A DNA stretch of 64,000 bases from Terriglobales bacterium. GTDB lineage: Bacteria; Acidobacteriota; Terriglobia; Terriglobales; Acidobacteriaceae. A model generated the notes under the pieces. The model was not told the origin of the DNA and did not search any database. It saw only the letters and a program-made list of their open reading frames with translations. Location: assembly GCA_025462725.1 (NCBI GenBank), contig JAOAPE010000014.1:62001-126000 (forward strand), read 5' to 3'. Below are positions 1 to 64,000 of the stretch, piece by piece. How positions within the stretch are numbered: the stretch's first letter is position 1; every line of letters begins with the position of its first letter. Position numbers and translations under genes: made by a program.

Positions 1-60
1 CAACGGTGACTTTGTATTTTTCCCGCTCGCGGCTTGACTGCTGCTCTGGGGCGCTCAGAA
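1..60 (-). CDS. hpnE: Squalene-associated FAD desaturase HpnE (5' fragment)
   Basis: Partial gene running off the left edge. After the hpnD stop codon the minus strand stays open in the -1 frame and reads SAPEQQSSREREKYKVTV up to base 1. The KYKVTV end looks like the first beta-strand of a Rossmann FAD-binding fold, as expected for HpnE, the flavoprotein that turns hydroxysqualene into squalene and usually follows hpnD. No ATG, GTG or TTG is available in frame. A CTG at 58-60 overlaps the hpnD stop as CTGA and has AAGGTG about 6 nt upstream, so I take CTG as the likely start. Identity rests on 18 residues plus synteny, so confidence is modest. Confidence 0.5.
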
Positions 61-975
61 GATCACCTTCAGCAGCCCTTGCGAAAGCACGCTGAGTTTT
101 TCTGGAACCGTAAGCCGAACCTTTTCCTGGAAGACGTTGTAATTTCGTGCGGCGATCTTATCGAGCAGTCGGCGATAGATTTCGACGAGCGCCCAAAGGC
201 ACGGACGGCTGTCGTCTTCGATTAGCGGGATCAATTGCTCGGCAGCTTTGTAGAATTCACGCGCACGTTGGGATTCAAACTCGAGCAGCGGAGTAAATGC
301 TGATGATTGAAATCCGTTCGACAGCTTTTCCGGAGTCAGTTCCGCCGGCGATCGCTGAAATCGGACAAGGTCTTCTTCAGGTATGTACACGCGCCCCATC
401 TGCGCGTCCTCTTTGACGTCGCGAATGATGTTGGTAAGTTGAAAGGCAACGCCGGTTTGCTCCGCTAGTGCTTCGGCTGCCGCATCTTTGTATCCGAAGA
501 TGTGAATGCAAACTAATCCGACGACCGATGCCACGTGATAGCAATAGCGATAGAGTTCATCAAACGTCCGGTACGGGACAACAGGCCCAGTGGCGCTAGA
601 CCCAGCTGCGGCGGAGGCAGCGAACTGCAAGTCCATCGCAGTGCCCGCAACGAGTTGCTCGAAAAGTCGCAGTGGGATCTTGAAGCGGGATTGCGTGTCT
701 GCAAGGGCAAGGATCACCGGATCATCGCTACGTTCACCTTCGACCGCGCGACGCAGAGAATATGCCCAAGCCTGAAGCTGCGAACGGCGCTGGTCGAGGG
801 TCAAGCCGGGATCGTCAGAGATATCGTCCGCATGGCGCATGAATGCATAAACAGCGCACAGGGAATTACGCTTGTGTCGAGGCAGCGCAAGAAAAGCGTA
901 GTAGAAGTTCTTCGCCTGCGAGCGGGCCACTCCCCGACAGACAACATAAGCCATCGAAAGCTGCCGGTCGCTCAT
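55..975 (-). CDS. hpnD: Presqualene diphosphate synthase HpnD
   Basis: 306 aa, family length. It condenses two farnesyl diphosphates to presqualene diphosphate, the first step of the three-enzyme HpnD-HpnC-HpnE route to squalene for hopanoids. The first aspartate-rich motif (HADDISDD, residues about 48-55) and the second (NIIRDVKED) that bind Mg-diphosphate are intact, as is the N-terminal SQAKNFYY stretch typical of squalene/phytoene synthases. The ATG overlaps the hpnC stop by 4 nt (ATGA), so the two are translationally coupled. It is the last complete gene of the minus-strand hopanoid operon here. HpnD rather than HpnC is chosen on gene order and sequence character. Confidence 0.9.
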   Translation of the reverse strand: MSDRQLSMAYVVCRGVARSQAKNFYYAFLALPRHKRNSLCAVYAFMRHADDISDDPGLTLDQRRSQLQAWAYSLRRAVEGERSDDPVILALADTQSRFKIPLRLFEQLVAGTAMDLQFAASAAAGSSATGPVVPYRTFDELYRYCYHVASVVGLVCIHIFGYKDAAAEALAEQTGVAFQLTNIIRDVKEDAQMGRVYIPEEDLVRFQRSPAELTPEKLSNGFQSSAFTPLLEFESQRAREFYKAAEQLIPLIEDDSRPCLWALVEIYRRLLDKIAARNYNVFQEKVRLTVPEKLSVLSQGLLKVIF

Positions 976-1988
976 AGCAACTTCCCTTTACGCAATCCGG
1001 CGCGCAATACCATCCAAAGTTTTCGCGGCTTGGAAATCACCGGGCGCGATACGAGAACATCGAAACCCTGCTTCTCAATGGCGTTCAAAATCTCCTGTCC
1101 ACCTCGGCTGAACAGTTCGATATCTACGGCGAGTTCGGGAGAGATCTTCTGAATCAACGGCAGACCGCGCTCAAACCATTCCCGGGCGCGTTCGACCAGG
1201 AACTTCATCAGCGCGATGAATTCCGGAGTAGCGCGGCGCTGCGCTATATCGGATTCGGAAACGCCAAAGCGCTGCATGTCTTCCAGCGGAAGATAGATTC
1301 GCCCTTTGGCGTAATCCACATTCACGTCCTGCCAGAAGTTACCGAGTTGGAGGGCGGTGCATGTGTAGTCCGAAAGCTGCTGACGCTCCTCATCACGGTA
1401 TCCGCCCAGATAAAGCACCAGATGCCCAACAGGATTCGCTGAGTAGTGGCAATACTCGAGGACGTCGTCAAACGTGGGGAATCGCGTGATCGTCTGATCA
1501 CGACGAAATGCCGTGAGCAGATCGGCAAAGGTCTGCTGCGGGATATCGAATTCACGGACGGTCTGCGCTAATGCGACGAACACTGCATGTCGTGGCGAAC
1601 CTGCGTAGCAAGCTCGCAATTCCGCTTCCCATTCGTCAAGCAGGGCAAGCGATTGCTGAACGTCACCGACCTCGTCGCCAAGATCGTCGGAGATTCGGCA
1701 ATACGAATAGACGTTGTAGAAATGTTGCTTCAGGTGCACTGGTAAGAACCAAGTCGCCACAGAGAAATTTTCGTAATGACTTTTCGCCAGCCGCTCGCAG
1801 TAGGCAAATGCCTCACTTAGAGTGGGTGCATGCGCAGGGATCCGGTACTCCGGAGGCAAAGCATTCCATCCCGCTTCGGACAAAGCAGACGCGTTAGCGT
1901 TAGAACGCTGGAGGTTTGAACTTGGCATGGCTGCGGGCGACAGGATTCCCTGTTTCGGTTCTTCTAAGTCTCCGTCGTATTGATTCAC
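972..1988 (-). CDS. hpnC: Hydroxysqualene synthase HpnC
   Basis: 338 aa. Second squalene/phytoene-synthase-family protein of the operon; the family converts presqualene diphosphate to hydroxysqualene. The first motif reads CRISDDLGDE and the second NFWQDVNVDYAKGRIYLP, both characteristic of HpnC. The first roughly 35 residues are low in conservation. The GTG at 1988 lies 8 nt after the upstream dehydrogenase stop; an in-frame ATG (MPSSNL) about 60 nt later is an alternative start. It overlaps hpnD by 4 nt. Function is assigned from family and synteny. Confidence 0.88.
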   Translation of the reverse strand: MNQYDGDLEEPKQGILSPAAMPSSNLQRSNANASALSEAGWNALPPEYRIPAHAPTLSEAFAYCERLAKSHYENFSVATWFLPVHLKQHFYNVYSYCRISDDLGDEVGDVQQSLALLDEWEAELRACYAGSPRHAVFVALAQTVREFDIPQQTFADLLTAFRRDQTITRFPTFDDVLEYCHYSANPVGHLVLYLGGYRDEERQQLSDYTCTALQLGNFWQDVNVDYAKGRIYLPLEDMQRFGVSESDIAQRRATPEFIALMKFLVERAREWFERGLPLIQKISPELAVDIELFSRGGQEILNAIEKQGFDVLVSRPVISKPRKLWMVLRAGLRKGKLL

Positions 1989-1996
1989 ACTGCCCG

Positions 1997-3046
1997 TCAG
2001 TGACCGGGAATGATCGCGGTCTTGATATCGCCGCTGCGATTCAACATGCTGCGCAAAACGTATTGCAGGCGCGAGAGCGGCTCTTCACCGGTGATGTAAT
2101 CCGTGCTCTTGATCTTCTTTTCCGTGATCAGCTTGAATGCTTTGCGGACTGTCTCCGGAGTGTGATGGAACGTGGCCTTCAACGTGATCTCAGAGTAGTG
2201 CAGGAGATTGGTGTCAAGCTCGACTTTGGTCCCAGTCGCGCAGCCACCGAAGAAGTTCACGGTACCGCCTTTGCGAACCATGTCCACTGCCCATTGCCAG
2301 CCTTGCGGGCGGCCAACGGCTTCGATCACCACATCCGGCCCGCGATGGTCAGGAGTAAGCATCTTCACCTTTTGGATAGGATCATCAACATTCGTAATCT
2401 GCACAACATCGTGCGCGCCGAACTTGACCGCCGCTTCCACTTGCTCATCGCGTTTTACGACCGCGATCACATTGCATCCGGAGAGGCGCGCTACCTGGAT
2501 GAATGAAAGACCTATTGGTCCGCCACCGATGATGGCAACGGTGTCACCGACTTCCGCTCCCGTCTCATGAAGGCCACGGAGTACACACGCCAAAGGCTCG
2601 GTCATCGCCGCAGCTTCAAAACTCACGCCCGCGGGAATTTCCAGCATGTTCGATTCAACGATCCTACGCGGAATGCGAATGTATTCAGCGTATGCGCCAT
2701 TGTTGAATAGCAAATCTTCGCAAAGATTTTCCTGGTGCTTGCTACAGTAGAAACACTTGCCGCAAGGCGCGGAGTTCAGCGCCACAACACGCATACCAAC
2801 TTTGAATTTCTTAACGCCGGGGCCCACCTCTTCGATGATGCCCGCAAGCTCGTGTCCGAAGAGTGCCGGAGGAATGATCATGCGCGCGTGATATCCGCGC
2901 TGGAAGACCTTCAAGTCAGTACCGTCAGTGAGGGCTACTTCCACCTTCACGAGCACTTCCCCTTCACCAACGCGGGGAATGGGGACTTTCTCGATCTTCA
3001 CATCCTCTTTGCCGTAGAGGACTGCGGCTGTCATTTTTCCGTTCAC
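1997..3046 (-). CDS. Zinc-type MDR alcohol/polyol dehydrogenase, catalytic Cys replaced by Asp
   Basis: 349 aa member of the medium-chain dehydrogenase/reductase superfamily (sorbitol/threonine dehydrogenase branch). The structural-zinc cluster CGKCFYCSKHQENLC, the GHE motif (H65, E66) and the nucleotide fold GGGPIG are present. At the catalytic-zinc position, where relatives read CGTD, this protein reads DGTD, so the Cys ligand is Asp41. Asp can bind zinc, so the enzyme may still be active with altered metal geometry or substrate. It lies between a second MDR enzyme and hpnC in the hopanoid operon, which suggests work on the sugar-derived hopanoid side chain. Start is GTG with AAGGA upstream; an ATG at 3034 is possible. 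Confidence 0.8.
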   Translation of the reverse strand: MNGKMTAAVLYGKEDVKIEKVPIPRVGEGEVLVKVEVALTDGTDLKVFQRGYHARMIIPPALFGHELAGIIEEVGPGVKKFKVGMRVVALNSAPCGKCFYCSKHQENLCEDLLFNNGAYAEYIRIPRRIVESNMLEIPAGVSFEAAAMTEPLACVLRGLHETGAEVGDTVAIIGGGPIGLSFIQVARLSGCNVIAVVKRDEQVEAAVKFGAHDVVQITNVDDPIQKVKMLTPDHRGPDVVIEAVGRPQGWQWAVDMVRKGGTVNFFGGCATGTKVELDTNLLHYSEITLKATFHHTPETVRKAFKLITEKKIKSTDYITGEEPLSRLQYVLRSMLNRSGDIKTAIIPGH

Positions 3047-3068
3047 GTCTTGCGTCCTTCCAAGTACC

Positions 3069-4178
3069 TTACTGTTGCACAGGCCGAATCACGATCTTCA
3101 TCGAGTCGGGCTGCGGGTTGGCGGCCACCTGGATCGCCGGCACCGCGTCTTTCAAAGCGAACCGGTGAGAGACCAACTTGCTCAGGTCCACCCCACCGTT
3201 AAACACAAAATCTACAGTTTCGTTTTGGATATCCACCGATGCGCTGTACGAGCCCATCAATGTTTTCTCGTCCACACAAATCGCCGCCGGATCAATCGCC
3301 GCTTCGCTGCGAACCGTCTGCGCAAAAAGCATTACGCGACCACCTGGCCGTACGGCATCCATCGCAGGCCGTATTAAGGCATTGCCCCCAACAGCGACTA
3401 CAACTGCGTCCGCGCCCCGTCCCTCCGTCATCTGTTTCATGCGCTCGACGACGTTTTCAGAGGCTGCGTCAATGTTCTCAGTTACACCGAATCCTTTAGC
3501 TATTGTAAGCCTCTGGGAGTACAAATCGGAAGATATAACCCGGGCGCAAGCCCGCCTTGCCAATACAGCCAAAATGATGCCAATCGGGCCTTGTCCCATG
3601 ACCAGAACCGTCTCCCCAGCCTGTAGCCGGAGACTCTGGATTCCCTTCAAACAGGTGTTTACGGGCTCAATGAACGAAGCCTGCTCGAAGCTGACGTTCT
3701 CAGGGATTTTCACCACACCCTTACGTACGATCCAATCCATCACTCGGATGTACTCAGCGAATCCCCCGCCTGCGGCCTCGAAACCCGCTGTCGCACCAAC
3801 TTTCTTGTACACAGGACATTGCGCATAGACCTTGAATCGGCAGTAATAGCACTCGCCGCACGGGATGTGGTGGAAGACCATGACACGATCGCCGACCGCA
3901 AAGTTCTCAACCCCTGGCCCAGTTTTGGCGACGGTGCCGGACATCTCGTGTCCGAATATGCGCGGGGCTGAGTGCGAACCAGTAGCAATCTTCTTAAGAT
4001 CGGTGCCGCAAATTCCGCAAGTATCGATCTTGACGAGCAGCTCTCCCGCTCCAATCTCGGGGACATCGACTGTCTCGACGCGAACGTCATTCACTCCGCG
4101 ATAGACCGCAGCCAGCATGCTGCTGGGGACCGAGACAGGCTCGAATTTCTTCTCGTCCTTAGTTGTTGCTACTGACAT
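3069..4178 (-). CDS. Zinc-type MDR alcohol/polyol dehydrogenase
   Basis: 369 aa, about 20 residues longer at the N-terminus than its downstream paralogue. It has the intact catalytic-zinc motif CGICGTD (Cys57), GHE (H77, E78), four structural-zinc cysteines (CGECYYCRFKVYAQC) and a GQGPIG dinucleotide-binding turn. The family oxidises or reduces polyols, sugars or threonine with NAD(P). It overlaps the upstream hpnG-like gene by 20 nt and is followed 22 nt later by the second dehydrogenase. Position directly after the nucleoside phosphorylase makes ribosylhopane (an aldose) a plausible substrate. This is inference; the sequence alone fixes only the family. Confidence 0.82.
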   Translation of the reverse strand: MSVATTKDEKKFEPVSVPSSMLAAVYRGVNDVRVETVDVPEIGAGELLVKIDTCGICGTDLKKIATGSHSAPRIFGHEMSGTVAKTGPGVENFAVGDRVMVFHHIPCGECYYCRFKVYAQCPVYKKVGATAGFEAAGGGFAEYIRVMDWIVRKGVVKIPENVSFEQASFIEPVNTCLKGIQSLRLQAGETVLVMGQGPIGIILAVLARRACARVISSDLYSQRLTIAKGFGVTENIDAASENVVERMKQMTEGRGADAVVVAVGGNALIRPAMDAVRPGGRVMLFAQTVRSEAAIDPAAICVDEKTLMGSYSASVDIQNETVDFVFNGGVDLSKLVSHRFALKDAVPAIQVAANPQPDSMKIVIRPVQQ

Positions 4179-4905
4179 TAGCCTCTAATCCTTCAAGTAC
4201 TGCTTTAGATTGTTGCTCGATGCGAACTCTAAGCGCGTGGCAAAGCTTTTCAGTAGCGATAGAGCTGTTTGCCGCCAACTTCATCACCGTCCGCCAGAGC
4301 CACGGACGCACGGCAATGTACCCGACAAAGCTTCCAGTCTTGAATTCCCCGGCATCTCCTACGAAACGCCCCATCGGTGGCATGGGGAAATCGTATTCGT
4401 CGGAAATGACTTTCACTGCTGTGCAAGGAACATTGTAAACACGAGCGACATCCGCCACTGCGAAAGCTTCCATGTCTACTGCCTGCGCGCTGTAGTTGTT
4501 CGCAAATATCCGCTTGTGCTCAACCCCGGCGATTGCACCCGCGCTGACGAGAATCCCCTTCCCGCCGGCGGTCTCAATGGTGTTGTTGTCTGACTCTCCT
4601 ACTATGCTCGCCGGTTCAAAGATATCGCCGACCTTCAAGCCGGGAACGAGCGCGCCTGCAAATCCGGCGGAAATGAAATTGCTGACCTGTCCGTTAGCGA
4701 AACGCCACGCAGCATCCGTAGCGATGCGCGCGGAAATACCACCAATCCCGCCCAAAGCCACAATCGCGTTCTCGGATTCGAAAATCTTGATCGTCCGATT
4801 CTGTGAATCCACGGAGGTGCTGTTCCACCCTTTTACAAGTGGCGCAATCTCTCGATCCAATGCCGCGATGATAGCGATTCGCTTTTTGTGATTGGCTTGA
4901 CTCAT
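4159..4905 (-). CDS. hpnG: Hopanoid-associated nucleoside phosphorylase (HpnG-like)
   Basis: 248 aa PNP_UDP_1 (MTA/SAH nucleosidase-like) protein. It has the GGIGG phosphate/ribose loop, SAGFAGAL, the VDMEAF motif whose Met-Glu contacts ribose, and KVISDEYD carrying the base-binding Asp. HpnG removes adenine from adenosylhopane made by HpnH, giving phosphoribosylhopane, the precursor of bacteriohopanetetrol. The start codon overlaps the hpnA stop by 4 nt. The C-terminal roughly 50 residues after the core are helical and variable. Assignment as HpnG rather than housekeeping MTA nucleosidase rests on operon context. Confidence 0.82.
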   Translation of the reverse strand: MSQANHKKRIAIIAALDREIAPLVKGWNSTSVDSQNRTIKIFESENAIVALGGIGGISARIATDAAWRFANGQVSNFISAGFAGALVPGLKVGDIFEPASIVGESDNNTIETAGGKGILVSAGAIAGVEHKRIFANNYSAQAVDMEAFAVADVARVYNVPCTAVKVISDEYDFPMPPMGRFVGDAGEFKTGSFVGYIAVRPWLWRTVMKLAANSSIATEKLCHALRVRIEQQSKAVLEGLEANVSSNN

Positions 4906-5894
4906 GCGACGTATCCGTTCGACTTAAACCAATCCACAGCGCGTCGAAGCGCGTTATCGACGGGAACGATCTTGTAGCCGAGTTCGCGCTCCGCTTTCGC
5001 AGACGAAGCAAACATCTTCTTCCTGCCCATGCGGACAGCGTCAATCGTCGCCCGCGGTTCTTTCCCGCGGATTCGTCCTGTGAAGATCTCGTCGAAAACT
5101 GCGAATCCCAGTGCGAGAGAATGTGGAACCTTCATTGTGGGTGAAGGAAGACCAGTGATTTCCGAAAGTTTGTCTAGCAACTGTTTTAGCGTGAAGTCTT
5201 GTCCGCCAAGAATGTAGCGCTCACCGGGAACCGCGCGCTCCATGGCGGCAATATGTCCGTTCGCCACCTCAGTGACATCGGCGAGGTTGAGTCCGGTATC
5301 CACGTAAGCTGGGAAATTTCGCTTCAAGGAATCGAGAATGATGCGCCCCGTCGGCGTGGGTTTAATGTCCTGCTCGCCAACGGGAGTCGTTGGATTTACG
5401 ACCACCACATTCGCGCCGTTCTTCCCTGCTTCAAGCGCCACCTGCTCCGCCATGAACTTTGAGCGCTTGTAGTGTCCGATTATCTCTGGCAGGGCCACTG
5501 GATCAGCTTCCGTCACGGGGCGTCCATTCGAAGTTGCGAATCCCATGGTCGCCACGCTGCTACAGTAAACAACACGCCGGACGCCTGCCTTTTGCGCTGC
5601 CTCGATGATCGCTCGAGTGCCTTCCACATTGGCCGCGTACATCTCTTTCGGATCAGGAGTCCACAACCGGTAATCCGCAGCGACATGAAAAACAAACTCG
5701 CATCCCTGCATGGCGCCCTGCAGAGAAGCCGGGTCGCGGAGGTCGCCCGTGACCAGATCGGCGTTCAACTCAGCGATGTTGTCCTTGCGACTTGTAGGAC
5801 GAACAAGCAAGCGCAACTCCGCTCCGCGTGCGGCCAATTGCTTGGCCACATGCGAGCCGACAAATCCCGTTGCGCCTGTTACGAATGCTTTCAT
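4902..5894 (-). CDS. hpnA: Hopanoid-associated NAD-dependent sugar epimerase HpnA
   Basis: 330 aa extended short-chain dehydrogenase. The N-terminal TGATGFVG nucleotide-binding motif, the catalytic SSVA serine region and the YKRSK (YxxxK) active-site pair are all present. HpnA proteins are conserved in hopanoid clusters, but their exact reaction is not settled; an epimerase or reductase step on a sugar-linked hopanoid is usually proposed. I use the ATG at 5894 (MKAFVTG), not the TTG 12 nt upstream, because the fold begins right after it. A hairpin at 5913-5935 lies just upstream and separates this gene from the preceding operon member. Confidence 0.88.
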   Translation of the reverse strand: MKAFVTGATGFVGSHVAKQLAARGAELRLLVRPTSRKDNIAELNADLVTGDLRDPASLQGAMQGCEFVFHVAADYRLWTPDPKEMYAANVEGTRAIIEAAQKAGVRRVVYCSSVATMGFATSNGRPVTEADPVALPEIIGHYKRSKFMAEQVALEAGKNGANVVVVNPTTPVGEQDIKPTPTGRIILDSLKRNFPAYVDTGLNLADVTEVANGHIAAMERAVPGERYILGGQDFTLKQLLDKLSEITGLPSPTMKVPHSLALGFAVFDEIFTGRIRGKEPRATIDAVRMGRKKMFASSAKAERELGYKIVPVDNALRRAVDWFKSNGYVA

Positions 5895-5912
5895 TTCCCG
5901 CTTCAATCAATA

Positions 5913-5935
5913 AGGGCACGGATTTACCGTGCCCT
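5913..5935 (-). promoter_or_regulatory. Hairpin inside the hopanoid operon
   Basis: Perfect 8-bp inverted repeat AGGGCACG / CGTGCCCT with a 7-nt loop, in the 65-nt gap between the unknown 141-aa gene and hpnA. On the minus strand it is followed by TTATTGATTG, a weak U-tract. It could be an attenuator, a leaky terminator or an RNA-processing/stability element setting different levels for the shc-hpnH and hpnA-hpnD halves of the operon. Confidence 0.55.
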
Positions 5936-5959
5936 CATCGCCACTCAATATTAAACTGT

Positions 5960-6385
5960 CTATTCCAAGGCCTCGGGCGTGATCCCAATATTCTTCTCGC
6001 CTGCTGCGCGTTTCTCCCAATATTTCTTGACCCAGGCTTCATAGCTTTTCCCGGCTGCGGTATCGCGTCCACTGAAAACCAGGGCGGCAATGTCGGAATA
6101 AGGAATGCTGATCTTTGTGTCAGCATCCTTCGGAAAGAGGCGAACCACTGAATCAGCCAGTGCTGACCCTGTGCGACGATCGAAAATATACCCTTCGATC
6201 TTGCTGCCGTCCTTGCGAGTAATGGTCACATCGCCACGAAAATCGAATGCCTTTTCGAATGCCGAGCGAATCTCTGCTTCCGACGCCAACTCCGGCACCC
6301 AGCCTTCCAGCTTTTCATGAGCTGTACCCGGCGCGACTTCGAGAGCATCCGGATTCTTCACATCCTGTTCGGAGACGTTGCTCAC
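5960..6385 (-). CDS. Conserved-looking unknown protein of the hopanoid operon
   Basis: 141 aa, soluble, charged, no signal peptide or membrane segment. The first 40 residues are helical. The middle ([18 protein letters not shown] ... [15 protein letters not shown]) has alternating strands that could form a small Sm/SH3-like barrel, and the C-terminus is a basic helix ending in a short tail. I do not recognise a named family. Its ATG overlaps the hpnH stop by 4 nt, and it precedes hpnA by 65 nt. That coupling argues for a role in hopanoid biosynthesis, perhaps as an accessory or scaffold to HpnH. No catalytic motif is visible. Confidence 0.75.
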
Positions 6386-7509
6386 GCGTTTGTCTCCTCG
6401 AGTTCAGCGGCGGACTTGTGTAACTGTTCGACTCCGACGAATCCATGCACTGCCTTCGCAGGCTCATTCAGAAGCTCAAGCGCGCCCGCATCTTTGTAGG
6501 TATTGAACAGCGTCGCGCGGACAGTGTCGAAAAATCCGCCGAGCGATCCGAAAGTATCATTCACCGCGGAAGGCTCATAGCCACAGTGCACCATGCAATT
6601 CGCGCATTGCGGATTGCCAGATTCGGTGCCGTACTCTTTCCAGACAGTGGTTTCCATCAACTCTTTGTAGGAATCGGCGTAGCCGTCCTGAAGGAGGTAG
6701 CAGGGTTTCTGCCATCCGAAGATGTTGTAGGTTGGCATGCCCCACGGAGTGCATGAGTAAGGCCGCTTTCCCATCAGAAATTCGACAAAGAGCGGAGATT
6801 GGTTGAATCGCCACGTCTTTTTGCGATTGGAAAATATCGCGCGGAACAATCGGCGCGTGCGCGCGCGTCCGAGAAAATGCTGCTGATCAGGCGCTTTGTC
6901 GTAAGAGTATCCCGGCGAGAGCATCATGCTCTCAACACCGATGTCCATCATCTCGTCAAAAAATGCGCGGACACTGTTCGCGTCGGCGCCGTCAAAGAGA
7001 GTGGTGTTTGTCGTGACGCGGAAGCCACGTTCCAGCGCTGCTTTGATTCCTTCCACCGCAATGTCATATCCGCCTTCGCGGCAGACAGAAAAATCATGGT
7101 GTTCCTTCTGCCCGTCCATGTGAACGGAGAAGGTCAAATACTTGCTCGGCTTGAACAGTCCAATTTTCTCCTTCAACAGCAGAGCATTCGTGCAGAGATA
7201 AATGTACTTCTTGCGCGCAACCAGTCCTTCAACGATCTCCGCGATCTGCGGATGCATCAGCGGCTCACCGCCGGGGATGCTGACCATCGGCGCGCCACAT
7301 TCGTCCACTGCCTGGAAACATTGTTCCGGCGTGAGGTTCTTTTTCAGGATGTGAGCTGGATACTGGATCTTGCCGCAGCCCGCGCAAGCGAGATTGCAGC
7401 GGAACAGCGGTTCCAGCATAAGCACCAAGGGATAGCGCTCCCGCCCAGCAAGCTTTTGCCGCAGCACATAGCTCGCTACCGTCCACATCTGTGAAACTGG
7501 AACTGCCAT
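6382..7509 (-). CDS. hpnH: Hopanoid C35 radical SAM enzyme HpnH (adenosylhopane synthase)
   Basis: 375 aa. Radical SAM protein with the CNLACAGC motif (Cys38, 42, 45) for the 4Fe-4S cluster, followed by the GGEP SAM-binding motif. A C-terminal cysteine group CANCMVHC matches the extended HpnH family. HpnH adds the 5'-deoxyadenosyl group to diploptene/hopene, giving adenosylhopane, the first extended (C35) hopanoid. The gene is 11 nt downstream of the DUF1801 gene stop-to-start and couples to the next gene through an ATGA overlap. Length and motifs fit the family closely. Confidence 0.95.
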
Positions 7510-7520
7510 CGATTCTCCTC

Positions 7521-8039
7521 TTACTTGCCTTTTGCCGCTGCTCTTGCCTTTATGCGTTTTGCGATCTCTGCGCGTGGAGTCGGCTTGTGTGCAGCGCGAA
7601 TGTCCTGATAGCGCTTCATGTATGTCTTTGCCGAAATCCTTTTGACCGATTCTCCGATCACATCAAGCGCAAGGTCTTCCAATTTCTTGAACCGGACGCG
7701 TGACTTGCCTACATCCAATTTCTTTCCCGTCTTTGCCCACGCAGCCTTAAACCATTTGGCTTCGTCCTCTGAGCCGTAGATGCCACTCAAGTACAGAGCC
7801 ATGTGGTTTTTCTGCGACGCTAAAGCGATGAACAGCAGCGGCTTTGTTGGATCGCAATGGTATCCAGCGGGAAATATTCGATGCGGAACGAAGTATCCGA
7901 TCATCCCGTAAAGGATTCCCTCTTCGTAATCCTTGTCCAGATTCTTCAGGATCACGTTGCGGATCGCTGTAATTGCCGGACGACGGTCCTCGGGCAGCGA
8001 CTTCAGATACGCGTCGACAGTGCTAGCTTTTGTCTGCAC
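7521..8039 (-). CDS. DUF1801 / YdhG-like protein
   Basis: 172 aa protein with the DUF1801 pattern: an N-terminal helix ([23 protein letters not shown]), a GMIGYFVP loop, and a central [19 protein letters not shown] strand region. The C-terminus is strongly basic ([12 protein letters not shown]). Biochemical function of the family is unknown; the fold is YdhG-like. It lies 2 nt after the shc stop and 11 nt before hpnH, so it is co-transcribed with hopanoid genes. A role there is only inferred from position. Confidence 0.82.
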
Positions 8040-8041
8040 GG

Positions 8042-10057
8042 CTAAACCTTCCCTGTCAGAACTGCGTCATCAACATCGTGAAACGCACGTGCGTAAGCAG
8101 TGAGCGCCATCAACGGGAAATAGAGACGATACATGTGGTACGCAAGATAGAAGACCCGTGGGAACCCGGTTCCGGTGTACTGTGGTTCATCCCAACCGCC
8201 GGCGTTCTTCGTTCCAGCTTTTTTCTGCGTTCGCAGAAGGTATGACACGCCTCGCTGGACAGACTCACTACGAGTGTCGCCGGCAGCGAGCAATCCCAAA
8301 ACCGCCCACGCTGTTTGTGACGGCGTGCTCGGGCCCACGCCCTTTGTGTTTACATCGTCGTACGAATTGCAGGTTTCGCCCCAACCATCGTCAGGGTTCT
8401 GCATCATTCGCAGCCACTCTGCCGCTTGCTGGATCATCGGCTCATTCTTGTCGATACCAATCGCGTCCAACCCGCGCAGCACTTGCATGGTGCCATAGAT
8501 GTAATTCACGCCCCAGCGTCCGAACCATGACCCATCGGATTCCTGCGACTTGCGAATAAAATTCAGCGCGCGTTTTACTGCAGGATCCTTCTGCGTGAAT
8601 CCATACGACGCCAGCATTTCCAAAACCCGACCGGTGATGTCCACGGTTGCAGGATCGAGCATCGCATTGTGGTCCGCGAACGGAACGTACTGGAAGACCA
8701 TCTTGTCATTGTCTTTGTCGAACGACGCCCAACCGCCATCTTTGCATTGCATCGCCAGTACCCATTCGAGGGCGCGCTTGATTGACTTGTGCTGATAGCT
8801 CTCGTCCGCCGTGATGACCTTGCTCAGTCCGAGCATCACCATCGCAGTGTCATCAACGTCCGGATAAAACTCGTTGTTGAATTCGAAATACCATCCTGCG
8901 GGCGCAACGTTCTTTACCTTTACTGCCCAGTCGCCGGGATGGGTGACTTGCTTCTTCAACATCCATTCAGCAGGCGCAACCATTCGCGGATCGTCAGCGG
9001 GAACGCCAGCTTCACCCAGCGCAAACAGCGCATAAGCCGTGTCCCACACCGGTGACATGCACGGCTGCATACGGAATCGGTCGCCTTCCTCGATGCCGAG
9101 TTTCTCGAATTCATCAATGGCGCGCATCACCTGGGGGTCGTCGAGTGAGTATCCGAGACAACGAAGCGCAATGATTGAATTCATGATCCCGGGATAGATC
9201 GCTCCCAAACCGTCACTCATTTCCATGCGCGCGAGCATCCATTTCTCGGCTTTCTTGATCGCAATAGATCGTAGCGGCCGCACGTGAACGCGCTCAAACC
9301 AATGAGTCATGTGGTTGAGCACGAGAAAGAAATTCCGCCAGCTGATCTTTTTCTTTGACCACTTCAGGTGGAGATCTGCGTTCTCGCGTCCGCCGAGATA
9401 CAGTTCGCTAACACCCATCTCGTCCGGAATCTTCTTGAACGGCTTCTTCGCGTACGCGATCGACAGCGGAACCAGAATGGCGCGGGACCACGACGATATC
9501 TCGTAGATGTTGAACCAGAACCAGTTTGGAAAGAGGATCATCTCCGGCGGGACTGCGGGAACCGCGTCGTAATCGTACTGGCCGAAGAAGCAGAGATAAA
9601 TTTTTGTGAAGGTATTGACTTCAGTTACACCACCCATGGCCAGCACGCGCTCGCGCGCCTTTTCCAACACAGGATGGTCAGCTTTGTATCCGGCCAGCTT
9701 GAGGCCGAAGTACGCTTTCACTGTCGCACTAATGTTCGACGGACCGCCGTTAAAAATCGGCCATCCACCGTCTTCGTTCTGATGTCGGATAATCTCCCGC
9801 GCACATTTGGCGTTGCGCTCTTCATCCACAGTTCCAAGAAGCGTGTGCAGCAGAATGTAATCGGATTCGAGAGTGGTATCGGCTTCTAGTTCGCCGCACC
9901 AATAGCCCTCTTTATGCTGGATGGAAAATAGGTTGTCGCGTGCTGCAGCGATCGCAGACGTGACTCGCGAAATTGCATTGCCTACTTTGCCGAAGAACAT
10001 CATATCGGCAGAATCAGCGATGTTGCCGGTGGCCTCGCGATTGTGGTCGTTCTTCAT
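8042..10057 (-). CDS. shc: Squalene-hopene cyclase
   Basis: 671 aa, typical for bacterial SHC. It cyclises squalene to hopene/diplopterol at the membrane. The catalytic DVDDTA motif (acid Asp of DxDD, residues 400-403) is intact and at least five QW repeats are visible (QHKEGYW, QNEDGGW, QCKDGGW, QESDGSW, QNPDDGW). The ATG overlaps the ispH stop as TGATG; a TTG one codon earlier is less likely. It is the second gene of the operon, so the isoprenoid enzyme IspH and the cyclase are made together. Confidence 0.96.
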   Translation of the reverse strand: MKNDHNREATGNIADSADMMFFGKVGNAISRVTSAIAAARDNLFSIQHKEGYWCGELEADTTLESDYILLHTLLGTVDEERNAKCAREIIRHQNEDGGWPIFNGGPSNISATVKAYFGLKLAGYKADHPVLEKARERVLAMGGVTEVNTFTKIYLCFFGQYDYDAVPAVPPEMILFPNWFWFNIYEISSWSRAILVPLSIAYAKKPFKKIPDEMGVSELYLGGRENADLHLKWSKKKISWRNFFLVLNHMTHWFERVHVRPLRSIAIKKAEKWMLARMEMSDGLGAIYPGIMNSIIALRCLGYSLDDPQVMRAIDEFEKLGIEEGDRFRMQPCMSPVWDTAYALFALGEAGVPADDPRMVAPAEWMLKKQVTHPGDWAVKVKNVAPAGWYFEFNNEFYPDVDDTAMVMLGLSKVITADESYQHKSIKRALEWVLAMQCKDGGWASFDKDNDKMVFQYVPFADHNAMLDPATVDITGRVLEMLASYGFTQKDPAVKRALNFIRKSQESDGSWFGRWGVNYIYGTMQVLRGLDAIGIDKNEPMIQQAAEWLRMMQNPDDGWGETCNSYDDVNTKGVGPSTPSQTAWAVLGLLAAGDTRSESVQRGVSYLLRTQKKAGTKNAGGWDEPQYTGTGFPRVFYLAYHMYRLYFPLMALTAYARAFHDVDDAVLTGKV

Positions 10058-11025
10058 CAATTCCTAGCCGCTGGAGCTGCCGCAATAGCTTGAACAATCT
10101 CCGCAGGCAGTCCGAAGCGTACGTTTTCCGGCATCACTTCAATCTCTTCGACGTCCGTGAAACCTTCATTGGCCAGAAATTCGACAACTTCTTTCACAAG
10201 CACTTCAGGCGCGGATGCCCCGGCTGTCAGCGACACAGTACTCACGCCGCTCAACCACTCTCGCTTTATGTCAGAGTAGCAATCGATCAGGTGCGATGCG
10301 CGGCCAAGATTGCGTGCCACTTCCACCAGCCGATTCGAGTTCGAACTGTTCTCAGAGCCGACAACCAGAAGCAAATCTGTATCCCCTGCCACTTGTTTCA
10401 CTGCAACTTGGCGATTCTCAGTGGCGTAGCAGATGTCCTGCGCCGCGGGTTCGTGGATATTAGGAAATTTCTTCTTCAATGCCGCAATGATCTGTCCGGC
10501 TTCGTCCAAACTCAGAGTGGTTTGAGTAATATATGCGACCTTGTCCGGATCCGGCACCGTGATGTGCTCAACTTCTTCGGGGCTTCCAATGATCTGCGTC
10601 ACTGTCGGCGCTTCCCCGAGTGTTCCAACTACTTCTTCGTGATCGCGATGTCCGATGAGGAGCAGCGAGTATCCCTGCTTTGCGAACTTAACCGCTTCGA
10701 CGTGTACCTTTGTGACTAGCGGGCAAGTTGCGTCAATTACGCGGAGCTTACGGGCCTTACTGTCTGAACGAACTTCGGGCGAGACACCGTGCGCACTGTA
10801 AATGACGCGAGCTCCCTCAGGAACCTCATCAATCTCATTGACGAAGATGGCCCCCTTATTCGTCAGGTCGTCCACTACGTAGCGGTTGTGGACGATTTCA
10901 CGGCGCACATATATGGGTGCACCGAACGTTTCGAGGGCGATCCGAACGATGTCGATGGCGCGAACCACACCAGCGCAGAAACCCCGGGGTTTCAGCAAAA
11001 GAAGTTTTTTACCGTTTTGGCTCAT
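10057..11025 (-). CDS. ispH: 4-hydroxy-3-methylbut-2-enyl diphosphate reductase IspH
   Basis: 322 aa. Last enzyme of the MEP pathway, making IPP and DMAPP. The three Fe-S cysteines are visible in PRGFCAGV, in DATCPLV and in QDICYATENR, with the SSNSNRLVE diphosphate-binding motif. I use ATG at 11025 (MSQNGKK) rather than the TTG at 11040. A TATACT -10-like box ends 16 nt upstream. As first gene of the hopanoid operon it couples precursor supply with squalene-hopene formation; it overlaps shc by 1 nt. Confidence 0.95.
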   Translation of the reverse strand: MSQNGKKLLLLKPRGFCAGVVRAIDIVRIALETFGAPIYVRREIVHNRYVVDDLTNKGAIFVNEIDEVPEGARVIYSAHGVSPEVRSDSKARKLRVIDATCPLVTKVHVEAVKFAKQGYSLLLIGHRDHEEVVGTLGEAPTVTQIIGSPEEVEHITVPDPDKVAYITQTTLSLDEAGQIIAALKKKFPNIHEPAAQDICYATENRQVAVKQVAGDTDLLLVVGSENSSNSNRLVEVARNLGRASHLIDCYSDIKREWLSGVSTVSLTAGASAPEVLVKEVVEFLANEGFTDVEEIEVMPENVRFGLPAEIVQAIAAAPAARN

Positions 11026-11041
11026 GAGCTTTAGTCTCAAC

Positions 11042-11047
11042 AGTATA
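11042..11047 (-). promoter_or_regulatory. Candidate -10 box of the hopanoid operon
   Basis: TATACT on the minus strand, 16 nt before the ispH ATG, in the 110-nt gap behind recN. No convincing -35 is seen 17 nt upstream. It would start the ispH-shc-hpn transcript with a leader of about 10 nt. Confidence 0.35.
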
Positions 11048-11134
11048 TGGGATTTTGGAGGGTAATTCGAGGGCGAGTACCAGAGCGGTAAAAACAGGCA
11101 GTAAATGGCGCAAATGGGCGTGTGAATGGGATGG

Positions 11135-12859
11135 TTATGCGTTCGTTTTCAACATCTGCTCTGCATGTTTGATGGAAGTATCGGTGAGTTTTGAGCCGCT
11201 CAGCATCCGCGCAATCTCCTCGGTGCGCTCCGACTCACTTAGCGCACGGATGTTGGTCTTAACGCGTCCTGCCGATTCCTTCTTTTCAATCACGTAATGC
11301 TGGTCAGCAAAAGAGGCGATCTGCGGCAAGTGCGTTATGCACAGAACCTGATTGTTTCGCGCCAGCGACTTAAGTTTCTTTCCCACGGCTTCGGCTGCCC
11401 GACCGCCGATCCCGGTATCTATTTCGTCAAAGACCAACGTTCGCTGAAGTTTGTTCTTGCTCTTGGCAGCCGTTCCCTTGCCGTTCGTCGCCGTCGCGCT
11501 CTTCCCTTCTTCCACGCTCGCCTTCAACGCCAACATCACGCGGGAGAGTTCTCCGCCTGAAGCGATCTTCTCAATCGGCTTTTGCGGCTCGCCAACGTTG
11601 GTAGCAATCAGGTATGCAACTGTGTCGAATCCTGAGGCTGTCCAATTTGATTCTTCGTCTGAGCCTGAGATGTCCACCTTGAAACGCGATTTCATTGCAA
11701 GCTCATTGATCTCAACTTCGGCCAACTTCTCCAGCTTCTTTGCGGAATCAAACCGCTTTTTCGAAATCGCGCGCGCCTGCCCGAGATACTCTGCCTTCGC
11801 CGCGTCCACTTCTTTGTTTAACTGCTTGAGTACCTCTTCGCGATTTTCAACTTCGTCGAGCTTTCGCGAGGCATCCGCTCCGAATGCAATCACTTCTTCG
11901 ATACTCTGCCCATACTTGCGCTTCAATTTGTCGAGCAATGCCAGCCGGTCTTCCACTTCCGCCAAGCGCTCCGGAGATGCATTGATGCCTTCCGCGTAAT
12001 CGCGGAGTGATGTTCCGATATCTTCGATGTTGGCACGAGCAGAAAGCAGTAGCGCGACACTCTCATGAAATTTGGAATCGTAGCGGGCCAACTCCTCCAC
12101 TAGCTTTTCGGCATTGCGCAGCAGCGACGTTGCTGACACAGAGCCTTCGTACAAAGTCTCGTACGCGCCCATCGCGGAGCTGTATAACTTCTCCGAGTTG
12201 GCCAGTACGCGCTTTTCGGTTTCCAGCTTTTCGTCTTCGTTTGCTTGAAGCCGTGCCGCTTCTATCTCTTTCTTCTGGAAGCTCCAAAGGTCAACGAGAC
12301 GGAGGCGGTCTTGCTCGTCCCGCTCGAGGTCGGCGATGCGGTTACGAATCGCGCGCCATTTCGCAAAAGCAGCCGAAACGTTTTCCGTGTTGATTGCGGC
12401 ATAGCTGTCGAGCAAACGAAGTCTCGCCGCCGGATCAAACGCCATCACTGTTTCATTCTGCGCATGGATTGAAGCCAGATCCGGTGCGAGCTGCTTCAGC
12501 ACCGCAACCGTCGCTGGCTGATTGTTTACGAAGACGCGTCCTTTGCCGCTGGTGGCAATCTCACGTCGCAAGATGAGTTGGTCAGAATCCAAGTCAATAC
12601 CGTTTTCCTCGAGTGTATGCAAAACGCGTTTTCCGGCGCTTCCCTCTTCGACTTCAAATACGCAGGAGAGTACGGCCTTCTCAGCGCCGTGCCGGATCAT
12701 TTCCGTGGAAGCTTTGTCGCCGAGGAGCAATGCGAGCGCGTCAATGAGGATTGATTTTCCCGCTCCGGTCTCTCCTGTGAGCAGATTGAGCCCGGGAGCA
12801 AATTCCACCGTCACATTGTCAATGACGGCGTAATTTTCGACCCGCAATTCGAGTAGCAC
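11135..12859 (-). CDS. recN: DNA repair protein RecN
   Basis: 574 aa SMC-like ATPase for double-strand-break repair. Walker A is GETGAGKS near the N-terminus, the middle third is coiled coil (many Glu/Lys/Leu residues), and the C-terminal ATPase half carries the signature SGGELSRVMLAL and Walker B FDEIDTGIGG. A low-complexity insertion (KSATATNGKGTAAKSKNK) lies between signature and Walker B, a common variable loop. The start is GTG. It reads into the ispH operon after 110 nt. Confidence 0.95.
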   Translation of the reverse strand: MLLELRVENYAVIDNVTVEFAPGLNLLTGETGAGKSILIDALALLLGDKASTEMIRHGAEKAVLSCVFEVEEGSAGKRVLHTLEENGIDLDSDQLILRREIATSGKGRVFVNNQPATVAVLKQLAPDLASIHAQNETVMAFDPAARLRLLDSYAAINTENVSAAFAKWRAIRNRIADLERDEQDRLRLVDLWSFQKKEIEAARLQANEDEKLETEKRVLANSEKLYSSAMGAYETLYEGSVSATSLLRNAEKLVEELARYDSKFHESVALLLSARANIEDIGTSLRDYAEGINASPERLAEVEDRLALLDKLKRKYGQSIEEVIAFGADASRKLDEVENREEVLKQLNKEVDAAKAEYLGQARAISKKRFDSAKKLEKLAEVEINELAMKSRFKVDISGSDEESNWTASGFDTVAYLIATNVGEPQKPIEKIASGGELSRVMLALKASVEEGKSATATNGKGTAAKSKNKLQRTLVFDEIDTGIGGRAAEAVGKKLKSLARNNQVLCITHLPQIASFADQHYVIEKKESAGRVKTNIRALSESERTEEIARMLSGSKLTDTSIKHAEQMLKTNA

Positions 12860-12949
12860 TTTGAGGAATCCTGGATGGAGAGTTGCCGTGCAGAACAGAT
12901 ATTAATGTAGGTGTGAGCGAATTACTATCAGCGATTCCCTTGTGACGTT

Positions 12950-13288
12950 TCAGCGGTTCAGCCACGGACCCAATCTTCCTGTGAGCATCAGCCCGAGCAT
13001 GCGGAAGTCGCTGATGAATGACCAGAATGGATGTCCAAAAGATGCCGGCTTATTGCCCTCAATCAGAAAGTGGCCAGTCCACGCGAATCCGTAGGCCACA
13101 GGGATCCACAAAAAAGCCCAGACCGGATGCCCCAACACAAACGCGCCGACCATGATTGCCACTCCAAGCGTCGTTCCGCAGGCATGCAACAACCGGTTTG
13201 TTGGATTGCTGTGTTCCTTCACGTAGAACGCGAAGAATTCATCATAGGTCGCGAATCTCTGGCGCTGTTGAGTTTCCGCCTCTTGCAT
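12950..13288 (-). CDS. DUF962 / Mpo1-like membrane protein
   Basis: 112 aa. Matches the DUF962 pattern: YDEFFAFYVKEHSNPTNRLLHACGT at the N-terminus, two or three hydrophobic segments, and GHFLIEGNKPASFGHPFWSF. The yeast relative Mpo1 is an Fe(II) dioxygenase that alpha-oxidises long-chain 2-hydroxy fatty acids, and the conserved histidines (H26, H37 region, GH-FLIEGNKP) are present here. ATG at 13288 is used; a TTG lies one codon earlier. Transcribed divergently from the pfk gene. Confidence 0.82.
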   Translation of the reverse strand: MQEAETQQRQRFATYDEFFAFYVKEHSNPTNRLLHACGTTLGVAIMVGAFVLGHPVWAFLWIPVAYGFAWTGHFLIEGNKPASFGHPFWSFISDFRMLGLMLTGRLGPWLNR

Positions 13289-13333
13289 CAATGGTCTCCG
13301 GAAAGAGATTCATAGTACCTCAACATTCGACGT

Positions 13334-13363
13334 TTGCTCATCCTTCTTGCGGATGTTTATGAT
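13334..13363 (+). promoter_or_regulatory. Candidate sigma-70 promoter of the pfk gene
   Basis: TTGCTC (13334-13339), 18-bp spacer, TATGAT (13358-13363). The gene also has a good AAGGAG ribosome site (13396-13401), 5 nt before its ATG. Confidence 0.45.
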
Positions 13364-13406
13364 GGGCGGTTGCGGAGGCTAATCCGCATATCAGCAAGGA
13401 GCACGG

Positions 13407-14465
13407 ATGAAGATTGGCATTCTTACCGGCGGCGGCGACTGCCCCGGACTCAACGCGGTGATTCGCGCAGTCGTGCGCAAAGGCATCTTTCATCACGGAG
13501 ACGAATTCGTCGGATTCATGGAAGGCTGGCGCGGTGTGCTCGAAGACATCACCATGCCCCTCGACCTGAACGCGATCGCCGGAATACTTCCCCGCGGCGG
13601 AACCATTCTTCGCACCTCGCGCACCAATCCCGCTAAGTCAGAAGGTGGTCTCGAAACCTGCATCAAGACCCTTAACAAACATAACCTCGGCGCCCTCGTC
13701 GCAATCGGCGGCGATGACACACTTGGAGTCGCGGTCAAGCTCTCGCAAAAAGGAGCACACGTCATCGGAGTTCCCAAAACAATCGACAACGATCTGAGTG
13801 GCACTGATTATTGTTTTGGATTTGATACTGCCGTCAACATCGCCACCGAAGCCATCGACCGCGTGCACACCACCGCTGAAGCGCACAATCGCGTGATCGT
13901 GGTCGAAGTCATGGGACGCGATTCCGGATGGATCGCGATTTACAGCGGCATCGCCGGCGGGGCGGATGTCATTCTCATTCCTGAGCGTCCGTTCGATGTT
14001 CAGGAAGTTGCAGAGACGCTAAAGCGACGACACGATCGCGGCCGATACTTCAGCATCGTAGTCATAGCCGAAGGCGCGAAGATGACGACCAATTCTGACG
14101 CAGTCACATCGGCAGCTGGCAAAGACCAATTCGGACACGTTCGACTCGGCGGCATCGGCAACGTGATCGCAAAAGAGATTGAATCGCGTACCGGATTCGA
14201 ATCCCGCGCTGTCGTTCTCGGACACATTCAGCGCGGAGGCTCTCCCACTGCATTCGACCGCATGCTTGCCACCCGATACGGGACCGGCGCAATTGACGCC
14301 GTACACCGTGGTGACTTCGGCAAAATGGTCGCGCTGCGCGGGACGGACATCGTCACGCTCCCTCTGCAAGAAGCAACGTCGCGTACTCGCGTCGTCGGAC
14401 AAGACCTGATTGATGTCGCAATGGGACTTCATGATCGTGGTCAGGCGCAATCCGGAGTTGTTTAA
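13407..14465 (+). CDS. pfp: 6-phosphofructokinase, PPi-dependent type by key residues
   Basis: 352 aa phosphofructokinase A-family enzyme phosphorylating fructose 6-phosphate. The N-terminal GGGDCPGLNAVIR and the active-site PKTIDND and MGRDSG motifs are intact. Two residues decide the phosphoryl donor in this family. At the Gly104 position of E. coli PFK this protein has Asp104 (GGDDT), and at Gly124 it has Lys124 (PKTIDND). Asp104 plus Lys124 is the pattern of pyrophosphate-using enzymes, so I predict reversible PPi-dependent activity. AAGGAG is 5 nt before the ATG. Annotation as ATP-dependent pfkA would be the naive call. Confidence 0.9.
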   Translation: MKIGILTGGGDCPGLNAVIRAVVRKGIFHHGDEFVGFMEGWRGVLEDITMPLDLNAIAGILPRGGTILRTSRTNPAKSEGGLETCIKTLNKHNLGALVAIGGDDTLGVAVKLSQKGAHVIGVPKTIDNDLSGTDYCFGFDTAVNIATEAIDRVHTTAEAHNRVIVVEVMGRDSGWIAIYSGIAGGADVILIPERPFDVQEVAETLKRRHDRGRYFSIVVIAEGAKMTTNSDAVTSAAGKDQFGHVRLGGIGNVIAKEIESRTGFESRAVVLGHIQRGGSPTAFDRMLATRYGTGAIDAVHRGDFGKMVALRGTDIVTLPLQEATSRTRVVGQDLIDVAMGLHDRGQAQSGVV

Positions 14466-14501
14466 CCAGTGACATTCAAACTTAAGTAACTCTGCTATGC
14501 C

Positions 14502-14530
14502 TTGACCCTATCTGCACGGCTACGTAGCAT
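14502..14530 (+). promoter_or_regulatory. Sigma-70 promoter giving a near-leaderless mRNA
   Basis: TTGACC (14502-14507), exactly 17 bp, TAGCAT (14525-14530). The expected start of transcription is about 7 nt downstream, at the ATG of the next gene (14539). No Shine-Dalgarno sequence is present. Confidence 0.55.
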
Positions 14531-14538
14531 GACGGCAG

Positions 14539-15369
14539 ATGAAAAAAGTTCTGATCGTTGATGATGACGTTGCCGTAGTAAACCTCCTTTGTGACCTTCT
14601 CAAAGGGGATGACCTCGCGATCACGACCGCTTCCGACGGCGCCCAAGGCTGGGAAAAGATTCAGCAGGAGAAATTCGACCTTCTCATTTCAGACGTCTGG
14701 ATGCCGCACATGAACGGCATCGAACTGCTCACCAAAGTGCGTACTTTGCCGGACGGGCCATCCATCATCGTAATGAGCGCCGACGACACGCCAGACGTGC
14801 TGCTCAAAGCAGCCCGCCAACAAGCCCATCAGTTCGTCAGCAAACCTTTTAAGGCGCTCGAGATGCTTGACCTCATCCGCGACACGCTCTCCATGCCTGC
14901 TCCACACCCTATCGAAGTAGTCTCAGCACGCCCAGGCTGGGTGGAATTGCTTGTTCCATGTGAGATCCGCAGTGTTGACCGCATTCACAGCTTGATGATG
15001 AAGTTGAAAGCTGACCTTCCTGAAGACGTTCGCGAATCCGTGAGCCAGGCATTCCGCGAACTTCTGTTGAACGCTATCGAATGGGGCGGCGAGTTGGATG
15101 CCAATCGGCAAGTACGCATTTCTTACCTGCGCGCGCGTCGCATGTTGCTCTATCGCATCACCGATCCAGGCAAGGGATTCAACTTCAGCGGACTCCAGCA
15201 TGCGGCAATCAGCAATCCTCCTGACGATCCCATTCGCCACATGAATGTGCGTGAGGAAAAAGGCTTACGCCCCGGCGGATTGGGCATCCTGATGACGATG
15301 TCGCTGGTGGACGAACTTCTCTACAACGAAGCGCAGAACGAAGTCGTGTTCATTAAATACTTGGATTGA
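14539..15369 (+). CDS. Response regulator fused to an RsbW-type ATPase domain
   Basis: 276 aa. Residues 1-120 form a receiver domain with the acidic pair D8-D9, phospho-acceptor D52 (LLISDVW) and Lys (SKPF). Residues about 130-276 form a HATPase_c domain of the anti-sigma/serine-kinase type: N-box ELLLNAIEWGG, ATP loop DPGKGF, and GGLGI. The output would be a phosphorylation-controlled serine kinase or anti-sigma factor rather than DNA binding. A stand-alone RsbW-like/STAS pair sits about 1.2 kb downstream, a possible partner set. It ends 8 nt from the convergent UbiA gene with no terminator between. Confidence 0.85.
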   Translation: MKKVLIVDDDVAVVNLLCDLLKGDDLAITTASDGAQGWEKIQQEKFDLLISDVWMPHMNGIELLTKVRTLPDGPSIIVMSADDTPDVLLKAARQQAHQFVSKPFKALEMLDLIRDTLSMPAPHPIEVVSARPGWVELLVPCEIRSVDRIHSLMMKLKADLPEDVRESVSQAFRELLLNAIEWGGELDANRQVRISYLRARRMLLYRITDPGKGFNFSGLQHAAISNPPDDPIRHMNVREEKGLRPGGLGILMTMSLVDELLYNEAQNEVVFIKYLD

Positions 15370-15377
15370 TCCAATAG

Positions 15378-16289
15378 CTATCGCAACTTGGTCAAATTTG
15401 CCGTCGACCATACCCACCACATACTGCCGAGTGCGATCGCGTTCCATCCATAGAGAAACAACCTCATCTGTGTAGATGTGTAGAGCTTGCCCCGCCAGAT
15501 GATAGTCGTGTCCAGGATGAACCACAGCGCGCTCGCTAAGAGAAATCCCCCGATATAAGGATCATGAAAGTAGTGCCACACCAGTCCACATTCCACACCG
15601 AGCAACGAAATGATCAACAGCTTCGCGGGAATCACGCCTAGAAGCACGGCGGTGGTGCGGCGTCCGCTCTTGTGGTCAGGAACTACATCCATGATTTCGC
15701 CGAAGATGTGGGAGTGCATGGCGAACAGTGCGCCGAATAGCATCGCTGCCGCTGGCAGTTGCTGCACGGAGTTCAACCAACTGCTCAAAACGAATACCAA
15801 CAGATAGCCCACCTGGTTCAAGACCTCGAATGGAGGGCGTCCTTTCAGACCATATCGTGGGAAGTTGTAGATTGCCGTAGAGCCGACGAGCGCCGCGAAG
15901 AAAAGCAATGTCTTTGGACCGCGCATCAGGACGAACGCGATTGCGAATGGAAGTTGGATCAGGAATATTTTTAGCGGCAACCCAGCCAACTGCTCTTCCG
16001 AACCGCGCGAACCAAAGAGGAAACTGTCTTTTCGTGGATTGAACCTGTCGGTCTCATGATCCACGATGTCGTTCCATCCGTATATGATGAAGCCGAGCGG
16101 AAATGTAACGTAGAAGAGCCCTAGCCAGAACTCTGCTGAGTGGAAGACCCATCGCCCGCCGACCGGAAGCAAGTAGAACCACGCGGCCGTGGCCCAAAGC
16201 CCGGGACGAGATACTTTCAGTGCGAAGATCAGGTTTTCAATGAACGAGCCTGATTTGAATTCTTGCGGAACTGCAACGGTGGACGGCAC
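15378..16289 (-). CDS. UbiA-family prenyltransferase
   Basis: 303 aa integral membrane protein with about eight hydrophobic segments. The first aspartate motif NDIVDHETD and the second DVVPDHKSG, which bind Mg-prenyl diphosphate, are intact. The family attaches prenyl chains to aromatic or other acceptors (menaquinone, heme O, lipid or carotenoid elongation). The acceptor cannot be read from sequence, and no quinone genes are adjacent. Start is GTG; the first 25 residues are hydrophilic. It is convergent with the response regulator gene. Confidence 0.82.
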   Translation of the reverse strand: MPSTVAVPQEFKSGSFIENLIFALKVSRPGLWATAAWFYLLPVGGRWVFHSAEFWLGLFYVTFPLGFIIYGWNDIVDHETDRFNPRKDSFLFGSRGSEEQLAGLPLKIFLIQLPFAIAFVLMRGPKTLLFFAALVGSTAIYNFPRYGLKGRPPFEVLNQVGYLLVFVLSSWLNSVQQLPAAAMLFGALFAMHSHIFGEIMDVVPDHKSGRRTTAVLLGVIPAKLLIISLLGVECGLVWHYFHDPYIGGFLLASALWFILDTTIIWRGKLYTSTQMRLFLYGWNAIALGSMWWVWSTANLTKLR

Positions 16290-16519
16290 CCACCATCGTA
16301 CAAGGTCAGCTTCTCACAGCCAATTCGAATCTGATTTGCACATATTGCGCAAGTCACTTGCAGAACAGAACTGCAGGGACGTGCCGCTCTGGCCAACCCT
16401 CTTTCGTTGACAATTCACCAAGCCATAGGCACACTAACTGTTTCATAAAGAAAACACTTCCGAGCGGGAACTTAGCTAACCAATCTTTAAAGCGCAAAGA
16501 AGTAAATTGATCCGACCTA

Positions 16520-16966
16520 ATGGTGATGATGGCAAACAGGGTCGCTTATACGCTGGATTCCACACTGGACAGCGTCAACAAGGTCGAGCAAACCGCGGAG
16601 CAGCTTGCGGTCAAGGTCGGCTTCGCGGAAGACGACTTGCATAAGATCACCATGTCTGTCCGGGAAGCGGCGGTCAATGCCGTGCTGCACGGTAATGCTT
16701 ATGACCCTTCCAAAAAAATCCTGGTCGCATATGAGACAAGCCCCAATACGCTCGCTATCACCATCACAGATGAGGGCAAAGGACTTTCAGAAGATGAAGT
16801 TCCTGACCCCCTGGCAGAAGAAAACCTTTTAAAGACTTCCGGACGAGGAATTTTTCTCATCCGTTCATTCATGGATGAGGTTCACATTCGGGACCTCCAC
16901 CCTGGCACAGAGATCACACTAGTCAAACACGTAAGCGCTCCGGAAACGGACGCCAAGGAGCAATAA
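16520..16966 (+). CDS. Anti-sigma factor / serine kinase, RsbW-like
   Basis: 148 aa HATPase_c_2 protein. The N-box VREAAVNAVLHGNAYDP, ATP-lid motif DEGKGL and SGRGIFLIRSFMD are typical of RsbW/SpoIIAB-type kinases. These hold a sigma factor inactive and phosphorylate a STAS antagonist on serine. The antagonist gene follows after 1 nt. Three ATGs (16520, 16526, 16529) could serve as start; none has a strong ribosome site. The sigma factor controlled is not evident in this window. Confidence 0.88.
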   Translation: MVMMANRVAYTLDSTLDSVNKVEQTAEQLAVKVGFAEDDLHKITMSVREAAVNAVLHGNAYDPSKKILVAYETSPNTLAITITDEGKGLSEDEVPDPLAEENLLKTSGRGIFLIRSFMDEVHIRDLHPGTEITLVKHVSAPETDAKEQ

Positions 16967-16967
16967 G

Positions 16968-17315
16968 ATGAGTCTGAAATCCAGCACCCGCCAAGTTGAC
17001 GGGATAACAGTCTTGGACCTGAGCGGCCGCATTACTCTCGGCGAAGGTAGCGTAGTCTTGCGCGACGTCATCCGGGAAGTTCTCGGCAAGGGCGAGAAGA
17101 AGATCCTTCTCAACCTGGGCGATGTCACTTACATTGACAGCTCCGGCATCGGAGAACTTGTCAGCGCATTCACAGCCGTGCGCAAAGAAGGCGGCGAACT
17201 CAAGCTGCTCAACCTTACGAAGAAAGTCCACGACCTTCTTCAGATCACGAAGCTTTATACGGTCTTCGACGTCAAAGACGACGAAACCGCGGCCATCTCT
17301 TCTTTTACGAAATAG
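16968..17315 (+). CDS. Anti-sigma factor antagonist (STAS domain)
   Basis: 115 aa single STAS domain, like RsbV/SpoIIAA. The conserved phosphorylation loop TYIDSSGIGEL holds Ser58/Ser59, one of which is the predicted target of the neighbouring kinase. When unphosphorylated it should bind the RsbW-like partner and free the sigma factor. An AAGGAG ribosome site lies 8-10 nt upstream inside the kinase gene end, and the intergenic gap is 1 nt, so the pair is an operon. Confidence 0.92.
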   Translation: MSLKSSTRQVDGITVLDLSGRITLGEGSVVLRDVIREVLGKGEKKILLNLGDVTYIDSSGIGELVSAFTAVRKEGGELKLLNLTKKVHDLLQITKLYTVFDVKDDETAAISSFTK

Positions 17316-17415
17316 ACCAATAGATCGAGCCAAGGCGGTCATGCAAATCTCTCACCCCGAGTAGATGAGCAGACCGCCTTGCTTCTTTCTGCGGTTTCTA
17401 TTCTGGTCATGCTGC

Positions 17416-17421
17416 TACAAT
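17416..17421 (+). promoter_or_regulatory. Extended -10 box, near-leaderless
   Basis: TGC-TACAAT ends 7 nt before the ATG at 17429. The TGN extension supports a promoter without a good -35. No Shine-Dalgarno sequence is present. Confidence 0.45.
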
Positions 17422-17428
17422 CCCCGCC

Positions 17429-17935
17429 ATGCTTTTCCCCTCGATAGCATTCCTCGCACTCGCCTTTGTCCCTGCCGATTGCATTCCTTTTGACCAAGCG
17501 CAAAAGAAGGTTGGAGAAACCGTTTGTGTCACGGGCAAAGTGTTGAAGGTTTCAACCAGCGCGAGATCCGGGACGCAATTCCTCAATTTCTGCGAGGACT
17601 ACAAGAACTGTCCCTTCACTGTTGTGGTCTTCGCGCGTGACCTCCGCGATGTGGGAGATGTACGTCCGCTGGAAGGTGCCGTGATCGAGATACACGGGAA
17701 AGTGAAGGACTACAAGGGGCAGGCCGAGATAGTGCTCTCTGACTCACGTCAGCTTAAGGGAGAGGCTGCTAAGCTGCCGAATTTACCGAAGAACTTTGAC
17801 GTCGAGAACCAGGGAAAGTACAGCGCCGGCGAATTCAAATCTCCTACTGCGCCAAAAACCAGTCACAAGAAGAAGCCCAAAGACAAGATCGACACTACAA
17901 CGGCTGAGCCCGACGGCCCTCCGCCACCGCAATAA
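17429..17935 (+). CDS. Secreted OB-fold-like protein, unknown function
   Basis: 168 aa. The first roughly 16 residues are a signal-peptide-like hydrophobic stretch. Residues about 25-110 (VGETVCVTGKVLKV ... AVIEIHGKVKDYKGQAEIVL) have the strand pattern and final GxVxxYxGxxEI of small OB-fold proteins such as those in DNA/RNA-binding and YgiW-type families. Two cysteine pairs (ETVCV, NFCEDYKNCPF) could form a disulphide outside the cytoplasm. The tail (from about 130) is Lys/Pro/Thr-rich and disordered. Function unknown. Confidence 0.75.
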   Translation: MLFPSIAFLALAFVPADCIPFDQAQKKVGETVCVTGKVLKVSTSARSGTQFLNFCEDYKNCPFTVVVFARDLRDVGDVRPLEGAVIEIHGKVKDYKGQAEIVLSDSRQLKGEAAKLPNLPKNFDVENQGKYSAGEFKSPTAPKTSHKKKPKDKIDTTTAEPDGPPPPQ

Positions 17936-17939
17936 AAAT

Positions 17940-17958
17940 GGGCGGCACGAGGCCGCCC
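17940..17958. terminator. Bidirectional hairpin between convergent genes
   Basis: Perfect 7-bp stem GGGCGGC/GCCGCCC with loop ACGAG, immediately after the stop of the OB-fold gene and 20 nt before the end of the convergent DUF4870 gene. AAAAATG precedes it, giving a short U-run for the minus strand. Confidence 0.65.
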
Positions 17959-17978
17959 GTAGCTTTCCAAAACTAAAC

Positions 17979-18407
17979 CTATATCGCCGCAGCCTGTTTC
18001 TCTGCCATATCACCGATCATTGGAATCTTCCATTTCTGGTTTTGAAGTGCCTTAATCGCCGCAACTACGGCGAGGATAAATATCGCCAGCGAGAAGAAAG
18101 GAAGGATGATCCATCCCAGCACGGGAATGAACGTCAGGATCGTGTGTCCCACGATGGAGACCAATCCAAGGAACAGCCCTTGGAACGCGTGGAAGCGAAC
18201 GAACGGATTCCTGTTGAATGGTTCCAAGACAAGAAAAATGATCGCAGGAATGAAGAAATACGCCAGCAGACCGGCGATGTTGTCATTCAACCCGGAACTT
18301 GCAGTCGCCGTCGAAGCTCCTGCGACACTCTGAGCCTTGCCACATGCCGCGCAGACCGTTGCTCCATCGGCCATTTGCGCCCCACACCCTGAACAGAACT
18401 GTGCCAT
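17979..18407 (-). CDS. Zinc-ribbon DUF4870-like membrane protein
   Basis: 142 aa. An N-terminal double-CxxC zinc ribbon (FCSGCG ... VCAACG) is followed by a low-complexity Ala/Ser/Thr linker and a three-helix membrane region with NPFVRFHAFQGLFLG, the DUF4870 hallmark. Role unknown; such proteins are common small membrane proteins. ATG at 18407 is preceded by a strong GGGGAG site; the TTG 18 nt upstream is rejected. Confidence 0.85.
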   Translation of the reverse strand: MAQFCSGCGAQMADGATVCAACGKAQSVAGASTATASSGLNDNIAGLLAYFFIPAIIFLVLEPFNRNPFVRFHAFQGLFLGLVSIVGHTILTFIPVLGWIILPFFSLAIFILAVVAAIKALQNQKWKIPMIGDMAEKQAAAI

Positions 18408-18521
18408 CTTCTCCCCTTTCGGCAATTCAGATTCATCCGCACTAACGCCGCGAAACTAACAGAAATCGCGGTTCAAAGCAAAGACAGAATCTCTGGTTGA
18501 AAAAGTAATGGTGGGAAGTGC

Positions 18522-19022
18522 TTAAACTACTCGCCGCGCATTGGACTTCTTTCGACAGTCCTCGCAGAGTCCATAGATCTGGAACGTGTGTCGAGTGGTC
18601 TCGTAGTGGAATTTCTTTCCGATCTCCTGTTCAGCTTTGTCCACTTCAGGAGAGAAAAATTCCACCGAACTGCCGCAGTCTGTGCAGACCATATGGTGAT
18701 GGCTTCGGCGATTATGCTGATGTTCATATCGCGCGATGCCGTCGTGAAACGCCACTTCGCTCGCCAATCCACATTCCGCGAACAATTTCAGCGTGCGATA
18801 GACCGTAGTGAACCCGATCTTGGGGTCGCGTTTCTTTACGAGCCGATGCAACTCATCCGTCGACAAATGTTCCCGTGTCTCGAGGAAAGCCCGCAGGATC
18901 GTATCGCGCTGGTCGGTGTGCTTCAAGCCTACCTTCTTCAGGTGGCTATGAAAGCGATCCTGCGCTTCACGCAGAGACTCCCGCGATATCGAAACATGGT
19001 CATCGATTCGCTTTTGCAGCAT
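18522..19022 (-). CDS. fur: Fur-family metal-responsive repressor
   Basis: 166 aa. The winged-helix part contains TDQRDTILRAFLE and the recognition region PKIGFTTVYRTLKLF. The dimerisation half has the His-rich metal motif HHHMVCTDCG and the second CxxC (CEDC), so the structural zinc site is complete. It could be Fur, Zur or PerR; HHHMVC is shared among them and the exact metal cannot be read. ATG at 19022 is used (a TTG lies one codon upstream). Monocistronic by its neighbours. Confidence 0.9.
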   Translation of the reverse strand: MLQKRIDDHVSISRESLREAQDRFHSHLKKVGLKHTDQRDTILRAFLETREHLSTDELHRLVKKRDPKIGFTTVYRTLKLFAECGLASEVAFHDGIARYEHQHNRRSHHHMVCTDCGSSVEFFSPEVDKAEQEIGKKFHYETTRHTFQIYGLCEDCRKKSNARRVV

Positions 19023-19154
19023 CAATATCCCCGTTTAGGAAACCAGTAATGAGTTCATGCGCGCAAGTGGATTGCCGCAAACATCAGGATACCATCGGCA
19101 TTCAAGAATTCTCATCGCAAAGTAGCCGGAATTGTTGTCTGCGGACTTCTGCCC

Positions 19155-19160
19155 TACAAT
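19155..19160 (+). promoter_or_regulatory. TACAAT -10 box before the penicillin acylase gene
   Basis: TACAAT ends 10 nt before the ATG at 19171. No ribosome site is visible in the short gap. Confidence 0.35.
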
Positions 19161-19170
19161 CGAAATCAAA

Positions 19171-21630
19171 ATGGCCACAACCGCTCGCAGTCCCATCCCT
19201 GCCAGAAGAAAACTTCGCATCGCTCTATGGATTATCGCTTCTCTGCTGATTATCGTGATTCTCGCGGTCGTGGCCGGCAGTTACTGGTTCTACCGCACAG
19301 CAAAAGCCGCATTGCCGCAATTGGACGGAAGTATCTCCGTCGCCGCCGGCGTGACTGCACCAGTTCTGATTGAGCGCGACGCGCACGGTGTCCCTCACAT
19401 CACTGCCGCGAGCGTTACAGATTTGCTGTTCGCACAGGGTTACGTCACTGCCCAAGACAGGCTGTGGCAGATGGATGTATCCCGACGATTCGGCCTTGGC
19501 GAACTCGCCGAGATACTTGGCCCGGGACTCCTCAAATCCGACAAACGCCATAGATACCTTCAACTAAAACTCACAGCGGAACGCGCCATCTCTGTCCTCC
19601 CTGAACGCGACCGTGGATTCCTGGAAGCGTATACACGAGGCGTAAACGCTTTCATTGATACTCATCGCGACAATCTGCCCGTCGAATTCCGTGTGCTCCG
19701 ATATTCGCCACGCCCCTGGACTCCTCTCGATTCTGTGATTGTAGGTATCAACATATCGGAAAGCCTCAGCACGAGCTTTCCCGGTGAGCACACCCGAGAA
19801 AACATTCAAGCAAAGCTTGCTCCCGAACTTGCCGCAGACCTTTATCCGAACAGTTCCTGGCGAGATCGGCCGCCCTCTTCGCTCCCTCGCGAACAACAAT
19901 TCATTCAACAACAATTCATTCCCAGTGAAGAGAATACATCGCCCGAACATAACGAACAGCAATCCCTCAATGCCGGTGACCCACTCGACTCCGATCTTTG
20001 CGACACCTGCATCGCCGGTTCGAACAACTGGGTCGTATCCGGAGCGCACACCGCGTCGGGAAAGCCGCTGCTCTCCAATGACATGCACTTGAACCACTCC
20101 ATTCCCAATGTCTGGTATGAGGTGCATTTGAAGTCTGGAACCTATGACGTTGCCGGAGTCTCTTTCCCCGGATTCCCATTCGTCATCGCCGGACACAATG
20201 AACGGATCGCCTGGGGCATGACGAACCTGGGCCCCGATGTCCAGGACCTCTTCATCGAAAATTTCAATGGCACCGGCGAATACGAAACGCCTGCGGGTTG
20301 GCGAAAACCGGACCTTCGACATGAAGTGATCAAAGTGAAAGGCTCACCGGATGTCTCATTCGATGTTGCTGTCACGCGACACGGCCCCGTGATCAGCGAC
20401 CTCATCCCCGGTGAACCCCGCAAACTCGCTCTACAGTGGACCATCTACGATCCGCACGCACTTGCATTCGACTTCTACGATCTTGGCCTCGCAAAAAATT
20501 GGCAAGAGTTTCGGTCTGCTATCTCCACTTTCGGCGGAGCTACGCAGAACATTGTCTATGCGGATGTGGATGGGCACATCGGTTATCAAGCCGCGGGATT
20601 CATTCCCGTTCGTGCATCCGGCACTGGCGCGCTGCCTGTCCCGGGTAATGATGACACTCACGAATGGACTGGATACGTCCCGTTTGACAAGCTACCCAGC
20701 GTTTACGATCCGGCTTCTGGCGTTATCGCAACTGCGAATGGCAGAGTCGCTCCGGATGAGTATCCGTACCTGCTCTCGAACGAATGGGGATCGCCTTTCC
20801 GCACGGAGCGTATCTACAAGGTGTTAGAAACCCCGAAGAAGTTCAGCTCGGGGGACATGCTTGCGCTACAGATGGACGACTACTCAGAATTTGATCGTCT
20901 GTGTGCCAATCATTTCGTCTACGCGATTGATCACTCGAAGCGCTCTTCACCCGCAGCACACAAAGCCGCAGACCTGATGCGCGGATGGGACGGACACACA
21001 GGGCAGAACTCCGTTGCCACAACACTGACCGTTCTTTCACGCCGGAAACTTTGGAGGATGATGCTGGAACCGAAACTTGGCGCGCAGTGGGAAGACTACG
21101 CTTGGTTCGATTCCAGCGTGGCAATGGAGAAGCTCCTGCGATTGAAGCCGCAACGTTGGGTACCACCCTCATACGCCAGCTTCGACGACTTGCTGGCAGC
21201 CGCAGTGGACGCCGCCATTACTGACCCGGTGAATACATCAGCGCACGGAAAGGATATTTCGCAATGGCAATGGGGCAAGTTCTCGAGGGTGGACATTGAA
21301 CATCCCATCGTCGGTTCCGTTCCCATGCTCAAAAGCCTGCCACATTCTGAGCAGATCGTCGGCCCCGGCGATCATCCGCAGTCTGGAAACGGCAGCTTGA
21401 CCGTCAAAGCTGCGGGCAAGACCTTCGGTGCATCCGAGCGCATGACCACCGACTTCTCTGATCTGGACGCCTCAACCCTCAACATTGTTGTGGGCGAATC
21501 AGGACAGATCTTCAGCACACATTATGATGACCATTGGCCTGTTTGGTACGAAGGAAAGACTTTTTCGCTGCCATTCTCTGAAAGCAGCGTGTCGAAAGCG
21601 GCAAAGCACAAACTAACTTTGACTCCTTAA
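19171..21630 (+). CDS. Penicillin acylase-family Ntn hydrolase
   Basis: 819 aa, membrane-anchored or exported through one N-terminal hydrophobic helix (residues about 16-40). Family members are autoprocessed into alpha and beta chains, and the new N-terminal Ser of the beta chain is the nucleophile. Here that is Ser284 in AGSNNWVVSG. Substrates of the family include acyl-homoserine lactones and penicillins; which applies is unknown. The spacer before Ser284 is polar and Gln/Asn-rich and holds an exact 15-bp tandem duplication (19892-19921). ATG at 19171 is preferred to the TTG at 19132. A strong hairpin follows the stop. Confidence 0.9.
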   Translation: MATTARSPIPARRKLRIALWIIASLLIIVILAVVAGSYWFYRTAKAALPQLDGSISVAAGVTAPVLIERDAHGVPHITAASVTDLLFAQGYVTAQDRLWQMDVSRRFGLGELAEILGPGLLKSDKRHRYLQLKLTAERAISVLPERDRGFLEAYTRGVNAFIDTHRDNLPVEFRVLRYSPRPWTPLDSVIVGINISESLSTSFPGEHTRENIQAKLAPELAADLYPNSSWRDRPPSSLPREQQFIQQQFIPSEENTSPEHNEQQSLNAGDPLDSDLCDTCIAGSNNWVVSGAHTASGKPLLSNDMHLNHSIPNVWYEVHLKSGTYDVAGVSFPGFPFVIAGHNERIAWGMTNLGPDVQDLFIENFNGTGEYETPAGWRKPDLRHEVIKVKGSPDVSFDVAVTRHGPVISDLIPGEPRKLALQWTIYDPHALAFDFYDLGLAKNWQEFRSAISTFGGATQNIVYADVDGHIGYQAAGFIPVRASGTGALPVPGNDDTHEWTGYVPFDKLPSVYDPASGVIATANGRVAPDEYPYLLSNEWGSPFRTERIYKVLETPKKFSSGDMLALQMDDYSEFDRLCANHFVYAIDHSKRSSPAAHKAADLMRGWDGHTGQNSVATTLTVLSRRKLWRMMLEPKLGAQWEDYAWFDSSVAMEKLLRLKPQRWVPPSYASFDDLLAAAVDAAITDPVNTSAHGKDISQWQWGKFSRVDIEHPIVGSVPMLKSLPHSEQIVGPGDHPQSGNGSLTVKAAGKTFGASERMTTDFSDLDASTLNIVVGESGQIFSTHYDDHWPVWYEGKTFSLPFSESSVSKAAKHKLTLTP
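19892..19921 (+). repeat. 15-bp perfect tandem duplication inside penicillin acylase
   Basis: AACAACAATTCATTC occurs twice back to back (19892-19906 and 19907-19921), in frame, giving QQFIQQQFI at residues 242-250 in the spacer region that is normally removed on maturation. Confidence 0.9.
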
Positions 21631-21636
21631 AAAGAA

Positions 21637-21658
21637 AAGGGCGGCCGAAGCCGCCCTT
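21637..21658. terminator. Bidirectional intrinsic terminator-like hairpin
   Basis: 9-bp perfect stem AAGGGCGGC/GCCGCCCTT with a CGAA tetraloop between the convergent penicillin acylase gene and the lipoprotein gene. Preceded by AAAAAGAAAA, which is a U-rich tail for the minus strand. Confidence 0.8.
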
Positions 21659-21677
21659 CAAAGTCGCTTTCCTCAAT

Positions 21678-22880
21678 CTAATCAACTTCCTTCACGTCCA
21701 CAGTCTTACCAGAAACCAAAATGGTGGGAATTGCTTGCGGCAGATCTGTCGTCGTGTCGTACACCTGTATCACTCCGTTTTGAATGATGTAAACCACTGT
21801 GCGGTTCTTGATCGGAGTGATGGCTTGCACATCGCCAAAGGCAGGGGAGTTGGTTGTGCCGGTAAGAATGGTCGCTGTTTGCTTCCCGGTGTCGTAAACA
21901 GACAAACACTTTCCTCCCGAATTTGTGCATGCGCGCGATCCGATATACAGCTTGTTGTTTGCACCAAGCGCCATGGTTGTGTGCAGTCCGTCACTGATCG
22001 TCAGAGCGGTTTGCGAGGTTGGAGTAAGCGACGCCAAGCTCAGCACCGAAAGTTGCCCCAGATTGGTGGTGACGTCTGTTCCCGCAACGTAGAGATTAGA
22101 ACCGTCCAACGCTGCGACAGTGGCGGCTTTCACATTGACTTTCGTGCCGAGTGTCTTGGTTCCAAGAGTCACAGGCGTCACTCCGGCGCTAACTCCTCCG
22201 CATTCCTTGCCGCAATTGAGCACGTATGCCGTTGCGTCATCGCTGCTGAACACAGCTGTATAAGGACGATCAAAACCAGGCTTCGTAGTCACAGCGTTTG
22301 CGCTTGCCGTATCCACAAATGCGACGGTATCGGAGTTATCGCTGAAGCCAAGAATTGCGCTACCACTCTTAGTGATTGCCAATCTACGGACATTCGGCAG
22401 ACTAGCGGGCGTCGCAGTGTCTGCGGGGATCAACGTGACTGTGGGCGTGGTCGCGGTCAAATCTACGACTGCAATCTTCCCCAACGCCGGTTGTGCTGCA
22501 TAAGCGAATTTTGCGTCAGGAGAGACGACAATGCTTTCAGTCGGCGCGCTGAGCGAAGTCAGGGCGCTTGCTGTTTCAGTCGCATTATCTACGATAGAGA
22601 GACTGCCATTGGCGCTGCTGTAAACCAGCGTCTTTTTGTTGGATAAAACCTGCATGATCGTCGGTTGGGAACCCACTCCGATCGGCTGATTGACCGTGAT
22701 GTCTTTCTCCACGTCAATAACGTCGATAGAGCCCGTGAACTGGTTCAGCAGGAAAGCCCGCTTTTTCGCGATCGTCAGATTCGAAGTCGTACTGGTTGAG
22801 TTGCTGGAGCCGCCGCAACCGGATGATGCCAACACTGCGCCGATGGATAGAATGAAAACTGAAAGTAATGACCGCTTCAA
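21678..22880 (-). CDS. Secreted beta-propeller lipoprotein (YncE/NHL-like)
   Basis: 400 aa. The signal peptide ends in a lipobox-like SSGC followed by a Ser/Thr/Gly-rich linker, so the mature protein is probably a lipid-anchored periplasmic or surface protein. The rest is repetitive: about seven blades of roughly 45 residues with Val/Ala/Asp patterns (SPDAKFAYAAQPALGKIAVVD), as in YVTN/YncE propellers. No catalytic motif. Start is TTG with CAGGAGT 6 nt upstream. Function unknown; perhaps binding or scaffolding. Confidence 0.82.
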   Translation of the reverse strand: MKRSLLSVFILSIGAVLASSGCGGSSNSTSTTSNLTIAKKRAFLLNQFTGSIDVIDVEKDITVNQPIGVGSQPTIMQVLSNKKTLVYSSANGSLSIVDNATETASALTSLSAPTESIVVSPDAKFAYAAQPALGKIAVVDLTATTPTVTLIPADTATPASLPNVRRLAITKSGSAILGFSDNSDTVAFVDTASANAVTTKPGFDRPYTAVFSSDDATAYVLNCGKECGGVSAGVTPVTLGTKTLGTKVNVKAATVAALDGSNLYVAGTDVTTNLGQLSVLSLASLTPTSQTALTISDGLHTTMALGANNKLYIGSRACTNSGGKCLSVYDTGKQTATILTGTTNSPAFGDVQAITPIKNRTVVYIIQNGVIQVYDTTTDLPQAIPTILVSGKTVDVKEVD

Positions 22881-23007
22881 CTATGACTCCTGTCTACCAA
22901 GACATATGAGCTGGGGACTTCATGCAATTGTGCGAAACCGAGATTATAACAGCTAGAATCGAGGCTTCTCGGGGCTATGCAACATCTGGGCGACAATTCT
23001 CTTCTGA

Positions 23008-23013
23008 TATTCT
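23008..23013 (+). promoter_or_regulatory. -10 box before the methyltransferase-MTHFR gene
   Basis: TATTCT ends 6 nt before the ATG at 23020, so a transcript would start at or next to the ATG. No SAM or cobalamin riboswitch is seen: the leader is too short. Confidence 0.35.
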
Positions 23014-23019
23014 GTTCAC

Positions 23020-24891
23020 ATGTCCGTCGATCTGCTCAGCCGCCTCAAAATCGCACCCCTGCTTTGCGATGGCGCCATGGGCACGCTTCTCTACGCCAAG
23101 GGCATTTTCATAAATCGCTGTTATGACGAACTGAACATTTCCCAACCGGACCTTATTCGGAACATACATAGCGAATATCTCGCGGCCGGTGCACACATCA
23201 TTGAGACAAACACCTTCGGAGCGAATTCGTTTCGCCTCGCTCGGCACGGTTTAGCAGATCGAGTCCGAGACATCAACTTCTTTGGCGCTCGTCTTGCCCG
23301 TGAAGCTGTCCACAAGAAGGGCGATGACCCGCTGATTGCCGGTTCGATAGGGCCGGTAGGCGTTCGCATTGAACCTCTGGGCAAGACTTCTCTCGACGAG
23401 GCGCGGGCCTCTTTCCGCGAGCAAGCCACTGCCCTCGCAGAAGGCGGCGTTGATCTCTTCATGCTTGAGACCTTCGGATACCTCGAAGAGATCCATCAGG
23501 CGATCCTCGCCTGTCGGGACGCTGCCCCAAACATTCCGGTTGTCGCGCTCGTCACGATCGACGAAGACGGTAACTGTCTAGACGGTTCTAGCCCGGAGAC
23601 ATTCGGCACGAAGCTTACCGAGTGGGGCGCAGACGTCATCGGTTGTAATTGCAGCGTCGGGCCGGTGGCAATGTTAGAAGCCATTGAAAAATTACGCGAG
23701 GTCACGGACAAGCCGATCGCCGCGCAACCCAACGCCGGTATGCCGCGTTCCATCGAAGGCCGCAACATCTATCTATGCTCGCCTGAATACATGGCCAGCT
23801 ATGCCCGCAAGTTCGTCAAGGCAGGTGTTCAACTTGTAGGCGGATGCTGCGGAACCACGCCCGAGCATGTCCGCGCAATGTGTTCCGCGCTGCGCACGAC
23901 GGACGCAAAGACTGCCAAATTTCAAATACACACTGCCGAACACACACAGTCGCAGGTCGCAGTCCCGGAATTGGCGATTCGCTCGCGAGTAGGCAAGAAA
24001 ATTGCCATGGGCGAATTCCTGTCGTTAGTGGAGATCGTTCCGCCCAAAGGAATAAACCCCGCAAAGGAAATCGCGGGCGCACAATTCCTGAAATCCGTCG
24101 GCGTGGACGCGATTAATATCCCAGATAGTCCGCGTGCGTCGGCGCGCATGAGTAATGTCATGCTCTGCATCTTGATCCAGCAGCAAGTCGGCATCGAGAC
24201 CGTCCTGCATTACACATGCCGCGACCGCAATGTGCTGGGGATTCAATCGGACCTGCTCGGCGTTTCCGCGATTGGGCTCAAGAATGTTCTGTGCATCACG
24301 GGCGATCCGCCGAAGATGGGCAATTACCCGGACGCGACTGCTGTATTCGATGTTGATTCCATCGGCCTCGTGAATATCGCGCGCAATCTGAATCGCGGGC
24401 TCGACATCGGCGGAAACCCCGTTGGCACTTCTACCGGATTCACGCTTTCTGTCGGCGCAAATCCTGGCGTCGATGACTTGGACGAAGAGATCCGCCGCTT
24501 CGAATACAAAGTGGAAGCCGGAGCGGAGTTCGCCATCACGCAGCCGGTTTTCGATCTGAAATTGCTCGAGAATTTCCTGCGCAGGATCGAACACTGCCGA
24601 ATCCCGGTAGTCGCAGGCATTTGGCCCCTGACGAGCGTGCGTAACGCAGAATTCATGAAGAATGAACTTCGTGTCTCAGTGCCGGATTCCATCATCGAGC
24701 GCATGGCACGCACTAACACCGCAGACGCAGCCCGTGCGGAAGGCGTGATGATTGCTCGCGAGATGCTGATAGCAGTTCGCGATTTCTGTCAGGGTGCACA
24801 GATCAGCGCGCCTCTCGGGCGCTACAGTTCCGCAGTGGATGTCCTCGAAGCCCTCGGCACAGGCGGCAGTGGAGCCTCTGCGAGTTCATGA
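23020..24891 (+). CDS. Bifunctional homocysteine S-methyltransferase / methylenetetrahydrofolate reductase
   Basis: 623 aa fusion. Residues 1-290 are a zinc homocysteine S-methyltransferase domain with ligand cysteines C211 (GCNC) and C276-C277 (GGCCGTT). Residues about 310-605 are an MTHFR-type TIM barrel (SLVEIVPPKG ... GDPPKMGNYP). The arrangement matches B. subtilis YitJ-type proteins and would make methyl-folate and use it, or another methyl donor, to form methionine. The linker holds a QSQVAVPE-like stretch near residue 305. Ends 56 nt before xseB. Confidence 0.93.
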   Translation: MSVDLLSRLKIAPLLCDGAMGTLLYAKGIFINRCYDELNISQPDLIRNIHSEYLAAGAHIIETNTFGANSFRLARHGLADRVRDINFFGARLAREAVHKKGDDPLIAGSIGPVGVRIEPLGKTSLDEARASFREQATALAEGGVDLFMLETFGYLEEIHQAILACRDAAPNIPVVALVTIDEDGNCLDGSSPETFGTKLTEWGADVIGCNCSVGPVAMLEAIEKLREVTDKPIAAQPNAGMPRSIEGRNIYLCSPEYMASYARKFVKAGVQLVGGCCGTTPEHVRAMCSALRTTDAKTAKFQIHTAEHTQSQVAVPELAIRSRVGKKIAMGEFLSLVEIVPPKGINPAKEIAGAQFLKSVGVDAINIPDSPRASARMSNVMLCILIQQQVGIETVLHYTCRDRNVLGIQSDLLGVSAIGLKNVLCITGDPPKMGNYPDATAVFDVDSIGLVNIARNLNRGLDIGGNPVGTSTGFTLSVGANPGVDDLDEEIRRFEYKVEAGAEFAITQPVFDLKLLENFLRRIEHCRIPVVAGIWPLTSVRNAEFMKNELRVSVPDSIIERMARTNTADAARAEGVMIAREMLIAVRDFCQGAQISAPLGRYSSAVDVLEALGTGGSGASASS

Positions 24892-24935
24892 TCAGTTCGC
24901 CGCCATTTTTCTGATGTACAACAGCCCTCGTACTT

Positions 24936-24941
24936 TACAAT
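24936..24941 (+). promoter_or_regulatory. TACAAT -10 box, leaderless xseB
   Basis: TACAAT ends 6 nt before the GTG at 24948. A start of transcription 6-7 nt downstream coincides with the start codon. No Shine-Dalgarno sequence. Confidence 0.45.
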
Positions 24942-24947
24942 CATCTC

Positions 24948-25187
24948 GTGCCTAAGTTTGAAGAATGCCTGCAAAGGCTCGAACAGATCGTAGACCAGCT
25001 TGAAAAGGGCGACATCCCTCTTGAGCAGGCGCTCGCTTTGTTTGAAGAAGGCATGAAGCTGTCGAATGACTGCCGCGGTGAGCTTGAGACGGCGGAAGGA
25101 AAAGTTGAGATTTTGCTGAAGCAAGGCAATAAGATCCAACCCCAGCCATTTGACGCCAACGCCCCGGAAAAAACCTCGAAGAAGTAG
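24948..25187 (+). CDS. xseB: Exodeoxyribonuclease VII small subunit
   Basis: 79 aa helical-hairpin protein, normal length. FEECLQRLEQIVDQLEKGDIPLEQALALFEEGMKL is the XseB signature. It partners the large subunit XseA, which is not in this window. The start is GTG with a -10 box just upstream. The stop is 11 nt before ispA, the common xseB-ispA arrangement. Confidence 0.93.
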   Translation: MPKFEECLQRLEQIVDQLEKGDIPLEQALALFEEGMKLSNDCRGELETAEGKVEILLKQGNKIQPQPFDANAPEKTSKK

Positions 25188-25198
25188 CATTGCCTCCC

Positions 25199-26086
25199 AT
25201 GCTGAAGGACACATTAGAATCCGGCTGCCGGACGATCGACGAAGCTCTGCAACGGCTTCTTCCTTCGGTGGACAGCTATCCGCAATCGATCCATCGCGCC
25301 ATGCGCCACAGCGTTTTCGCCGGCGGCAAGCGAATCCGGCCCATTCTCTGCATGGAAGCCGCCCGCGCCGTCAGCGCTGATTCACAACTTCCGCAAGGAG
25401 TGGAAGAACTCGGCTCGGCGCTGGAGATGCTGCATACATATTCTCTTGTTCATGATGACTTGCCAGCCTTGGACAACGACGATCTCCGTCGTGGCAAGCC
25501 GACATGCCACAAGGTTTACGGCGAAGCCACCGCCATTCTTGCCGGCGACGCCCTTCAGACTTATGCATATGAGGTGCTGTCGAAACTGAATTGCCCTGCC
25601 GAAGCGCGCGTACGGATCGTCGAGGAAATCTCTCATGGCACTGGAACGATCGAAGGGATGATAGGCGGACAAGTTGTTGACCTTGAATCCGAACATCAAA
25701 AGCCGGACGCAAAGGTACTTGAGTATATTCATCGCTCAAAAACTGGCGCACTCATTACCGCAAGCTTGGTGAGCGGTGGACTTTATGCCGGCGGCTCCGA
25801 TGCACAAATAAAAAGCCTTCGCGAATTCGGTCGCGCCATTGGTCTCGCATTTCAAATCGTCGATGATGTCCTCGACGTCACGCAATCTTCCGAGCAGCTT
25901 GGCAAGACCGCTGGCAAAGACACCGCTTCCGACAAAGCTACATATCCTGCCCTCTTCGGTATCAATGAGTCCATCCGGCGAGCGGACGAACTGGTCTCTC
26001 AGGCAAACGAATCACTCGAGTTCTTCGGCGCACGCGCAGATACTCTCAAACAACTAGCCGCCTTTCTCGTCCAACGAAAAAACTAA
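25199..26086 (+). CDS. ispA: Farnesyl diphosphate synthase (polyprenyl synthetase)
   Basis: 295 aa. Both aspartate motifs are present: DDLPALDNDD (first, with the typical bacterial FPP-synthase insertion) and DDVLD (second), plus GGKRIRP near residue 43. It makes farnesyl (or geranyl-geranyl) diphosphate from IPP/DMAPP. FPP is the direct substrate of HpnD at the left of the window. The residues before the first motif (LEMLHTYSLVHDD) fit a C15 product, but chain length needs assay. The ATG at 25199 is chosen over the TTG at 25190. Confidence 0.92.
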   Translation: MLKDTLESGCRTIDEALQRLLPSVDSYPQSIHRAMRHSVFAGGKRIRPILCMEAARAVSADSQLPQGVEELGSALEMLHTYSLVHDDLPALDNDDLRRGKPTCHKVYGEATAILAGDALQTYAYEVLSKLNCPAEARVRIVEEISHGTGTIEGMIGGQVVDLESEHQKPDAKVLEYIHRSKTGALITASLVSGGLYAGGSDAQIKSLREFGRAIGLAFQIVDDVLDVTQSSEQLGKTAGKDTASDKATYPALFGINESIRRADELVSQANESLEFFGARADTLKQLAAFLVQRKN

Positions 26087-26095
26087 TCTCTGCAT

Positions 26096-26101
26096 TACAA
26101 T
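26096..26101 (+). promoter_or_regulatory. TACAAT -10 box, leaderless bshB1
   Basis: TACAAT ends 7 nt before the ATG at 26109; no ribosome site lies between. Confidence 0.45.
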
Positions 26102-26108
26102 CTTTTGC

Positions 26109-26870
26109 ATGTCCCAAGCACTTGATGTCCTCGCCATAGCCGCCCATCGTGACGATGTGGAACAGACCTGCGGCGGCACGCTGCTCAAAATGGCCCAAGC
26201 GGGACATCGCACCGGCATCCTTGACCTCACGCGAGGAGAACTTGGCACCCGTGGCAGCGCGGAAGACCGCGCGCGCGAAGCCACGGAAGCTGCCGCCATC
26301 CTGAAAGCCAGTTGGCGAAGCGCGCTGGACATCCCCGACGGACGCGTCGAGAACACTTGGGAGAATCGGCTGAAAGTCGCGCAGATAATCCGCGAGCAAC
26401 GCCCTCGTGTCGTGATCCTTCCCTACTGGAAGGGTCGCCATCCGGACCATTACACCTGTTCCACTCTCGGATACGAAGCTTGCTTTCTCGCCGGCCTCAC
26501 GAAGTTACAAATCGCCGACGAACTCCGCAAAGTGTCCGCCCCGCGCAACAAGGGATTGGAACTTGGACCTCATCGTCCCTTCAAAATCGTTTACGCCACG
26601 CTCTACTATGACATTCGACCCACGTTTGTCGTGGACATCACCGATCAGTTCGAAGCGCGCCTTGAATCCATCTACGCCTACAAGACGCAATTTGCTGACC
26701 AGGAGGCGGGCAAAGGGGACTTCCCCGCCAACGCCGAGATCCGGGAACGCGTGGCTTCGATGGCCCACTATTACGGACTTCTAGCGGGCGTTAAATTCGC
26801 CGAACCCTTCCTGCAAAAAGAGATCGGTTTGGTCGAAGACCTAACGCTCATCCCAGTCAAGTCCATCTGA
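26109..26870 (+). CDS. bshB1: Bacillithiol biosynthesis deacetylase BshB1
   Basis: 253 aa LmbE/PIG-L zinc deacetylase. It removes acetyl from N-acetylglucosaminyl-malate in bacillithiol synthesis. The usual AHPDD motif reads AHRDD (H13, R14, D15, D16): the zinc His and both Asp are kept, the Pro is Arg. The third zinc ligand is in GRHPDHYTCS. The C-terminal YKTQF and MAHYYG stretches match BshB1 closely. BshA and BshC are not in the window. It is followed 60 nt later by ABC permease genes. Confidence 0.9.
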   Translation: MSQALDVLAIAAHRDDVEQTCGGTLLKMAQAGHRTGILDLTRGELGTRGSAEDRAREATEAAAILKASWRSALDIPDGRVENTWENRLKVAQIIREQRPRVVILPYWKGRHPDHYTCSTLGYEACFLAGLTKLQIADELRKVSAPRNKGLELGPHRPFKIVYATLYYDIRPTFVVDITDQFEARLESIYAYKTQFADQEAGKGDFPANAEIRERVASMAHYYGLLAGVKFAEPFLQKEIGLVEDLTLIPVKSI

Positions 26871-26910
26871 TCGCTTCCTGCTAGCCGAATCTTTTTGAGG
26901 GACTGCCTCG

Positions 26911-26916
26911 TATACT
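26911..26916 (+). promoter_or_regulatory. Candidate -10 box before the ABC permease pair
   Basis: TATACT, ending 14 nt before the ATG at 26931. Confidence 0.3.
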
Positions 26917-26930
26917 AAGGCGAAACCCTC

Positions 26931-28151
26931 ATGCTCGCTGTTCGAGACAATTTCGCGCAGACGTTCGCAGCATTGCGTGCGCACAAATTGCGGTCATCGC
27001 TGACTATGCTTGGCCTAACCATGGGCGTGGCCACTCTGATCACGGTGATGACGCTTGTTCAAGGTGCGAACCAGTTTGTCGAACAGAAGATTGCGAATCT
27101 CGGCACAAACGTCTTTCAAATCGCGCGCACACCTTTCGCCGTCACTGACTTCAACATCATCATCAAGTCACTTAAGTACAAGAAGATCGAGATGGATGAT
27201 GTGCTCGCTATCGCGGAGCGTTGTCCTGCATGCGCTGCGGTCGGCGCGAGCGCCAGTACCACGACGCGCGCTCGCTATCAGGACAAAGAAGCCACGGACG
27301 TGAGTCTCGCCGGACAAACGGCAAGCATGGCGGACATTGACACGCGCACCATCGAGCGCGGTCGTCCTTTCACGCAGTCAGAAGCCGACCACAGCGCGCA
27401 CGTCTGCCTCGTCGGCATTACGCTCGCTGAACAATTCTTTCCGGGCGAAAGTCCCGTGGGTAAAGTCATTCGCGTGCGCAATGAAGATTTCACGATTATC
27501 GGAATGCTCGAAAAGATCGGCAGCGTCTTCGGGCAGGACCAGGACAACTTCGTGATTGTGCCCATGCCCGTGTTCCTGCGCATGAATGGAATACACAGCA
27601 GCTTGACCATCAACATCCGCGCCACGAAAGAGAATTTCCAAGCTGCGCAAGAGCAAGCGCGTCTCGTGCTGCGTTCACGCCGTCATATCAGCGGCAACGC
27701 GGAGGAAGATTTCTTTATCGGCACCAAAGAAAGTTACATGGCGCTTTGGCGGCAGATCAGCTCCGCATTCTTCGCGGTCTTCATCATGGTGAGCGCGATA
27801 TCAGCGCTCGTGGGCGGTATCGTGATCATGAACGTCATGCTGGTAAGCGTGACAGAGCGCCGAAAAGAGATCGGAGTCCGCCGTGCAATGGGCGCCACCC
27901 AGCTCGACATCCTTCGTCAGTTCATGGCGGAGAGCGTTGTGCAATGTTTGCTCGGCGGCTTTGTCGGCGTCACACTCGGATTCTTCATTGCGCTGATTTT
28001 GCGCAACTACAGTCCCTTTCCCGCGTCAGTGCAAACGTGGGTTGCAGTGCTTGGGGTCGTCCTCAGTTCGGTGATCGGTCTGTTCTTCGGTATCTATCCA
28101 GCAGTCCGCGCTTCGCGCTTGGATCCTATAGTCGCGCTGAGGGCTGAGTAG
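26931..28151 (+). CDS. MacB/FtsX-type ABC transporter permease
   Basis: 406 aa. One transmembrane helix near residue 20-45 (RSSLTMLGLTMGVATLITVMT), a periplasmic MacB_PCD domain of about 220 residues, then three helices in the FtsX domain with the conserved NVMLVSVTERRKEIGVRRAMGA. It belongs to tripartite or mechanotransmission ABC systems exporting peptides, antibiotics or lipoproteins. The cognate ATPase is not adjacent. The next gene, a paralogue, begins directly after the stop, so the two likely form a heterodimer. Confidence 0.9.
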   Translation: MLAVRDNFAQTFAALRAHKLRSSLTMLGLTMGVATLITVMTLVQGANQFVEQKIANLGTNVFQIARTPFAVTDFNIIIKSLKYKKIEMDDVLAIAERCPACAAVGASASTTTRARYQDKEATDVSLAGQTASMADIDTRTIERGRPFTQSEADHSAHVCLVGITLAEQFFPGESPVGKVIRVRNEDFTIIGMLEKIGSVFGQDQDNFVIVPMPVFLRMNGIHSSLTINIRATKENFQAAQEQARLVLRSRRHISGNAEEDFFIGTKESYMALWRQISSAFFAVFIMVSAISALVGGIVIMNVMLVSVTERRKEIGVRRAMGATQLDILRQFMAESVVQCLLGGFVGVTLGFFIALILRNYSPFPASVQTWVAVLGVVLSSVIGLFFGIYPAVRASRLDPIVALRAE

Positions 28152-29417
28152 ATGGCGATTATGTCCATCTCGCAAGCGCGCGAAAACTTTTTCGTTGCTC
28201 TGGAAACGCTCCGCTCGCGGAAGGTGCGCTCCGCACTGACTGTGACCGGGATCATTATCGGCGTGGCGTCCGTGATCTCAGTCGCTGCAATTATCCAAGG
28301 CTTAAACAAATTCGTCTCTGACCGTGTTGCCTCACTCGGTTCTCGTACATATTTTCTATCGCGCTTCCCACCGGCAACCGATCCTGCGCGCTGGCCCGAG
28401 CGCATCCGCATTCGCAAATATTTCGAGTACAACTACGCTGAGCGCATTCGGGAAAGCTGCCCCAGCGTGGACACCATCACCACATTCGGCACTCGCGGCT
28501 TTTTCTTCGGCGACACTAACATCATCACCAGTGGCGCACAGAGTGTAGAAAAAGTGATTCTCCGCGGAGCCGAACCGCAGTACGCGCAGACGCTTCCGTT
28601 GTTTTCCGTCGCGACGGGACGCTTTATCAGCGACTTCGACCAGGAACATGCTCGCGCGGTGGTGGTTTTAGGCGCAGCCATAGCAGACAATCTCTTTCCC
28701 ACATCCGATGCGCTGGGCAAGACTGTCCGCATCAACGGCACTTTGTATGAAGTCATCGGAATTTTCGAACACGATCAGGGGATGTTTGTCGGCCCCGCGG
28801 TTGACGACTTTGCCATCATCCCGCTCAGCAACTTTCATAAGCGATACCCCGAGGCCAAGGAACTGCTGATGGCGTACACCGTTTCCACCGGCGCGAGCGT
28901 TGACCGAGCGCAAGACGAAGTTGTTCAGGCCATGCGGCGGCTCCGCCACGTTCCTCCGGACCGCGAGAATGATTTCGAACTCAGTTCTCCGGACTTCATC
29001 AGCAATCTCTGGAACCAACTCACGGGTGCCCTCGTGATCCTGACAACGGTCATCAGCTCCGTTGGATTGTTGGTCGGCGGAATCGGCGTGATGAACATCA
29101 TGCTCATCTCCGTCACTGAAAGAACACAGGAGATTGGCGTTCGCAAGGCCATCGGGGCGCGACGCGCCGACATCCGGCTTCAATTCCTTCTTGAAGCAGT
29201 TTTCCTCACGCTTCTCGGAGGCTCGATTGGGATTCTGATCGGCGCCAGCATCGCGTTCACGGTACGCGCGTTGATCCCATCGGTCCCCGCGACTCTGTCT
29301 TATCTGTGGGTCTCGATCGGATTCGCCATCTCGGTAGGAGTGGGGCTGTTCTTCGGATACTATCCTGCGAATCTCGCAGCGAACCTAGACCCCATCGTCT
29401 CGCTTCGATACGAGTAG
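28152..29417 (+). CDS. MacB/FtsX-type ABC transporter permease (partner)
   Basis: 421 aa with the same layout as the preceding permease: helix near residues 30-55, MacB_PCD domain, three C-terminal helices with NIMLISVTERTQEIGVRKAIGA. The ATG follows the upstream TAG with no gap. No ATPase or membrane-fusion gene is in the operon, so the ATPase must be encoded elsewhere. The stop codon abuts the convergent histidine-kinase stop (TAGCTA at 29415-29420) with no terminator. Confidence 0.9.
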   Translation: MAIMSISQARENFFVALETLRSRKVRSALTVTGIIIGVASVISVAAIIQGLNKFVSDRVASLGSRTYFLSRFPPATDPARWPERIRIRKYFEYNYAERIRESCPSVDTITTFGTRGFFFGDTNIITSGAQSVEKVILRGAEPQYAQTLPLFSVATGRFISDFDQEHARAVVVLGAAIADNLFPTSDALGKTVRINGTLYEVIGIFEHDQGMFVGPAVDDFAIIPLSNFHKRYPEAKELLMAYTVSTGASVDRAQDEVVQAMRRLRHVPPDRENDFELSSPDFISNLWNQLTGALVILTTVISSVGLLVGGIGVMNIMLISVTERTQEIGVRKAIGARRADIRLQFLLEAVFLTLLGGSIGILIGASIAFTVRALIPSVPATLSYLWVSIGFAISVGVGLFFGYYPANLAANLDPIVSLRYE

Positions 29418-31952
29418 CTAAACGACCGGCGCGTCCAGCACTTCCCTGACTTTGCGGATGAGCCCATCGGTCGTGAATGGCTTTTGCAGGAAAAAAGTCT
29501 CTTCGGTAAGAATGCCATGCCTGAGCACGGCGTCGTCTGTATATCCGGACATGTAAAGCACACGCATTCCCGGCGCGGTCTTTAATATTTGCTGCGCAAT
29601 CTCTCGCCCGCTCATGTGCTGCAAGACAACGTCGGTGAGCAATAGGTCGATACTTTTTCCATGTTCCTCTGAGATCGCCAGCGCTTCCACTCCGTCACGC
29701 GCTTCCAGAACCGTATATCCCGATCTCTTCAGGACGTGCCGCGTCAGTGCGCGAACACCCTCTTCATCTTCTACGAGCAGCACGGTTTCCACTCCACGCT
29801 TTGTCGGCCTGTTTGCTCCCGTAATGGACTCTTCCGACTCTGCGTCAACGCGCGGCAAATAAACCTTAAACGTAGTCCCTAGGCCAATTTCGCTGTACAC
29901 CCAGATGTAACCGCCGCTTTGCTTCACAATCCCATAAACAGTCGAAAGTCCCAATCCAGTCCCACTTCCCTGCGGTTTCGTCGTGAAGAATGGTTCGAAA
30001 ATATGCGACTGCGTCTCCGGGTCCATGCCCGCGCCTGTGTCGCTGACGGCGAGCATCACATAAGAACCCGGCTTGAATGAAAGATGCTGTCGCGCGTATC
30101 CGGCATCGAGTTTCACATTCGCGGTCTCAAGAGTGATCTTTCCCCCTTGATTCCCGCTCATCGCGTCGCGCGCATTCACAGCAAGGTTCATGATGACTTG
30201 ACCGATCTGACCGGGATCGGCTTTAACCGATCCCAGATTGTGCGCGAGGTGTGAGATGAACTCGATGTCCTCGCCCAGCAACCGGCGCAGCAGATTGTCC
30301 ATGCTCGCGACAACGGTGTTGAGGTCTAATACCTTTGCTTCCAAGACTTGCTGCCGACTAAACGCAAGCAGTTGCCGCGTCAGCCCGCTGGCCCTGTCAG
30401 TCGCCTTTCGTATCTCTTCCAGTTCCGGACGCGAAGCATGGTCATCTCCCAGGGCATCGATCGTCATCTCGTTATAACCGGAAATCACCGTCAGCAGATT
30501 GTTGAAGTCATGCGCAACCCCACCGGCCAGCCTCCCAATGGCTTCCATCTTCTGGGATTGCCTAAGCTGTTCCTCCAGCGCCCTACGTTCGGTAATGTCT
30601 TCCGCGATCATCTCGAAACAGATGTCAGTGCCATTTTCCTTGAGCACCGTGCGTCCGCTCAGCCTCACGGTGATGGGAGCACCGCTTCTCTTCTTCCAAT
30701 GCACTTCCGTGTTTCCCACTCTCTGCGTGCGCCTGTACTCATCGATCAAACGCGTTCGATCTTCGGGATTCACATACAACTCATGCGACAGGTTGAGCGA
30801 CATCACCTCTTCTTCTGACGAGTACCCGAGCATGGAAACCATCGCCGGATTCACTGATATGAATCCGTTTTCGTCTGACCTGTAGATGCCGTAAGTCGCG
30901 CCTTGGATAAGCGAACGATATCTCGCTTCTGAGTCAGTCAGTGACACCACCTGCTCAGACAGTACCTTTTGATTGCGATAGAGATTCGCGATCAGCGCGC
31001 CGCTTCCCAGTGCTAGAGCGAAGAAGACTGCTGCAAAAAATGCGGCTTGCTTTCGAACGTCCATAACGTGCTGCTGAACCCTCTCCGACGGCTGCTCAAC
31101 CAGGACACCCCAGCCTAATCCCCTCACCGGAATGAATGAAACATACACCTGGCTGTTGCCGAGAGCTGCGCGGAATCGTCCCGATCCCTTGCCCTCACGC
31201 AGCACTCTTCGGACAGGTTCGTAAGAGCTCAGGTCGACTGGTGGAGCGAGGATATTGATTCCCGGACTCGCCAAAACGTGTCCGTTCTGATCCACCACGA
31301 ATATGTTGCGGCCTCCGGAGCCAGTCACCTGTCGCAACCACGTGCTGATTCTCTCTAGCGAGTACGCGGTAGCGATGATTCCGATCGGCTTTCCTTCGGA
31401 CGTCTTGATCGGCACTGCCACGGCTACCGAGAGCGCTTGGGGCACAGCAGTAGTGCGATATACCTCGGAGACATACGGAGTCCAGTGTTGCGCGAGGCCT
31501 TTGTACCAGTCGCGATACGAATAATTATTTCCAATGAGATTTTTGTCCAAAGGCGAGATGGCGATCATGGTCCCGCTCAGGTCATAGACGCTGACAAGCA
31601 GCGAGTCTTGCTCCAGAGCGTGCGCGCGTTCCATGTGTTGCTGAATGTATCCGAGATCGTGCCGCAAACAGGCGGCCTGGAACTCGGGATCGATCGCATA
31701 GGCCTGCATCAAAGCTGCGCTCTGGCGAAAATGCTCTGAGATCAACACAGCCGATAGCTCGGCAATCTGGGAATCTTCTGTGACGGCTTGCCTCTCGGCT
31801 TCCTGTGAGAGCACCCGGTCAGCGAAATAGGAAAACATCAAGATCGGCAACGATGCCAAAACGACAAAGACAACGTACAGCCGCAGGGCGGACTTGGTGA
31901 TCCATTGTCTGCTTCGCCGCATGGGATGAAGCTGCTGGAATAAATCCGTCAT
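29418..31952 (-). CDS. Hybrid sensor histidine kinase with Cache, PAS and receiver domains
   Basis: 844 aa. Order: transmembrane helix (about 22-44), extracellular dCache-like sensor (about 50-295), second helix (about 303-325), PAS (about 340-455), HisKA with His481 in [17 protein letters not shown], HATPase_c with DTGAGMD and [11 protein letters not shown], then a receiver domain with phospho-acceptor Asp774 (LLLTDVVL). The extracellular Cache domain suggests sensing of a small ligand such as an amino or organic acid. No separate regulator lies next to it. The receiver is the only output visible here. Confidence 0.93.
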
Positions 31953-32063
31953 CGTGGGTCCTGATTTAGTTGCGGGGGCGGCGCACTGGCGAATGTGCAG
32001 CGTATTCTGCGCTTTGCACTACTAGAAGGCAACGGAAATCAGAGTCAGAGGTAACCCTTAGCG

Positions 32064-33046
32064 TCAATACCCTTTGTGTTTGTCCACAACGCTAAGCAAA
32101 GGCTGACCAGCAGCGTATCGGCGCAGGTTTTCTGAGATTTGCGCATAGTGTCGATCCCATAGTTTCTCTGTGACAGCGGCTGTATGCGGCGTGATCAAAA
32201 CGTTGTTCAGGTTCCAATACGGGGATTCCGCCGCGAGTGGTTCGTGCTCGAATACGTCAAGCCCGGCCCCGGCGATCTGATGGCTTCCTAGCGCAGCTGT
32301 AAGAGCATCATCGTCGATCAACGGTCCCCGGCTCACATTAATGAGGTAAGCGTCGCGCTTGAAACGTTTTAGGCTCTCGCCATTAATAATGTGACGAGTG
32401 CTCGAGGTCAGAGGCGCCGCAAGCACCACAAAGTCAGCTTCCGGCAACACGCTCTTCAGATCGATAACCCAAACACCGCGTCTGCTCTGTCTCTTCCCTT
32501 TTCCGGATGCTCACGGATTGCCATCACGCGCATCCCCAACGCCTTGGCTCGGATCGTAAGCTCCCGGCCGATACTTCCCATCCCGATCAGGCAAACTGTC
32601 GCCCCCGCCACTTCGCGTGTGGTCGGCTTCTCTTCCCATATCGCTTGTTGTCCCCATTTCTTTAGCTGCTGGATGCGCATGGAAGACGGCAGTCTCTTTG
32701 CTAATGCAAACAACAACGCCAGCGCATGTTCAGCCACAACCGGGCCGTGGATCTCCCGCGCATTAGTCACGATGACATCGCTCGCCACCATCTCCGGAAA
32801 CATCAGTTGATGAACCGCAGCAGCAGGCGAGTGGACCCATTTCAATTTCTTTGCATTTGAGAATTGCTCCGGGCGGATGGACCAGGCAATGGCCACTTCG
32901 GCGTCAACTATTGCCTCCGCGACACACTCATAACTGGGCAGATGTTGAATCTGATACTCAGGGAAATCAGCTCGAAGACGTTCAGCAAGCCAATCAGGTG
33001 CGTTCCAGAGCACAAAATTGTGGTGTAACGCGATTAGGAGCTTCAT
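32064..33046 (-). pseudogene. D-2-hydroxyacid dehydrogenase, split by one frameshift
   Basis: Two open frames together give a full enzyme. 33046-32456 encodes the N-terminal catalytic part and the NAD-binding GMGSIGRE; 32450-32064 encodes the rest with VSRGPLIDDD (Arg), FEHEP (Glu) and TPHTA (His). The reading frame breaks at about 32468-32480: the first frame runs into a stop (GLSI*), and the second reads VIDLKSVLPEADF. Adding one G to the GGG run at 32468-32470 (minus strand) restores F-G-V-I-D-L. All catalytic residues survive, so recent loss or a sequencing error is more likely than old decay. Confidence 0.85.
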
Positions 33047-33079
33047 CGATTCCGCGGAAGTGAACTGTAGAGCGGCGAC

Positions 33080-33607
33080 TTACTTAAAGCACTTCGCCAG
33101 AGCAGTCGCGATCTGAACCAGCCTCTGCAATTCAGGCTGTCCGAAGTCGGCTCCTGCTGCCGGCGCAGATGTCCCTTTGCGGGAGACTTGAATCACCCCC
33201 AAAACTCCGGTCGCCGAAACCACCGGCACTGTCATGAGCTTCTGGATGACGTGCTTCTCTTCCTTGTGCGCGCCCGGTTCCGGTTTCTTCCCCAGCTCCA
33301 CTGACTCGAAAACACTGGCGTGTTTTGTCTGTGCAAAGTTGTTGATCGCTTCCGCGCGCTTTGTGACTGCGGTGCGCGCAGCCACTGACGAGCTCTGGTT
33401 CAACGGAATACTGCCCACTTGGTGCAGCTTCGCAGGATAAAGAAAAACAAGCAGCGTCTTTTCCAGCTTCAGGATGGCGATCTCGTCGGCGTGGACTGAA
33501 AATGTCTTCGCCAGTTCCCCGGCAACACGCTCCGCATTATGCGGAGTCATCCCCTCAGATTCACAATCTGACGCTAACTGTGCAAACGCGAGTACCGGGG
33601 TCGCCAT
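33080..33607 (-). CDS. GAF-domain protein
   Basis: 175 aa, essentially one GAF domain. The N-terminal helix is followed by strands including EIAILKLEKTLLVFLYP and a C-terminal VPVVSATGVLGVIQVSRKG, the usual GAF end. There is no output domain. It may bind a small molecule or act as an adaptor. A good AGGAG site precedes the ATG. The divergent/convergent neighbours do not indicate a partner. Confidence 0.8.
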   Translation of the reverse strand: MATPVLAFAQLASDCESEGMTPHNAERVAGELAKTFSVHADEIAILKLEKTLLVFLYPAKLHQVGSIPLNQSSSVAARTAVTKRAEAINNFAQTKHASVFESVELGKKPEPGAHKEEKHVIQKLMTVPVVSATGVLGVIQVSRKGTSAPAAGADFGQPELQRLVQIATALAKCFK

Positions 33608-33720
33608 TTATTCTCCTGAATGTAAGCAGCAATTCTGGCCGCCATTATAGCTGTAAGTTCTTAACTTTCAAACGCTGCTTTGACCTTAGGAACCCGGGGA
33701 AGCAACGCTCATTCCACTCA

Positions 33721-34446
33721 TTACAGCTTTTTTATTAGGGCATTCGCTTTACGGAACCACGGACGTTCTCGCCGCCGCAGATATGCAGGCATGGAATATT
33801 TCTTGTCGAGTAGCTTCTGCGCCCATTCCTTGGCTTCCGCTGTCCGGCCCTGGCTCTGCAAGAACAACGCATAGTTGTATAAGGTCTCTGAGATCGTAGA
33901 AGTCTGCGTCACTGTGGCGAACAGGTCGGCAGCTTCCTGATTTCGGCCGGTATTTGCATACGCATGCGCCAACAACGCCGGGGCACGTAGAAAATCGTAC
34001 CGCGAATCCGTCTTCATCACGGTTTCAAGGTCTGTAATAGCAGGACCGAATTCCTTCATCTCGATCTCGCAAATGGCGCGCCGATAGAATGGGTGTGGCG
34101 AGTCCGTGCGCGAGGAGATTGCCTTGTTGTAGCTCTCCCGCGCTTGCGCGAACTTACCATCTTCGAAATACATGTCCGCCAATTCTTCGTAATTTCCTGC
34201 GGAAGGATTGGCACGTACCATGGAAGTCAGATCGGCAATCCTCTTTCCCCGACTGATGTGCTGAAACGAATCGCGCAAAAGCCCCAGGTCCGGGATGACT
34301 TCCACAAATATATAAACCAATGCTCCCAGTCCTTGTCCCAGCAGTATGATCCAGAGCCAAAAGAAATCGGGGCGGCGGCGGATGAAGTGCACCAGCGCGA
34401 TCGCCACCAGGATGAAGCTCCAGGGATTGAGAAAAAGTCCAAACAT
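33721..34446 (-). CDS. Membrane-anchored TPR protein
   Basis: 241 aa. Two hydrophobic segments at the N-terminus (residues about 6-22 and 30-50; the IRRRPDFFWLWIILLGQGLGA pattern resembles phospholipase D N-terminal membrane domains), then about four TPR units from residue 75 on (NYEELADMYFEDGKFAQARESYNKAI). Likely a cytoplasmic scaffold anchored in the membrane; no enzyme motif. ATG at 34446 is used; the TTG 12 nt upstream has no better ribosome site. Confidence 0.8.
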   Translation of the reverse strand: MFGLFLNPWSFILVAIALVHFIRRRPDFFWLWIILLGQGLGALVYIFVEVIPDLGLLRDSFQHISRGKRIADLTSMVRANPSAGNYEELADMYFEDGKFAQARESYNKAISSRTDSPHPFYRRAICEIEMKEFGPAITDLETVMKTDSRYDFLRAPALLAHAYANTGRNQEAADLFATVTQTSTISETLYNYALFLQSQGRTAEAKEWAQKLLDKKYSMPAYLRRRERPWFRKANALIKKL

Positions 34447-34544
34447 TTTGGGAGGCAACGCAATATAGCACAGCCCGTCGTGTTACCTGCAAGAGCTTGC
34501 ATTCAGCGGAGTTCCCACAGGTGCTCTGCTAAAATTAGACTATC

Positions 34545-35417
34545 TTGAAGCTCCCTTTCCGCCTGTTGGCCATAGATATTGACGGCACTCTGCTGAATTC
34601 GCAGTTCGCGATCTCAGCCACAGATCTCGCAGCACTACGCCGGGTGCATGAGATCGGAATCGAGCTTTTACTCTGCACCGGACGCCGCCACACTTTCGCC
34701 ATGCCCATCTCCCGGCAGCTGGGCTTTGACAACTGGCTTTGTTCTTCTAATGGCGCGGTTACACGCTCGTCCACTGGTGAATCCTTTCATCGGGAACTTC
34801 TGCCCGCAGATGTAGCGCGCCAGTTCTGCGAGCACATGAAGGAATTCCGCGGAGGCACCGTCCTTACCTTCGATAAAGAAACAAAAGGCGCGCTGGTTGT
34901 CGAGCGTACCGATGAACTGGCCGAAAGCGTGGCCAGATGGCTTGAAACGAATGCTGCTTTTATCGATCACGTAGTGCCAATTGAAAACTGCCTGACTACA
35001 GATCCCTTGCAAGCAATGATCTGCGGCACCATCGAGCGGATGCAACACGTTGAGAAGGTTCTCGCGACCTTTCCTCTCCTTAGCGAGCTGACAGTCCTTA
35101 AAACGCAGTACGATTATCGCGACCTCTGCCTGCTCGATTTTCTCCGCCGTGATTGCTCCAAAGGACACGCCCTTGAGCGCTGGGCTAACCATCGCGGAAT
35201 TCCCGCTTCAGAGATCATGGCCATCGGCGATAATTACAACGATGTCGAGATGCTGGAACTCGCGGGATATCCAGTGATCATGGCCAACGCGTCGGCTGAC
35301 CTCAAGCAAAACGGATGGATGGAAACATCATCCAATGATGAGAGTGGAGTCGCGGCCGCATTGGAGCAAGTTCTGGGAAGCGCTCTGCTGGGTGAGAAGG
35401 TGCCGGTCGATGCGTAA
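34545..35417 (+). CDS. Cof-type HAD hydrolase (HAD-IIB)
   Basis: 290 aa. HAD motif I is AIDIDGTLL (D11, D13), with a IIB cap domain in the middle and motif IV GDNYNDVEML near residue 228. These enzymes dephosphorylate sugar phosphates, flavin or PLP; the substrate is not predictable. Start is TTG, about 9 nt after TAAAAT (34530-34535), so it may be another short-leader gene. It overlaps the next gene by 8 nt. Confidence 0.88.
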   Translation: MKLPFRLLAIDIDGTLLNSQFAISATDLAALRRVHEIGIELLLCTGRRHTFAMPISRQLGFDNWLCSSNGAVTRSSTGESFHRELLPADVARQFCEHMKEFRGGTVLTFDKETKGALVVERTDELAESVARWLETNAAFIDHVVPIENCLTTDPLQAMICGTIERMQHVEKVLATFPLLSELTVLKTQYDYRDLCLLDFLRRDCSKGHALERWANHRGIPASEIMAIGDNYNDVEMLELAGYPVIMANASADLKQNGWMETSSNDESGVAAALEQVLGSALLGEKVPVDA

Positions 35418-36135
35418 GTTAATACTGGTAGTCGCGATGCTGATGGCCGGACTTCCCGCACTCTCCGATGACGCCTTGCTTCGCAACGGCTTCTCGATTC
35501 GCCACGACCACCGCGAAGCTCTAGCGGATGGCATCACCACTCGTCTCTTCATCTCTGCCGACAACAAGAGCTTTGTCGATGTGCTCACGGAAAACATCGC
35601 CAGCGTAGAAAAAAGCGCGCCAGAGATCGACATTCCGAAGCCGACAGTCATTTCGCAACCGCTCCCGCCCAAACCGCAGACTCTGGCTGACATAGTCCAC
35701 GCTGCCAGTGACAAACACCTGATGGACGAAGATTTGATCCACAGCGTGATCCGCGCTGAAAGCGGTTTCAACCCCAAAGCCGTCTCCCGCAAAGGCGCTC
35801 AGGGACTTATGCAGTTGATGCCTTCCACCGCGCGAAACCTGGGAGTTTCCAACCCGTTTGATTCTGCTGAGAATGTGGCTGCCGGCACTAAGTATCTTCA
35901 CGAATTACTTGTGCAATACAATTTCGACCTCGCGAAAGCATTAGCTGCCTACAACGCCGGACCCGCCCGAGTGGCACAATACAAAGGTGTGCCGCCTTAT
36001 TTCGAGACTCACGCATATGTAGCGCGAATCATTAAAGACTTCAATCGTAAGAAACTAGCTGCTGCCGCCGAGCATTCGGCTTCCCCAAAAAAAATCGCAA
36101 AACCTCTTTCCAAGGCCCCGCACAGCAAGATCTAA
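35410..36135 (+). CDS. Lytic transglycosylase (SLT domain)
   Basis: 241 aa exported protein. Signal peptide residues 1-19, a roughly 70-residue variable region, then an SLT/LysM-less Slt70-like catalytic domain from about residue 92. The catalytic Glu117 is in RAESGFNPKAVS, followed by GLMQLMPSTA and LAAYNAGPARV, all diagnostic. It cleaves peptidoglycan glycan strands in the periplasm. The ATG at 35410 lies inside the HAD gene end; the longer ORF starting at 35335 would not have a signal peptide at its start. Confidence 0.92.
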   Translation: MRKLILVVAMLMAGLPALSDDALLRNGFSIRHDHREALADGITTRLFISADNKSFVDVLTENIASVEKSAPEIDIPKPTVISQPLPPKPQTLADIVHAASDKHLMDEDLIHSVIRAESGFNPKAVSRKGAQGLMQLMPSTARNLGVSNPFDSAENVAAGTKYLHELLVQYNFDLAKALAAYNAGPARVAQYKGVPPYFETHAYVARIIKDFNRKKLAAAAEHSASPKKIAKPLSKAPHSKI

Positions 36136-36150
36136 CGTAAGCTCACAGCT

Positions 36151-37200
36151 ATGAACAAAAAGCGAGTCCTGGTCACCGTTATCGTGATAATCGTGCTGGC
36201 CGGACTTGCCTACCTGCAATTCCGCACTTGGCGAAAATTTGATTGGGAAATGTTCTTCCGCCAGATCCAGCACGTCCGCGTGCCCAGAGTCATCGCCGCG
36301 GTCGCAATCATTTATGGAGGCTATGTCCTCCGCGCAGCGCGATGGTCAGTGATGTTGAAACCCGTAAAGCCGGTGCCGTGGTCTCGATTGCTCGCGCCCA
36401 TGTTCATAGGATTCACCGGGCTCGCCATCCTCGGACGCCCCGGTGAATTCATCCGCCCTTATCTCATTGCGCGACAAGAACGCCTCACCATTTCTTCACA
36501 GATGGGCGTGTGGACAGTCGAACGAATCTTCGATATGGGAAGCTTTGCGATTCTTGTCGCTCTCGACTTGATCTTCGCTCCGTCGCTCCAGCAGCTTCCC
36601 TACTTCAAGGAGTTCCGCCGGGCCGGTCTTTTTCTCTCAGCTTTCATTTTCATTCTTGGCGTGATCACTTTCTACATCTGGCGAAACGGGAACGGTATGG
36701 CCACCCGCTTACATCGCTGGATTTCTCCTTTGTCAAAAGGTGTCGCGAACAGCGTTGCCGAAAAAGTCCGTGCCTTCGGCATAGGCCTTCACACGATTAA
36801 GGATTTCCGCTCCTTTGTTGAACTGCTTCTGCTCTCTGTTGGACTGTGGCTTTCTATCGGCTACGCCTACTTGCAAGTGACTCGTGCCTTTCATGGGCCA
36901 TTGCAACACATGGAGATCACCCACGTGATTCTCCTCATGGGGTTCAGCATTGCCGGTTCGGCTGTGCAATTGCCGGTGGTTGGAGGAGGTTCGCAGCTTG
37001 CCACCATCGCCGCGCTCGTTAACATTTTCAGTATCCCTAGCGAATTGGCTGTCAGTTGCGGAGTGCTGTTGTGGTTAGTCACGTTTGTCGCCGCCACGCC
37101 GATCGGACTCAGTCTCGCCCGCCACGCCCATCTTTCCATCACAAAGCTGTCCGAAGAGGCCACACCTCACCCGCATGAAGCGGCAACTACCCGGATATAG
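36151..37200 (+). CDS. LPG synthase-like / UPF0104 flippase-domain membrane protein
   Basis: 349 aa with about eight transmembrane helices. It matches the lysylphosphatidylglycerol_TM (UPF0104) family: RAARWSVMLKP after helix 2, GRPGEFIRPYLIA, and VVGGGSQLATIAAL in the C-terminal half. No catalytic MprF cytoplasmic domain is present. Related HpnL proteins occur in hopanoid gene sets, but this copy is 25 kb from the hpn operon and no more specific call can be made. It follows the lytic transglycosylase by 15 nt. Confidence 0.8.
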   Translation: MNKKRVLVTVIVIIVLAGLAYLQFRTWRKFDWEMFFRQIQHVRVPRVIAAVAIIYGGYVLRAARWSVMLKPVKPVPWSRLLAPMFIGFTGLAILGRPGEFIRPYLIARQERLTISSQMGVWTVERIFDMGSFAILVALDLIFAPSLQQLPYFKEFRRAGLFLSAFIFILGVITFYIWRNGNGMATRLHRWISPLSKGVANSVAEKVRAFGIGLHTIKDFRSFVELLLLSVGLWLSIGYAYLQVTRAFHGPLQHMEITHVILLMGFSIAGSAVQLPVVGGGSQLATIAALVNIFSIPSELAVSCGVLLWLVTFVAATPIGLSLARHAHLSITKLSEEATPHPHEAATTRI

Positions 37201-37227
37201 CGCGCTCCCCACTATCTACGCGCCTGT

Positions 37228-37233
37228 TACAAT
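37228..37233 (+). promoter_or_regulatory. TACAAT -10 box upstream of nrdR
   Basis: TACAAT lies 51 nt before the nrdR ATG, giving a leader of about 45 nt, unlike the near-leaderless genes elsewhere in the window. Confidence 0.3.
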
Positions 37234-37284
37234 CTATCTTCGGAACAAAATCCTATACGCTGTAAAAGATAGTCATAGCCAGCC

Positions 37285-37776
37285 ATGAAGTGTCCCTTCT
37301 GTGGGTTCATGAATGACAAAGTCGTGGACTCCCGCGAGAGCAAAGAAGGCGAATCCATTCGCCGACGCCGCGAGTGCCTGAAGTGCGAGCGACGCTTTAC
37401 CAGCTATGAACGCATTGACGAGATTCCCTACATGGTCATCAAAAAAGATGGCCGCCGTGAAAAATTTGAACGCCAGAAGGTGCTCGCCGGAGTATTGCGC
37501 GCCTGCGAAAAGCGCCCCATCTCGATGGGAAAGATGGAACAGCTAGTGAACGAAGTCGAGTCGTACGTCATCGATTCCCCCGAACGCGAACGCACGGCAA
37601 GCGAAGTCGGTGGGATGATCATGAACGGACTGAAGCAACTCGACAAAGTGGCTTACATCCGCTTCGCTTCCGTATATCGCGACTTCAAGGATGTAAGTGA
37701 GTTCCGCGCCGAACTCGAAAGCCTGCTTAACGCAAAAGAAGCGAAGCCGGCCAAAGCAAAAAAGAGCAGCATCTAG
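37285..37776 (+). CDS. nrdR: Transcriptional repressor NrdR
   Basis: 163 aa, standard family length. N-terminal zinc ribbon (CPFCGFMNDKVVDSR ... CLKCERRFTSYE) followed by an ATP-cone domain (VIKKDGRREKFERQKVLAGVLRACEKR). It represses ribonucleotide reductase genes through ATP/dATP binding. The C-terminus carries a short Lys/Ala-rich tail beyond the core. No nrd genes or obvious NrdR boxes are in the window. Confidence 0.97.
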   Translation: MKCPFCGFMNDKVVDSRESKEGESIRRRRECLKCERRFTSYERIDEIPYMVIKKDGRREKFERQKVLAGVLRACEKRPISMGKMEQLVNEVESYVIDSPERERTASEVGGMIMNGLKQLDKVAYIRFASVYRDFKDVSEFRAELESLLNAKEAKPAKAKKSSI

Positions 37777-37792
37777 GTTTTGGAATCTTTCT

Positions 37793-37813
37793 GACTACCG
37801 ACTACTGACTACT
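37793..37813 (+). repeat. Three tandem 7-mers upstream of the isocitrate dehydrogenase gene
   Basis: GACTACC, GACTACT, GACTACT in direct succession, ending 7 nt before the ATG at 37821. No ribosome site is otherwise visible in the gap. Confidence 0.7.
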
Positions 37814-37820
37814 GGTTTTT

Positions 37821-38882
37821 ATGGCTCACCAAATCACATTGCTCCCCGGCGACGGCATCGGCCCTGAAGTAGCGAACGCCACTGTTCGCATCCTCGACGC
37901 AACTGGCGTGAAATTCGATTGGGAAAAATTTGAGGTCGGCGCTGAAGCCTTCCTGAAGTACAAAGAATACGTTCCCAAGGACGTTTACGAATCCATAGAG
38001 CGCACTCGCGTCGGACTCAAAGGCCCGGTTACGACACCCATCGGCGGCGGATTCGCCAGCATCAACGTCTCGCTCCGCAAGAAATACGAGCTCTTCGCAA
38101 ATTTCCGCCCCATCAAGAACCTGCCCGGCATTCCCACCCGATACCCGGGCGTCGATCTCATCATCGTTCGCGAGAACACCGAGGGCGAATACGTCGGCAT
38201 CGAGCATGAAGTAGTACCCGGCGTCGTCGAAAGCATCAAGATCATCACGGAAAAAGGTTCCACTCGCGTCTCGAAGTTTGCCTTCCAGTACGCGCGCGAT
38301 TTCAAGCGCAAGAAGATCCACGCCATCCATAAAGCCAACATAATGAAGATGAGCGACGGCCTCTTCCTAGCCTGCGCTCGCAAAGTGTCAAAGGACTACC
38401 CCGAGATTACCTACGATGAGAACATCATTGACGCAACCTGCATGCAGTTGGTGATGAATCCGTATCAGTATGACGTGCTGCTTATGGAAAATCTCTACGG
38501 AGACATCGTCTCCGATCTCTGCGCCGCGTTCGTCGGCGGACTCGGCCTAGTCCCCGGCGCAAATCTCGGACACGAATGTGCGATCTTCGAAGCCGTACAC
38601 GGCTCCGCTCCCGACATCGCTGGAAAGAAAATTGCCAACCCGACAGCTCTCTTGCAATCCGGAGTGCTGATGCTCCATCACATCAAAGAGCACGACGCCG
38701 CTGGGAGAGTGCAAAACGCGCTCGAGTGGGTTTACCGCAAGAAGAAGGACAAACTCACCCGCGATGTGGGCGGCCCTGCCTCCACAGACGAATTCGCGGA
38801 TGCAGTGATTGAAGCCCTGTCCGACCCCCAATCGCAAGCACCCTACGTGGAACCCACAGAAAAAGTTGCGGCTTCCTCGTAA
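37821..38882 (+). CDS. Isocitrate dehydrogenase (NAD-type, IDH/IPMDH family)
   Basis: 353 aa. LLPGDGIGPEV at the N-terminus, substrate motif SINVSLRKKYELFANFRP with the catalytic Ser and Arg residues, ENTEGEYVG, the Tyr/Lys region KFAFQYARDF and HKANIMKMSDG, and metal-binding LYGDIVSDL. The pattern resembles eukaryotic and some bacterial NAD-dependent IDH rather than LeuB, so TCA-cycle function is likely. 3-Isopropylmalate dehydrogenase is the alternative. The stop overlaps the next ATG by 1 nt (TAATG). Confidence 0.85.
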   Translation: MAHQITLLPGDGIGPEVANATVRILDATGVKFDWEKFEVGAEAFLKYKEYVPKDVYESIERTRVGLKGPVTTPIGGGFASINVSLRKKYELFANFRPIKNLPGIPTRYPGVDLIIVRENTEGEYVGIEHEVVPGVVESIKIITEKGSTRVSKFAFQYARDFKRKKIHAIHKANIMKMSDGLFLACARKVSKDYPEITYDENIIDATCMQLVMNPYQYDVLLMENLYGDIVSDLCAAFVGGLGLVPGANLGHECAIFEAVHGSAPDIAGKKIANPTALLQSGVLMLHHIKEHDAAGRVQNALEWVYRKKKDKLTRDVGGPASTDEFADAVIEALSDPQSQAPYVEPTEKVAASS

Positions 38883-39643
38883 TGCGCGTTCTCCTCGCCT
38901 CGCTTCTGCTCGTCCTTGCTCTCGGTTGCAGCGAAAAACCACACACGCCGACAGCGACCTCGCCGACCGGACCCGTCACTCCCATTGATTCCGCCACCAC
39001 TGCCACAATTACAGGCGTGATCACCTTCGACGGCATCGCACCCAAGCCAGTTCCGATTGACATGTCACAAGACCCAGCCTGCGTAATGGGAACCGAACCA
39101 AACTTCAGCCAGTCACTCACGGTCGAAAACGGAAAACTGCAAAACGTCTACGTCTATATCAAGGACGGACTCGGCAATCGCATCTTCGCCACACCTTCAG
39201 AGCCCGCCACCCTCGACCAGCACGGTTGCCGATACGTCCCCCACGTTCTCGGTATCATGACCAACCAGAAGCTGCGAATCCTCAACAGCGATCTCGCGTT
39301 GCACAACGTCCACCCCGCCGCACACGACAATGCATCCTGGAACATCTCGCAATCACCGAAGGGCGAGCCGATTGAGCAAAGTTTCTCCAAGCCCGAACTG
39401 ATGATTCCCGTGAAATGCAATCAGCACCCGTGGATGAAGATGTACCTCAACGTCTCGTCGAGTCCTTTCTTCTTCGTAACCGGCAAGGACGGAAAATTCG
39501 AGATCAAAGGACTCCCACCCGGCGACTACACCATCGCTGCTCTTCATGAACGACTCGGCGAGAAGACGCAGAGGATCACGGTTGCGCCGAAGGAAGCTAA
39601 ATCAATCTCTTTCAAATTCAGCCCTACTGACGACAGCAAGTAA
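38882..39643 (+). CDS. Cupredoxin-like lipoprotein with an added beta-sandwich
   Basis: 253 aa. Signal peptide with lipobox LALGC, so lipid-anchored outside the cytoplasm. The middle has a cupredoxin-like end: LHNVHPAAHD and VKCNQHPWMKM, which supply His, Cys, His and Met in the order of a type I copper site. From about residue 195 (GKFEIKGLPPGDYTIAALHE) comes a carboxypeptidase-regulatory-like beta-sandwich. It sits between isocitrate dehydrogenase (1-nt overlap) and ctaA, so electron transfer or copper handling for the terminal oxidase is plausible. Function inferred. Confidence 0.82.
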   Translation: MRVLLASLLLVLALGCSEKPHTPTATSPTGPVTPIDSATTATITGVITFDGIAPKPVPIDMSQDPACVMGTEPNFSQSLTVENGKLQNVYVYIKDGLGNRIFATPSEPATLDQHGCRYVPHVLGIMTNQKLRILNSDLALHNVHPAAHDNASWNISQSPKGEPIEQSFSKPELMIPVKCNQHPWMKMYLNVSSSPFFFVTGKDGKFEIKGLPPGDYTIAALHERLGEKTQRITVAPKEAKSISFKFSPTDDSK

Positions 39644-39706
39644 GTCTCGCTCCGCTCTGTTAAAATCTACTGTTCCCCTTCTAGTCGGGATTCGACGGAG
39701 TTTCAT

Positions 39707-40657
39707 CTGAATTCGCTTCGCTCATCTACTGCAACGTACAACCCCGCATATCATCGCTTCACGTTGTTCTTGTCGCTTTGCGTTTTTCTGCTGATCATCG
39801 CAGGCGCGCTCGTGACCAGCAATGACGCGGGACTCGCCGTCCCTGATTGGCCCACCAGCTTCGGTTCGTTCTACAAGATTCCTCCCATGGTCGGCGGCGT
39901 GAAGTACGAACACGGACACCGCATGATCGCGCAGTTCGTCGGCTTCCTCACCATCATTCTCGCCATTTGGACACAGCGAGTTGATCGCCGCCGCAACATC
40001 CGCATCCTCGGTTGGACAGCCCTCGCCCTCGTCATAACCCAAGGCATTCTCGGCGGACTTACAGTGAAGATGCTTCTTCCCTGGTACGTCTCCACCGGGC
40101 ACGCGATGCTCGCGCAAACATTTTTCTCTCTCACGATTCTGATGTCCATCTTCTCCAGCCGACGCTGGCTCGAATCTCCTCCGAAATCATCGCTGCCGGA
40201 CTCCGGCACCTTCGGACTTCGCAATCTCAGCCTGCTCGCGCTTCTCGCTGTGTATATGCAGTTGTTCCTCGGCGCAGCCTTCCGACACGGCGGGATGCAC
40301 TTTCTCCCGCACATCATCGGCGCAGCATTCGCCACAGTTATTCTTCTCTGGGCTTCAATTCGCGCACTGACCGGATACGCAAACGTTCGTCCCATCCGCG
40401 CAGCCGCAAGCGCAATCCTCGGACTTCTATTCCTCCAACTCGTCCTCGGCTTCGGCGCTTATCTCACTCGCGTCGAATGGGGCAAAGATGCAGCGCAACC
40501 TCGCATGAGTATGGTGGCCACCACCGTAGCCCATGTCGCCATCGGCGCCCTCTTGCTCGCGCATTGCTTCATGCTTGCCGTCCAAGCGTATCGGCATCTC
40601 AGCTCACGCGCTGCTGAGACCTCGCTCTCGTCGGATCCCAAGGCTGTCACGGCATGA
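39707..40657 (+). CDS. ctaA: Heme A synthase CtaA (probable CTG start)
   Basis: About 316 aa with eight transmembrane helices. It oxidises the C8 methyl of heme O to a formyl group for heme A. VTSNDAGLAVPDWPTS and EHGHRMIAQ (heme-ligand histidines) near the start, and GHAMLAQ and HGGMHFLPH later, mark the COX15/CtaA family. The frame is open from CTG 39707, giving a family-like N-terminus (TYNPAYHRFTLFLSLCV), and GGAG lies 6 nt before it. The next standard start, TTG 39764, begins inside the first helix and lacks a ribosome site. It overlaps ctaB by 4 nt. Confidence 0.88.
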   Translation: MNSLRSSTATYNPAYHRFTLFLSLCVFLLIIAGALVTSNDAGLAVPDWPTSFGSFYKIPPMVGGVKYEHGHRMIAQFVGFLTIILAIWTQRVDRRRNIRILGWTALALVITQGILGGLTVKMLLPWYVSTGHAMLAQTFFSLTILMSIFSSRRWLESPPKSSLPDSGTFGLRNLSLLALLAVYMQLFLGAAFRHGGMHFLPHIIGAAFATVILLWASIRALTGYANVRPIRAAASAILGLLFLQLVLGFGAYLTRVEWGKDAAQPRMSMVATTVAHVAIGALLLAHCFMLAVQAYRHLSSRAAETSLSSDPKAVTA

Positions 40658-41637
40658 ATACGCCTATTCCCAATCCCGGCGTTGATGACACCATTCGCGG
40701 AGTAGCTCCCACCCGTACCGTAGGCGAGACCTACGCACCGGCACCAGTCTCAAGAACCACCGACGTGATCACGCTATTCAAGTTGCGTGTCACCTCGATG
40801 ATCATCCTCACCGCCTGGGCTGGCTACTACATGGCCGCAAGGAAACATGGCCTTCCCCCGATGAGTCTGCAACTCCTCTTCACATTAGTAGGAGTCGCCA
40901 TGGTGGCATCGGCCGCAGCGGCGCTCAACCAGGTTATCGAGCGCGATGCGGATGGCCGCATGGTGCGCACCAAGGATCGCCCGCTACCAACTAAGCGGCT
41001 GACCGTCCGTTTCGGCTATACCATTGCCGTGGTCACTGGCATCGTTGGCATTTGTCTACTCTGGTCTTTCGCCAACCTGCTGACCGCCGGCTTGGCACTG
41101 CTGACCGCGTTCTTCTATGCCTACGTTTACACTCCACTGAAACCGATCGCGCCCATCTCAACTTTTGTCGGCGCTTTTCCCGGCGCCATGCCGGCAGTCC
41201 TTGGCTGGACAGCGGCCTCCGGCAAGATCGAATGGGAATCGCTCGCGCTTTTCGGCATTGTCTTCTTCTGGCAATTCCCGCATTTTCTCGCCATTGCATG
41301 GCTCTATCGTGAGGATTATGAACGCGCCGGAATTCGCATGTTGCCTGTGCTTGACCGCACCGGCAAACGCACCGTCTTTGAGATCCTCTGTTATGGCGCC
41401 GCATTGATTCCGGTTAGCCTTGCGCCTGTATATCTGAAGATGTCCGGACAGATGTATCTCATCGGAGCGCTCTTGCTCGGCCTCGCATATCTCGCCTTCG
41501 GTGTGCGCTTGGCGATACTCAACTTGCCGCCATCCGCCGCGCACTCCAAGAAACACGCGCGACACCTCCTGCAAGCCTCTGTCATCTATCTGCCACTGCT
41601 TCTTGCGTTGTTGATGATCAATGGAGCCTCCCGGTGA
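40654..41637 (+). CDS. ctaB: Protoheme IX farnesyltransferase CtaB
   Basis: 327 aa UbiA-family membrane protein with about nine helices. It transfers a farnesyl group to heme B to make heme O, the substrate of CtaA. The signature NQVIERDADGRMVRTKDRPLP contains the first Asp motif; the second is in REDYERAGIRMLP. The first 40 residues are a disordered hydrophilic extension. The farnesyl diphosphate it uses can be made by IspA in the same window. It overlaps both neighbours (ATGA, GTGA). Confidence 0.95.
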   Translation: MNTPIPNPGVDDTIRGVAPTRTVGETYAPAPVSRTTDVITLFKLRVTSMIILTAWAGYYMAARKHGLPPMSLQLLFTLVGVAMVASAAAALNQVIERDADGRMVRTKDRPLPTKRLTVRFGYTIAVVTGIVGICLLWSFANLLTAGLALLTAFFYAYVYTPLKPIAPISTFVGAFPGAMPAVLGWTAASGKIEWESLALFGIVFFWQFPHFLAIAWLYREDYERAGIRMLPVLDRTGKRTVFEILCYGAALIPVSLAPVYLKMSGQMYLIGALLLGLAYLAFGVRLAILNLPPSAAHSKKHARHLLQASVIYLPLLLALLMINGASR

Positions 41638-42644
41638 CCGCAAGTTCCCTTCAATCTCGCACCGCAGCTTCTGAGGATTTAGCCCGTCCGAATTCTGCTA
41701 TCAGGGTCTCGGGCATCACTCACCGGTATGGCGACCGCGTGGCGCTCAACAATGTTTCGTTCGATGTTCCCACCGCAGAGATTTTCGGACTCCTCGGCCC
41801 CAACGGCAGCGGCAAAACATCCCTCTTCCGGATTCTCTCCACCCTGATGCTGCCCACCAGCGGCACTGCAACGATTCTCGACGCCGATGTTGTGAACGCT
41901 TCCAACGCGGTGCGTCGCAATATTGGAGTCGTCTTCCAAGCCCAGAGCGTGGACATCAAGCTTTCCGCATCAGAAAATCTGCATCACCAAGGCCACCTGT
42001 ACGGACTTCGCGGCCGCGCTTTGGATGCGCGCGTTACCGAGATGCTCGAGCGAGTCGGTCTCGCCGATCGCGCCAACGAGCGAGTAGAAACCTTCTCCGG
42101 CGGAATGCAACGCAGAGTGGAATTGGCAAAGGGTCTCCTCCATCGTCCTTCGGTGTTATTGCTCGACGAACCAACAACTGGTCTCGATCCCGGAGCAAGA
42201 CGCGACGTCTGGAACTATCTCAACATTCTCCGCCACTCGGAAGCCGTCACCATTCTCGTTACAACGCACCTGATGGAAGAAGCCGAAAAATGCGATCGCC
42301 TCGTTATTTTGAATGAAGGCAATCTCGTGGCGCTTGGAACTCCAACGGAATTGAAGTCAGAGATTGGCGGCGATGTCATTGTGCTCGAATCGCTTGATCC
42401 CGCTGCACTGGCCGCCGGCATCAGCAATCGCTTCGGATTAAAAGCCCTTGTAGTCGGCGACAAAGTCCGGCTTGAGATAAAGAACGGACACCGTTTCGTC
42501 ACCGACGTGGTTGAAGCGTTCTCTGGCGCCGTCACTTCCGTCTCCGTCAGTAAACCGAGCCTCGAAGACGTTTTCATCGCTCGCACCGGACACCGCTTCT
42601 GGACAGAGCCGCAGCCCGCGAAATCGGAAAAGGGCAAACACTGA
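41634..42644 (+). CDS. ABC transporter ATP-binding protein (CcmA/DrrA-like)
   Basis: 336 aa. Walker A GPNGSGKTS, signature FSGGMQRR, Walker B LLLDEPTTGLDP and switch His (THLMEEAEKC) are all intact. The C-terminal about 90 residues form the extension common in DrrA-type exporters. With the next gene it forms an ABC-2 transporter. Its coupling to ctaB (GTGA overlap) places it in the heme A/oxidase maturation operon. It may export a cofactor, copper ligand or lipid, but no substrate can be read. Confidence 0.93.
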   Translation: MTASSLQSRTAASEDLARPNSAIRVSGITHRYGDRVALNNVSFDVPTAEIFGLLGPNGSGKTSLFRILSTLMLPTSGTATILDADVVNASNAVRRNIGVVFQAQSVDIKLSASENLHHQGHLYGLRGRALDARVTEMLERVGLADRANERVETFSGGMQRRVELAKGLLHRPSVLLLDEPTTGLDPGARRDVWNYLNILRHSEAVTILVTTHLMEEAEKCDRLVILNEGNLVALGTPTELKSEIGGDVIVLESLDPAALAAGISNRFGLKALVVGDKVRLEIKNGHRFVTDVVEAFSGAVTSVSVSKPSLEDVFIARTGHRFWTEPQPAKSEKGKH

Positions 42645-43486
42645 TGGCGAACATCGCACTTCCCAGACCCGCTTCACAAATGCTTCCGAATAACCAACCG
42701 GTCAGCATTTGGCTTCCTGCTGCATCCCTTTGGTGGCGGGAGATGGTTCGCTTCTACCGACAGCGCAGCCGCGTAGTCGGAGTGATCTTGTCTCCGCTGG
42801 TCTTCTGGCTATTATTAGGCGGAGGATTCGCCCGCTCTTTCCGCACTGGAACCGCAGGTGCCGAGCAGAATTATCTCGAGTACTTCTTTCCGGGCGCGCT
42901 GGTCATGATTGTCCTCTTCACCTCCATCTTCACCATGATGTCCGTCATTGAAGATCGCAAAGAAGGATTCCTGCTCTCGGTGATGGTTGCGCCCATCCAT
43001 CGCTCGGCAATTGTGCTCGGCAAAGTTCTTGGCGGCACCACACTCTCCGCCATTCAGGGACTTATCTTTCTCGCGCTCGCCCCAGCAATCGGCATACGCA
43101 TCGGAATCGATCAGTTTGCACTCGTGGTTTTAATCGTCTTCCTGACTGCATTCGCGCTCACAGCTCTGGGATTCGCAATCGCTTGGAAGCTCGACTCCGC
43201 TTCAGCCTTTCACGCCATCGTGAATCTTTTTCTCATCCCGCTATGGCTACTCTCCGGTGCACTCTTCCCTGTGAGCGGCGCTTCCGGTTGGATACGCGTC
43301 CTGATGCGCATTAACCCGCTCACATACGGAGTGGAATCACTGCGTGCGGTCTTATTCCCGCAAATGGTCTCAAACGAAGACTTCGCATTGTCGACGTCCA
43401 TCGGGATTTTGGCGACCTTCTCCGCGGTAGTCTTTGCGATCGCGTACGTCGTTGCGAACCGGCGGAGCACGAAGCCCGCGGCCTGA
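42644..43486 (+). CDS. ABC-2 type transporter permease
   Basis: 280 aa with six transmembrane helices of the ABC-2 membrane fold; WREMVRFYRQRSRVVGVILSP at the N-terminus and NPLTYGVESLRAVLF near the end are typical. It partners the ATPase upstream (1-nt overlap). It is the last gene of the coupled oxidase-maturation run; a 250-nt gap with its own promoter follows. Confidence 0.93.
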   Translation: MANIALPRPASQMLPNNQPVSIWLPAASLWWREMVRFYRQRSRVVGVILSPLVFWLLLGGGFARSFRTGTAGAEQNYLEYFFPGALVMIVLFTSIFTMMSVIEDRKEGFLLSVMVAPIHRSAIVLGKVLGGTTLSAIQGLIFLALAPAIGIRIGIDQFALVVLIVFLTAFALTALGFAIAWKLDSASAFHAIVNLFLIPLWLLSGALFPVSGASGWIRVLMRINPLTYGVESLRAVLFPQMVSNEDFALSTSIGILATFSAVVFAIAYVVANRRSTKPAA

Positions 43487-43533
43487 GCTTCAGCTCTTCT
43501 ATATAACTTTAAGAAAAGTGCAAGTTATTTCCA

Positions 43534-43562
43534 TTGACAAATAGAAAACGACGTCCTATTCT
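43534..43562 (+). promoter_or_regulatory. Near-consensus sigma-70 promoter
   Basis: TTGACA (43534-43539), exactly 17 bp, TATTCT (43557-43562). The best match to the vegetative consensus seen in the window. It predicts a start near 43570 and a 165-nt leader before the DUF420 gene. The leader has no recognisable riboswitch or tRNA and no clear ORF. Confidence 0.75.
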
Positions 43563-43698
43563 GAAGACAAACGTGATCACTGAATAGCGTTCATTTTCAG
43601 AGATCCTTTTCCCCTAAAATCGTCATTCTGGCTATCTTAGCTATGGGGGAGGGGGTAGCGGGTTTCAGACTGTGAACCAGTTGTAACGAACGGTTTTG

Positions 43699-43729
43699 AA
43701 TCACAAATTAGAAATCATAAATCACAAAT
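43699..43729 (+). repeat. Direct repeats at a possible operator
   Basis: AATCACAAAT occurs at 43699-43708 and 43720-43729, 21 bp centre to centre, that is two helical turns on one DNA face, 7 nt before the DUF420 ATG. Could bind a dimeric regulator. Confidence 0.4.
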
Positions 43730-43735
43730 CGCCTC

Positions 43736-44164
43736 ATGCCCGACCCGTCCTTCTATCCCGCTCTCAATGCCACCCTGAACGGCACCTGCGCCGTCCTGCT
43801 CGTCACCGGACATCGCTTCGTCGCGCAGAAGCGCATCACCGCACATCGCAACACGATGATTGCCGCGTTCTTCACCTCGGCGGCATTCCTGACTTCGTAC
43901 CTCTACTATCACTTCGTCATAAAACTCACCACACCGTTCCAGGGCCACGGCTGGATTCGTCCCGTTTACTTCACCATCCTGCTGACGCATACGATTCTCG
44001 CAGCCACCGTCGTTCCGATGATCCTCGTGACACTCTCCCGTGGGCTGCGCGCGCGCTATGACAAGCATCGCCGCATCGCTCGCTGGACGTATCCCGTCTG
44101 GCTTTATGTCTCCGTGACCGGAGTGATCATCTACTTCATGCTTTATCACTGGTTCACAAGTTGA
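43736..44164 (+). CDS. ctaM: DUF420 membrane protein (CtaM-like)
   Basis: 142 aa with four transmembrane helices. Conserved DUF420 features: NATLNGTCAVLLVTGHRFV at the first helix, HRNTMIAAF, SYLYYHF, and YFTILLTHTILA with histidines suited to heme or copper binding. In Gram-positives CtaM is needed for heme A oxidase assembly. Proximity to ctaA/ctaB supports that role here. It has its own promoter, not a shared transcript with the ABC genes. Confidence 0.85.
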   Translation: MPDPSFYPALNATLNGTCAVLLVTGHRFVAQKRITAHRNTMIAAFFTSAAFLTSYLYYHFVIKLTTPFQGHGWIRPVYFTILLTHTILAATVVPMILVTLSRGLRARYDKHRRIARWTYPVWLYVSVTGVIIYFMLYHWFTS

Positions 44165-44246
44165 AGGCCACCCGGGATGACACTCCGCATGGCTACTGAT
44201 ATATTGACCGCATCCAAAACTGAATTTAGAAAAGGACCCCCCGCAC

Positions 44247-44720
44247 ATGGCGAAGAGCGTTAACAAAGTCATCCTCATCGGAACTCTGGGCAAAGACCCG
44301 GAACTGAAGTACACACCGCAAGGCACTGCCGTGACCAAGTTCAGCATGGCCACCAATGAAAGTTTCAAGGACAAGCAGAGCGGCGAATGGAAAGAGCGCA
44401 CAGATTGGCACAATATCGTGTGCTGGCAGCGCACCGCGGAAGTAGCCGCGGAATATTTGAAGAAAGGCCGCCAGGTCTATATCGAAGGACGCCTCACCAC
44501 CCGCTCTTGGGACGACAAAGAAACCGGCCAGAAGAAATACATGACGGAAGTCGTCGTCAATGATCTGGTGTTGCTCGGCGGCAAAGGTGGAGCAGGCGGC
44601 TCTGACAGCGAAGGCGGCGGCGGACGCAAATCCTCCGGCTCCGGCTTCGATCAGCGTCCCGCAGCGGAAGACAACTTCGCCCAGAGCACCGAGATCACCG
44701 ACGAAGATATTCCGTTCTAG
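44247..44720 (+). CDS. ssb: Single-stranded DNA-binding protein
   Basis: 157 aa. OB-fold residues 1-108 with [23 protein letters not shown] and [18 protein letters not shown], a Gly-rich disordered linker, and the acidic tip DEDIPF that binds replication and repair partners. An AAAGGA ribosome site is present. Candidate promoter TTGACC (44204) with TAGAAA 17 bp on. No rpsF/rpsR neighbours, unlike many bacteria. Confidence 0.97.
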
Positions 44721-44740
44721 ACCCGGTGCTGGTACATGCA

Positions 44741-45121
44741 ATGGACTTAACAATGGAATCAAAAAACGAACTCAACCGCTACGTTATTCGTTGGCACGGG
44801 GATCTCATGAATGAGGTCGAGCGTCAAACACAGCGCCATCTTTTTGCCACGCTTAAGGCGACGATGGGACGCAGCGACAACGCAGCACAGAGCGAAGCCC
44901 GGAAGTCCGCAGTATATGCTCGCATGCTGTCAAACGACCCTGAAGTACTTCATGTCGCAAGTCAAGGCCATGACGCTTTCGTTGAGCGGACCGCAGCACG
45001 AATCCTTGCGGAATGCGGTTCCGCCCTCGCTTTTAATCGATGTCCGAATTGCGATGGACTAGCGCGAACACCAAGATCTAGGCAATGCCGCTTCTGTGGT
45101 CATGATTGGCATGCGGGATAG
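44741..45121 (+). CDS. Unknown protein with C-terminal zinc ribbon
   Basis: 126 aa from ATG 44741 (GTG 44726 or ATG 44753 are alternatives; none has a clear ribosome site). The N-terminal roughly 85 residues are helical and charged without a recognised fold. The end, RCPNCDGLARTPRSRQCRFCGHDWH, is a CxxC-CxxC zinc ribbon. It follows ssb by 20 nt and may be co-transcribed. I do not recognise a family. Base composition is slightly less G+C-rich than neighbours. Confidence 0.65.
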   Translation: MDLTMESKNELNRYVIRWHGDLMNEVERQTQRHLFATLKATMGRSDNAAQSEARKSAVYARMLSNDPEVLHVASQGHDAFVERTAARILAECGSALAFNRCPNCDGLARTPRSRQCRFCGHDWHAG

Positions 45122-45196
45122 CTGAACAAACTCGAACAATCATCGGCGGTTAGGGCTCCAGATTCTCTGTTCTCATCTTCAATTAGGAGTGCCTCA

Positions 45197-47143
45197 ATGA
45201 AATCTCTACTTCGGCATGCAGTTGCCCTGCTAGCATTTTCTTCATTCTCGCTCGCGCAAACTCCTGCGACCGCGACCGTCGCACCTCCTGATACTGTCGT
45301 AGCGGAAAGCATTCCTGCAATTCCCGCAGCGCTCGCAGAAAAAGTTGTGCGTTACAGTGAGTTCCGGTCAGCTGGGATGCAGAGCTGGCACCCGTTGCGA
45401 CGCGAGATGCTCATCGGCACCCGCTTTGCCGAGAACAATCAGATTCACCTTGTGAAAATGCCCGGCGGCGCGCGGACGCAGCTCACATTTTCAAACGAGC
45501 GTTCCGCAGGCGGACGCTTTCAGCCGAAGAAGGGAAAGTATTTCGTCTTCAATCGCGACATTGGCGGCGGCGAATGGTTCCAGCTTTATCGCTATGATGT
45601 CGCGACTGGTGACGAAACTCTGCTAACCGACGGCAAGTCGCGCAACACTGGCATTGTCTTCGATCACACCGGCGATCGCATCGCCTACAGCTCCACGCGG
45701 CGTAATAAAAAAGATGGCGACATCTTCATCATGGATCCCGCAAATCCCGCAACCGACAAGATGCTCTTGCAAGTGGATGGCGGCGGCTGGAACGCAGCGG
45801 ACTTTTCACATGATGGCAAGCAGTTGGTAGTGCTTGAGGCAATCTCTGTCGCCGAGTCCTACCTCTGGATGGTGAATACCGCGACTGGCGATAAGAAATT
45901 ACTTACCCCAAAAGGCGGCGAGAAGGTTTCTTACAGCGACGCCCGTTTTGCTGCGGACGACAAATCCATTTACTTCACCACCGACAAAGGCTCTGAGTTT
46001 CATCGCCTGTCGCGTATGGATCTGGCCTCAGGCAAGATCACGTTTCTGACCACGGCGATTCCCTGGGACGTAGAAGAATTCGACGTCACCGAAGACGGCA
46101 AGACAATCGCCTACGTGACCAACGAAGCAGGAATCGGCAAGCTGCATTTTCTTGACGCTGCAACAGCGAAGCCGCTTCCCTCTCCCAAACTGCCAGTGGG
46201 AGTGATCGGCGGATTGAACTGGCACGAGAACGGACAGGACCTCGCGTTTACCATCTCTTCTGCGCGCTCACCTTCTGATGTCTACTCCGTGAATCTGGGC
46301 ACGCAAGCAGTCTCGCGCTGGACCTTCAGTGAAACCGGCGGCCTGAACACTGCAAACTTCTCCGAACCGGAACTGGTGAAGTGGAAGAGCTTCGACGGAA
46401 AAGAAATCTCCGGCTTCCTCTACAGACCCCCTGCAAAGTTCCCTGGCAAACGTCCGGTTGTTATCAACATTCACGGTGGGCCCGAAGGACAATCGCGCCC
46501 CGGCTTCCTCGGCCGTGGCAATTACTTCATCAACGAACTAGGCATTGCAGTCATCTATCCGAATGTCCGCGGCTCGCAGGGATACGGCAAATCCTTCGCC
46601 GAATCCGATAACGGATTCAAACGTGAGGACACCTACAAAGATATCAACGCGCTACTCGATTGGATCAAGGCCAATCCCACGCTCGATGGCGACCGCATCC
46701 TGGTCACCGGCGGCAGCTACGGCGGACACATGACGCTCGCCGTTGCCACCAACTACAACGACAAGATCTGCTGTTCGCTTGATGTGGTCGGCATTTCGAA
46801 TCTTGTTACATTCCTCGAACACACTGAAGCTTACCGCCGCGATCTCCGTCGAGTTGAGTACGGCGACGAGCGCGATCCCAAAATGCGTGAGTTCATGGAA
46901 CGCACTGCGCCTATGACCAAGGTGAAAAATATCACCAAGCCAATCTTGGTAGTTGCGGGAAAGAATGATCCGCGAGTTCCCATCTCCGAAGCCGATCAGT
47001 TCGTTACAAAAGTGCGCGACAACAAAACACCCGTCTGGTATTTGATCGGCAAGAATGAAGGACACGGCTTCCAAAAGAAGCCGAATCAAGATTACCAGTT
47101 CTACGCCACGATCCTGTTCATGCAGGAGTATCTGCTGAAATAG
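45197..47143 (+). CDS. Secreted S9 family prolyl oligopeptidase / dipeptidyl peptidase
   Basis: 648 aa. Signal peptide about 1-21, a WD40/TolB-like beta-propeller (about 50-390), then an alpha/beta hydrolase domain. The catalytic triad is readable: Ser507 in GGSYGGHMT, Asp591 in GKNDPRVP, His623 in NEGHGF. It should cleave short peptides, with the propeller gating access. An AGGAG site is 8 nt before the ATG. A repeat-rich 140-nt gap follows. Confidence 0.93.
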   Translation: MKSLLRHAVALLAFSSFSLAQTPATATVAPPDTVVAESIPAIPAALAEKVVRYSEFRSAGMQSWHPLRREMLIGTRFAENNQIHLVKMPGGARTQLTFSNERSAGGRFQPKKGKYFVFNRDIGGGEWFQLYRYDVATGDETLLTDGKSRNTGIVFDHTGDRIAYSSTRRNKKDGDIFIMDPANPATDKMLLQVDGGGWNAADFSHDGKQLVVLEAISVAESYLWMVNTATGDKKLLTPKGGEKVSYSDARFAADDKSIYFTTDKGSEFHRLSRMDLASGKITFLTTAIPWDVEEFDVTEDGKTIAYVTNEAGIGKLHFLDAATAKPLPSPKLPVGVIGGLNWHENGQDLAFTISSARSPSDVYSVNLGTQAVSRWTFSETGGLNTANFSEPELVKWKSFDGKEISGFLYRPPAKFPGKRPVVINIHGGPEGQSRPGFLGRGNYFINELGIAVIYPNVRGSQGYGKSFAESDNGFKREDTYKDINALLDWIKANPTLDGDRILVTGGSYGGHMTLAVATNYNDKICCSLDVVGISNLVTFLEHTEAYRRDLRRVEYGDERDPKMREFMERTAPMTKVKNITKPILVVAGKNDPRVPISEADQFVTKVRDNKTPVWYLIGKNEGHGFQKKPNQDYQFYATILFMQEYLLK

Positions 47144-47177
47144 CTTTGAAAACGGCGACAAGCGGTGGATCCCATCC

Positions 47178-47264
47178 AGCGCCGGAGGCGCGACAAGCGC
47201 AGCGCTTAGCCCACCCCGCAAGGGGTGGGTAGTACGAAAAAAGAGGTCGAGCGCCGTAGGCGCG
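47178..47264 (+). repeat. REP-like palindromic repeat cluster
   Basis: Two near-identical 15-mers, AGCGCCGGAGGCGCG (47178-47192) and AGCGCCGTAGGCGCG (47250-47264), each able to fold as a GCGCC/GGCGC hairpin. They flank AGCGCAGCGCT and a perfect 8-bp hairpin CCCACCCC-GCAA-GGGGTGGG (47210-47229). Intergenic, between the peptidase and frataxin genes. Resembles bacterial REP/small interspersed palindromes. Confidence 0.7.
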
Positions 47265-47271
47265 GCAGCTT

Positions 47272-47277
47272 TACAAT
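47272..47277 (+). promoter_or_regulatory. TACAAT -10 box, leaderless frataxin gene
   Basis: TACAAT ends 6 nt before the ATG at 47284, directly after the last palindromic repeat. No Shine-Dalgarno sequence. Confidence 0.45.
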
Positions 47278-47283
47278 GAATGC

Positions 47284-47613
47284 ATGGACGATCAGGAATT
47301 CCGGAAGCGCTCAGAAGCGGCAATCGACTCGTTAAAGAAGGCGCTATATGCCGCGGAAGAGACGGCTGACATCGAAGTGGAAGAACAGAGCGGAGTATTG
47401 AACCTGGTGTTCGATGACCCGCCGGCAAAGTTTGTGGTGACACCGAATTCACCGGTGCGACAGATCTGGATTTCTGCTCTTTCCACCAGTTTCAAACTGG
47501 ATTGGTCAGAATCTGCCGGAGAATTCATTCTGCAAAAAACCGGCGAAACTTTGAAACCACTGGTCGCGCGACTCGCCAACGAACAACTTGGCGAAGAAGC
47601 TGTAAAACTCTAA
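47284..47613 (+). CDS. cyaY: Frataxin/CyaY iron-binding protein
   Basis: 109 aa. Acidic first helix (EFRKRSEAAIDSLKKALYAAEET), then the frataxin beta-sheet with VLNLVFDDPPAKFVVTPNSPVRQIWISA and the closing helix after GETLKPLVARL. Frataxins regulate iron-sulphur cluster assembly by binding the cysteine desulphurase complex. No isc/suf genes are in the window. The stop overlaps the convergent aroA stop (CTAA, 47610-47613). Confidence 0.85.
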   Translation: MDDQEFRKRSEAAIDSLKKALYAAEETADIEVEEQSGVLNLVFDDPPAKFVVTPNSPVRQIWISALSTSFKLDWSESAGEFILQKTGETLKPLVARLANEQLGEEAVKL

Positions 47614-48929
47614 CGCTCTGCGATTCGGTCAAGCATCGTCCAGAATTCTCCAAACGAAATGCTCGCCGCTTCAGCGCCGTGGATTTCCGTTTCACCTTCT
47701 GTTCGCAATGCGGCAATCGCAAATGCCATCGCAATGCGATGATCACCATGTGAATCGATTTTCGCGCCGTGCAATCTTTGTCCGCCGGAAATCGTCCAGC
47801 CATCTCCGTGCTCTTCTACTTGCGCGCCCATTCGGCGCAGATTTTCAGTAACAGCCGCAATGCGATCAGATTCTTTCACTCGCAATTCACGCGCATCGCG
47901 TATTTCCATTCCGTTCGCTGTGTAAGGCGCAATCGCCGCAAGCACTGGCAATTCGTCAATCAATTGCGCCGATTGCGCTCCGGAGATTTTCGTCCCGCGC
48001 AAGGTTCCGTGTTCCACCTTGAGCGTTCCAACAATCTCGCCGTGATGCTCCTCGAGGTTGATGACTGTCATCCGCGCTCCGATCGCCGTCAGCACATCCA
48101 GCAAAGCAGCGCGAGTAGGATTCATTCCCACCGCCTCTATGATCAGGTTCGATCCAGGAAACAACGCAGCAGCACACATGAAGAACGCTGCGGATGAAAT
48201 GTCTCCTGGAACATAGGCATTAAGCGCCATGAGTTTCTGTCCACCAACAATGCTCACCCGATTGCGCGAGCGCTGCACTTCCGCTCCAAACGCTCGCAAC
48301 GCCAGTTCGCCATGATCGCGCGTCCTGAGCGACTCTTCGAAATGGGTTCCGCCTTCCGCTTGCAATCCCGCAAACAGTACAGCTGACTTCACCTGCGCAC
48401 TAAGAACAGGCGCTTTGTATTCGATACCGCTCAATCGGCCACTGATCGGCGCTGAGATCCGCAGCGGCGGACCTCCGTGTTCGCCCGCGCTGATGTTCGC
48501 TCGCATTAACGTGAGCGGCTCAACAATGCGCCGCATCGGACGCCGACTCAAGGAATTATCACCCACCAACTCTGACGAGAAACTCTGTCCTGCCAGAATT
48601 CCCGACAACATCCTCATCGTTGATCCAGAGTTGCCGCAGTCGAGTGGATTAGAACTCGGGCTCAGTTTGCCGCCGCTGCCGATCACTTCCACCACTCCAT
48701 CCGCCGATCTGGAAATCTCACAGCCAAGATCACGCAGAGATTGCAATGTGCTCTGGCAGTCAGCTCCGGTTGAGAAGTTCTCAAAGCGCGACTTCCCTTC
48801 CGCTAACGCCGCGAGCATCGCATAACGATGCGATATAGATTTATCGCCAGGCAATCGGATTGTCCCGACGATGTTTTTCGCAGGTTTAATTGTGCACGTA
48901 GAGCCGGGCTTCATCGAGTCGTCATTCAT
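47610..48929 (-). CDS. aroA: 3-phosphoshikimate 1-carboxyvinyltransferase (EPSP synthase)
   Basis: 439 aa. The N-terminal LPGDKSISHR motif (PEP and shikimate-3-phosphate binding), GNSGSTMRML, the SQVKSAVLFAGL region and RVKESDRI near residue 350 are intact. It catalyses the sixth step of the shikimate pathway. GDKSISHRYAMLAAL with Gly/Ala at the glyphosate-contact positions is not clearly class I or II. ATG at 48929; an internal ATG (MKPG) 15 nt on is an alternative. Confidence 0.95.
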   Translation of the reverse strand: MNDDSMKPGSTCTIKPAKNIVGTIRLPGDKSISHRYAMLAALAEGKSRFENFSTGADCQSTLQSLRDLGCEISRSADGVVEVIGSGGKLSPSSNPLDCGNSGSTMRMLSGILAGQSFSSELVGDNSLSRRPMRRIVEPLTLMRANISAGEHGGPPLRISAPISGRLSGIEYKAPVLSAQVKSAVLFAGLQAEGGTHFEESLRTRDHGELALRAFGAEVQRSRNRVSIVGGQKLMALNAYVPGDISSAAFFMCAAALFPGSNLIIEAVGMNPTRAALLDVLTAIGARMTVINLEEHHGEIVGTLKVEHGTLRGTKISGAQSAQLIDELPVLAAIAPYTANGMEIRDARELRVKESDRIAAVTENLRRMGAQVEEHGDGWTISGGQRLHGAKIDSHGDHRIAMAFAIAALRTEGETEIHGAEAASISFGEFWTMLDRIAER

Positions 48930-49131
48930 TGTTTAGGTACTCTGTCCAGAGTTGCCCGTCAGGTCACAATCATTTTTGCTTAACCCTTTTGGGGGAGGAC
49001 AACTCAGTCTTTCATATACCACTCAAAATTTGCAGCACGAACAGAAATGCGCGTGCCGAGCGGTAGACCAAGGAATCGGACCTGTGACCGGGACCCAAAG
49101 CACCCTCATTTAAGAATTTGAGGACACGGGT

Positions 49132-50118
49132 ATGATGACCCGGATTGGCGCAGGCTTCCTGGCAGTTCTTTTCTGTTGCACTTTTTCTCTTTCACAATCC
49201 TTACCTCATCACGGCATCTCTGATGAGATGAGTAGTTTTACCGTGCACGTGAGCACCGGCAACGGCACTCCCGCCGGAAATGCCCGCGTGGAACTCCGAG
49301 ACATCGGGACAGGACAGTTAGCTGCTTCGGGCTACACGAATTCCTCCGGGTCATTGGAACTCTCCGGACTCAGTGGAACAGTTTATATTCTGGAAATAAC
49401 CCACGGTCTCAGCGAGTTGAAAGAGAAAACCGATATTCGCATGGACCGGATCTTGAGCGTCAGTCTGCCCGGCGCAGGCAGTGAAAACGCTGATGTGGGA
49501 ACCAACAACAGCGTTTCCGTGGCGCAATATAAAGTACCTTCGAAAGCTCGGAACGAATACAAGAAGGCCTCCGAATCACTTTCAAAGCAAAAGAAGGACG
49601 AAGCGGCGGAGCATCTCGCTAAGGCTTTGGCCATTTATCCTAACTTCGCGGAAGCCCTAACGATGCGCGCGATCCTTAGCATGGACCACCAAGACGATCA
49701 ATCTGCGCTGACCGACTTAGAATCGGCCATTAAAATAGATCCATCTTACGCGTTCGCCTATTTCGCAATGGGTGCAACGTACAATTCGCTCTCGCGCTTT
49801 GATGATGCGGTCCGCACACTGGAACGAGGTTTAGCGATTGCCCCAACGTCATGGCAGGGATACTTCGAATTGGGCAAAGCCAAACTAGGCAAAGGAGAAA
49901 GCGAGCAGGCACTCCGTCAGCTGGACAAAGCGCAATCTCTAGTTTCACAGTCGTATCCTTCGCTTCACCTTGTGAAGGCACACGCCTTGTTGTCGCTCAA
50001 GCAATACGCAGATGCAATGAACGAGTTACAGCTGTTCTTGACGCAAGCGCCCAATGACTCGCGGAGTGCGAGTGCACGAAACACTTTGGAAGAAGTGAAG
50101 GCCTACGTCGGAAGATAA
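49132..50118 (+). CDS. Exported TPR protein with a carboxypeptidase-regulatory-like domain
   Basis: 328 aa. Signal peptide to about residue 22 (LFCCTFSLSQS), then a beta-sandwich of about 85 residues (FTVHVSTGNGTPAGNARVELRDIGTG), and from about residue 140 four to five TPR units (AEHLAKALAIYPNFAEAL). Probably a periplasmic or outer-membrane scaffold. The 200-nt region upstream carries GGGGGAGGA but no clear promoter. A terminator-like hairpin follows. Confidence 0.82.
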   Translation: MMTRIGAGFLAVLFCCTFSLSQSLPHHGISDEMSSFTVHVSTGNGTPAGNARVELRDIGTGQLAASGYTNSSGSLELSGLSGTVYILEITHGLSELKEKTDIRMDRILSVSLPGAGSENADVGTNNSVSVAQYKVPSKARNEYKKASESLSKQKKDEAAEHLAKALAIYPNFAEALTMRAILSMDHQDDQSALTDLESAIKIDPSYAFAYFAMGATYNSLSRFDDAVRTLERGLAIAPTSWQGYFELGKAKLGKGESEQALRQLDKAQSLVSQSYPSLHLVKAHALLSLKQYADAMNELQLFLTQAPNDSRSASARNTLEEVKAYVGR

Positions 50119-50133
50119 CTGTTTCAGCTTGGC

Positions 50134-50159
50134 AATGGCTCAGCAGACGCTGGGCCATT
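50134..50159. terminator. Hairpin between convergent TPR and hydrolase genes
   Basis: 11-bp stem AATGGCTCAGC/GCTGGGCCATT with loop AGAC and one G-U pair, followed by TTTG. Lies between the TPR gene stop and the hydrolase stop, so can serve both. Confidence 0.6.
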
Positions 50160-50166
50160 TGTCTGC

Positions 50167-50958
50167 TCAGCGCAAACGATCCAAAAACTCCCGAATGATC
50201 CTTGATGTCTCGTCCGGTCTTTCGAAAACAGAATAGTGTCCCGCCTGGGGAATTACCTTCAGCTCGCTACCGGCGATACTCGCATGCATTCTCTGTGCTT
50301 CCGACATCGGAATAGAGCGGTCTTCTTCGCCAGCAATGACCAGAGTGGGGACGGAAATCGTTTTCAGTGTTGGGACGGAGTCCGGACGCTCCGCCATCCC
50401 GCGTTGCGCTGCCGCGATGCCCGCGGCAGTTCCGCGCATTGTTTGGCGCCCCGCCGAGACTATATCTGGCCGATTGCGCCTGGTGCTGCCGCCTAGAAGC
50501 TTGGGCAGCATGGAATCCAGAAACTCTGACGGGCCACGTTGCAATACGTCTTCGGCTGACTTCAATCTACCAGAGCGAGTCTCTGGATTGTCCGATGTGG
50601 CACGGGTATTGCAGAGCAGCAGGGCGCGCACCTGCTCTCGATATCGTCTCCAGAATTCAAAGAGAATGTAGCCGCCAATCGATATTCCGCCGAAGACAGC
50701 CTTGTTGATCTCCGCTTCTTTACAAACCCGCGCAATGTCGGCTGCATGCCTCTCCATCGTGGCAGGGCCGTCGCCGACCGTGGATTCGCCATGTCCGCGC
50801 AAATCGATGAGAATGACGCGGTGTCGTTGGCTGATCTTTTCTGCAACCGGAATCCACATCAGGTGGCTCGAGGGAAAAGCATGGAGCAGAACCACATCGG
50901 GACCGCTACCGAGGACTTCATACGCAATCTCCGCGTCGCCGCTCCGCACTCGATTCAT
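50167..50958 (-). CDS. Alpha/beta hydrolase
   Basis: 263 aa. HAFPSSH oxyanion region, strand-loop RGHGES, nucleophile motif GGISIGG (Ser in GxSxG), Asp in GEEDRSIP and His in AGHYSVF. The layout matches 3-oxoadipate enol-lactonase-like or esterase enzymes, without specificity being clear. The first residues (MNRVRSGDAEIAYEVLGSG) fit the family N-terminus. A perfect sigma-54-type sequence runs antisense inside it at 50598-50613. Confidence 0.88.
   Translation of the reverse strand: MNRVRSGDAEIAYEVLGSGPDVVLLHAFPSSHLMWIPVAEKISQRHRVILIDLRGHGESTVGDGPATMERHAADIARVCKEAEINKAVFGGISIGGYILFEFWRRYREQVRALLLCNTRATSDNPETRSGRLKSAEDVLQRGPSEFLDSMLPKLLGGSTRRNRPDIVSAGRQTMRGTAAGIAAAQRGMAERPDSVPTLKTISVPTLVIAGEEDRSIPMSEAQRMHASIAGSELKVIPQAGHYSVFERPDETSRIIREFLDRLR
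50598..50613 (+). promoter_or_regulatory. Sigma-54 consensus sequence, antisense inside the hydrolase gene
   Basis: TGGCAC-N5-TTGCA with GG and GC separated by exactly 10 bp. The match to the -24/-12 consensus is full. No plus-strand gene follows closely, so any transcript would be antisense. May be chance. Confidence 0.3.
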
Positions 50959-50980
50959 ACTTCGAGTTTACATGCGCACG

Positions 50981-51007
50981 AAAAAAGCCCCCGCAACTGC
51001 GAGGGCT
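50981..51007 (-). terminator. Intrinsic terminator of the PspC gene
   Basis: On the minus strand, AGCCCTCGC-AGTT-GCGGGGGCT followed by TTTTT: a 9-bp stem with one mismatch and a U-tract. It lies just past the stop of the PspC gene and isolates it from the downstream hydrolase. Confidence 0.8.
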
Positions 51008-51024
51008 ATGGGACAAAAGACTAT

Positions 51025-51348
51025 TTAACCGGCCGCCGGATGTTGGTTTGCATCAGTTGTGGCTGTATAGGGCACCAGCTCTGGGACATCCGGGATAACG
51101 ACCCAGCCCACAATGTAAGCGATAAATCCAAATCCACCAAAGATGAAACTGAGTACGAAGACGAGGCGGATGATGATCACGTCGAGATCGAAATATTCGG
51201 CTAGACCCTTGCAGACGCCGGCAATCTGTCTTCCCACGCGCGGCCTGACCAGACTGCGCCGGGCAGAAACAGTTCCCACCCGTCGGCCACAATAGGCGCA
51301 ATGGATGGCGTCGTCCTGAATAGCTTTTCCGCAGTAGTTGCAGTACAT
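51025..51348 (-). CDS. PspC-domain protein with N-terminal zinc ribbon
   Basis: 107 aa. Zinc ribbon YCNYCGKAIQDDAIHCAYCG at the start, then the PspC domain (GRQIAGVCKGLAEYFDLDVIIIRLVFVL) with one to two membrane helices and a short polar tail. PspC proteins sense or stabilise membrane stress. No other psp genes are present. A strong terminator follows. Confidence 0.88.
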   Translation of the reverse strand: MYCNYCGKAIQDDAIHCAYCGRRVGTVSARRSLVRPRVGRQIAGVCKGLAEYFDLDVIIIRLVFVLSFIFGGFGFIAYIVGWVVIPDVPELVPYTATTDANQHPAAG

Positions 51349-51403
51349 AGTGCCCCTCCAGTTTGATATACGAACGCATTGAAATAAAGTTCCCTGTGTG
51401 CGC

Positions 51404-52660
51404 TCAAAATCGGAACGGCTCTTTTACGAAACGCCTCGCCAGCGCTGCCTGAGGAGAGTCGCTGTCCAGCGCAATCGCGCCTTTGTAGTCTGAAAGGGCC
51501 TGCTCGCGCTTGCCAAGCACGTCGTACATCTCTCCTGCCCCAACTAGAGCCCGGACCTTCACCTCTGGCGTTAGATTCTTATACTCCAACGCCGTTTCAT
51601 ATGCCTTGAGCGCTTCAGGGACCTTTTTCTGTCCCTTTAGTGACTCCGCAAGCCCATAAGCAGCGCGCTCAAGATGCGGATCGGGATACATGCCGCTCTT
51701 ACCGTTTTCCAGCAGCCGCGAATATTCCGCGATCGCCTCGTGTCCCATGCCCGCATCTTTAAGAAGATTCGCTTGTTCTAGTCCGAAAAGAAAATTCTTT
51801 GGGTACTGTGCAGTCAGTGTCCTGATCACGTCGAGGGCTTCGGTATACCGGGCCTCCCTGCGCAAAAAGAGCGCCAACGCTACTCGCGCATCAACGCTCG
51901 CCTCGCCATTCGATTTCCCCACTTCCGCGAGGAAATCCAATCCCTTTTTCTTACTGCCTGACATCCCTACCATCCCAGCCATGATCCTCGCGGCGAGGGG
52001 CATGCTTCCCAAAACGAAGTTGTGAAGGCCAACTACCAGTTTTGCATCGGTGTAATTCGGATTCAGTAGGAGGACCTTTTCGTGGTCGCTTCTTGAGCCT
52101 GCGGCATTCCGCAACGCCGCGAAGAAACTCTTTTCAATGATCGCAACGTAAGTGAGTTTCAGGCCGCGGGTCACCCCGCGTGCATAGAGCGCCTCCACAT
52201 CATTGGGATTTATTTTAAGGCGCTTTTCGGAAAGCGCCATGCTCGTATCGGCCAGTTGGAGAATACGTGCTTTCACCTGCGGATCACCGGCGAGCGGCTT
52301 GCCGGTTAAGAAACCGTTGTCGGTATAAAGAGTCGTGTCCAGGGCATTGAGCCGATAGAGTTCTTTCAGCAACACCGCCTGCAGCAGATGGTTCACCGAA
52401 TACGGATCTTCGGGATGCGACTGCATCGTGCGGTCGAAGTCGATGATCGCTTTGTCATATTCAAGGTTGTAAAGAAAAGAAAAACCGGTCTTAGTAAAGG
52501 CGTCAACAACGGAGAGTCTAGACCCAAGAACTGCCGCAGTTATGGGCGTAACTTCGGGTTTCGCCTTGTCCACCTTGCTCGTGAGGCAGAAGGTATTGCT
52601 CGTTGCAGCCAGTAAGCAGACGAAAACCGCTTTTCGGAGCGACGCTGGGTAAGGTCTCAT
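51404..52660 (-). CDS. Exported TPR-repeat protein
   Basis: 418 aa from ATG 52660 (MRPYPASLRKAVFVCLLAATSNTF as signal peptide). Helical repeats start at about residue 60 and are clearest in the second half (ALDVIRTLTAQYPKNFLFGLEQANLLKDAG; ALKAYETALEYKNLTPEVKVRALVGAGEMYDVLGKREQAL when read as two units). The middle (GSDHEKVLLLNPNYTDAKLVVGLHNFVLGSMPLAARIMAGMVG) is a more hydrophobic helical block. No catalytic motif. The longer frame from 52735 lacks a signal peptide at its start. Confidence 0.82.
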   Translation of the reverse strand: MRPYPASLRKAVFVCLLAATSNTFCLTSKVDKAKPEVTPITAAVLGSRLSVVDAFTKTGFSFLYNLEYDKAIIDFDRTMQSHPEDPYSVNHLLQAVLLKELYRLNALDTTLYTDNGFLTGKPLAGDPQVKARILQLADTSMALSEKRLKINPNDVEALYARGVTRGLKLTYVAIIEKSFFAALRNAAGSRSDHEKVLLLNPNYTDAKLVVGLHNFVLGSMPLAARIMAGMVGMSGSKKKGLDFLAEVGKSNGEASVDARVALALFLRREARYTEALDVIRTLTAQYPKNFLFGLEQANLLKDAGMGHEAIAEYSRLLENGKSGMYPDPHLERAAYGLAESLKGQKKVPEALKAYETALEYKNLTPEVKVRALVGAGEMYDVLGKREQALSDYKGAIALDSDSPQAALARRFVKEPFRF

Positions 52661-52749
52661 GGTCAATGGGTATCGGCAGTTTACCTGATGTGCCAAGGCT
52701 GGTGGGAAAAGGTACAAAGGTTTCTCTCCCCCCAACTGGAGAAACCGCT

Positions 52750-52977
52750 ATGCGCCTTCTTAGAGCCGACAAAGAGTTTTATTCAGAAGTAGAAGCAGCT
52801 GAAGTCTTGGGAATGTCCTTGGAGCGTCTGCATCTGCTCTTGAGTGAGAATATCTTTAACGACGGATCGAGAAGGCCGGAGCAGTTGAACTTCCGTGCAA
52901 CCGACCTGATCCTCATCGAATTCTGGGACCGCACCTTGGCCGACAACAAGGTCGTGCGCATGCCCAAGAGGTGCTGA
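52750..52977 (+). CDS. Small helix-turn-helix protein
   Basis: 75 aa. YSEVEAAEVLGMSLERLHLLL fits an excisionase/MerR-like helix-turn-helix, and the C-terminal half (RRPEQLNFRATDLILIEFW) resembles the second half of such small winged helices. ATG at 52750 has TGGAG 8 nt upstream; the longer frame from 52603 runs through the TPR gene on the other strand and is rejected. It may regulate the convergent flagellar-type genes or the divergent TPR gene. Unproven. Confidence 0.65.
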   Translation: MRLLRADKEFYSEVEAAEVLGMSLERLHLLLSENIFNDGSRRPEQLNFRATDLILIEFWDRTLADNKVVRMPKRC

Positions 52978-52990
52978 GAAGCACGCGATA

Positions 52991-53302
52991 TTATTTAGTC
53001 AGCATTGCGATTTTGGAAAGCAGGCGTGAACTCGTCTGAAGCGCTGCCTGGTACCGGATCAACTCGGCAAGTTGTAGGCGACGTGGACTCGCGGGTTGTT
53101 TCCGCGCAACGTATCGCTCGACCAACTCCAATGCTTCGGCATCTGCTGATGAATCGCTCAGCGGGTCGCTGATATTGGATAGAAGGCTCGCGGTGAGTCC
53201 GGAATCCCACAACTTCGCCAGATTCCTAATATTGCTTGCTGCCACTGGATTGCTCGAAACGGTTTGTACCAGTGCCCCAATTATCGGATTGCATGCTGCC
53301 AT
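52991..53302 (-). CDS. Small axial-type flagellar protein with FlgK-like C-terminus
   Basis: 103 aa. The C-terminal helix (LAELIRYQAALQTSSRLLSK) resembles the D0 end of FlgK and other hook/rod proteins (…LIRYQ.AYQA.ARVIS…). The N-terminal 70 residues, Ser/Ala-rich and helical, match nothing I know. It follows flgN by 3 nt, exactly where flgK (normally over 450 aa) is found in flgM-flgN-flgK operons. Candidates are a reduced axial protein, a remnant of FlgK or a secretion substrate. There is no room for a full FlgK. Confidence 0.65.
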   Translation of the reverse strand: MAACNPIIGALVQTVSSNPVAASNIRNLAKLWDSGLTASLLSNISDPLSDSSADAEALELVERYVARKQPASPRRLQLAELIRYQAALQTSSRLLSKIAMLTK

Positions 53303-53305
53303 GAC

Positions 53306-53740
53306 TTACTCCTCTGCCGCTCGCATGGATTCGAATGATAGCGGCGACCTGTACGCTTTTGCTTCGCTCTCTGCCACATTGATCATTACGTTCACTGACC
53401 GTTTGGCCCTGCGCAACAGTGCGGCGTGTATCTTGTACGATTTCACCAACCACGCCTCTCCTGCCGCCATTTCCTCGCCCGTGTAACGCATTCCACCCGG
53501 ATTCGCGACTGAAGCACTGTTTTCATCAATGCTTTCTCGTGCCGATGTGAGCTCGACATCAAGGAACTGAAGTTCACCACAATATGTCTGCTGTTGCTGG
53601 TTCAAGAGTTGAAGCTCCTCGTGATCCCGCCGGAGCAGCGCGTACTGGCTGCGATGCAGGGTCTCAGTGAGCCCGAGAACCGCTTCGAAGCGATGATCGA
53701 GCAACTCCTTGTAGCTCGTAAGTGATGATGTCTTCAACAT
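53306..53740 (-). CDS. flgN: FlgN-like flagellar chaperone
   Basis: 144 aa, all-helical, with LDHRFEAVLGLTETLHRSQYALLRRDHEELQLLNQQQ resembling the long N-terminal helices of FlgN, and no catalytic residues. FlgN binds FlgK/FlgL and helps their export. The gene overlaps flgM by 7 nt. Assigned from size, helical pattern and position after flgM; sequence identity within FlgN is always low. Confidence 0.65.
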   Translation of the reverse strand: MLKTSSLTSYKELLDHRFEAVLGLTETLHRSQYALLRRDHEELQLLNQQQQTYCGELQFLDVELTSARESIDENSASVANPGGMRYTGEEMAAGEAWLVKSYKIHAALLRRAKRSVNVMINVAESEAKAYRSPLSFESMRAAEE

Positions 53741-53943
53741 ATAGTTCTCGACTTAGAAGTACTGTTTCTGTCCCGGAAATTCTGGCAGATCGCATCTGCA
53801 ATGTCTTCATTCCGAACGCTGTAGGTACAGCTCTTTATGGCCTTTCGCAACGCTATTACAACATTCGTTCTGATCTCAGGCGCAGCCGTCAATTTCTGAA
53901 GCAACTTCTGTTTGACCTCGTAGGCGCTGTCGCTTCTGTTCAT
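53734..53943 (-). CDS. flgM: FlgM-like anti-sigma-28 factor
   Basis: 69 aa. The C-terminal half, NVVIALRKAIKSCTYSV ... NEDIADAICQNF, fits the FlgM core that binds FliA (…LKKAI..G.Y.VD...IA..…). The N-terminus is helical and polar. fliA is two genes upstream. A sigma-28-type promoter (GCCGATAT) ends 7 nt before the ATG. FlgM normally holds FliA until the hook is built. Confidence 0.72.
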   Translation of the reverse strand: MNRSDSAYEVKQKLLQKLTAAPEIRTNVVIALRKAIKSCTYSVRNEDIADAICQNFRDRNSTSKSRTIC

Positions 53944-53950
53944 GTAGCTA

Positions 53951-53977
53951 ATATCGGCCTGATTCTAGGGAACATTA
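53951..53977 (-). promoter_or_regulatory. Sigma-28 (FliA) promoter of flgM
   Basis: Minus strand: TAAT (53977-53974), exactly 15 nt, GCCGATAT (53958-53951), against consensus TAAA-N15-GCCGATAA. It overlaps the 3' end of the HDOD gene and ends 7 nt before the flgM ATG. Confidence 0.65.
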
Positions 53978-54960
53978 GAAAGAACGGGTTCGGCTTCATA
54001 GCTTTTGAAGATAGCAACCTCTGCGGCTTTGGCATTCGAAGCCGCCTTTAGCAGTCCAGAGGAATTGAACTCCAGTCCGCCCATGATCGCTTCGAACTGG
54101 CCGCTCAGGATTTCCTCCAGCTCACGTCGCTGTGTGCTGTCCATCGCCGGCAGATGCTCGAATATTTCATTCAACACGCGGTTACCTTTATGAGCTGACA
54201 GCTGCTGTGGCGCTCCATAGAGAACGAGCCCGCAGCTCTCAGTGAACCTCTGTGCCGAAATTACGATTCCCATCAGCATAGGGTCGTGCCTCGCAGTCTC
54301 AGGATGATGATGCGCGCCGCACACCTCGACCAAAGATGCAAGAAGCTTCCATGCGATCGCCATCCGCCTTCCAATCTCGTAATGCGGCAGATGATTGCCC
54401 GAAGAGTTTAGTGGTATTCCGGCGCTTGCGTTCCGCGCCAACATCATCAACGGAAGCTCTCCAATGTTGTGCACCAGACCAGCCGTGAACGCTAATTCAG
54501 GAAGCGGATACCCGCAGATCTCGGCGATCGTCTCCGCCATCACCGCGGTGGTGTAGCTGTGCTGCCAAAACGTCTGCATGCTGCCCCACTGCTGGGGATT
54601 GCCGGCACAATCGAGCAAAGGACAAGTCATCAGCAACGTCTGCAATCTCTCGGGACCGATCTCCCGAAGCGCAACTGCCACTGAGAAAATGGGGGCTTGA
54701 GATTCCAACAGGTAAAGGTTAGCCAGGCGCAACACCTGCACCGTGAGACTGGCATCGGTTCGGATGACCCAGGCTGCCGCCGCCAAATCTACATCGCCGC
54801 CTTTAAACAGCTGATTCAGCCGGAATACATAGCCTGGAAGAGTGGGCATTCCGCCACCCATCAGCATTGGAATTAGTTGTTGGATTGGCTGCGCAGCCCG
54901 AGTGGAGGGCTCTCGATTGATTACCGGACTGATCGAAACTGCACTTGGTATCGCGGACAT
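53965..54960 (-). CDS. HDOD-domain protein
   Basis: 331 aa. Residues about 35-270 form an HDOD domain: PGYVFRLNQLFKGGDVDLAAAAWVIRTDASLTVQVLRLAN and GLVHNIGELPL, where the usual HD is HN, as in many non-catalytic HDOD proteins. HDOD proteins act as signalling or motility regulators with phosphodiesterase ancestry. ATG at 54960 has a GAGGAGAAG ribosome site; the longer frame upstream shadows fliA. It is 23 nt downstream of fliA, so it is in the motility operon. Confidence 0.85.
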   Translation of the reverse strand: MSAIPSAVSISPVINREPSTRAAQPIQQLIPMLMGGGMPTLPGYVFRLNQLFKGGDVDLAAAAWVIRTDASLTVQVLRLANLYLLESQAPIFSVAVALREIGPERLQTLLMTCPLLDCAGNPQQWGSMQTFWQHSYTTAVMAETIAEICGYPLPELAFTAGLVHNIGELPLMMLARNASAGIPLNSSGNHLPHYEIGRRMAIAWKLLASLVEVCGAHHHPETARHDPMLMGIVISAQRFTESCGLVLYGAPQQLSAHKGNRVLNEIFEHLPAMDSTQRRELEEILSGQFEAIMGGLEFNSSGLLKAASNAKAAEVAIFKSYEAEPVLSNVP

Positions 54961-54983
54961 TCTTCTCCTCGTGATTGCAGCTC

Positions 54984-55793
54984 TTATGCGACGATCTTGT
55001 TTGCCTTGCGGCTGCTCTTCTTGACGTCCATCTTCGCGCCAACTGGTGCGATGCTCTGTAACTTGGACCGCAACTGGATCACTGCTGAGGTGTGCATCTG
55101 TGAGACGCGCGATTCCAGCACGCCGAGCACGACACCAATTTCTTTCATCGTGAGCTCTTCGAAGTAATAAAGCGCAAGCACTTGACGATCGCGTTCGGCT
55201 AGTTCCCCGATAGCTTTGGTCAAAATCGCTTTCGTCTCCGACTTCGCGCACAGCGAAAACGCGTCTTCCTGACGATTATCCGGAATGTAGTCATTCAATT
55301 CTTCTTCCGGGCCATCCTCTTCGGAATCGGCTTGGATGCTGCCCAGGTCCAGCCCGCGCAATTCGCCGAGCAACACTTGAAACTCGTGAAGCGGAATGCC
55401 CAGCTCAGCCGCGACTTCCTGCTCAGTGGCGCTGCGTCCAAGTTCCGACGCGAGCTTGCGGTGCGCTTCTTCGATGCGCCGCGCTTTGCGACGCAGAATG
55501 CGGGGGCTCCAGTCCATCTCGCGCAGGCTGTCGAGGATCGCGCCCCGGATTCGAAACTGCGCGTAGGACTTGAACATCACTTGTTTCGCGGGATCGTACT
55601 TCTTCATCGCGTCCATCAAGCCGATAACGCCGGCATTGATCAGGTCGTCGAGTTCCACGTGCTGCGGAAGACGATCATGGATGCGTCGCGCTATGAATTT
55701 CACTTGCGAAAGTTGTTCCAGCAGAATGCGGTCGCGCTCGACTGTTTCCAAGATGAATGTCTGGGGGGTGAGAACTACGCTCGATGTTGCCAT
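54984..55793 (-). CDS. fliA: Flagellar sigma factor FliA (sigma-28)
   Basis: 269 aa. Region 2 (VELDDLINAGVIGLMDAMKKYDPAKQ), region 3 (SELGRSATEQEVAAELGIP) and region 4 (LAERDRQVLALYYFEELTMKEIGVVLGVLESRVSQMH) match FliA/SigD. It directs late flagellar and chemotaxis genes through TAAA/GCCGATAA promoters, one of which precedes flgM. ATG at 55793 has AAAGGAAT upstream; the longer ORF from 55844 is not needed. The Lys-rich C-terminus is an extra tail. Confidence 0.92.
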   Translation of the reverse strand: MATSSVVLTPQTFILETVERDRILLEQLSQVKFIARRIHDRLPQHVELDDLINAGVIGLMDAMKKYDPAKQVMFKSYAQFRIRGAILDSLREMDWSPRILRRKARRIEEAHRKLASELGRSATEQEVAAELGIPLHEFQVLLGELRGLDLGSIQADSEEDGPEEELNDYIPDNRQEDAFSLCAKSETKAILTKAIGELAERDRQVLALYYFEELTMKEIGVVLGVLESRVSQMHTSAVIQLRSKLQSIAPVGAKMDVKKSSRKANKIVA

Positions 55794-55957
55794 GACAGTG
55801 ATTCCTTTCCGGGTGTTGATCAGGTACGCCCGGATAAAGTGCAATCACTGCGCCAGCATTTTCAGCTGGGGATTAAAATATTCTGATGTTCAAAGGGGAT
55901 TTACAGAGAATTCGGTTGGAATGATTAACGCATTCTCATACAGCAAGCATTAGCTAT

Positions 55958-57203
55958 TCAAGATCTAAGAGAACTCTTAGATTCGTCTTCTAACGCCAAC
56001 GCTGGGAGATGTTCAATGGTTAAAACGGTCTCATCTTCGGCGAGGATGAATGCGCGCTCTATTGCGTGCTGAAGCTCTCGCACATTGCCGCTCCAGTGAT
56101 GCAGCATCATGCTCTTCTTTACTGCCGTGCTCAGGGTCTTAGGTGCCAGCCTCTCACTCTTACATAAATCGGCTAGAAATTGATCCGCAAGAGCCAGAAT
56201 ATCGTTACCTCGGTTTCTCAAAGGCGGAAGCTCTATCGGAAACACCGCCAATCGGAAGTAGAGGTCCTCCCGGAACCCTTTCTCACCAGGAGTTCGCAAC
56301 GGGACATTCGTCGCGGCAATCACCCTGACGTCCACCTTGATGATTTCATTGCTTCCCAGTCGCTGCACTTCCCCTTCTTGAAGGAAGCGGAGTAGTTTTG
56401 CCTGCACTCCCGGAGGAAGCTCTCCTATTTCATCCAGGAACAGCGTGCCGCCGTCTGCCGAGTGTATTGGTCCTACCTTGGTCTGAACAGCGCCCGTAAA
56501 CGCGCCCCGGCTGTATCCGAAGAGTTCCGATTCCAATAGGGGCTCGGGTATCGCCGCGCAGTTTACGATTACCATCGGGCGCGAGGCTCGCCCGCTGAGT
56601 CCGTGAACCGCGCGAGCTACTACTTCTTTTCCAGTACCAGTCTCACCGGTGATTAGGACGCTTGATTTTTCTTCCAGCCACGAGTCTGACCAGGCGCGCA
56701 ACTTCGAGCATGGGCTTGCTGCTGCCGATCATTCCGGGCAGCGGTTCACAAAAGGGTTCGTTGAGTACAGCTGGGAGACATTCCGCAGAAGACAATGGTG
56801 TATCGCTGGTTTCGGGAACGTCTGCATGAGGCGCCTGAATTCCTTTTCGCAAAGCCCAGAAGAGTTCCTGTGTGCGCGAAGGGACGGCTGCCCTATTCGA
56901 GTGACTTGGCTCGGGAGCGTCCAAATCCACCAGCACCACATCCATGGCCGGAAATTGAGCCCGCAAGGAGTGGTCAAGGTCGTCCACATCGAGGTCCGGA
57001 AGCCAATGATCCAGCAGGACCGCTTCGATCTGGGGCTTGCCCTCAAGTTTATTCAGGGCATCAGCGCCACCCAATGCTTCCTCGGCCGGCCAGTTCATCG
57101 AAATCAAAATCTTGTGAATATGCGAACGGACATTCGCGTTAGGGCTAGCGATTATGACCTTGGACTGCACTTGCGACTGCGGCGGAAAAATGTTCGCGGT
57201 CAC
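55958..57203 (-). pseudogene. Sigma-54-dependent activator (FlgR/FleQ-like), split by one frameshift
   Basis: Frame 1 (57203-56643) has a degenerate receiver domain: the acidic pocket is ASPN, and VLLDHWLPD carries one Asp. Frame 2 (from about 56701 to 55958) has the AAA+ core: Walker A GETGTGKE, the sigma-54-contact loop GAFTGA, Walker B FLDEIGEL and VIAATN. They join at AAAAA (56666-56670): removing one A gives [16 protein letters not shown], a normal linker. There is no C-terminal Fis helix-turn-helix; the protein ends SSLRS. Helicobacter FlgR also lacks it. The homopolymer points to a sequencing error, slippage or recent loss. GTG start. Confidence 0.85.
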
Positions 57204-57205
57204 GG

Positions 57206-58009
57206 TTACCCGGCGTTTCCTGCCCGGGGTTGCGGGAATACAGGCAAGCTGACTTTGAACATCCGGCCGTCATCGCTTCGCGAAGCGAGCACCGCTCCGC
57301 CCAGGGCGACTACGATCCTTTGCACCACAGCGATGGGCAGATTGCTGATCTTCTCCCCGGAAGTATTCTCGCAGTAGGAAAATGGATCGAAAATGCGGGC
57401 GGAGGCAGTATCGTCCACGCGACAACAATCGTTAACTGTCAATTCCACTGATAGGTCGTTTACGAACAGATGAATTCTTACCTCATCTCCCGCAACCGAT
57501 AGTTCAACGCAATTTTGAATGAGATTCCACAGCACCTGTCGCAATTGCGCTCTTGATCCGCGAACAAGAACTTGATCCAAGTTCCAAGGAAGAACAAGTT
57601 CCACCTTCCGATCCCGTCCGATGGGACGCATATCATCTACCACTTCGTTCAACATGGATGTGAGCGATGCTGGAACCACCTCTCTTTCGACGCGGTCAGC
57701 CTCTAGCAACGCTCGGAACGAAACCACCAGTTCCATCACGCGATCAGCTTGTTCCAGAGCACGCAAAACTTGTTTCTGCGTGCTCGGATCGTTCTTTGAA
57801 GACAATTGAAGCAACTCCAACGAACAACGGAGAGAGGTAATCGGCTGGCTCAACTTATGATGAACAGCCCTGATGAAGTCATCGCCGACTTCGCGCGCGT
57901 CCTGACGCTCGGGAACAGCAACGCCCCGGAACGACGGCCATTCTTCCCGCTTCACTGGTTGTATATTTGCGGTCTTTGCGATCGATGCCGCTGTACCTGC
58001 CATGCTCAT
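57206..58009 (-). CDS. Cytoplasmic histidine kinase (degenerate ATPase site)
   Basis: 267 aa, no membrane segment. HisKA domain with AVHHKLSQPITSLR (His50 or His51 as phospho-acceptor), then a HATPase_c-like half. The N-box (VLWNLIQNCVELS) is present, but the G1 motif (normally DxGxG) reads NDCCRVDD and the G2 glycines are also poorly kept (FDPFSY ... NLPIAVVQRI). It may be a weak kinase, a phosphatase or a phosphotransfer protein. It lies between an OmpR regulator and the sigma-54 activator, as in FlgS-FlgR type motility systems. Confidence 0.78.
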   Translation of the reverse strand: MSMAGTAASIAKTANIQPVKREEWPSFRGVAVPERQDAREVGDDFIRAVHHKLSQPITSLRCSLELLQLSSKNDPSTQKQVLRALEQADRVMELVVSFRALLEADRVEREVVPASLTSMLNEVVDDMRPIGRDRKVELVLPWNLDQVLVRGSRAQLRQVLWNLIQNCVELSVAGDEVRIHLFVNDLSVELTVNDCCRVDDTASARIFDPFSYCENTSGEKISNLPIAVVQRIVVALGGAVLASRSDDGRMFKVSLPVFPQPRAGNAG

Positions 58010-58038
58010 AATTCAGATTCCGATCTCAAGTGTGTCTC

Positions 58039-58738
58039 CTACCCGACTCGTCGCAAAGCAGGGATTCGTCCCGCTCCAAATTCGTAGCCAACACCGCGCA
58101 CTGTGTGGATGAGCTTCTGGGGTGCGCCATCATCCACCTTCTTCCGCAGGTAATTGATGTAAACATCCACTACATTAGTCGTCGTATCGAATGAGAGATT
58201 CCAGACCTCTTGCATAATCATTGCCCTGGTCACTCGATTCCCGCTGTTGCGCATGGTATTCCAACAGCGAAAACTCCTTCGACGTCAGATCGATTCGCCG
58301 TCCCGCACGGCAGACGATCCGCTCGACTCTATTCATCTCAAGGTCGGCAAAACGCAAAGTTGAATCGACAAACTTGTTGCTGTGTCGGCGTAAGAGTGCG
58401 CGCAGCCTCGCGGACAACTCCGAAAATGAAAATGGTTTGACGAGGTAATCGTCCGCACCCATATCGAGCACTGCGACCCGGTCTTCGAGTGAATTTCTCG
58501 CCGTTAGTACCAGCACCGGCGTAGTTGAGTTTTTCGCACGGAGCTCTCTCAGTACCGTAGTTCCATCGCCCTTGGGTATGTTGAGATCAAGAACCAGCAA
58601 GTCGTAGTCGCTTTGACCCGACATCTGGCTAGCTTCTTCGCCGTCGTTTGCCATATCCACAACGTAGCCCTCGGTCTGAAGTCCCTTGCATATGAATGAC
58701 GCTAACGGAGGATCGTCTTCCACTACTAAAACCCGCAT
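58039..58738 (-). pseudogene. OmpR-family response regulator, split by a frameshift
   Basis: Frame 1 (from ATG 58738) gives a full receiver domain (EDD, LVLDLNIP with phospho-Asp, KPFSF) and the start of the winged helix up to LLEYH. Frame 2 (58254-58039) continues MRNSGNRVTRAMIMQEVW ... VVDVYINYLRKKVDDGAPQ and HTVRGVGYEF, a complete trans_reg_C end. The break is at GAATACCATGCGC (about 58250-58256): one extra C, or two missing bases, separates the frames. All parts of the fold are otherwise conserved. Partner of the downstream histidine kinase. Confidence 0.85.
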
Positions 58739-58888
58739 GGCCCACCATCCTTGAATCGATTCCTCGGGGTATGCAGATACTCTCACCTATCCATCCGGTT
58801 GAAGCGGATGAGTTACTAAAGATTGCTTAATACATTTCCCAAGTTGAATCGCGTACCAATTGAGGAATGGATTACTTGCTTCCGAGAA

Positions 58889-58916
58889 TAAAGATTCGCA
58901 TTCGCATAGCCGAAGA
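58889..58916 (+). promoter_or_regulatory. Possible sigma-28 promoter of the HD-GYP gene
   Basis: TAAAGATT (58889-58896) with GCCGAAGA (58909-58916); the TAAA-to-GCCGA spacing is 16, one more than consensus. It would start transcription about 25 nt before the ATG at 58952. Confidence 0.35.
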
Positions 58917-58951
58917 CTGCAACATAGAGAGTCCAACAGAGCACCTCAGCA

Positions 58952-60100
58952 ATGTTTGCAAACCTTAAACCCCGCGTCCTGGTTGTGGATGACGAGCCAC
59001 AGATGCGCTCTGCGCTCCAGGCCGCTCTGGAGCCTCGCGCCGATTTCTTGCGGACTGTCGCCAGTGCGCACGAAGCGCTGAACGCGATCGAGAGCGGCGA
59101 ATACGACATCGTCATCTCTGACATGTACATGCCCGGTGCATCAGGGCTCGACTTGCTCAATCTTGCGCAGCAGTCCCACTGGGATGTCGCCGTCATTCTC
59201 ATCACGGGACGTCCGGAGGTGGAAGAAGTCGTCTCCGCAATGCGCATGCATGTGTCGGATTTTCTATTCAAGCCACTGAAGATCGAGACCCTCACTGATT
59301 CCCTGGATCGCACCTTCCATCGCCTTCTGAGTAAGCGCGAAGCGCGGGATTACCGCACGAGTCTCGAAACAAGCCTTCAGCGCAGAACCTTGGATGAAAC
59401 AGCGCTGAGTTACTTGGAAACGAACTACTCAGCGACTCTGAATTCCTTAGTCGCTGCCCTTGATGCTCGCGAGCATGAAACTTGCGCTCATTCGTTTCGT
59501 GTGCGCGCCTACACTGCGCATCTTGCGCGATTGGCGGGATATCCACCCTCCCTGTTGCCGCAACTGGAAAACGCTGCATTGCTGCACGACATCGGCAAGA
59601 TCGCAATCTCTGACACCATCCTGCTGAAGCGCGGCAAACTCACTGACGAAGAATTCCTCATCATGAAACAGCACACCTGGCTTGGCCAGGAGATACTGCA
59701 GAAGATTTCCTTCCTGCAGCCTGCAGCAAAGATTATTCGTCATCACCATGAGCGCTTCGACGGGAATGGCTATCCGGACGGACTCGCAGGAGAAGATATC
59801 CCACTTGGCGCCCGCATCTTTGGGTTCGCTGACACGCTAGATGCAATGACGTCTGACCGCTGCTATCGGGCTGCCCCCGGAGTTGTTGCCGCAAGAGAAG
59901 AGATCATCCGTTGTACTGGAAAGCAGTTTGACCCAAAGCTTACCGAAGTGTTTCTCAAAGTTTCCAATGAAACTTGGAATCAGATTCGCCAGCAAGTAGA
60001 AGACGAACGATTTATCGAAACTACCGCCGCATATTCGGCTGAGGCGCAGGTTCCGCTCACGCCCGCGCGGGTCCAAGAAATAGTGTCGCGGCTCGCCTAG
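58952..60100 (+). CDS. Response regulator with HD-GYP domain (c-di-GMP phosphodiesterase)
   Basis: 382 aa. Receiver domain 1-120 with D13-D14 acidic pair and phospho-Asp57, an alpha-helical linker, then an HD-GYP domain from about residue 160: LLHDIGKIAI (H212, D213), HH at 265-266 and GNGYPDGL (GYP at 273-275) are all present. It should hydrolyse cyclic di-GMP to GMP under phosphorylation control, promoting motility over attachment. Located next to the flagellar regulators and divergent from the OmpR gene. Confidence 0.93.
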   Translation: MFANLKPRVLVVDDEPQMRSALQAALEPRADFLRTVASAHEALNAIESGEYDIVISDMYMPGASGLDLLNLAQQSHWDVAVILITGRPEVEEVVSAMRMHVSDFLFKPLKIETLTDSLDRTFHRLLSKREARDYRTSLETSLQRRTLDETALSYLETNYSATLNSLVAALDAREHETCAHSFRVRAYTAHLARLAGYPPSLLPQLENAALLHDIGKIAISDTILLKRGKLTDEEFLIMKQHTWLGQEILQKISFLQPAAKIIRHHHERFDGNGYPDGLAGEDIPLGARIFGFADTLDAMTSDRCYRAAPGVVAAREEIIRCTGKQFDPKLTEVFLKVSNETWNQIRQQVEDERFIETTAAYSAEAQVPLTPARVQEIVSRLA

Positions 60101-60202
60101 CCTTACCTCACCTGAAATCGCGCTCTAACCAGTACAATTACCCTCGTTCGTTGCAATCCGTTCTGCACCGTGCATACGTTCTTAATGGGAGAATACTGAC
60201 GG

Positions 60203-60748
60203 GTGTCGAGCACGCCGGTCCAACCTGATTCAGCCGACAGCACTCTTGTTGCCCGCATCCGTGCCGGCGACGAGACTGCCATGGCACAGGTTTATGACCG
60301 ATATTCGCAAATCGTATATTCGGTAGCATTGCGCGTGCTTGCAGATACTGGCTCGGCGGAAGATGTGATGCAGGAGATTTTCATGCAGCTCTGGCGTAAT
60401 CCGCAGTCGTTCGATGGGAATCGCGGAAGTCTGGGCGCATGGCTAGCTGTCGTCGCGCGACACCGCGCCATCGATCATTTACGCAAGCGGAAACCAGAGA
60501 CTGACATCGACGATGTCATCGTGTCAGTGGAATGCAATCTCGAAAGCGAAACCGAAAGAAACATCTTTCTTAGGAAAGTGCGAAGCTTGCTTGGCAGTAT
60601 GCCTCCCAATCAACGCAAAGCAATGGAAATGGCGTTCTTCGAAGGGCTTACCCACTCTGAAGTGGCGGCCAGAATGGGAGAACCACTCGGAACAATCAAA
60701 ACCCGAATACGCACGGGGTTGATTGCAATGCGTAAGGCGCTGACTTAA
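60203..60748 (+). CDS. ECF RNA polymerase sigma factor (SigK-like)
   Basis: 181 aa. Region 2 (ETAMAQVYDRYSQIVYSVALRVL ... EDVMQEIFMQLWRNPQSFD) and region 4 (MPPNQRKAMEMAFFEGLTHSEVAARMGEPLGTIKTRIRTGL) are typical of ECF sigma factors of the SigK/RpoE class. GTG start at 60203. The cognate anti-sigma gene begins 2 nt downstream. ECF promoters are not obvious upstream. Confidence 0.93.
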   Translation: MSSTPVQPDSADSTLVARIRAGDETAMAQVYDRYSQIVYSVALRVLADTGSAEDVMQEIFMQLWRNPQSFDGNRGSLGAWLAVVARHRAIDHLRKRKPETDIDDVIVSVECNLESETERNIFLRKVRSLLGSMPPNQRKAMEMAFFEGLTHSEVAARMGEPLGTIKTRIRTGLIAMRKALT

Positions 60749-60750
60749 TC

Positions 60751-61515
60751 ATGGCTGATCACGATCAATTCGCTGACGATCTCGTGCTGCTCGCGCTGCA
60801 AGAGTTGCCGCAAAACCGCGATGCCGAAGTTCGCGACCACATTGCCGGCTGCGCAGCTTGCCGTCGCGAGTTCGACGCTCTTCGCGCGGACACGGCAATG
60901 CTCGCGCTCTCAGCTACTGGTTCGCATCCGCCGCAGAGATCTCGTGAGCGCCTTTTGTCAGCCGTCGCCAAAGAACCGCGCGTGACCACGATGGTGCAAT
61001 TGCGTCCGCGATGGTGGGCCCTCGCGCCAGTCTTCGGAGCGGCTGTTGTCGCGGTCTTTGCCATCTTGCTGTGGGCTGAAAACAACAGCCTGCGGAACGA
61101 ATTGAGCGCGCTGCAAAGCCAAGTTGCGGATACTCGTCGCGATCTCGGGCACTCCCGCGAGATTCTCGCTTCGATGACTGCTCCTGACGCGATGCACATG
61201 ACGCTGGTCGCCGCGCAAGCCAAGCCGCAACCGCAGATCCGCGTGATCTACCTCAAGCGGAATGGCAACCTCATGTTCTTCGCCAACAATCTTGCTCCGT
61301 TGCCGGAACATAAGGCATACGAGATGTGGATCATCCCCGCAAACGGAAAGGCTCCCATCGCGGCCGGCACGTTTAAACCCGATGCTCACGGAATGGCGCA
61401 GGTATTGAGCCCATCGCTCGCCGAGGCTCCTGACGCGAAGACTTTCGCGGTCACGATTGAAAATGAGACGGGCAGTCCCGTCCCGACTAGCCCCGTCATC
61501 ATGGTCGGCCAATAG
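60751..61515 (+). CDS. Anti-sigma factor, RskA family
   Basis: 254 aa. N-terminal zinc-binding anti-sigma domain with HIAGCAACRREFD (HxxxCxxC), one transmembrane helix (about residue 85-110, LAPVFGAAVVAVFAILLW), a coiled-coil stretch, and an extracytoplasmic RskA domain ending VPTSPVIMVGQ. It would hold the upstream ECF factor at the membrane until regulated proteolysis. Operonic with the sigma gene. Confidence 0.92.
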   Translation: MADHDQFADDLVLLALQELPQNRDAEVRDHIAGCAACRREFDALRADTAMLALSATGSHPPQRSRERLLSAVAKEPRVTTMVQLRPRWWALAPVFGAAVVAVFAILLWAENNSLRNELSALQSQVADTRRDLGHSREILASMTAPDAMHMTLVAAQAKPQPQIRVIYLKRNGNLMFFANNLAPLPEHKAYEMWIIPANGKAPIAAGTFKPDAHGMAQVLSPSLAEAPDAKTFAVTIENETGSPVPTSPVIMVGQ

Positions 61516-61584
61516 CAATCCAACTTTTCTCGGCTGATTCCCTGCTTGACTCACCCGCTCACACGGTTGAGAATCGAACATTCC

Positions 61585-62070
61585 ATGCGAGCTTATCTTT
61601 CAGGAGCGATCGAGTATGCGCCAGATCACGGACGTGCTTGGCGCTCCACAATCACTCCGTTCCTCGAATCGCTCAAGCACGTTGTCTACGACCCCGCACT
61701 CGAAGAAAAGAAAGATCTCAACGACGACGAGATTGCAAATTTCCGCGCTTGGAAGACCGCCGACTTGCCCAGATTCCAAAATACGATCCGAAAGATCATC
61801 GCGTATGACCTGGATTGGATCGAGCACAAGACTGACTACGTCATTTGTTACTGGGACGAGCACGTCTCGAAGGGCGCTGGCACGCAGGCCGAATTGACCT
61901 TCGCCCATCGCTTGAACATTCCTGTCTACCTCGTTGCTGCCATTCCGGTTCCGCAAATCAGTGGATGGATTCTAGGGTGCAGCACCCATGTATTCTCTGA
62001 CTTCGACCAGTTACAATCATTCCTCGCGGAAAAACACGCCTGCGCATCGACCCAAGCAGCCGGAAGTTAA
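61585..62070 (+). CDS. Nucleoside 2-deoxyribosyltransferase-like protein
   Basis: 161 aa from ATG 61585. The start AYLSGAIEYAPDHGRAW and the end KTDYVICYWDEHVSKGAGTQAELTFAHRLNIPVYLVA fit the Rossmann-like NDT family, including the nucleophile-type Glu in GTQAEL and the D(Y)VICY strand. Members transfer deoxyribose or act as hydrolases on nucleotides. It is followed by thymidine kinase, so pyrimidine salvage is a reasonable setting. Exact reaction unknown; the ORF start at 61546 is not favoured. Confidence 0.72.
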   Translation: MRAYLSGAIEYAPDHGRAWRSTITPFLESLKHVVYDPALEEKKDLNDDEIANFRAWKTADLPRFQNTIRKIIAYDLDWIEHKTDYVICYWDEHVSKGAGTQAELTFAHRLNIPVYLVAAIPVPQISGWILGCSTHVFSDFDQLQSFLAEKHACASTQAAGS

Positions 62071-62093
62071 CCAGCGACAAAGGACTGCAATAA

Positions 62094-62702
62094 ATGAATT
62101 TCGCCAAAGGTGGACTCGGCTGGATCGAAGTGGTTTGCGGTCCCATGTTCAGCGGTAAAAGTGAAGAACTGATCCGGCGCCTCCGTCGTGCCGAGATCGC
62201 CCGACAGCGCGTTCAGATCTTCAAACCCGGCATTGACCAGCGTTATTCAGAAGACCACATCGTTTCCCATAGTGACTTAAAGATTCGCTCTGAGGCCGTA
62301 AAGAATGCTTCGGAAGTAATGGCCCGGGTCGATCTTCGCACTGAAGTTATCGGAATCGATGAAGCGCAATTCCTGGGCGCCGAGATGGTCGACGTGGCTA
62401 TTCGACTCGGCGACATGGGCAAGCGCGTGATCATCGCAGGTCTGGACACCGATTATCTTGGCCGTCCTTTTCACCCCATGCCGGAACTTCTCGCCATCGC
62501 GGACGAGATCACGAAGGCTCTAGCAATATGTGTTCAATGTGGCAATCCTGCGAAACACACGCAAAGATTGGTCGCCAGCGAAGACTTGATCGTAGTGGGT
62601 GCCGCGGGAATGTACGAAGCCCGATGCCGCCGCTGTTTTGAACCGGAATTGTCCAGCCTCAAATCAACCCAACCGACGGTCAAGCAAACGGCGCAAGCCT
62701 AA
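62094..62702 (+). CDS. tdk: Thymidine kinase
   Basis: 202 aa, type II enzyme. P-loop [25 protein letters not shown] Mg site, lasso-loop [17 protein letters not shown] and a zinc site with CVQCGNPA and CRRCF. It phosphorylates thymidine and deoxyuridine. The preceding gene is 23 nt upstream, so they may share a transcript. Convergent with the potassium channel gene (2 nt apart). Confidence 0.95.
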
Positions 62703-62704
62703 TC

Positions 62705-63655
62705 TTAGGTCTGCACCTGCTCCACTTCGTGAAATCTTCCCATGTCCACGGTGAGTAAGCGCTGCTGCATTCCGCTGAACACGTTGGCGAATTTCGCGTT
62801 CCAAATCACTTCATCTGTCCTGTAAGACGACCTGCTATGGACGGTCTGCGAAAACGTCTCGTCGATTCCCGTCAACAAGATCAGAAATTCGGCGTGAGAA
62901 GCAGCCAGTTCTTCCCTGCTGAGTCCTTTCAGCGGACTGGCATCATCGATCGGATGAACGACGGTCCAAGTCAGCGGGAAAAAGGTGACGCGATTCCTCT
63001 CCAGCGTGAGCGGATAAAACCGGCGGATCGATTTGCCATCCACCATCTCGAACTTTGACAACAATACTTCCGCGGCCACTTCAATCAGCTGATTGCTTCT
63101 TCCATTTGTGATTCGGAACTGAAATGCCGTAATGCCGCGATACGGCGAAATCACGGCAGAATCGCTGTAAAGTATCTTCGCCGTAGGCCGCGAAAACCTC
63201 GCGAAAATCAGTCCGGTGGCCAAAGCAAACGCCAGCAATCCCACCAGCGCTTCAAGTGTCACAACGACATTCGCGGCAAGACTTTTTGGCACGATGTAGC
63301 CATAGCCAATAGTGGCAAACGTGTGCACGCTGAAGAAGTACTCCTCCAGGAACTTGGCGCTCTGGTGGGTAGTCTCGTTCTCAAGGGCACCGGGCCCGCA
63401 CATCATGAAAGCCAGGGCGAACACCGCATTCACCAGCAGATATGCCACTGTCATTAAGGAGATAAATCTCGTCCATGACATTGTTAGCAGGGCATGATAG
63501 CTGCTGAGCGAGTTCCAAAAACTTAATCCTTCGCGGGCCACGTTGAAGCTGCCATCGCGGTTCAACAACCGAATCTGTTGCTCTTGTGCGACAACCGACC
63601 CAAAACCCAGATCGCGTAGTTCATCAGCAGAATATGTCCGCGACATTGTGCTCAT
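62705..63655 (-). CDS. Inward-rectifier-type potassium channel (KirBac-like)
   Basis: 316 aa from ATG 63655, which has CAGGAG 8 nt upstream; the ORF extends to TTG 63682. Two transmembrane helices flank the filter TIGYGYI (pore), preceded by an acidic pore-helix region and slide-helix (ARE-GLSFWNSLSSYHALLTMSWTRF). The C-terminal about 170 residues form the immunoglobulin-like Kir cytoplasmic domain (AVISPYRGITAFQFRITNGRSNQLIEVAAEVLL). It should pass K+ under lipid or ligand control. Transcribed alone. Confidence 0.88.
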   Translation of the reverse strand: MSTMSRTYSADELRDLGFGSVVAQEQQIRLLNRDGSFNVAREGLSFWNSLSSYHALLTMSWTRFISLMTVAYLLVNAVFALAFMMCGPGALENETTHQSAKFLEEYFFSVHTFATIGYGYIVPKSLAANVVVTLEALVGLLAFALATGLIFARFSRPTAKILYSDSAVISPYRGITAFQFRITNGRSNQLIEVAAEVLLSKFEMVDGKSIRRFYPLTLERNRVTFFPLTWTVVHPIDDASPLKGLSREELAASHAEFLILLTGIDETFSQTVHSRSSYRTDEVIWNAKFANVFSGMQQRLLTVDMGRFHEVEQVQT

Positions 63656-64000
63656 TTGTGGAACTCCTGTTTGAACTTGCAAGTGAATAGGATTAAGTGT
63701 AATAGCGCAATCCTTCGTGGCACTATTCCGGTGCGTTCAACGTAATCGGCCCGGTCAGAAGCAAATTCTTTCCCCGAAAAACTTTAGAGTCTTTGCAACC
63801 CTTTGGCGATTCGCGATTTCCACAGGTGCAAGCTGTCACCTGAATGCAGCAACCTACCTCCGTCGTATGTCTTGGGAATAGGACAGCCGTTCATTCCCTG
63901 GCCGGGCCCAGGTCTCTCAACCTATTCAAGAATAAGCAACCGCGTGAGCGCGGGACGACGGCATGGTTTTGTCCTGCGATTGCATGATCGTTGCTGAGGA
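63656..64000. other. Gene-free right end
   Basis: The last 345 nt hold no ORF that I can support. A 64-codon plus-strand frame at 63803-63997 has no ribosome site and no recognisable family. The promoter of the potassium channel gene should lie at 63660-63720 on the minus strand, where the sequence is A/T-rich, but I cannot place it with confidence. Confidence 0.6.

Follow-up and report, generated by a model that had tools for sequence, protein, structure and literature searches.

Two zinc MDR dehydrogenases in an acidobacterial hopanoid operon are candidates for a side-chain step

Two zinc MDR dehydrogenase genes, termed here MDR1 and MDR2, are flanked by an hpnG-like gene and hpnC inside a tight hopanoid operon of the window (the whole stretch of 64,000 nucleotides analyzed), and are good candidates for a step in hopanoid side-chain synthesis. 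The analysis shows where the genes lie, with which genes they co-occur, that they form a pair, and which zinc motifs, cofactor motifs and fold they have. Hopanoids serve widely as molecular fossils, but the enzyme leading from ribosylhopane to the tetrol was called still unknown in 2017 (PMC5462960) and not established in 2025 (PMC12583986); no publication naming a ribosylhopane reductase in its title or abstract was found. The enzyme gap indicated in the initial annotation is thus real as far as this literature shows. A compact gene pair with predicted cofactors would make the step checkable in one lineage. The answer would tell if bacteria have arrived at more than one enzyme for it, a point that matters for the interpretation of hopanoid biomarkers.

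The features of the locus are presented in Table 1. As initially described, the two ORFs follow the hpnG-like gene and precede hpnC with an overlap or short gaps: the MDR1 ORF (ATG at 4178) overlaps the stop of the hpnG-like gene (4159) by 20 nt, with 22 nt between MDR1 and MDR2 and 8 nt between MDR2 and hpnC. As MDR1 orthologues beyond the closest relatives of the window align mostly from residue 13-20, the true start of MDR1, and with it the overlap, could differ. The HpnG cut-off was reached in 0 of 58 Acidobacteriota genomes tested. HpnE of the window scored above its NCBIfam cut-off, while the second squalene-synthase gene had HpnD as its top match, yet below cut-off. The 141-aa ORF gave no family match with NCBIfam and Pfam profiles.

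Table 1. Features of the hopanoid operon and residues discussed in the text (window coordinates; bit scores with profile cut-offs)
Feature	Position	Strand	Remarks
hpnD	55..975	-	best match HpnD, below cut-off; TIGR03465 239.6 bits vs 278.6
hpnC	972..1988	-	TIGR03464 339.8 bits, cut-off 250.45
MDR2, zinc MDR dehydrogenase	1997..3046	-	349 aa; predicted NADP(H)-type motif; PF08240 87.0 bits, PF00107 89.5 bits
MDR2 V197-K198-R199	2450..2458	-	end of second beta strand, cofactor domain; NADP(H)-type
MDR2 codon 41, GAC (Asp)	2924..2926	-	catalytic zinc Cys in 36/38 MDR2 rows
MDR1, zinc MDR dehydrogenase	3069..4178	-	369 aa; predicted NAD(H)-type motif; PF08240 92.1 bits, PF00107 69.1 bits
MDR1 D218	3525..3527	-	acidic NAD(H)-type residue; D in 34, E in 1 of 35 rows
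hpnG-like phosphorylase/nucleosidase	4159..4905	-	TIGR03468 85.6 bits vs cut-off 187.1; PF01048 66.8 vs 25.1
hpnA, SDR, 'hopanoid-associated sugar epimerase'	4902..5906	-	TIGR03466 489.6 bits, cut-off 367.65
141-aa ORF	5960..6385	-	conserved adjoining hpnH; by position perhaps ug3
hpnH, adenosylhopane synthase	6382..7509	-	TIGR03470 554.1 bits, cut-off 225.05
shc, squalene-hopene cyclase	8042..10060	-	TIGR01507 768.8 bits, cut-off 431.1
ispH	10057..11040	-	first gene of the run; TIGR00216 315.5 bits, cut-off 187.85

Both proteins scored above cut-off with the Pfam domains ADH_N and ADH_zinc_N. Motifs were compared in 35 MDR1 and 38 MDR2 rows, leaving out L114 (a duplicate of the window's locus), the partial MDR1 rows of L018 and L023, one partial L031 row and the partial MDR2 rows of L026 and L029, which the ORF set did not include. 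All rows of both proteins had the four structural-zinc cysteines (35/35 and 38/38). The catalytic ligands Cys/His/Glu/Glu were complete in 35/35 MDR1 rows; in MDR2, His/Glu/Glu were found in 38/38 rows and the Cys in 36. The further zinc-ligand column was Glu without exception (35/35 MDR1, 38/38 MDR2), presumably the mark of the polyol-dehydrogenase branch, and the original label of sorbitol-dehydrogenase type was a fair one. With respect to the cofactor, an acidic residue at the end of the second beta strand is of NAD(H) type, and a non-acidic residue followed by a basic one is of NADP(H) type. D218 of MDR1 was nearly invariant in alignment A2, and the three MDR2 columns read V30 G7 D1, then K34 R3 N1, then R34 H2 E1 N1 (38 rows). 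Judged by these residues, MDR1 is predicted to carry an NAD-type motif and MDR2 nearly always an NADP-type motif.

Structure models were obtained with a pLDDT of 94.6 for MDR2 and 92.0 for MDR1, and matched 4ej6 (Z 45.0 for MDR2, 41.9 for MDR1), NADP-bound 4ejm (Z 44.7 and 41.6) and the ketose reductase/sorbitol dehydrogenase 1e3j (Z 42.4 and 40.1). Both models show a typical MDR fold, from which no substrate can be read. Sorbitol and polyol dehydrogenases (1e3j, 1pl6, 3qe3, 3m6i, 7y9p) were matched over their full length at 25-28% identity, and this branch shares the four structural cysteines, the His-Glu and the further Glu with MDR1 and MDR2. They differ in that the MDR2 of the window has Asp for the catalytic Cys and MDR1 has a stretch of its own at about residues 130-137. 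The three top NCBIfam scores for both MDRs were to threonine dehydrogenase (TIGR00692, NF003808) and the scyllo-inosose dehydrogenase IolM (NF041097), but at 145-172 bits against cut-offs of 380-458 both proteins are non-members (TIGR00692, 160.1 bits for MDR2 and 170.7 for MDR1, cut-off 458.35; NF041097, 145.0 and 166.0 bits, cut-off 450). According to its annotation, the E. coli ydj cluster (YdjJ, YdjL and the aldolase YdjI) likewise holds two zinc MDRs in one sugar-type cluster, and 5vm2 (ECK1772, which we take to be YdjJ) was among the nearest folds to MDR1 and MDR2. In contrast to the operon described here, the stretch of the ydj cluster seen contains no hopanoid genes; the comparison is one of likeness, and orthology is not claimed.

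The substitution of Asp for the catalytic Cys was found in the MDR2 of the window and in that of its closest relatives, namely L002 and the partial L029. Halophilic glucose dehydrogenases have Asp at the same place. Between the window and L002, MDR2 had the highest identity of the seven operon genes compared (97.7%). dN/dS could be computed for six of them and was lowest in MDR2 (0.016), although these ratios are rough, as dS is near saturation. Because this dN/dS was the lowest, the idea that MDR2 had decayed on account of the Asp was set aside.

Gene order was followed in 28 named Acidobacteriota loci, collected by likeness to MDR2. Where the contig was long enough, MDR1 lay upstream of MDR2 in 26/26 loci and hpnC downstream of MDR2 in 27/27, and hpnG lay upstream of MDR1 in 21 of 24 judgeable loci; an order kept to this extent is not the product of chance. 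Strong MDR2 (as defined below) without an adjoining MDR1 was seen in three genomes (G117, G197 and G198), of which G117 has neither HpnH nor Shc. Outside the hpn loci, weak sister pairs were adjacent in 7 of the 8 loci read, in unrelated surroundings. The pair is older than its own place in the operon.

The linkage of these genes to the hopanoid cluster is not new, having been noted in 2017 (PMC5462960). In the accessible portions of that paper, two genes of unknown function are described: ug1, which comes after hpnG, and ug2, whose product of some 350 aa frequently carries the annotation Zn-binding alcohol dehydrogenase, and which precedes hpnC in SD1 and SD3 and is discussed alongside the squalene genes. 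These positions match those of MDR1 and MDR2; MDR2 is probably ug2, and MDR1, by its position, probably ug1. Unlike here, those portions do not state the ug1 product or treat ug1 and ug2 as a pair. The cofactor types, the distribution relative to shc and hpnH, and the sister pairs are new to the present analysis.

Co-occurrence was analyzed in a panel of 197 Acidobacteriota genomes with completeness of at least 90, one of which (G195) was more than 5% contaminated. Searches were run at E 1e-60, and matches of at least 370 bits for MDR1 and 380 bits for MDR2 were termed strong. The absence of co-occurrence with hpnH and hpnG that would have refuted the initial annotation did not show up: strong MDR1 was present in 33 of 54 HpnH genomes and in 1 of the 143 others, although these counts are not phylogenetically independent. 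That single genome without HpnH (G100) has shc. Neither strong MDR1 nor strong MDR2 was found in any of 28 genomes with HpnC above cut-off and no shc. With a looser HpnC threshold (E 1e-40) strong MDR2 was found in 0 of 46 shc-negative genomes, a weak form being present in two (G070, G191), but this count is less telling because that threshold, which may let in carotenoid synthases, also matches 3 of 14 control genomes. A sub-strong MDR1 of 210.8 bits occurred in one genome without HpnH (G019), and weak MDR2 also occurred in the five genomes of family f30 and as a second copy in G117. Within the window's own family, MDR1 and MDR2 were present in 21 of 22 genomes. A short-pattern contig scan reached close relatives only, its 13 non-orthologous hits being 30-36% identical.

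The other 21 of the 54 HpnH genomes lack MDR1. An HpnG-like match was present in 20 of these, and in 15 it lay no more than 3 kb from hpnH; all such matches were below cut-off and the same search matched 7 of 14 control genomes, so that a match away from hpnH may represent another nucleosidase. Because of these 21 genomes of putative producers, 15 with an HpnG-like match near hpnH, and because C. thermophilum reportedly forms the tetrol although it lacks ug2 (PMC5462960), the pair is not present in every tetrol producer and cannot be the general tetrol reductase. The earlier proposal that the missing reductase is encoded here therefore gains from the co-occurrence with hpnH and fails where a general enzyme is meant.

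The reading we tentatively prefer, while rating it at less than an even chance, is that MDR1 and MDR2 act on the side chain after HpnG, MDR2 being the likelier ribosylhopane reductase; substrate, direction and division of labor are what we infer. In one large section of the Acidobacteriota, the pair would be zinc enzymes of the polyol-dehydrogenase type that are inherited together and were taken over for work on the side chain. HpnH would add adenosine and HpnG would then remove adenine, after which an NADPH-type MDR2 could form bacteriohopanetetrol by reducing ribosylhopane in its open-chain aldehyde form; an NAD-type MDR1 might act on the same side chain as a second reductase or oxidase, or oxidize a tetrol hydroxyl. 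The cell-free reduction of Bodlenner et al. in 2015 is said to have used NADPH.

An unlikely alternative is that the pair acts after the tetrol, MDR1 oxidizing a hydroxyl to a ketone with NAD and MDR2 re-reducing it with NADPH, so that stereochemistry is changed or other polyols arise. MDR-less producers must on this account carry out the ribosylhopane step with another enzyme, and HpnH genomes without MDR do exist. An NAD-type and an NADP-type enzyme kept paired have the look of an oxidation-reduction couple, and the weak sister pairs outside hpn loci are mostly adjacent as well. However, the accessible portions of PMC12583986 and PMC5462960 tie no stereoisomer or keto-hopanoid to these strains, and penta-functionalized hopanoids are reported from three (abstract) or five (text) strains (PMC5462960), against a pair carried by nearly the whole of the window's family.

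It also seems to us rather improbable that the reduction of ribosylhopane falls to HpnA or to a general aldose reductase, leaving the MDRs to other hopanoid-linked redox work such as aldehyde or alcohol clean-up. HpnA has been suggested for the step, but the same paper notes that Burkholderia could do without hpnA and that Rhodopseudomonas lacks the gene (PMC5462960). Among the 15 MDR1-less genomes in which the hpnH locus was read, hpnA adjoins hpnH with no MDR in 9 (L074-L076, L078-L083), and the next-best NCBIfam matches of the HpnA protein, all below cut-off, were SdmB and 2-alkyl-3-oxoalkanoate reductases. Nothing constant that could be a replacement reductase was found among the ORFs read in MDR-less clusters (L074, L076-L084 and L095, the last from G059, which has MDRs elsewhere); a luciferase-like oxidoreductase adjoined hpnG in L074 only.

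We consider it distinctly unlikely that MDR1 and MDR2 form a couple for sugar or polyol catabolism, present in the operon by history and unrelated to hopanoids. Weak sister pairs do stand in unrelated surroundings, and the strong pair of G059 lies apart from hpnH and hpnC, next to a gene for proline dehydrogenase. Against this, HpnH/Shc genomes account for nearly all strong MDR1, MDR2 is strongly constrained, and the pair remains beside hpnA in genomes of family f27 which lost other hpn genes; in the three of these that were read (G034, G164, G195), hpnA, MDR1 and MDR2 lie together with no hpnG between. Very unlikely, in our estimate, is a full lipid polyol pathway, in which an NADPH-type and then an NAD-type zinc dehydrogenase would convert the side chain from an aldose into a polyol and then into a ketone or an epimer, providing these bacteria with a tetrol reductase of their own and stereochemistry reworked into undescribed polyols, along with the variant Asp zinc site of the window and its nearest relatives.

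Highly improbable is a role of MDR2 in squalene synthesis with HpnC, HpnD and HpnE, an association stressed in 2017 (PMC5462960). MDR2 stays with a squalene-synthase-type gene rather than with hpnG, lying within 265 nt of one in 32 of 34 genomes, 13 of them with MDR1 elsewhere, and in family f27 nine of ten genomes are without HpnE and gave just one squalene-synthase-type match each (HpnD in G195, the one checked). But the separations of MDR1 from MDR2 probably amount to one or two clade-inherited breakpoints, expression in E. coli is stated to have settled what HpnC, HpnD and HpnE do (PMC5462960), and strong MDR1 and MDR2 do not occur wherever the HpnC/D/E group does; a squalene-only role was set aside because of their absence from all 28 genomes with HpnC and no shc. 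A link of MDR2 to methionine salvage was dropped since the lone-MDR2 genomes share no constant context, the gene lying near a HAD hydrolase gene and one resembling mtnD by eye in G117, and near a fructose-1,6-bisphosphatase gene in G197, with a neighboring ORF that looks the same in G198.

The minus-strand genes of the hopanoid operon run in the order ispH, shc, a DUF1801 gene, hpnH, a 141-aa ORF, hpnA, an hpnG-like gene, MDR1, MDR2, hpnC and hpnD and are tightly packed, with hpnE directly past the window edge after hpnD. The initial annotation had placed the two zinc MDR dehydrogenase genes between the hpnG-like gene and hpnC with a 20-nt overlap or short gaps, and the ORF coordinates bear this out: the end of the hpnG-like ORF overlaps the MDR1 ORF by 20 nt, and the MDR1-MDR2 and MDR2-hpnC spacings are 22 nt and 8 nt. 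Both zinc-MDR domains were above the Pfam cut-offs in each protein, and no NCBIfam model was above cut-off for either. The genome holds 10 ADH_N matches, and MDR1 and MDR2 are reciprocal closest relatives within it (35% identity). With respect to the smaller genes, the DUF1801 gene gave no tblastn match in the other loci compared. Pfam and NCBIfam searches returned no match for the 141-aa ORF, which by its position is perhaps ug3 of PMC5462960.

Coordinates of features in the window and in the loci compared (L001 reaches past the window edge)
Feature	Location	Strand	Remark
MDR2	window 1997-3046	minus	
Asp at catalytic Cys position of MDR2	window 2924-2926		
MDR1	window 3069-4178	minus	
141-aa ORF	window 5960-6385	minus	adjoins hpnH; kept there in the window's family
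hpnH	window 6382-7509	minus	
DUF1801 gene	window 7521-8039	minus	between hpnH and shc
hpnJ	L001:6247-7743	opposite	above cut-off; outside window just beyond hpnE
Small EamA-like membrane protein	L001:7774-8235	opposite	outside window beyond hpnE
Single squalene-synthase-type gene of f27	L102:10906-11796		
Luciferase-like oxidoreductase	L074:6746-7801		

That the tetrol reductase lacks an assignment, as the initial annotation stated, agrees with two papers: PMC5462960 calls the ribosylhopane-to-tetrol enzyme unknown and puts HpnA forward, citing Burkholderia and Rhodopseudomonas evidence against HpnA being essential, and PMC12583986 (November 2025) describes the enzyme as still not established. 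PMC5462960 also reports three hopanoid gene clusters in Acidobacteria, including hpnA-hpnG-ug1 and ug2-hpnC-hpnD-hpnE; the ~350-aa product of ug2 (probably MDR2; ug1 is by position probably MDR1) commonly carries the annotation Zn-binding alcohol dehydrogenase and is treated there alongside squalene synthesis. Full-text literature searches, with most subscription journals outside their coverage, returned no title or abstract naming these MDRs as the reductase.

Co-occurrence was surveyed in a panel of 197 Acidobacteriota genomes. HpnH was above cut-off in 54 and Shc in 54, with one further Shc match under the cut-off at a contig end in G148; the two sets of genomes are identical except for G100, which has shc and lacks HpnH. 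Strong matches were found in 34 genomes for MDR1 (at least 370 bits) and in 35 for MDR2 (at least 380 bits). The expected association of the pair with hpnH held in part: strong MDR1 was present in 33 of the 54 HpnH genomes versus 1 of the 143 others (G100), but MDR1 was missing from 21 of the 54. Fisher's test for association between MDR1 and HpnH gave p ~4e-22, which overstates the association because the panel genomes share ancestry. Among genomes without HpnH, strong MDR2 occurred in G100 and G117, and G019 had a weak MDR1 (210.8 bits). HpnC was above cut-off in 56 genomes, 28 of which lack shc, and the strong forms of MDR1 and MDR2 were missing from all 28. Relaxing the HpnC threshold to E 1e-40 raised the total to 86 genomes, 46 of them lacking shc; again no strong form was found in these, and two of the 46 carried the weak MDR2 form.

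MDR1 and MDR2 lay at most 300 nt apart in 21 of the 34 genomes. The 13 without this close spacing all had MDR2 at most 219 nt from a squalene-synthase-type gene; MDR1 adjoined hpnG in G115 and lay no more than 3 kb from hpnH in the remaining 12. Overall, a squalene-synthase-type gene was found within 265 nt of MDR2 in 32 of 34 genomes, the exceptions being G059, where the two are apart, and G194, where MDR2 is at most 1.5 kb from a contig end. A scan of named genomes with MDR2 returned 41 loci. Of these, 28 were from Acidobacteriota (74-98% identity); the remaining 13, which include one more Acidobacteriota locus, were 30-36% identical. The 28 loci were picked by likeness to MDR2 and measure constancy, not frequency; among them MDR1 preceded MDR2 in 26/26 and hpnC followed MDR2 in 27/27 loci reaching that far, and hpnG preceded MDR1 in 21 of 24 judgeable loci. 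In L013 hpnG was ~8 kb off on the opposite strand, and in L014 and L022 none was seen in the stretch preceding MDR1.

In the family f27, HpnE was missing from nine of 10 genomes (G034, G075, G100, G108, G140, G156, G164, G187, G195), and it was also not seen in G091, from the window's family. The same nine f27 genomes have shc and one squalene-synthase-type match each at E 1e-40; in G195, the only one of the nine tested, this gene was above the HpnD cut-off. HpnG-like matches in f27 were weak (at most 71.6 bits) and mostly partial, with none in G187, and hpnA, MDR1 and MDR2 stood together with no hpnG between them in the four genomes read (G034, G148, G164, G195). The f27 loci that were read have HpnH on other contigs, with 66-76% identity to that of the window, versus 39-44% in G084, G148, G171 and G059; the MDR pair accompanies both forms. 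Given these losses, this gene order and the occurrence of the pair with both HpnH forms, the pair is bound more firmly to hopanoids and hpnA than to HpnC, HpnE, HpnG or one HpnH kind. HpnH in the hopanoid loci of Acidobacteriota is of two divergent kinds, which suggests that one has been replaced by the other. Among individual loci, identity to the window's HpnH was 76% in L100 versus 43-44% in L098, L099 and L104.

The 21 HpnH genomes without MDR1 were G007, five f30 and nine f45 genomes, and six single genomes. In G007 the contig stops ~2.4 kb past the HpnH match, and hpnC was not found either. The hpnH locus was read in 15 of the 21, G007 included; hpnA adjoined hpnH in nine, and no MDR was seen at any of the 15. 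An HpnG-like match was present in 20 of the 21 (at most 3 kb from hpnH in 15), and all five f30 genomes had the weak MDR2 form. Because these 21 genomes lack MDR1, and because C. thermophilum is described in PMC5462960 as without ug2 yet making tetrol and tetrol cyclitol ether, the MDR pair is at most a lineage-specific solution.

In a 67-row tree (103 rows after removal of seven with long branches and of 29 near-copies), the MDR1 rows grouped with their weak relatives (bootstrap 99, SH-aLRT 97), and the MDR2 rows formed a separate group with theirs (bootstrap 100, SH-aLRT 99), the outgroup rows being few and drawn as matches to MDR2. A quick tree of all 103 rows gave the same groups, with SH-aLRT of 90 for MDR1 and 99 for MDR2. 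Eight of the 10 places with a weak MDR2 were read, and a weak MDR1 adjoined it in seven (L088, L089, L092, L093, L094, L130, L131) and was not beside it in L090. Since the weak relatives group likewise and stand side by side, the pair appears, by sequence comparison, to predate its position in the hopanoid operon, which would allow a non-hopanoid origin.

The four structural Cys, the His-Glu and the later Glu were invariant in 35 MDR1 and 38 MDR2 rows. The second Rossmann strand ends in Asp (34) or Glu (1) in MDR1. In MDR2 this residue is Val in 30 rows, Gly in seven and Asp in one, and a Lys (34 rows) or an Arg (three rows) comes next in 37 of the 38. By the usual rule for these residues, MDR1 would be of the NAD(H) type and MDR2 of the NADP(H) type. 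The catalytic Cys was retained in 36 of 38 MDR2 rows and replaced by Asp in the window and its close relative L002; the partial MDR2 of L029 also has Asp there. Seven genes were compared between the window and L002 (hpnC, hpnE and ispH were left out, and hpnA gave no dN/dS value), and MDR2, at 97.7% identity, had the lowest dN/dS of the six computable genes (~0.016, with dS near saturation), so that its Asp form looks maintained, not decaying. AlphaFold models of both proteins were confident, and the closest solved folds were functionally mixed zinc MDRs that include sorbitol dehydrogenase/ketose reductase.

Taking all side-chain readings together, the pair probably acts on the hopanoid side chain. 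MDR2 is a tentative candidate for the ribosylhopane reductase in these bacteria, favoured over MDR1 because of its NADPH-type motif and stronger conservation; the position of MDR1 directly after hpnG speaks for MDR1 instead.

In none of the 58 Acidobacteriota genomes tested did an HpnG-like protein reach the TIGR03468 cut-off, and annotation by this cut-off would therefore miss them. In an f45 hopanoid cluster without an MDR, the luciferase-like oxidoreductase gene adjoins the hpnG-like gene.
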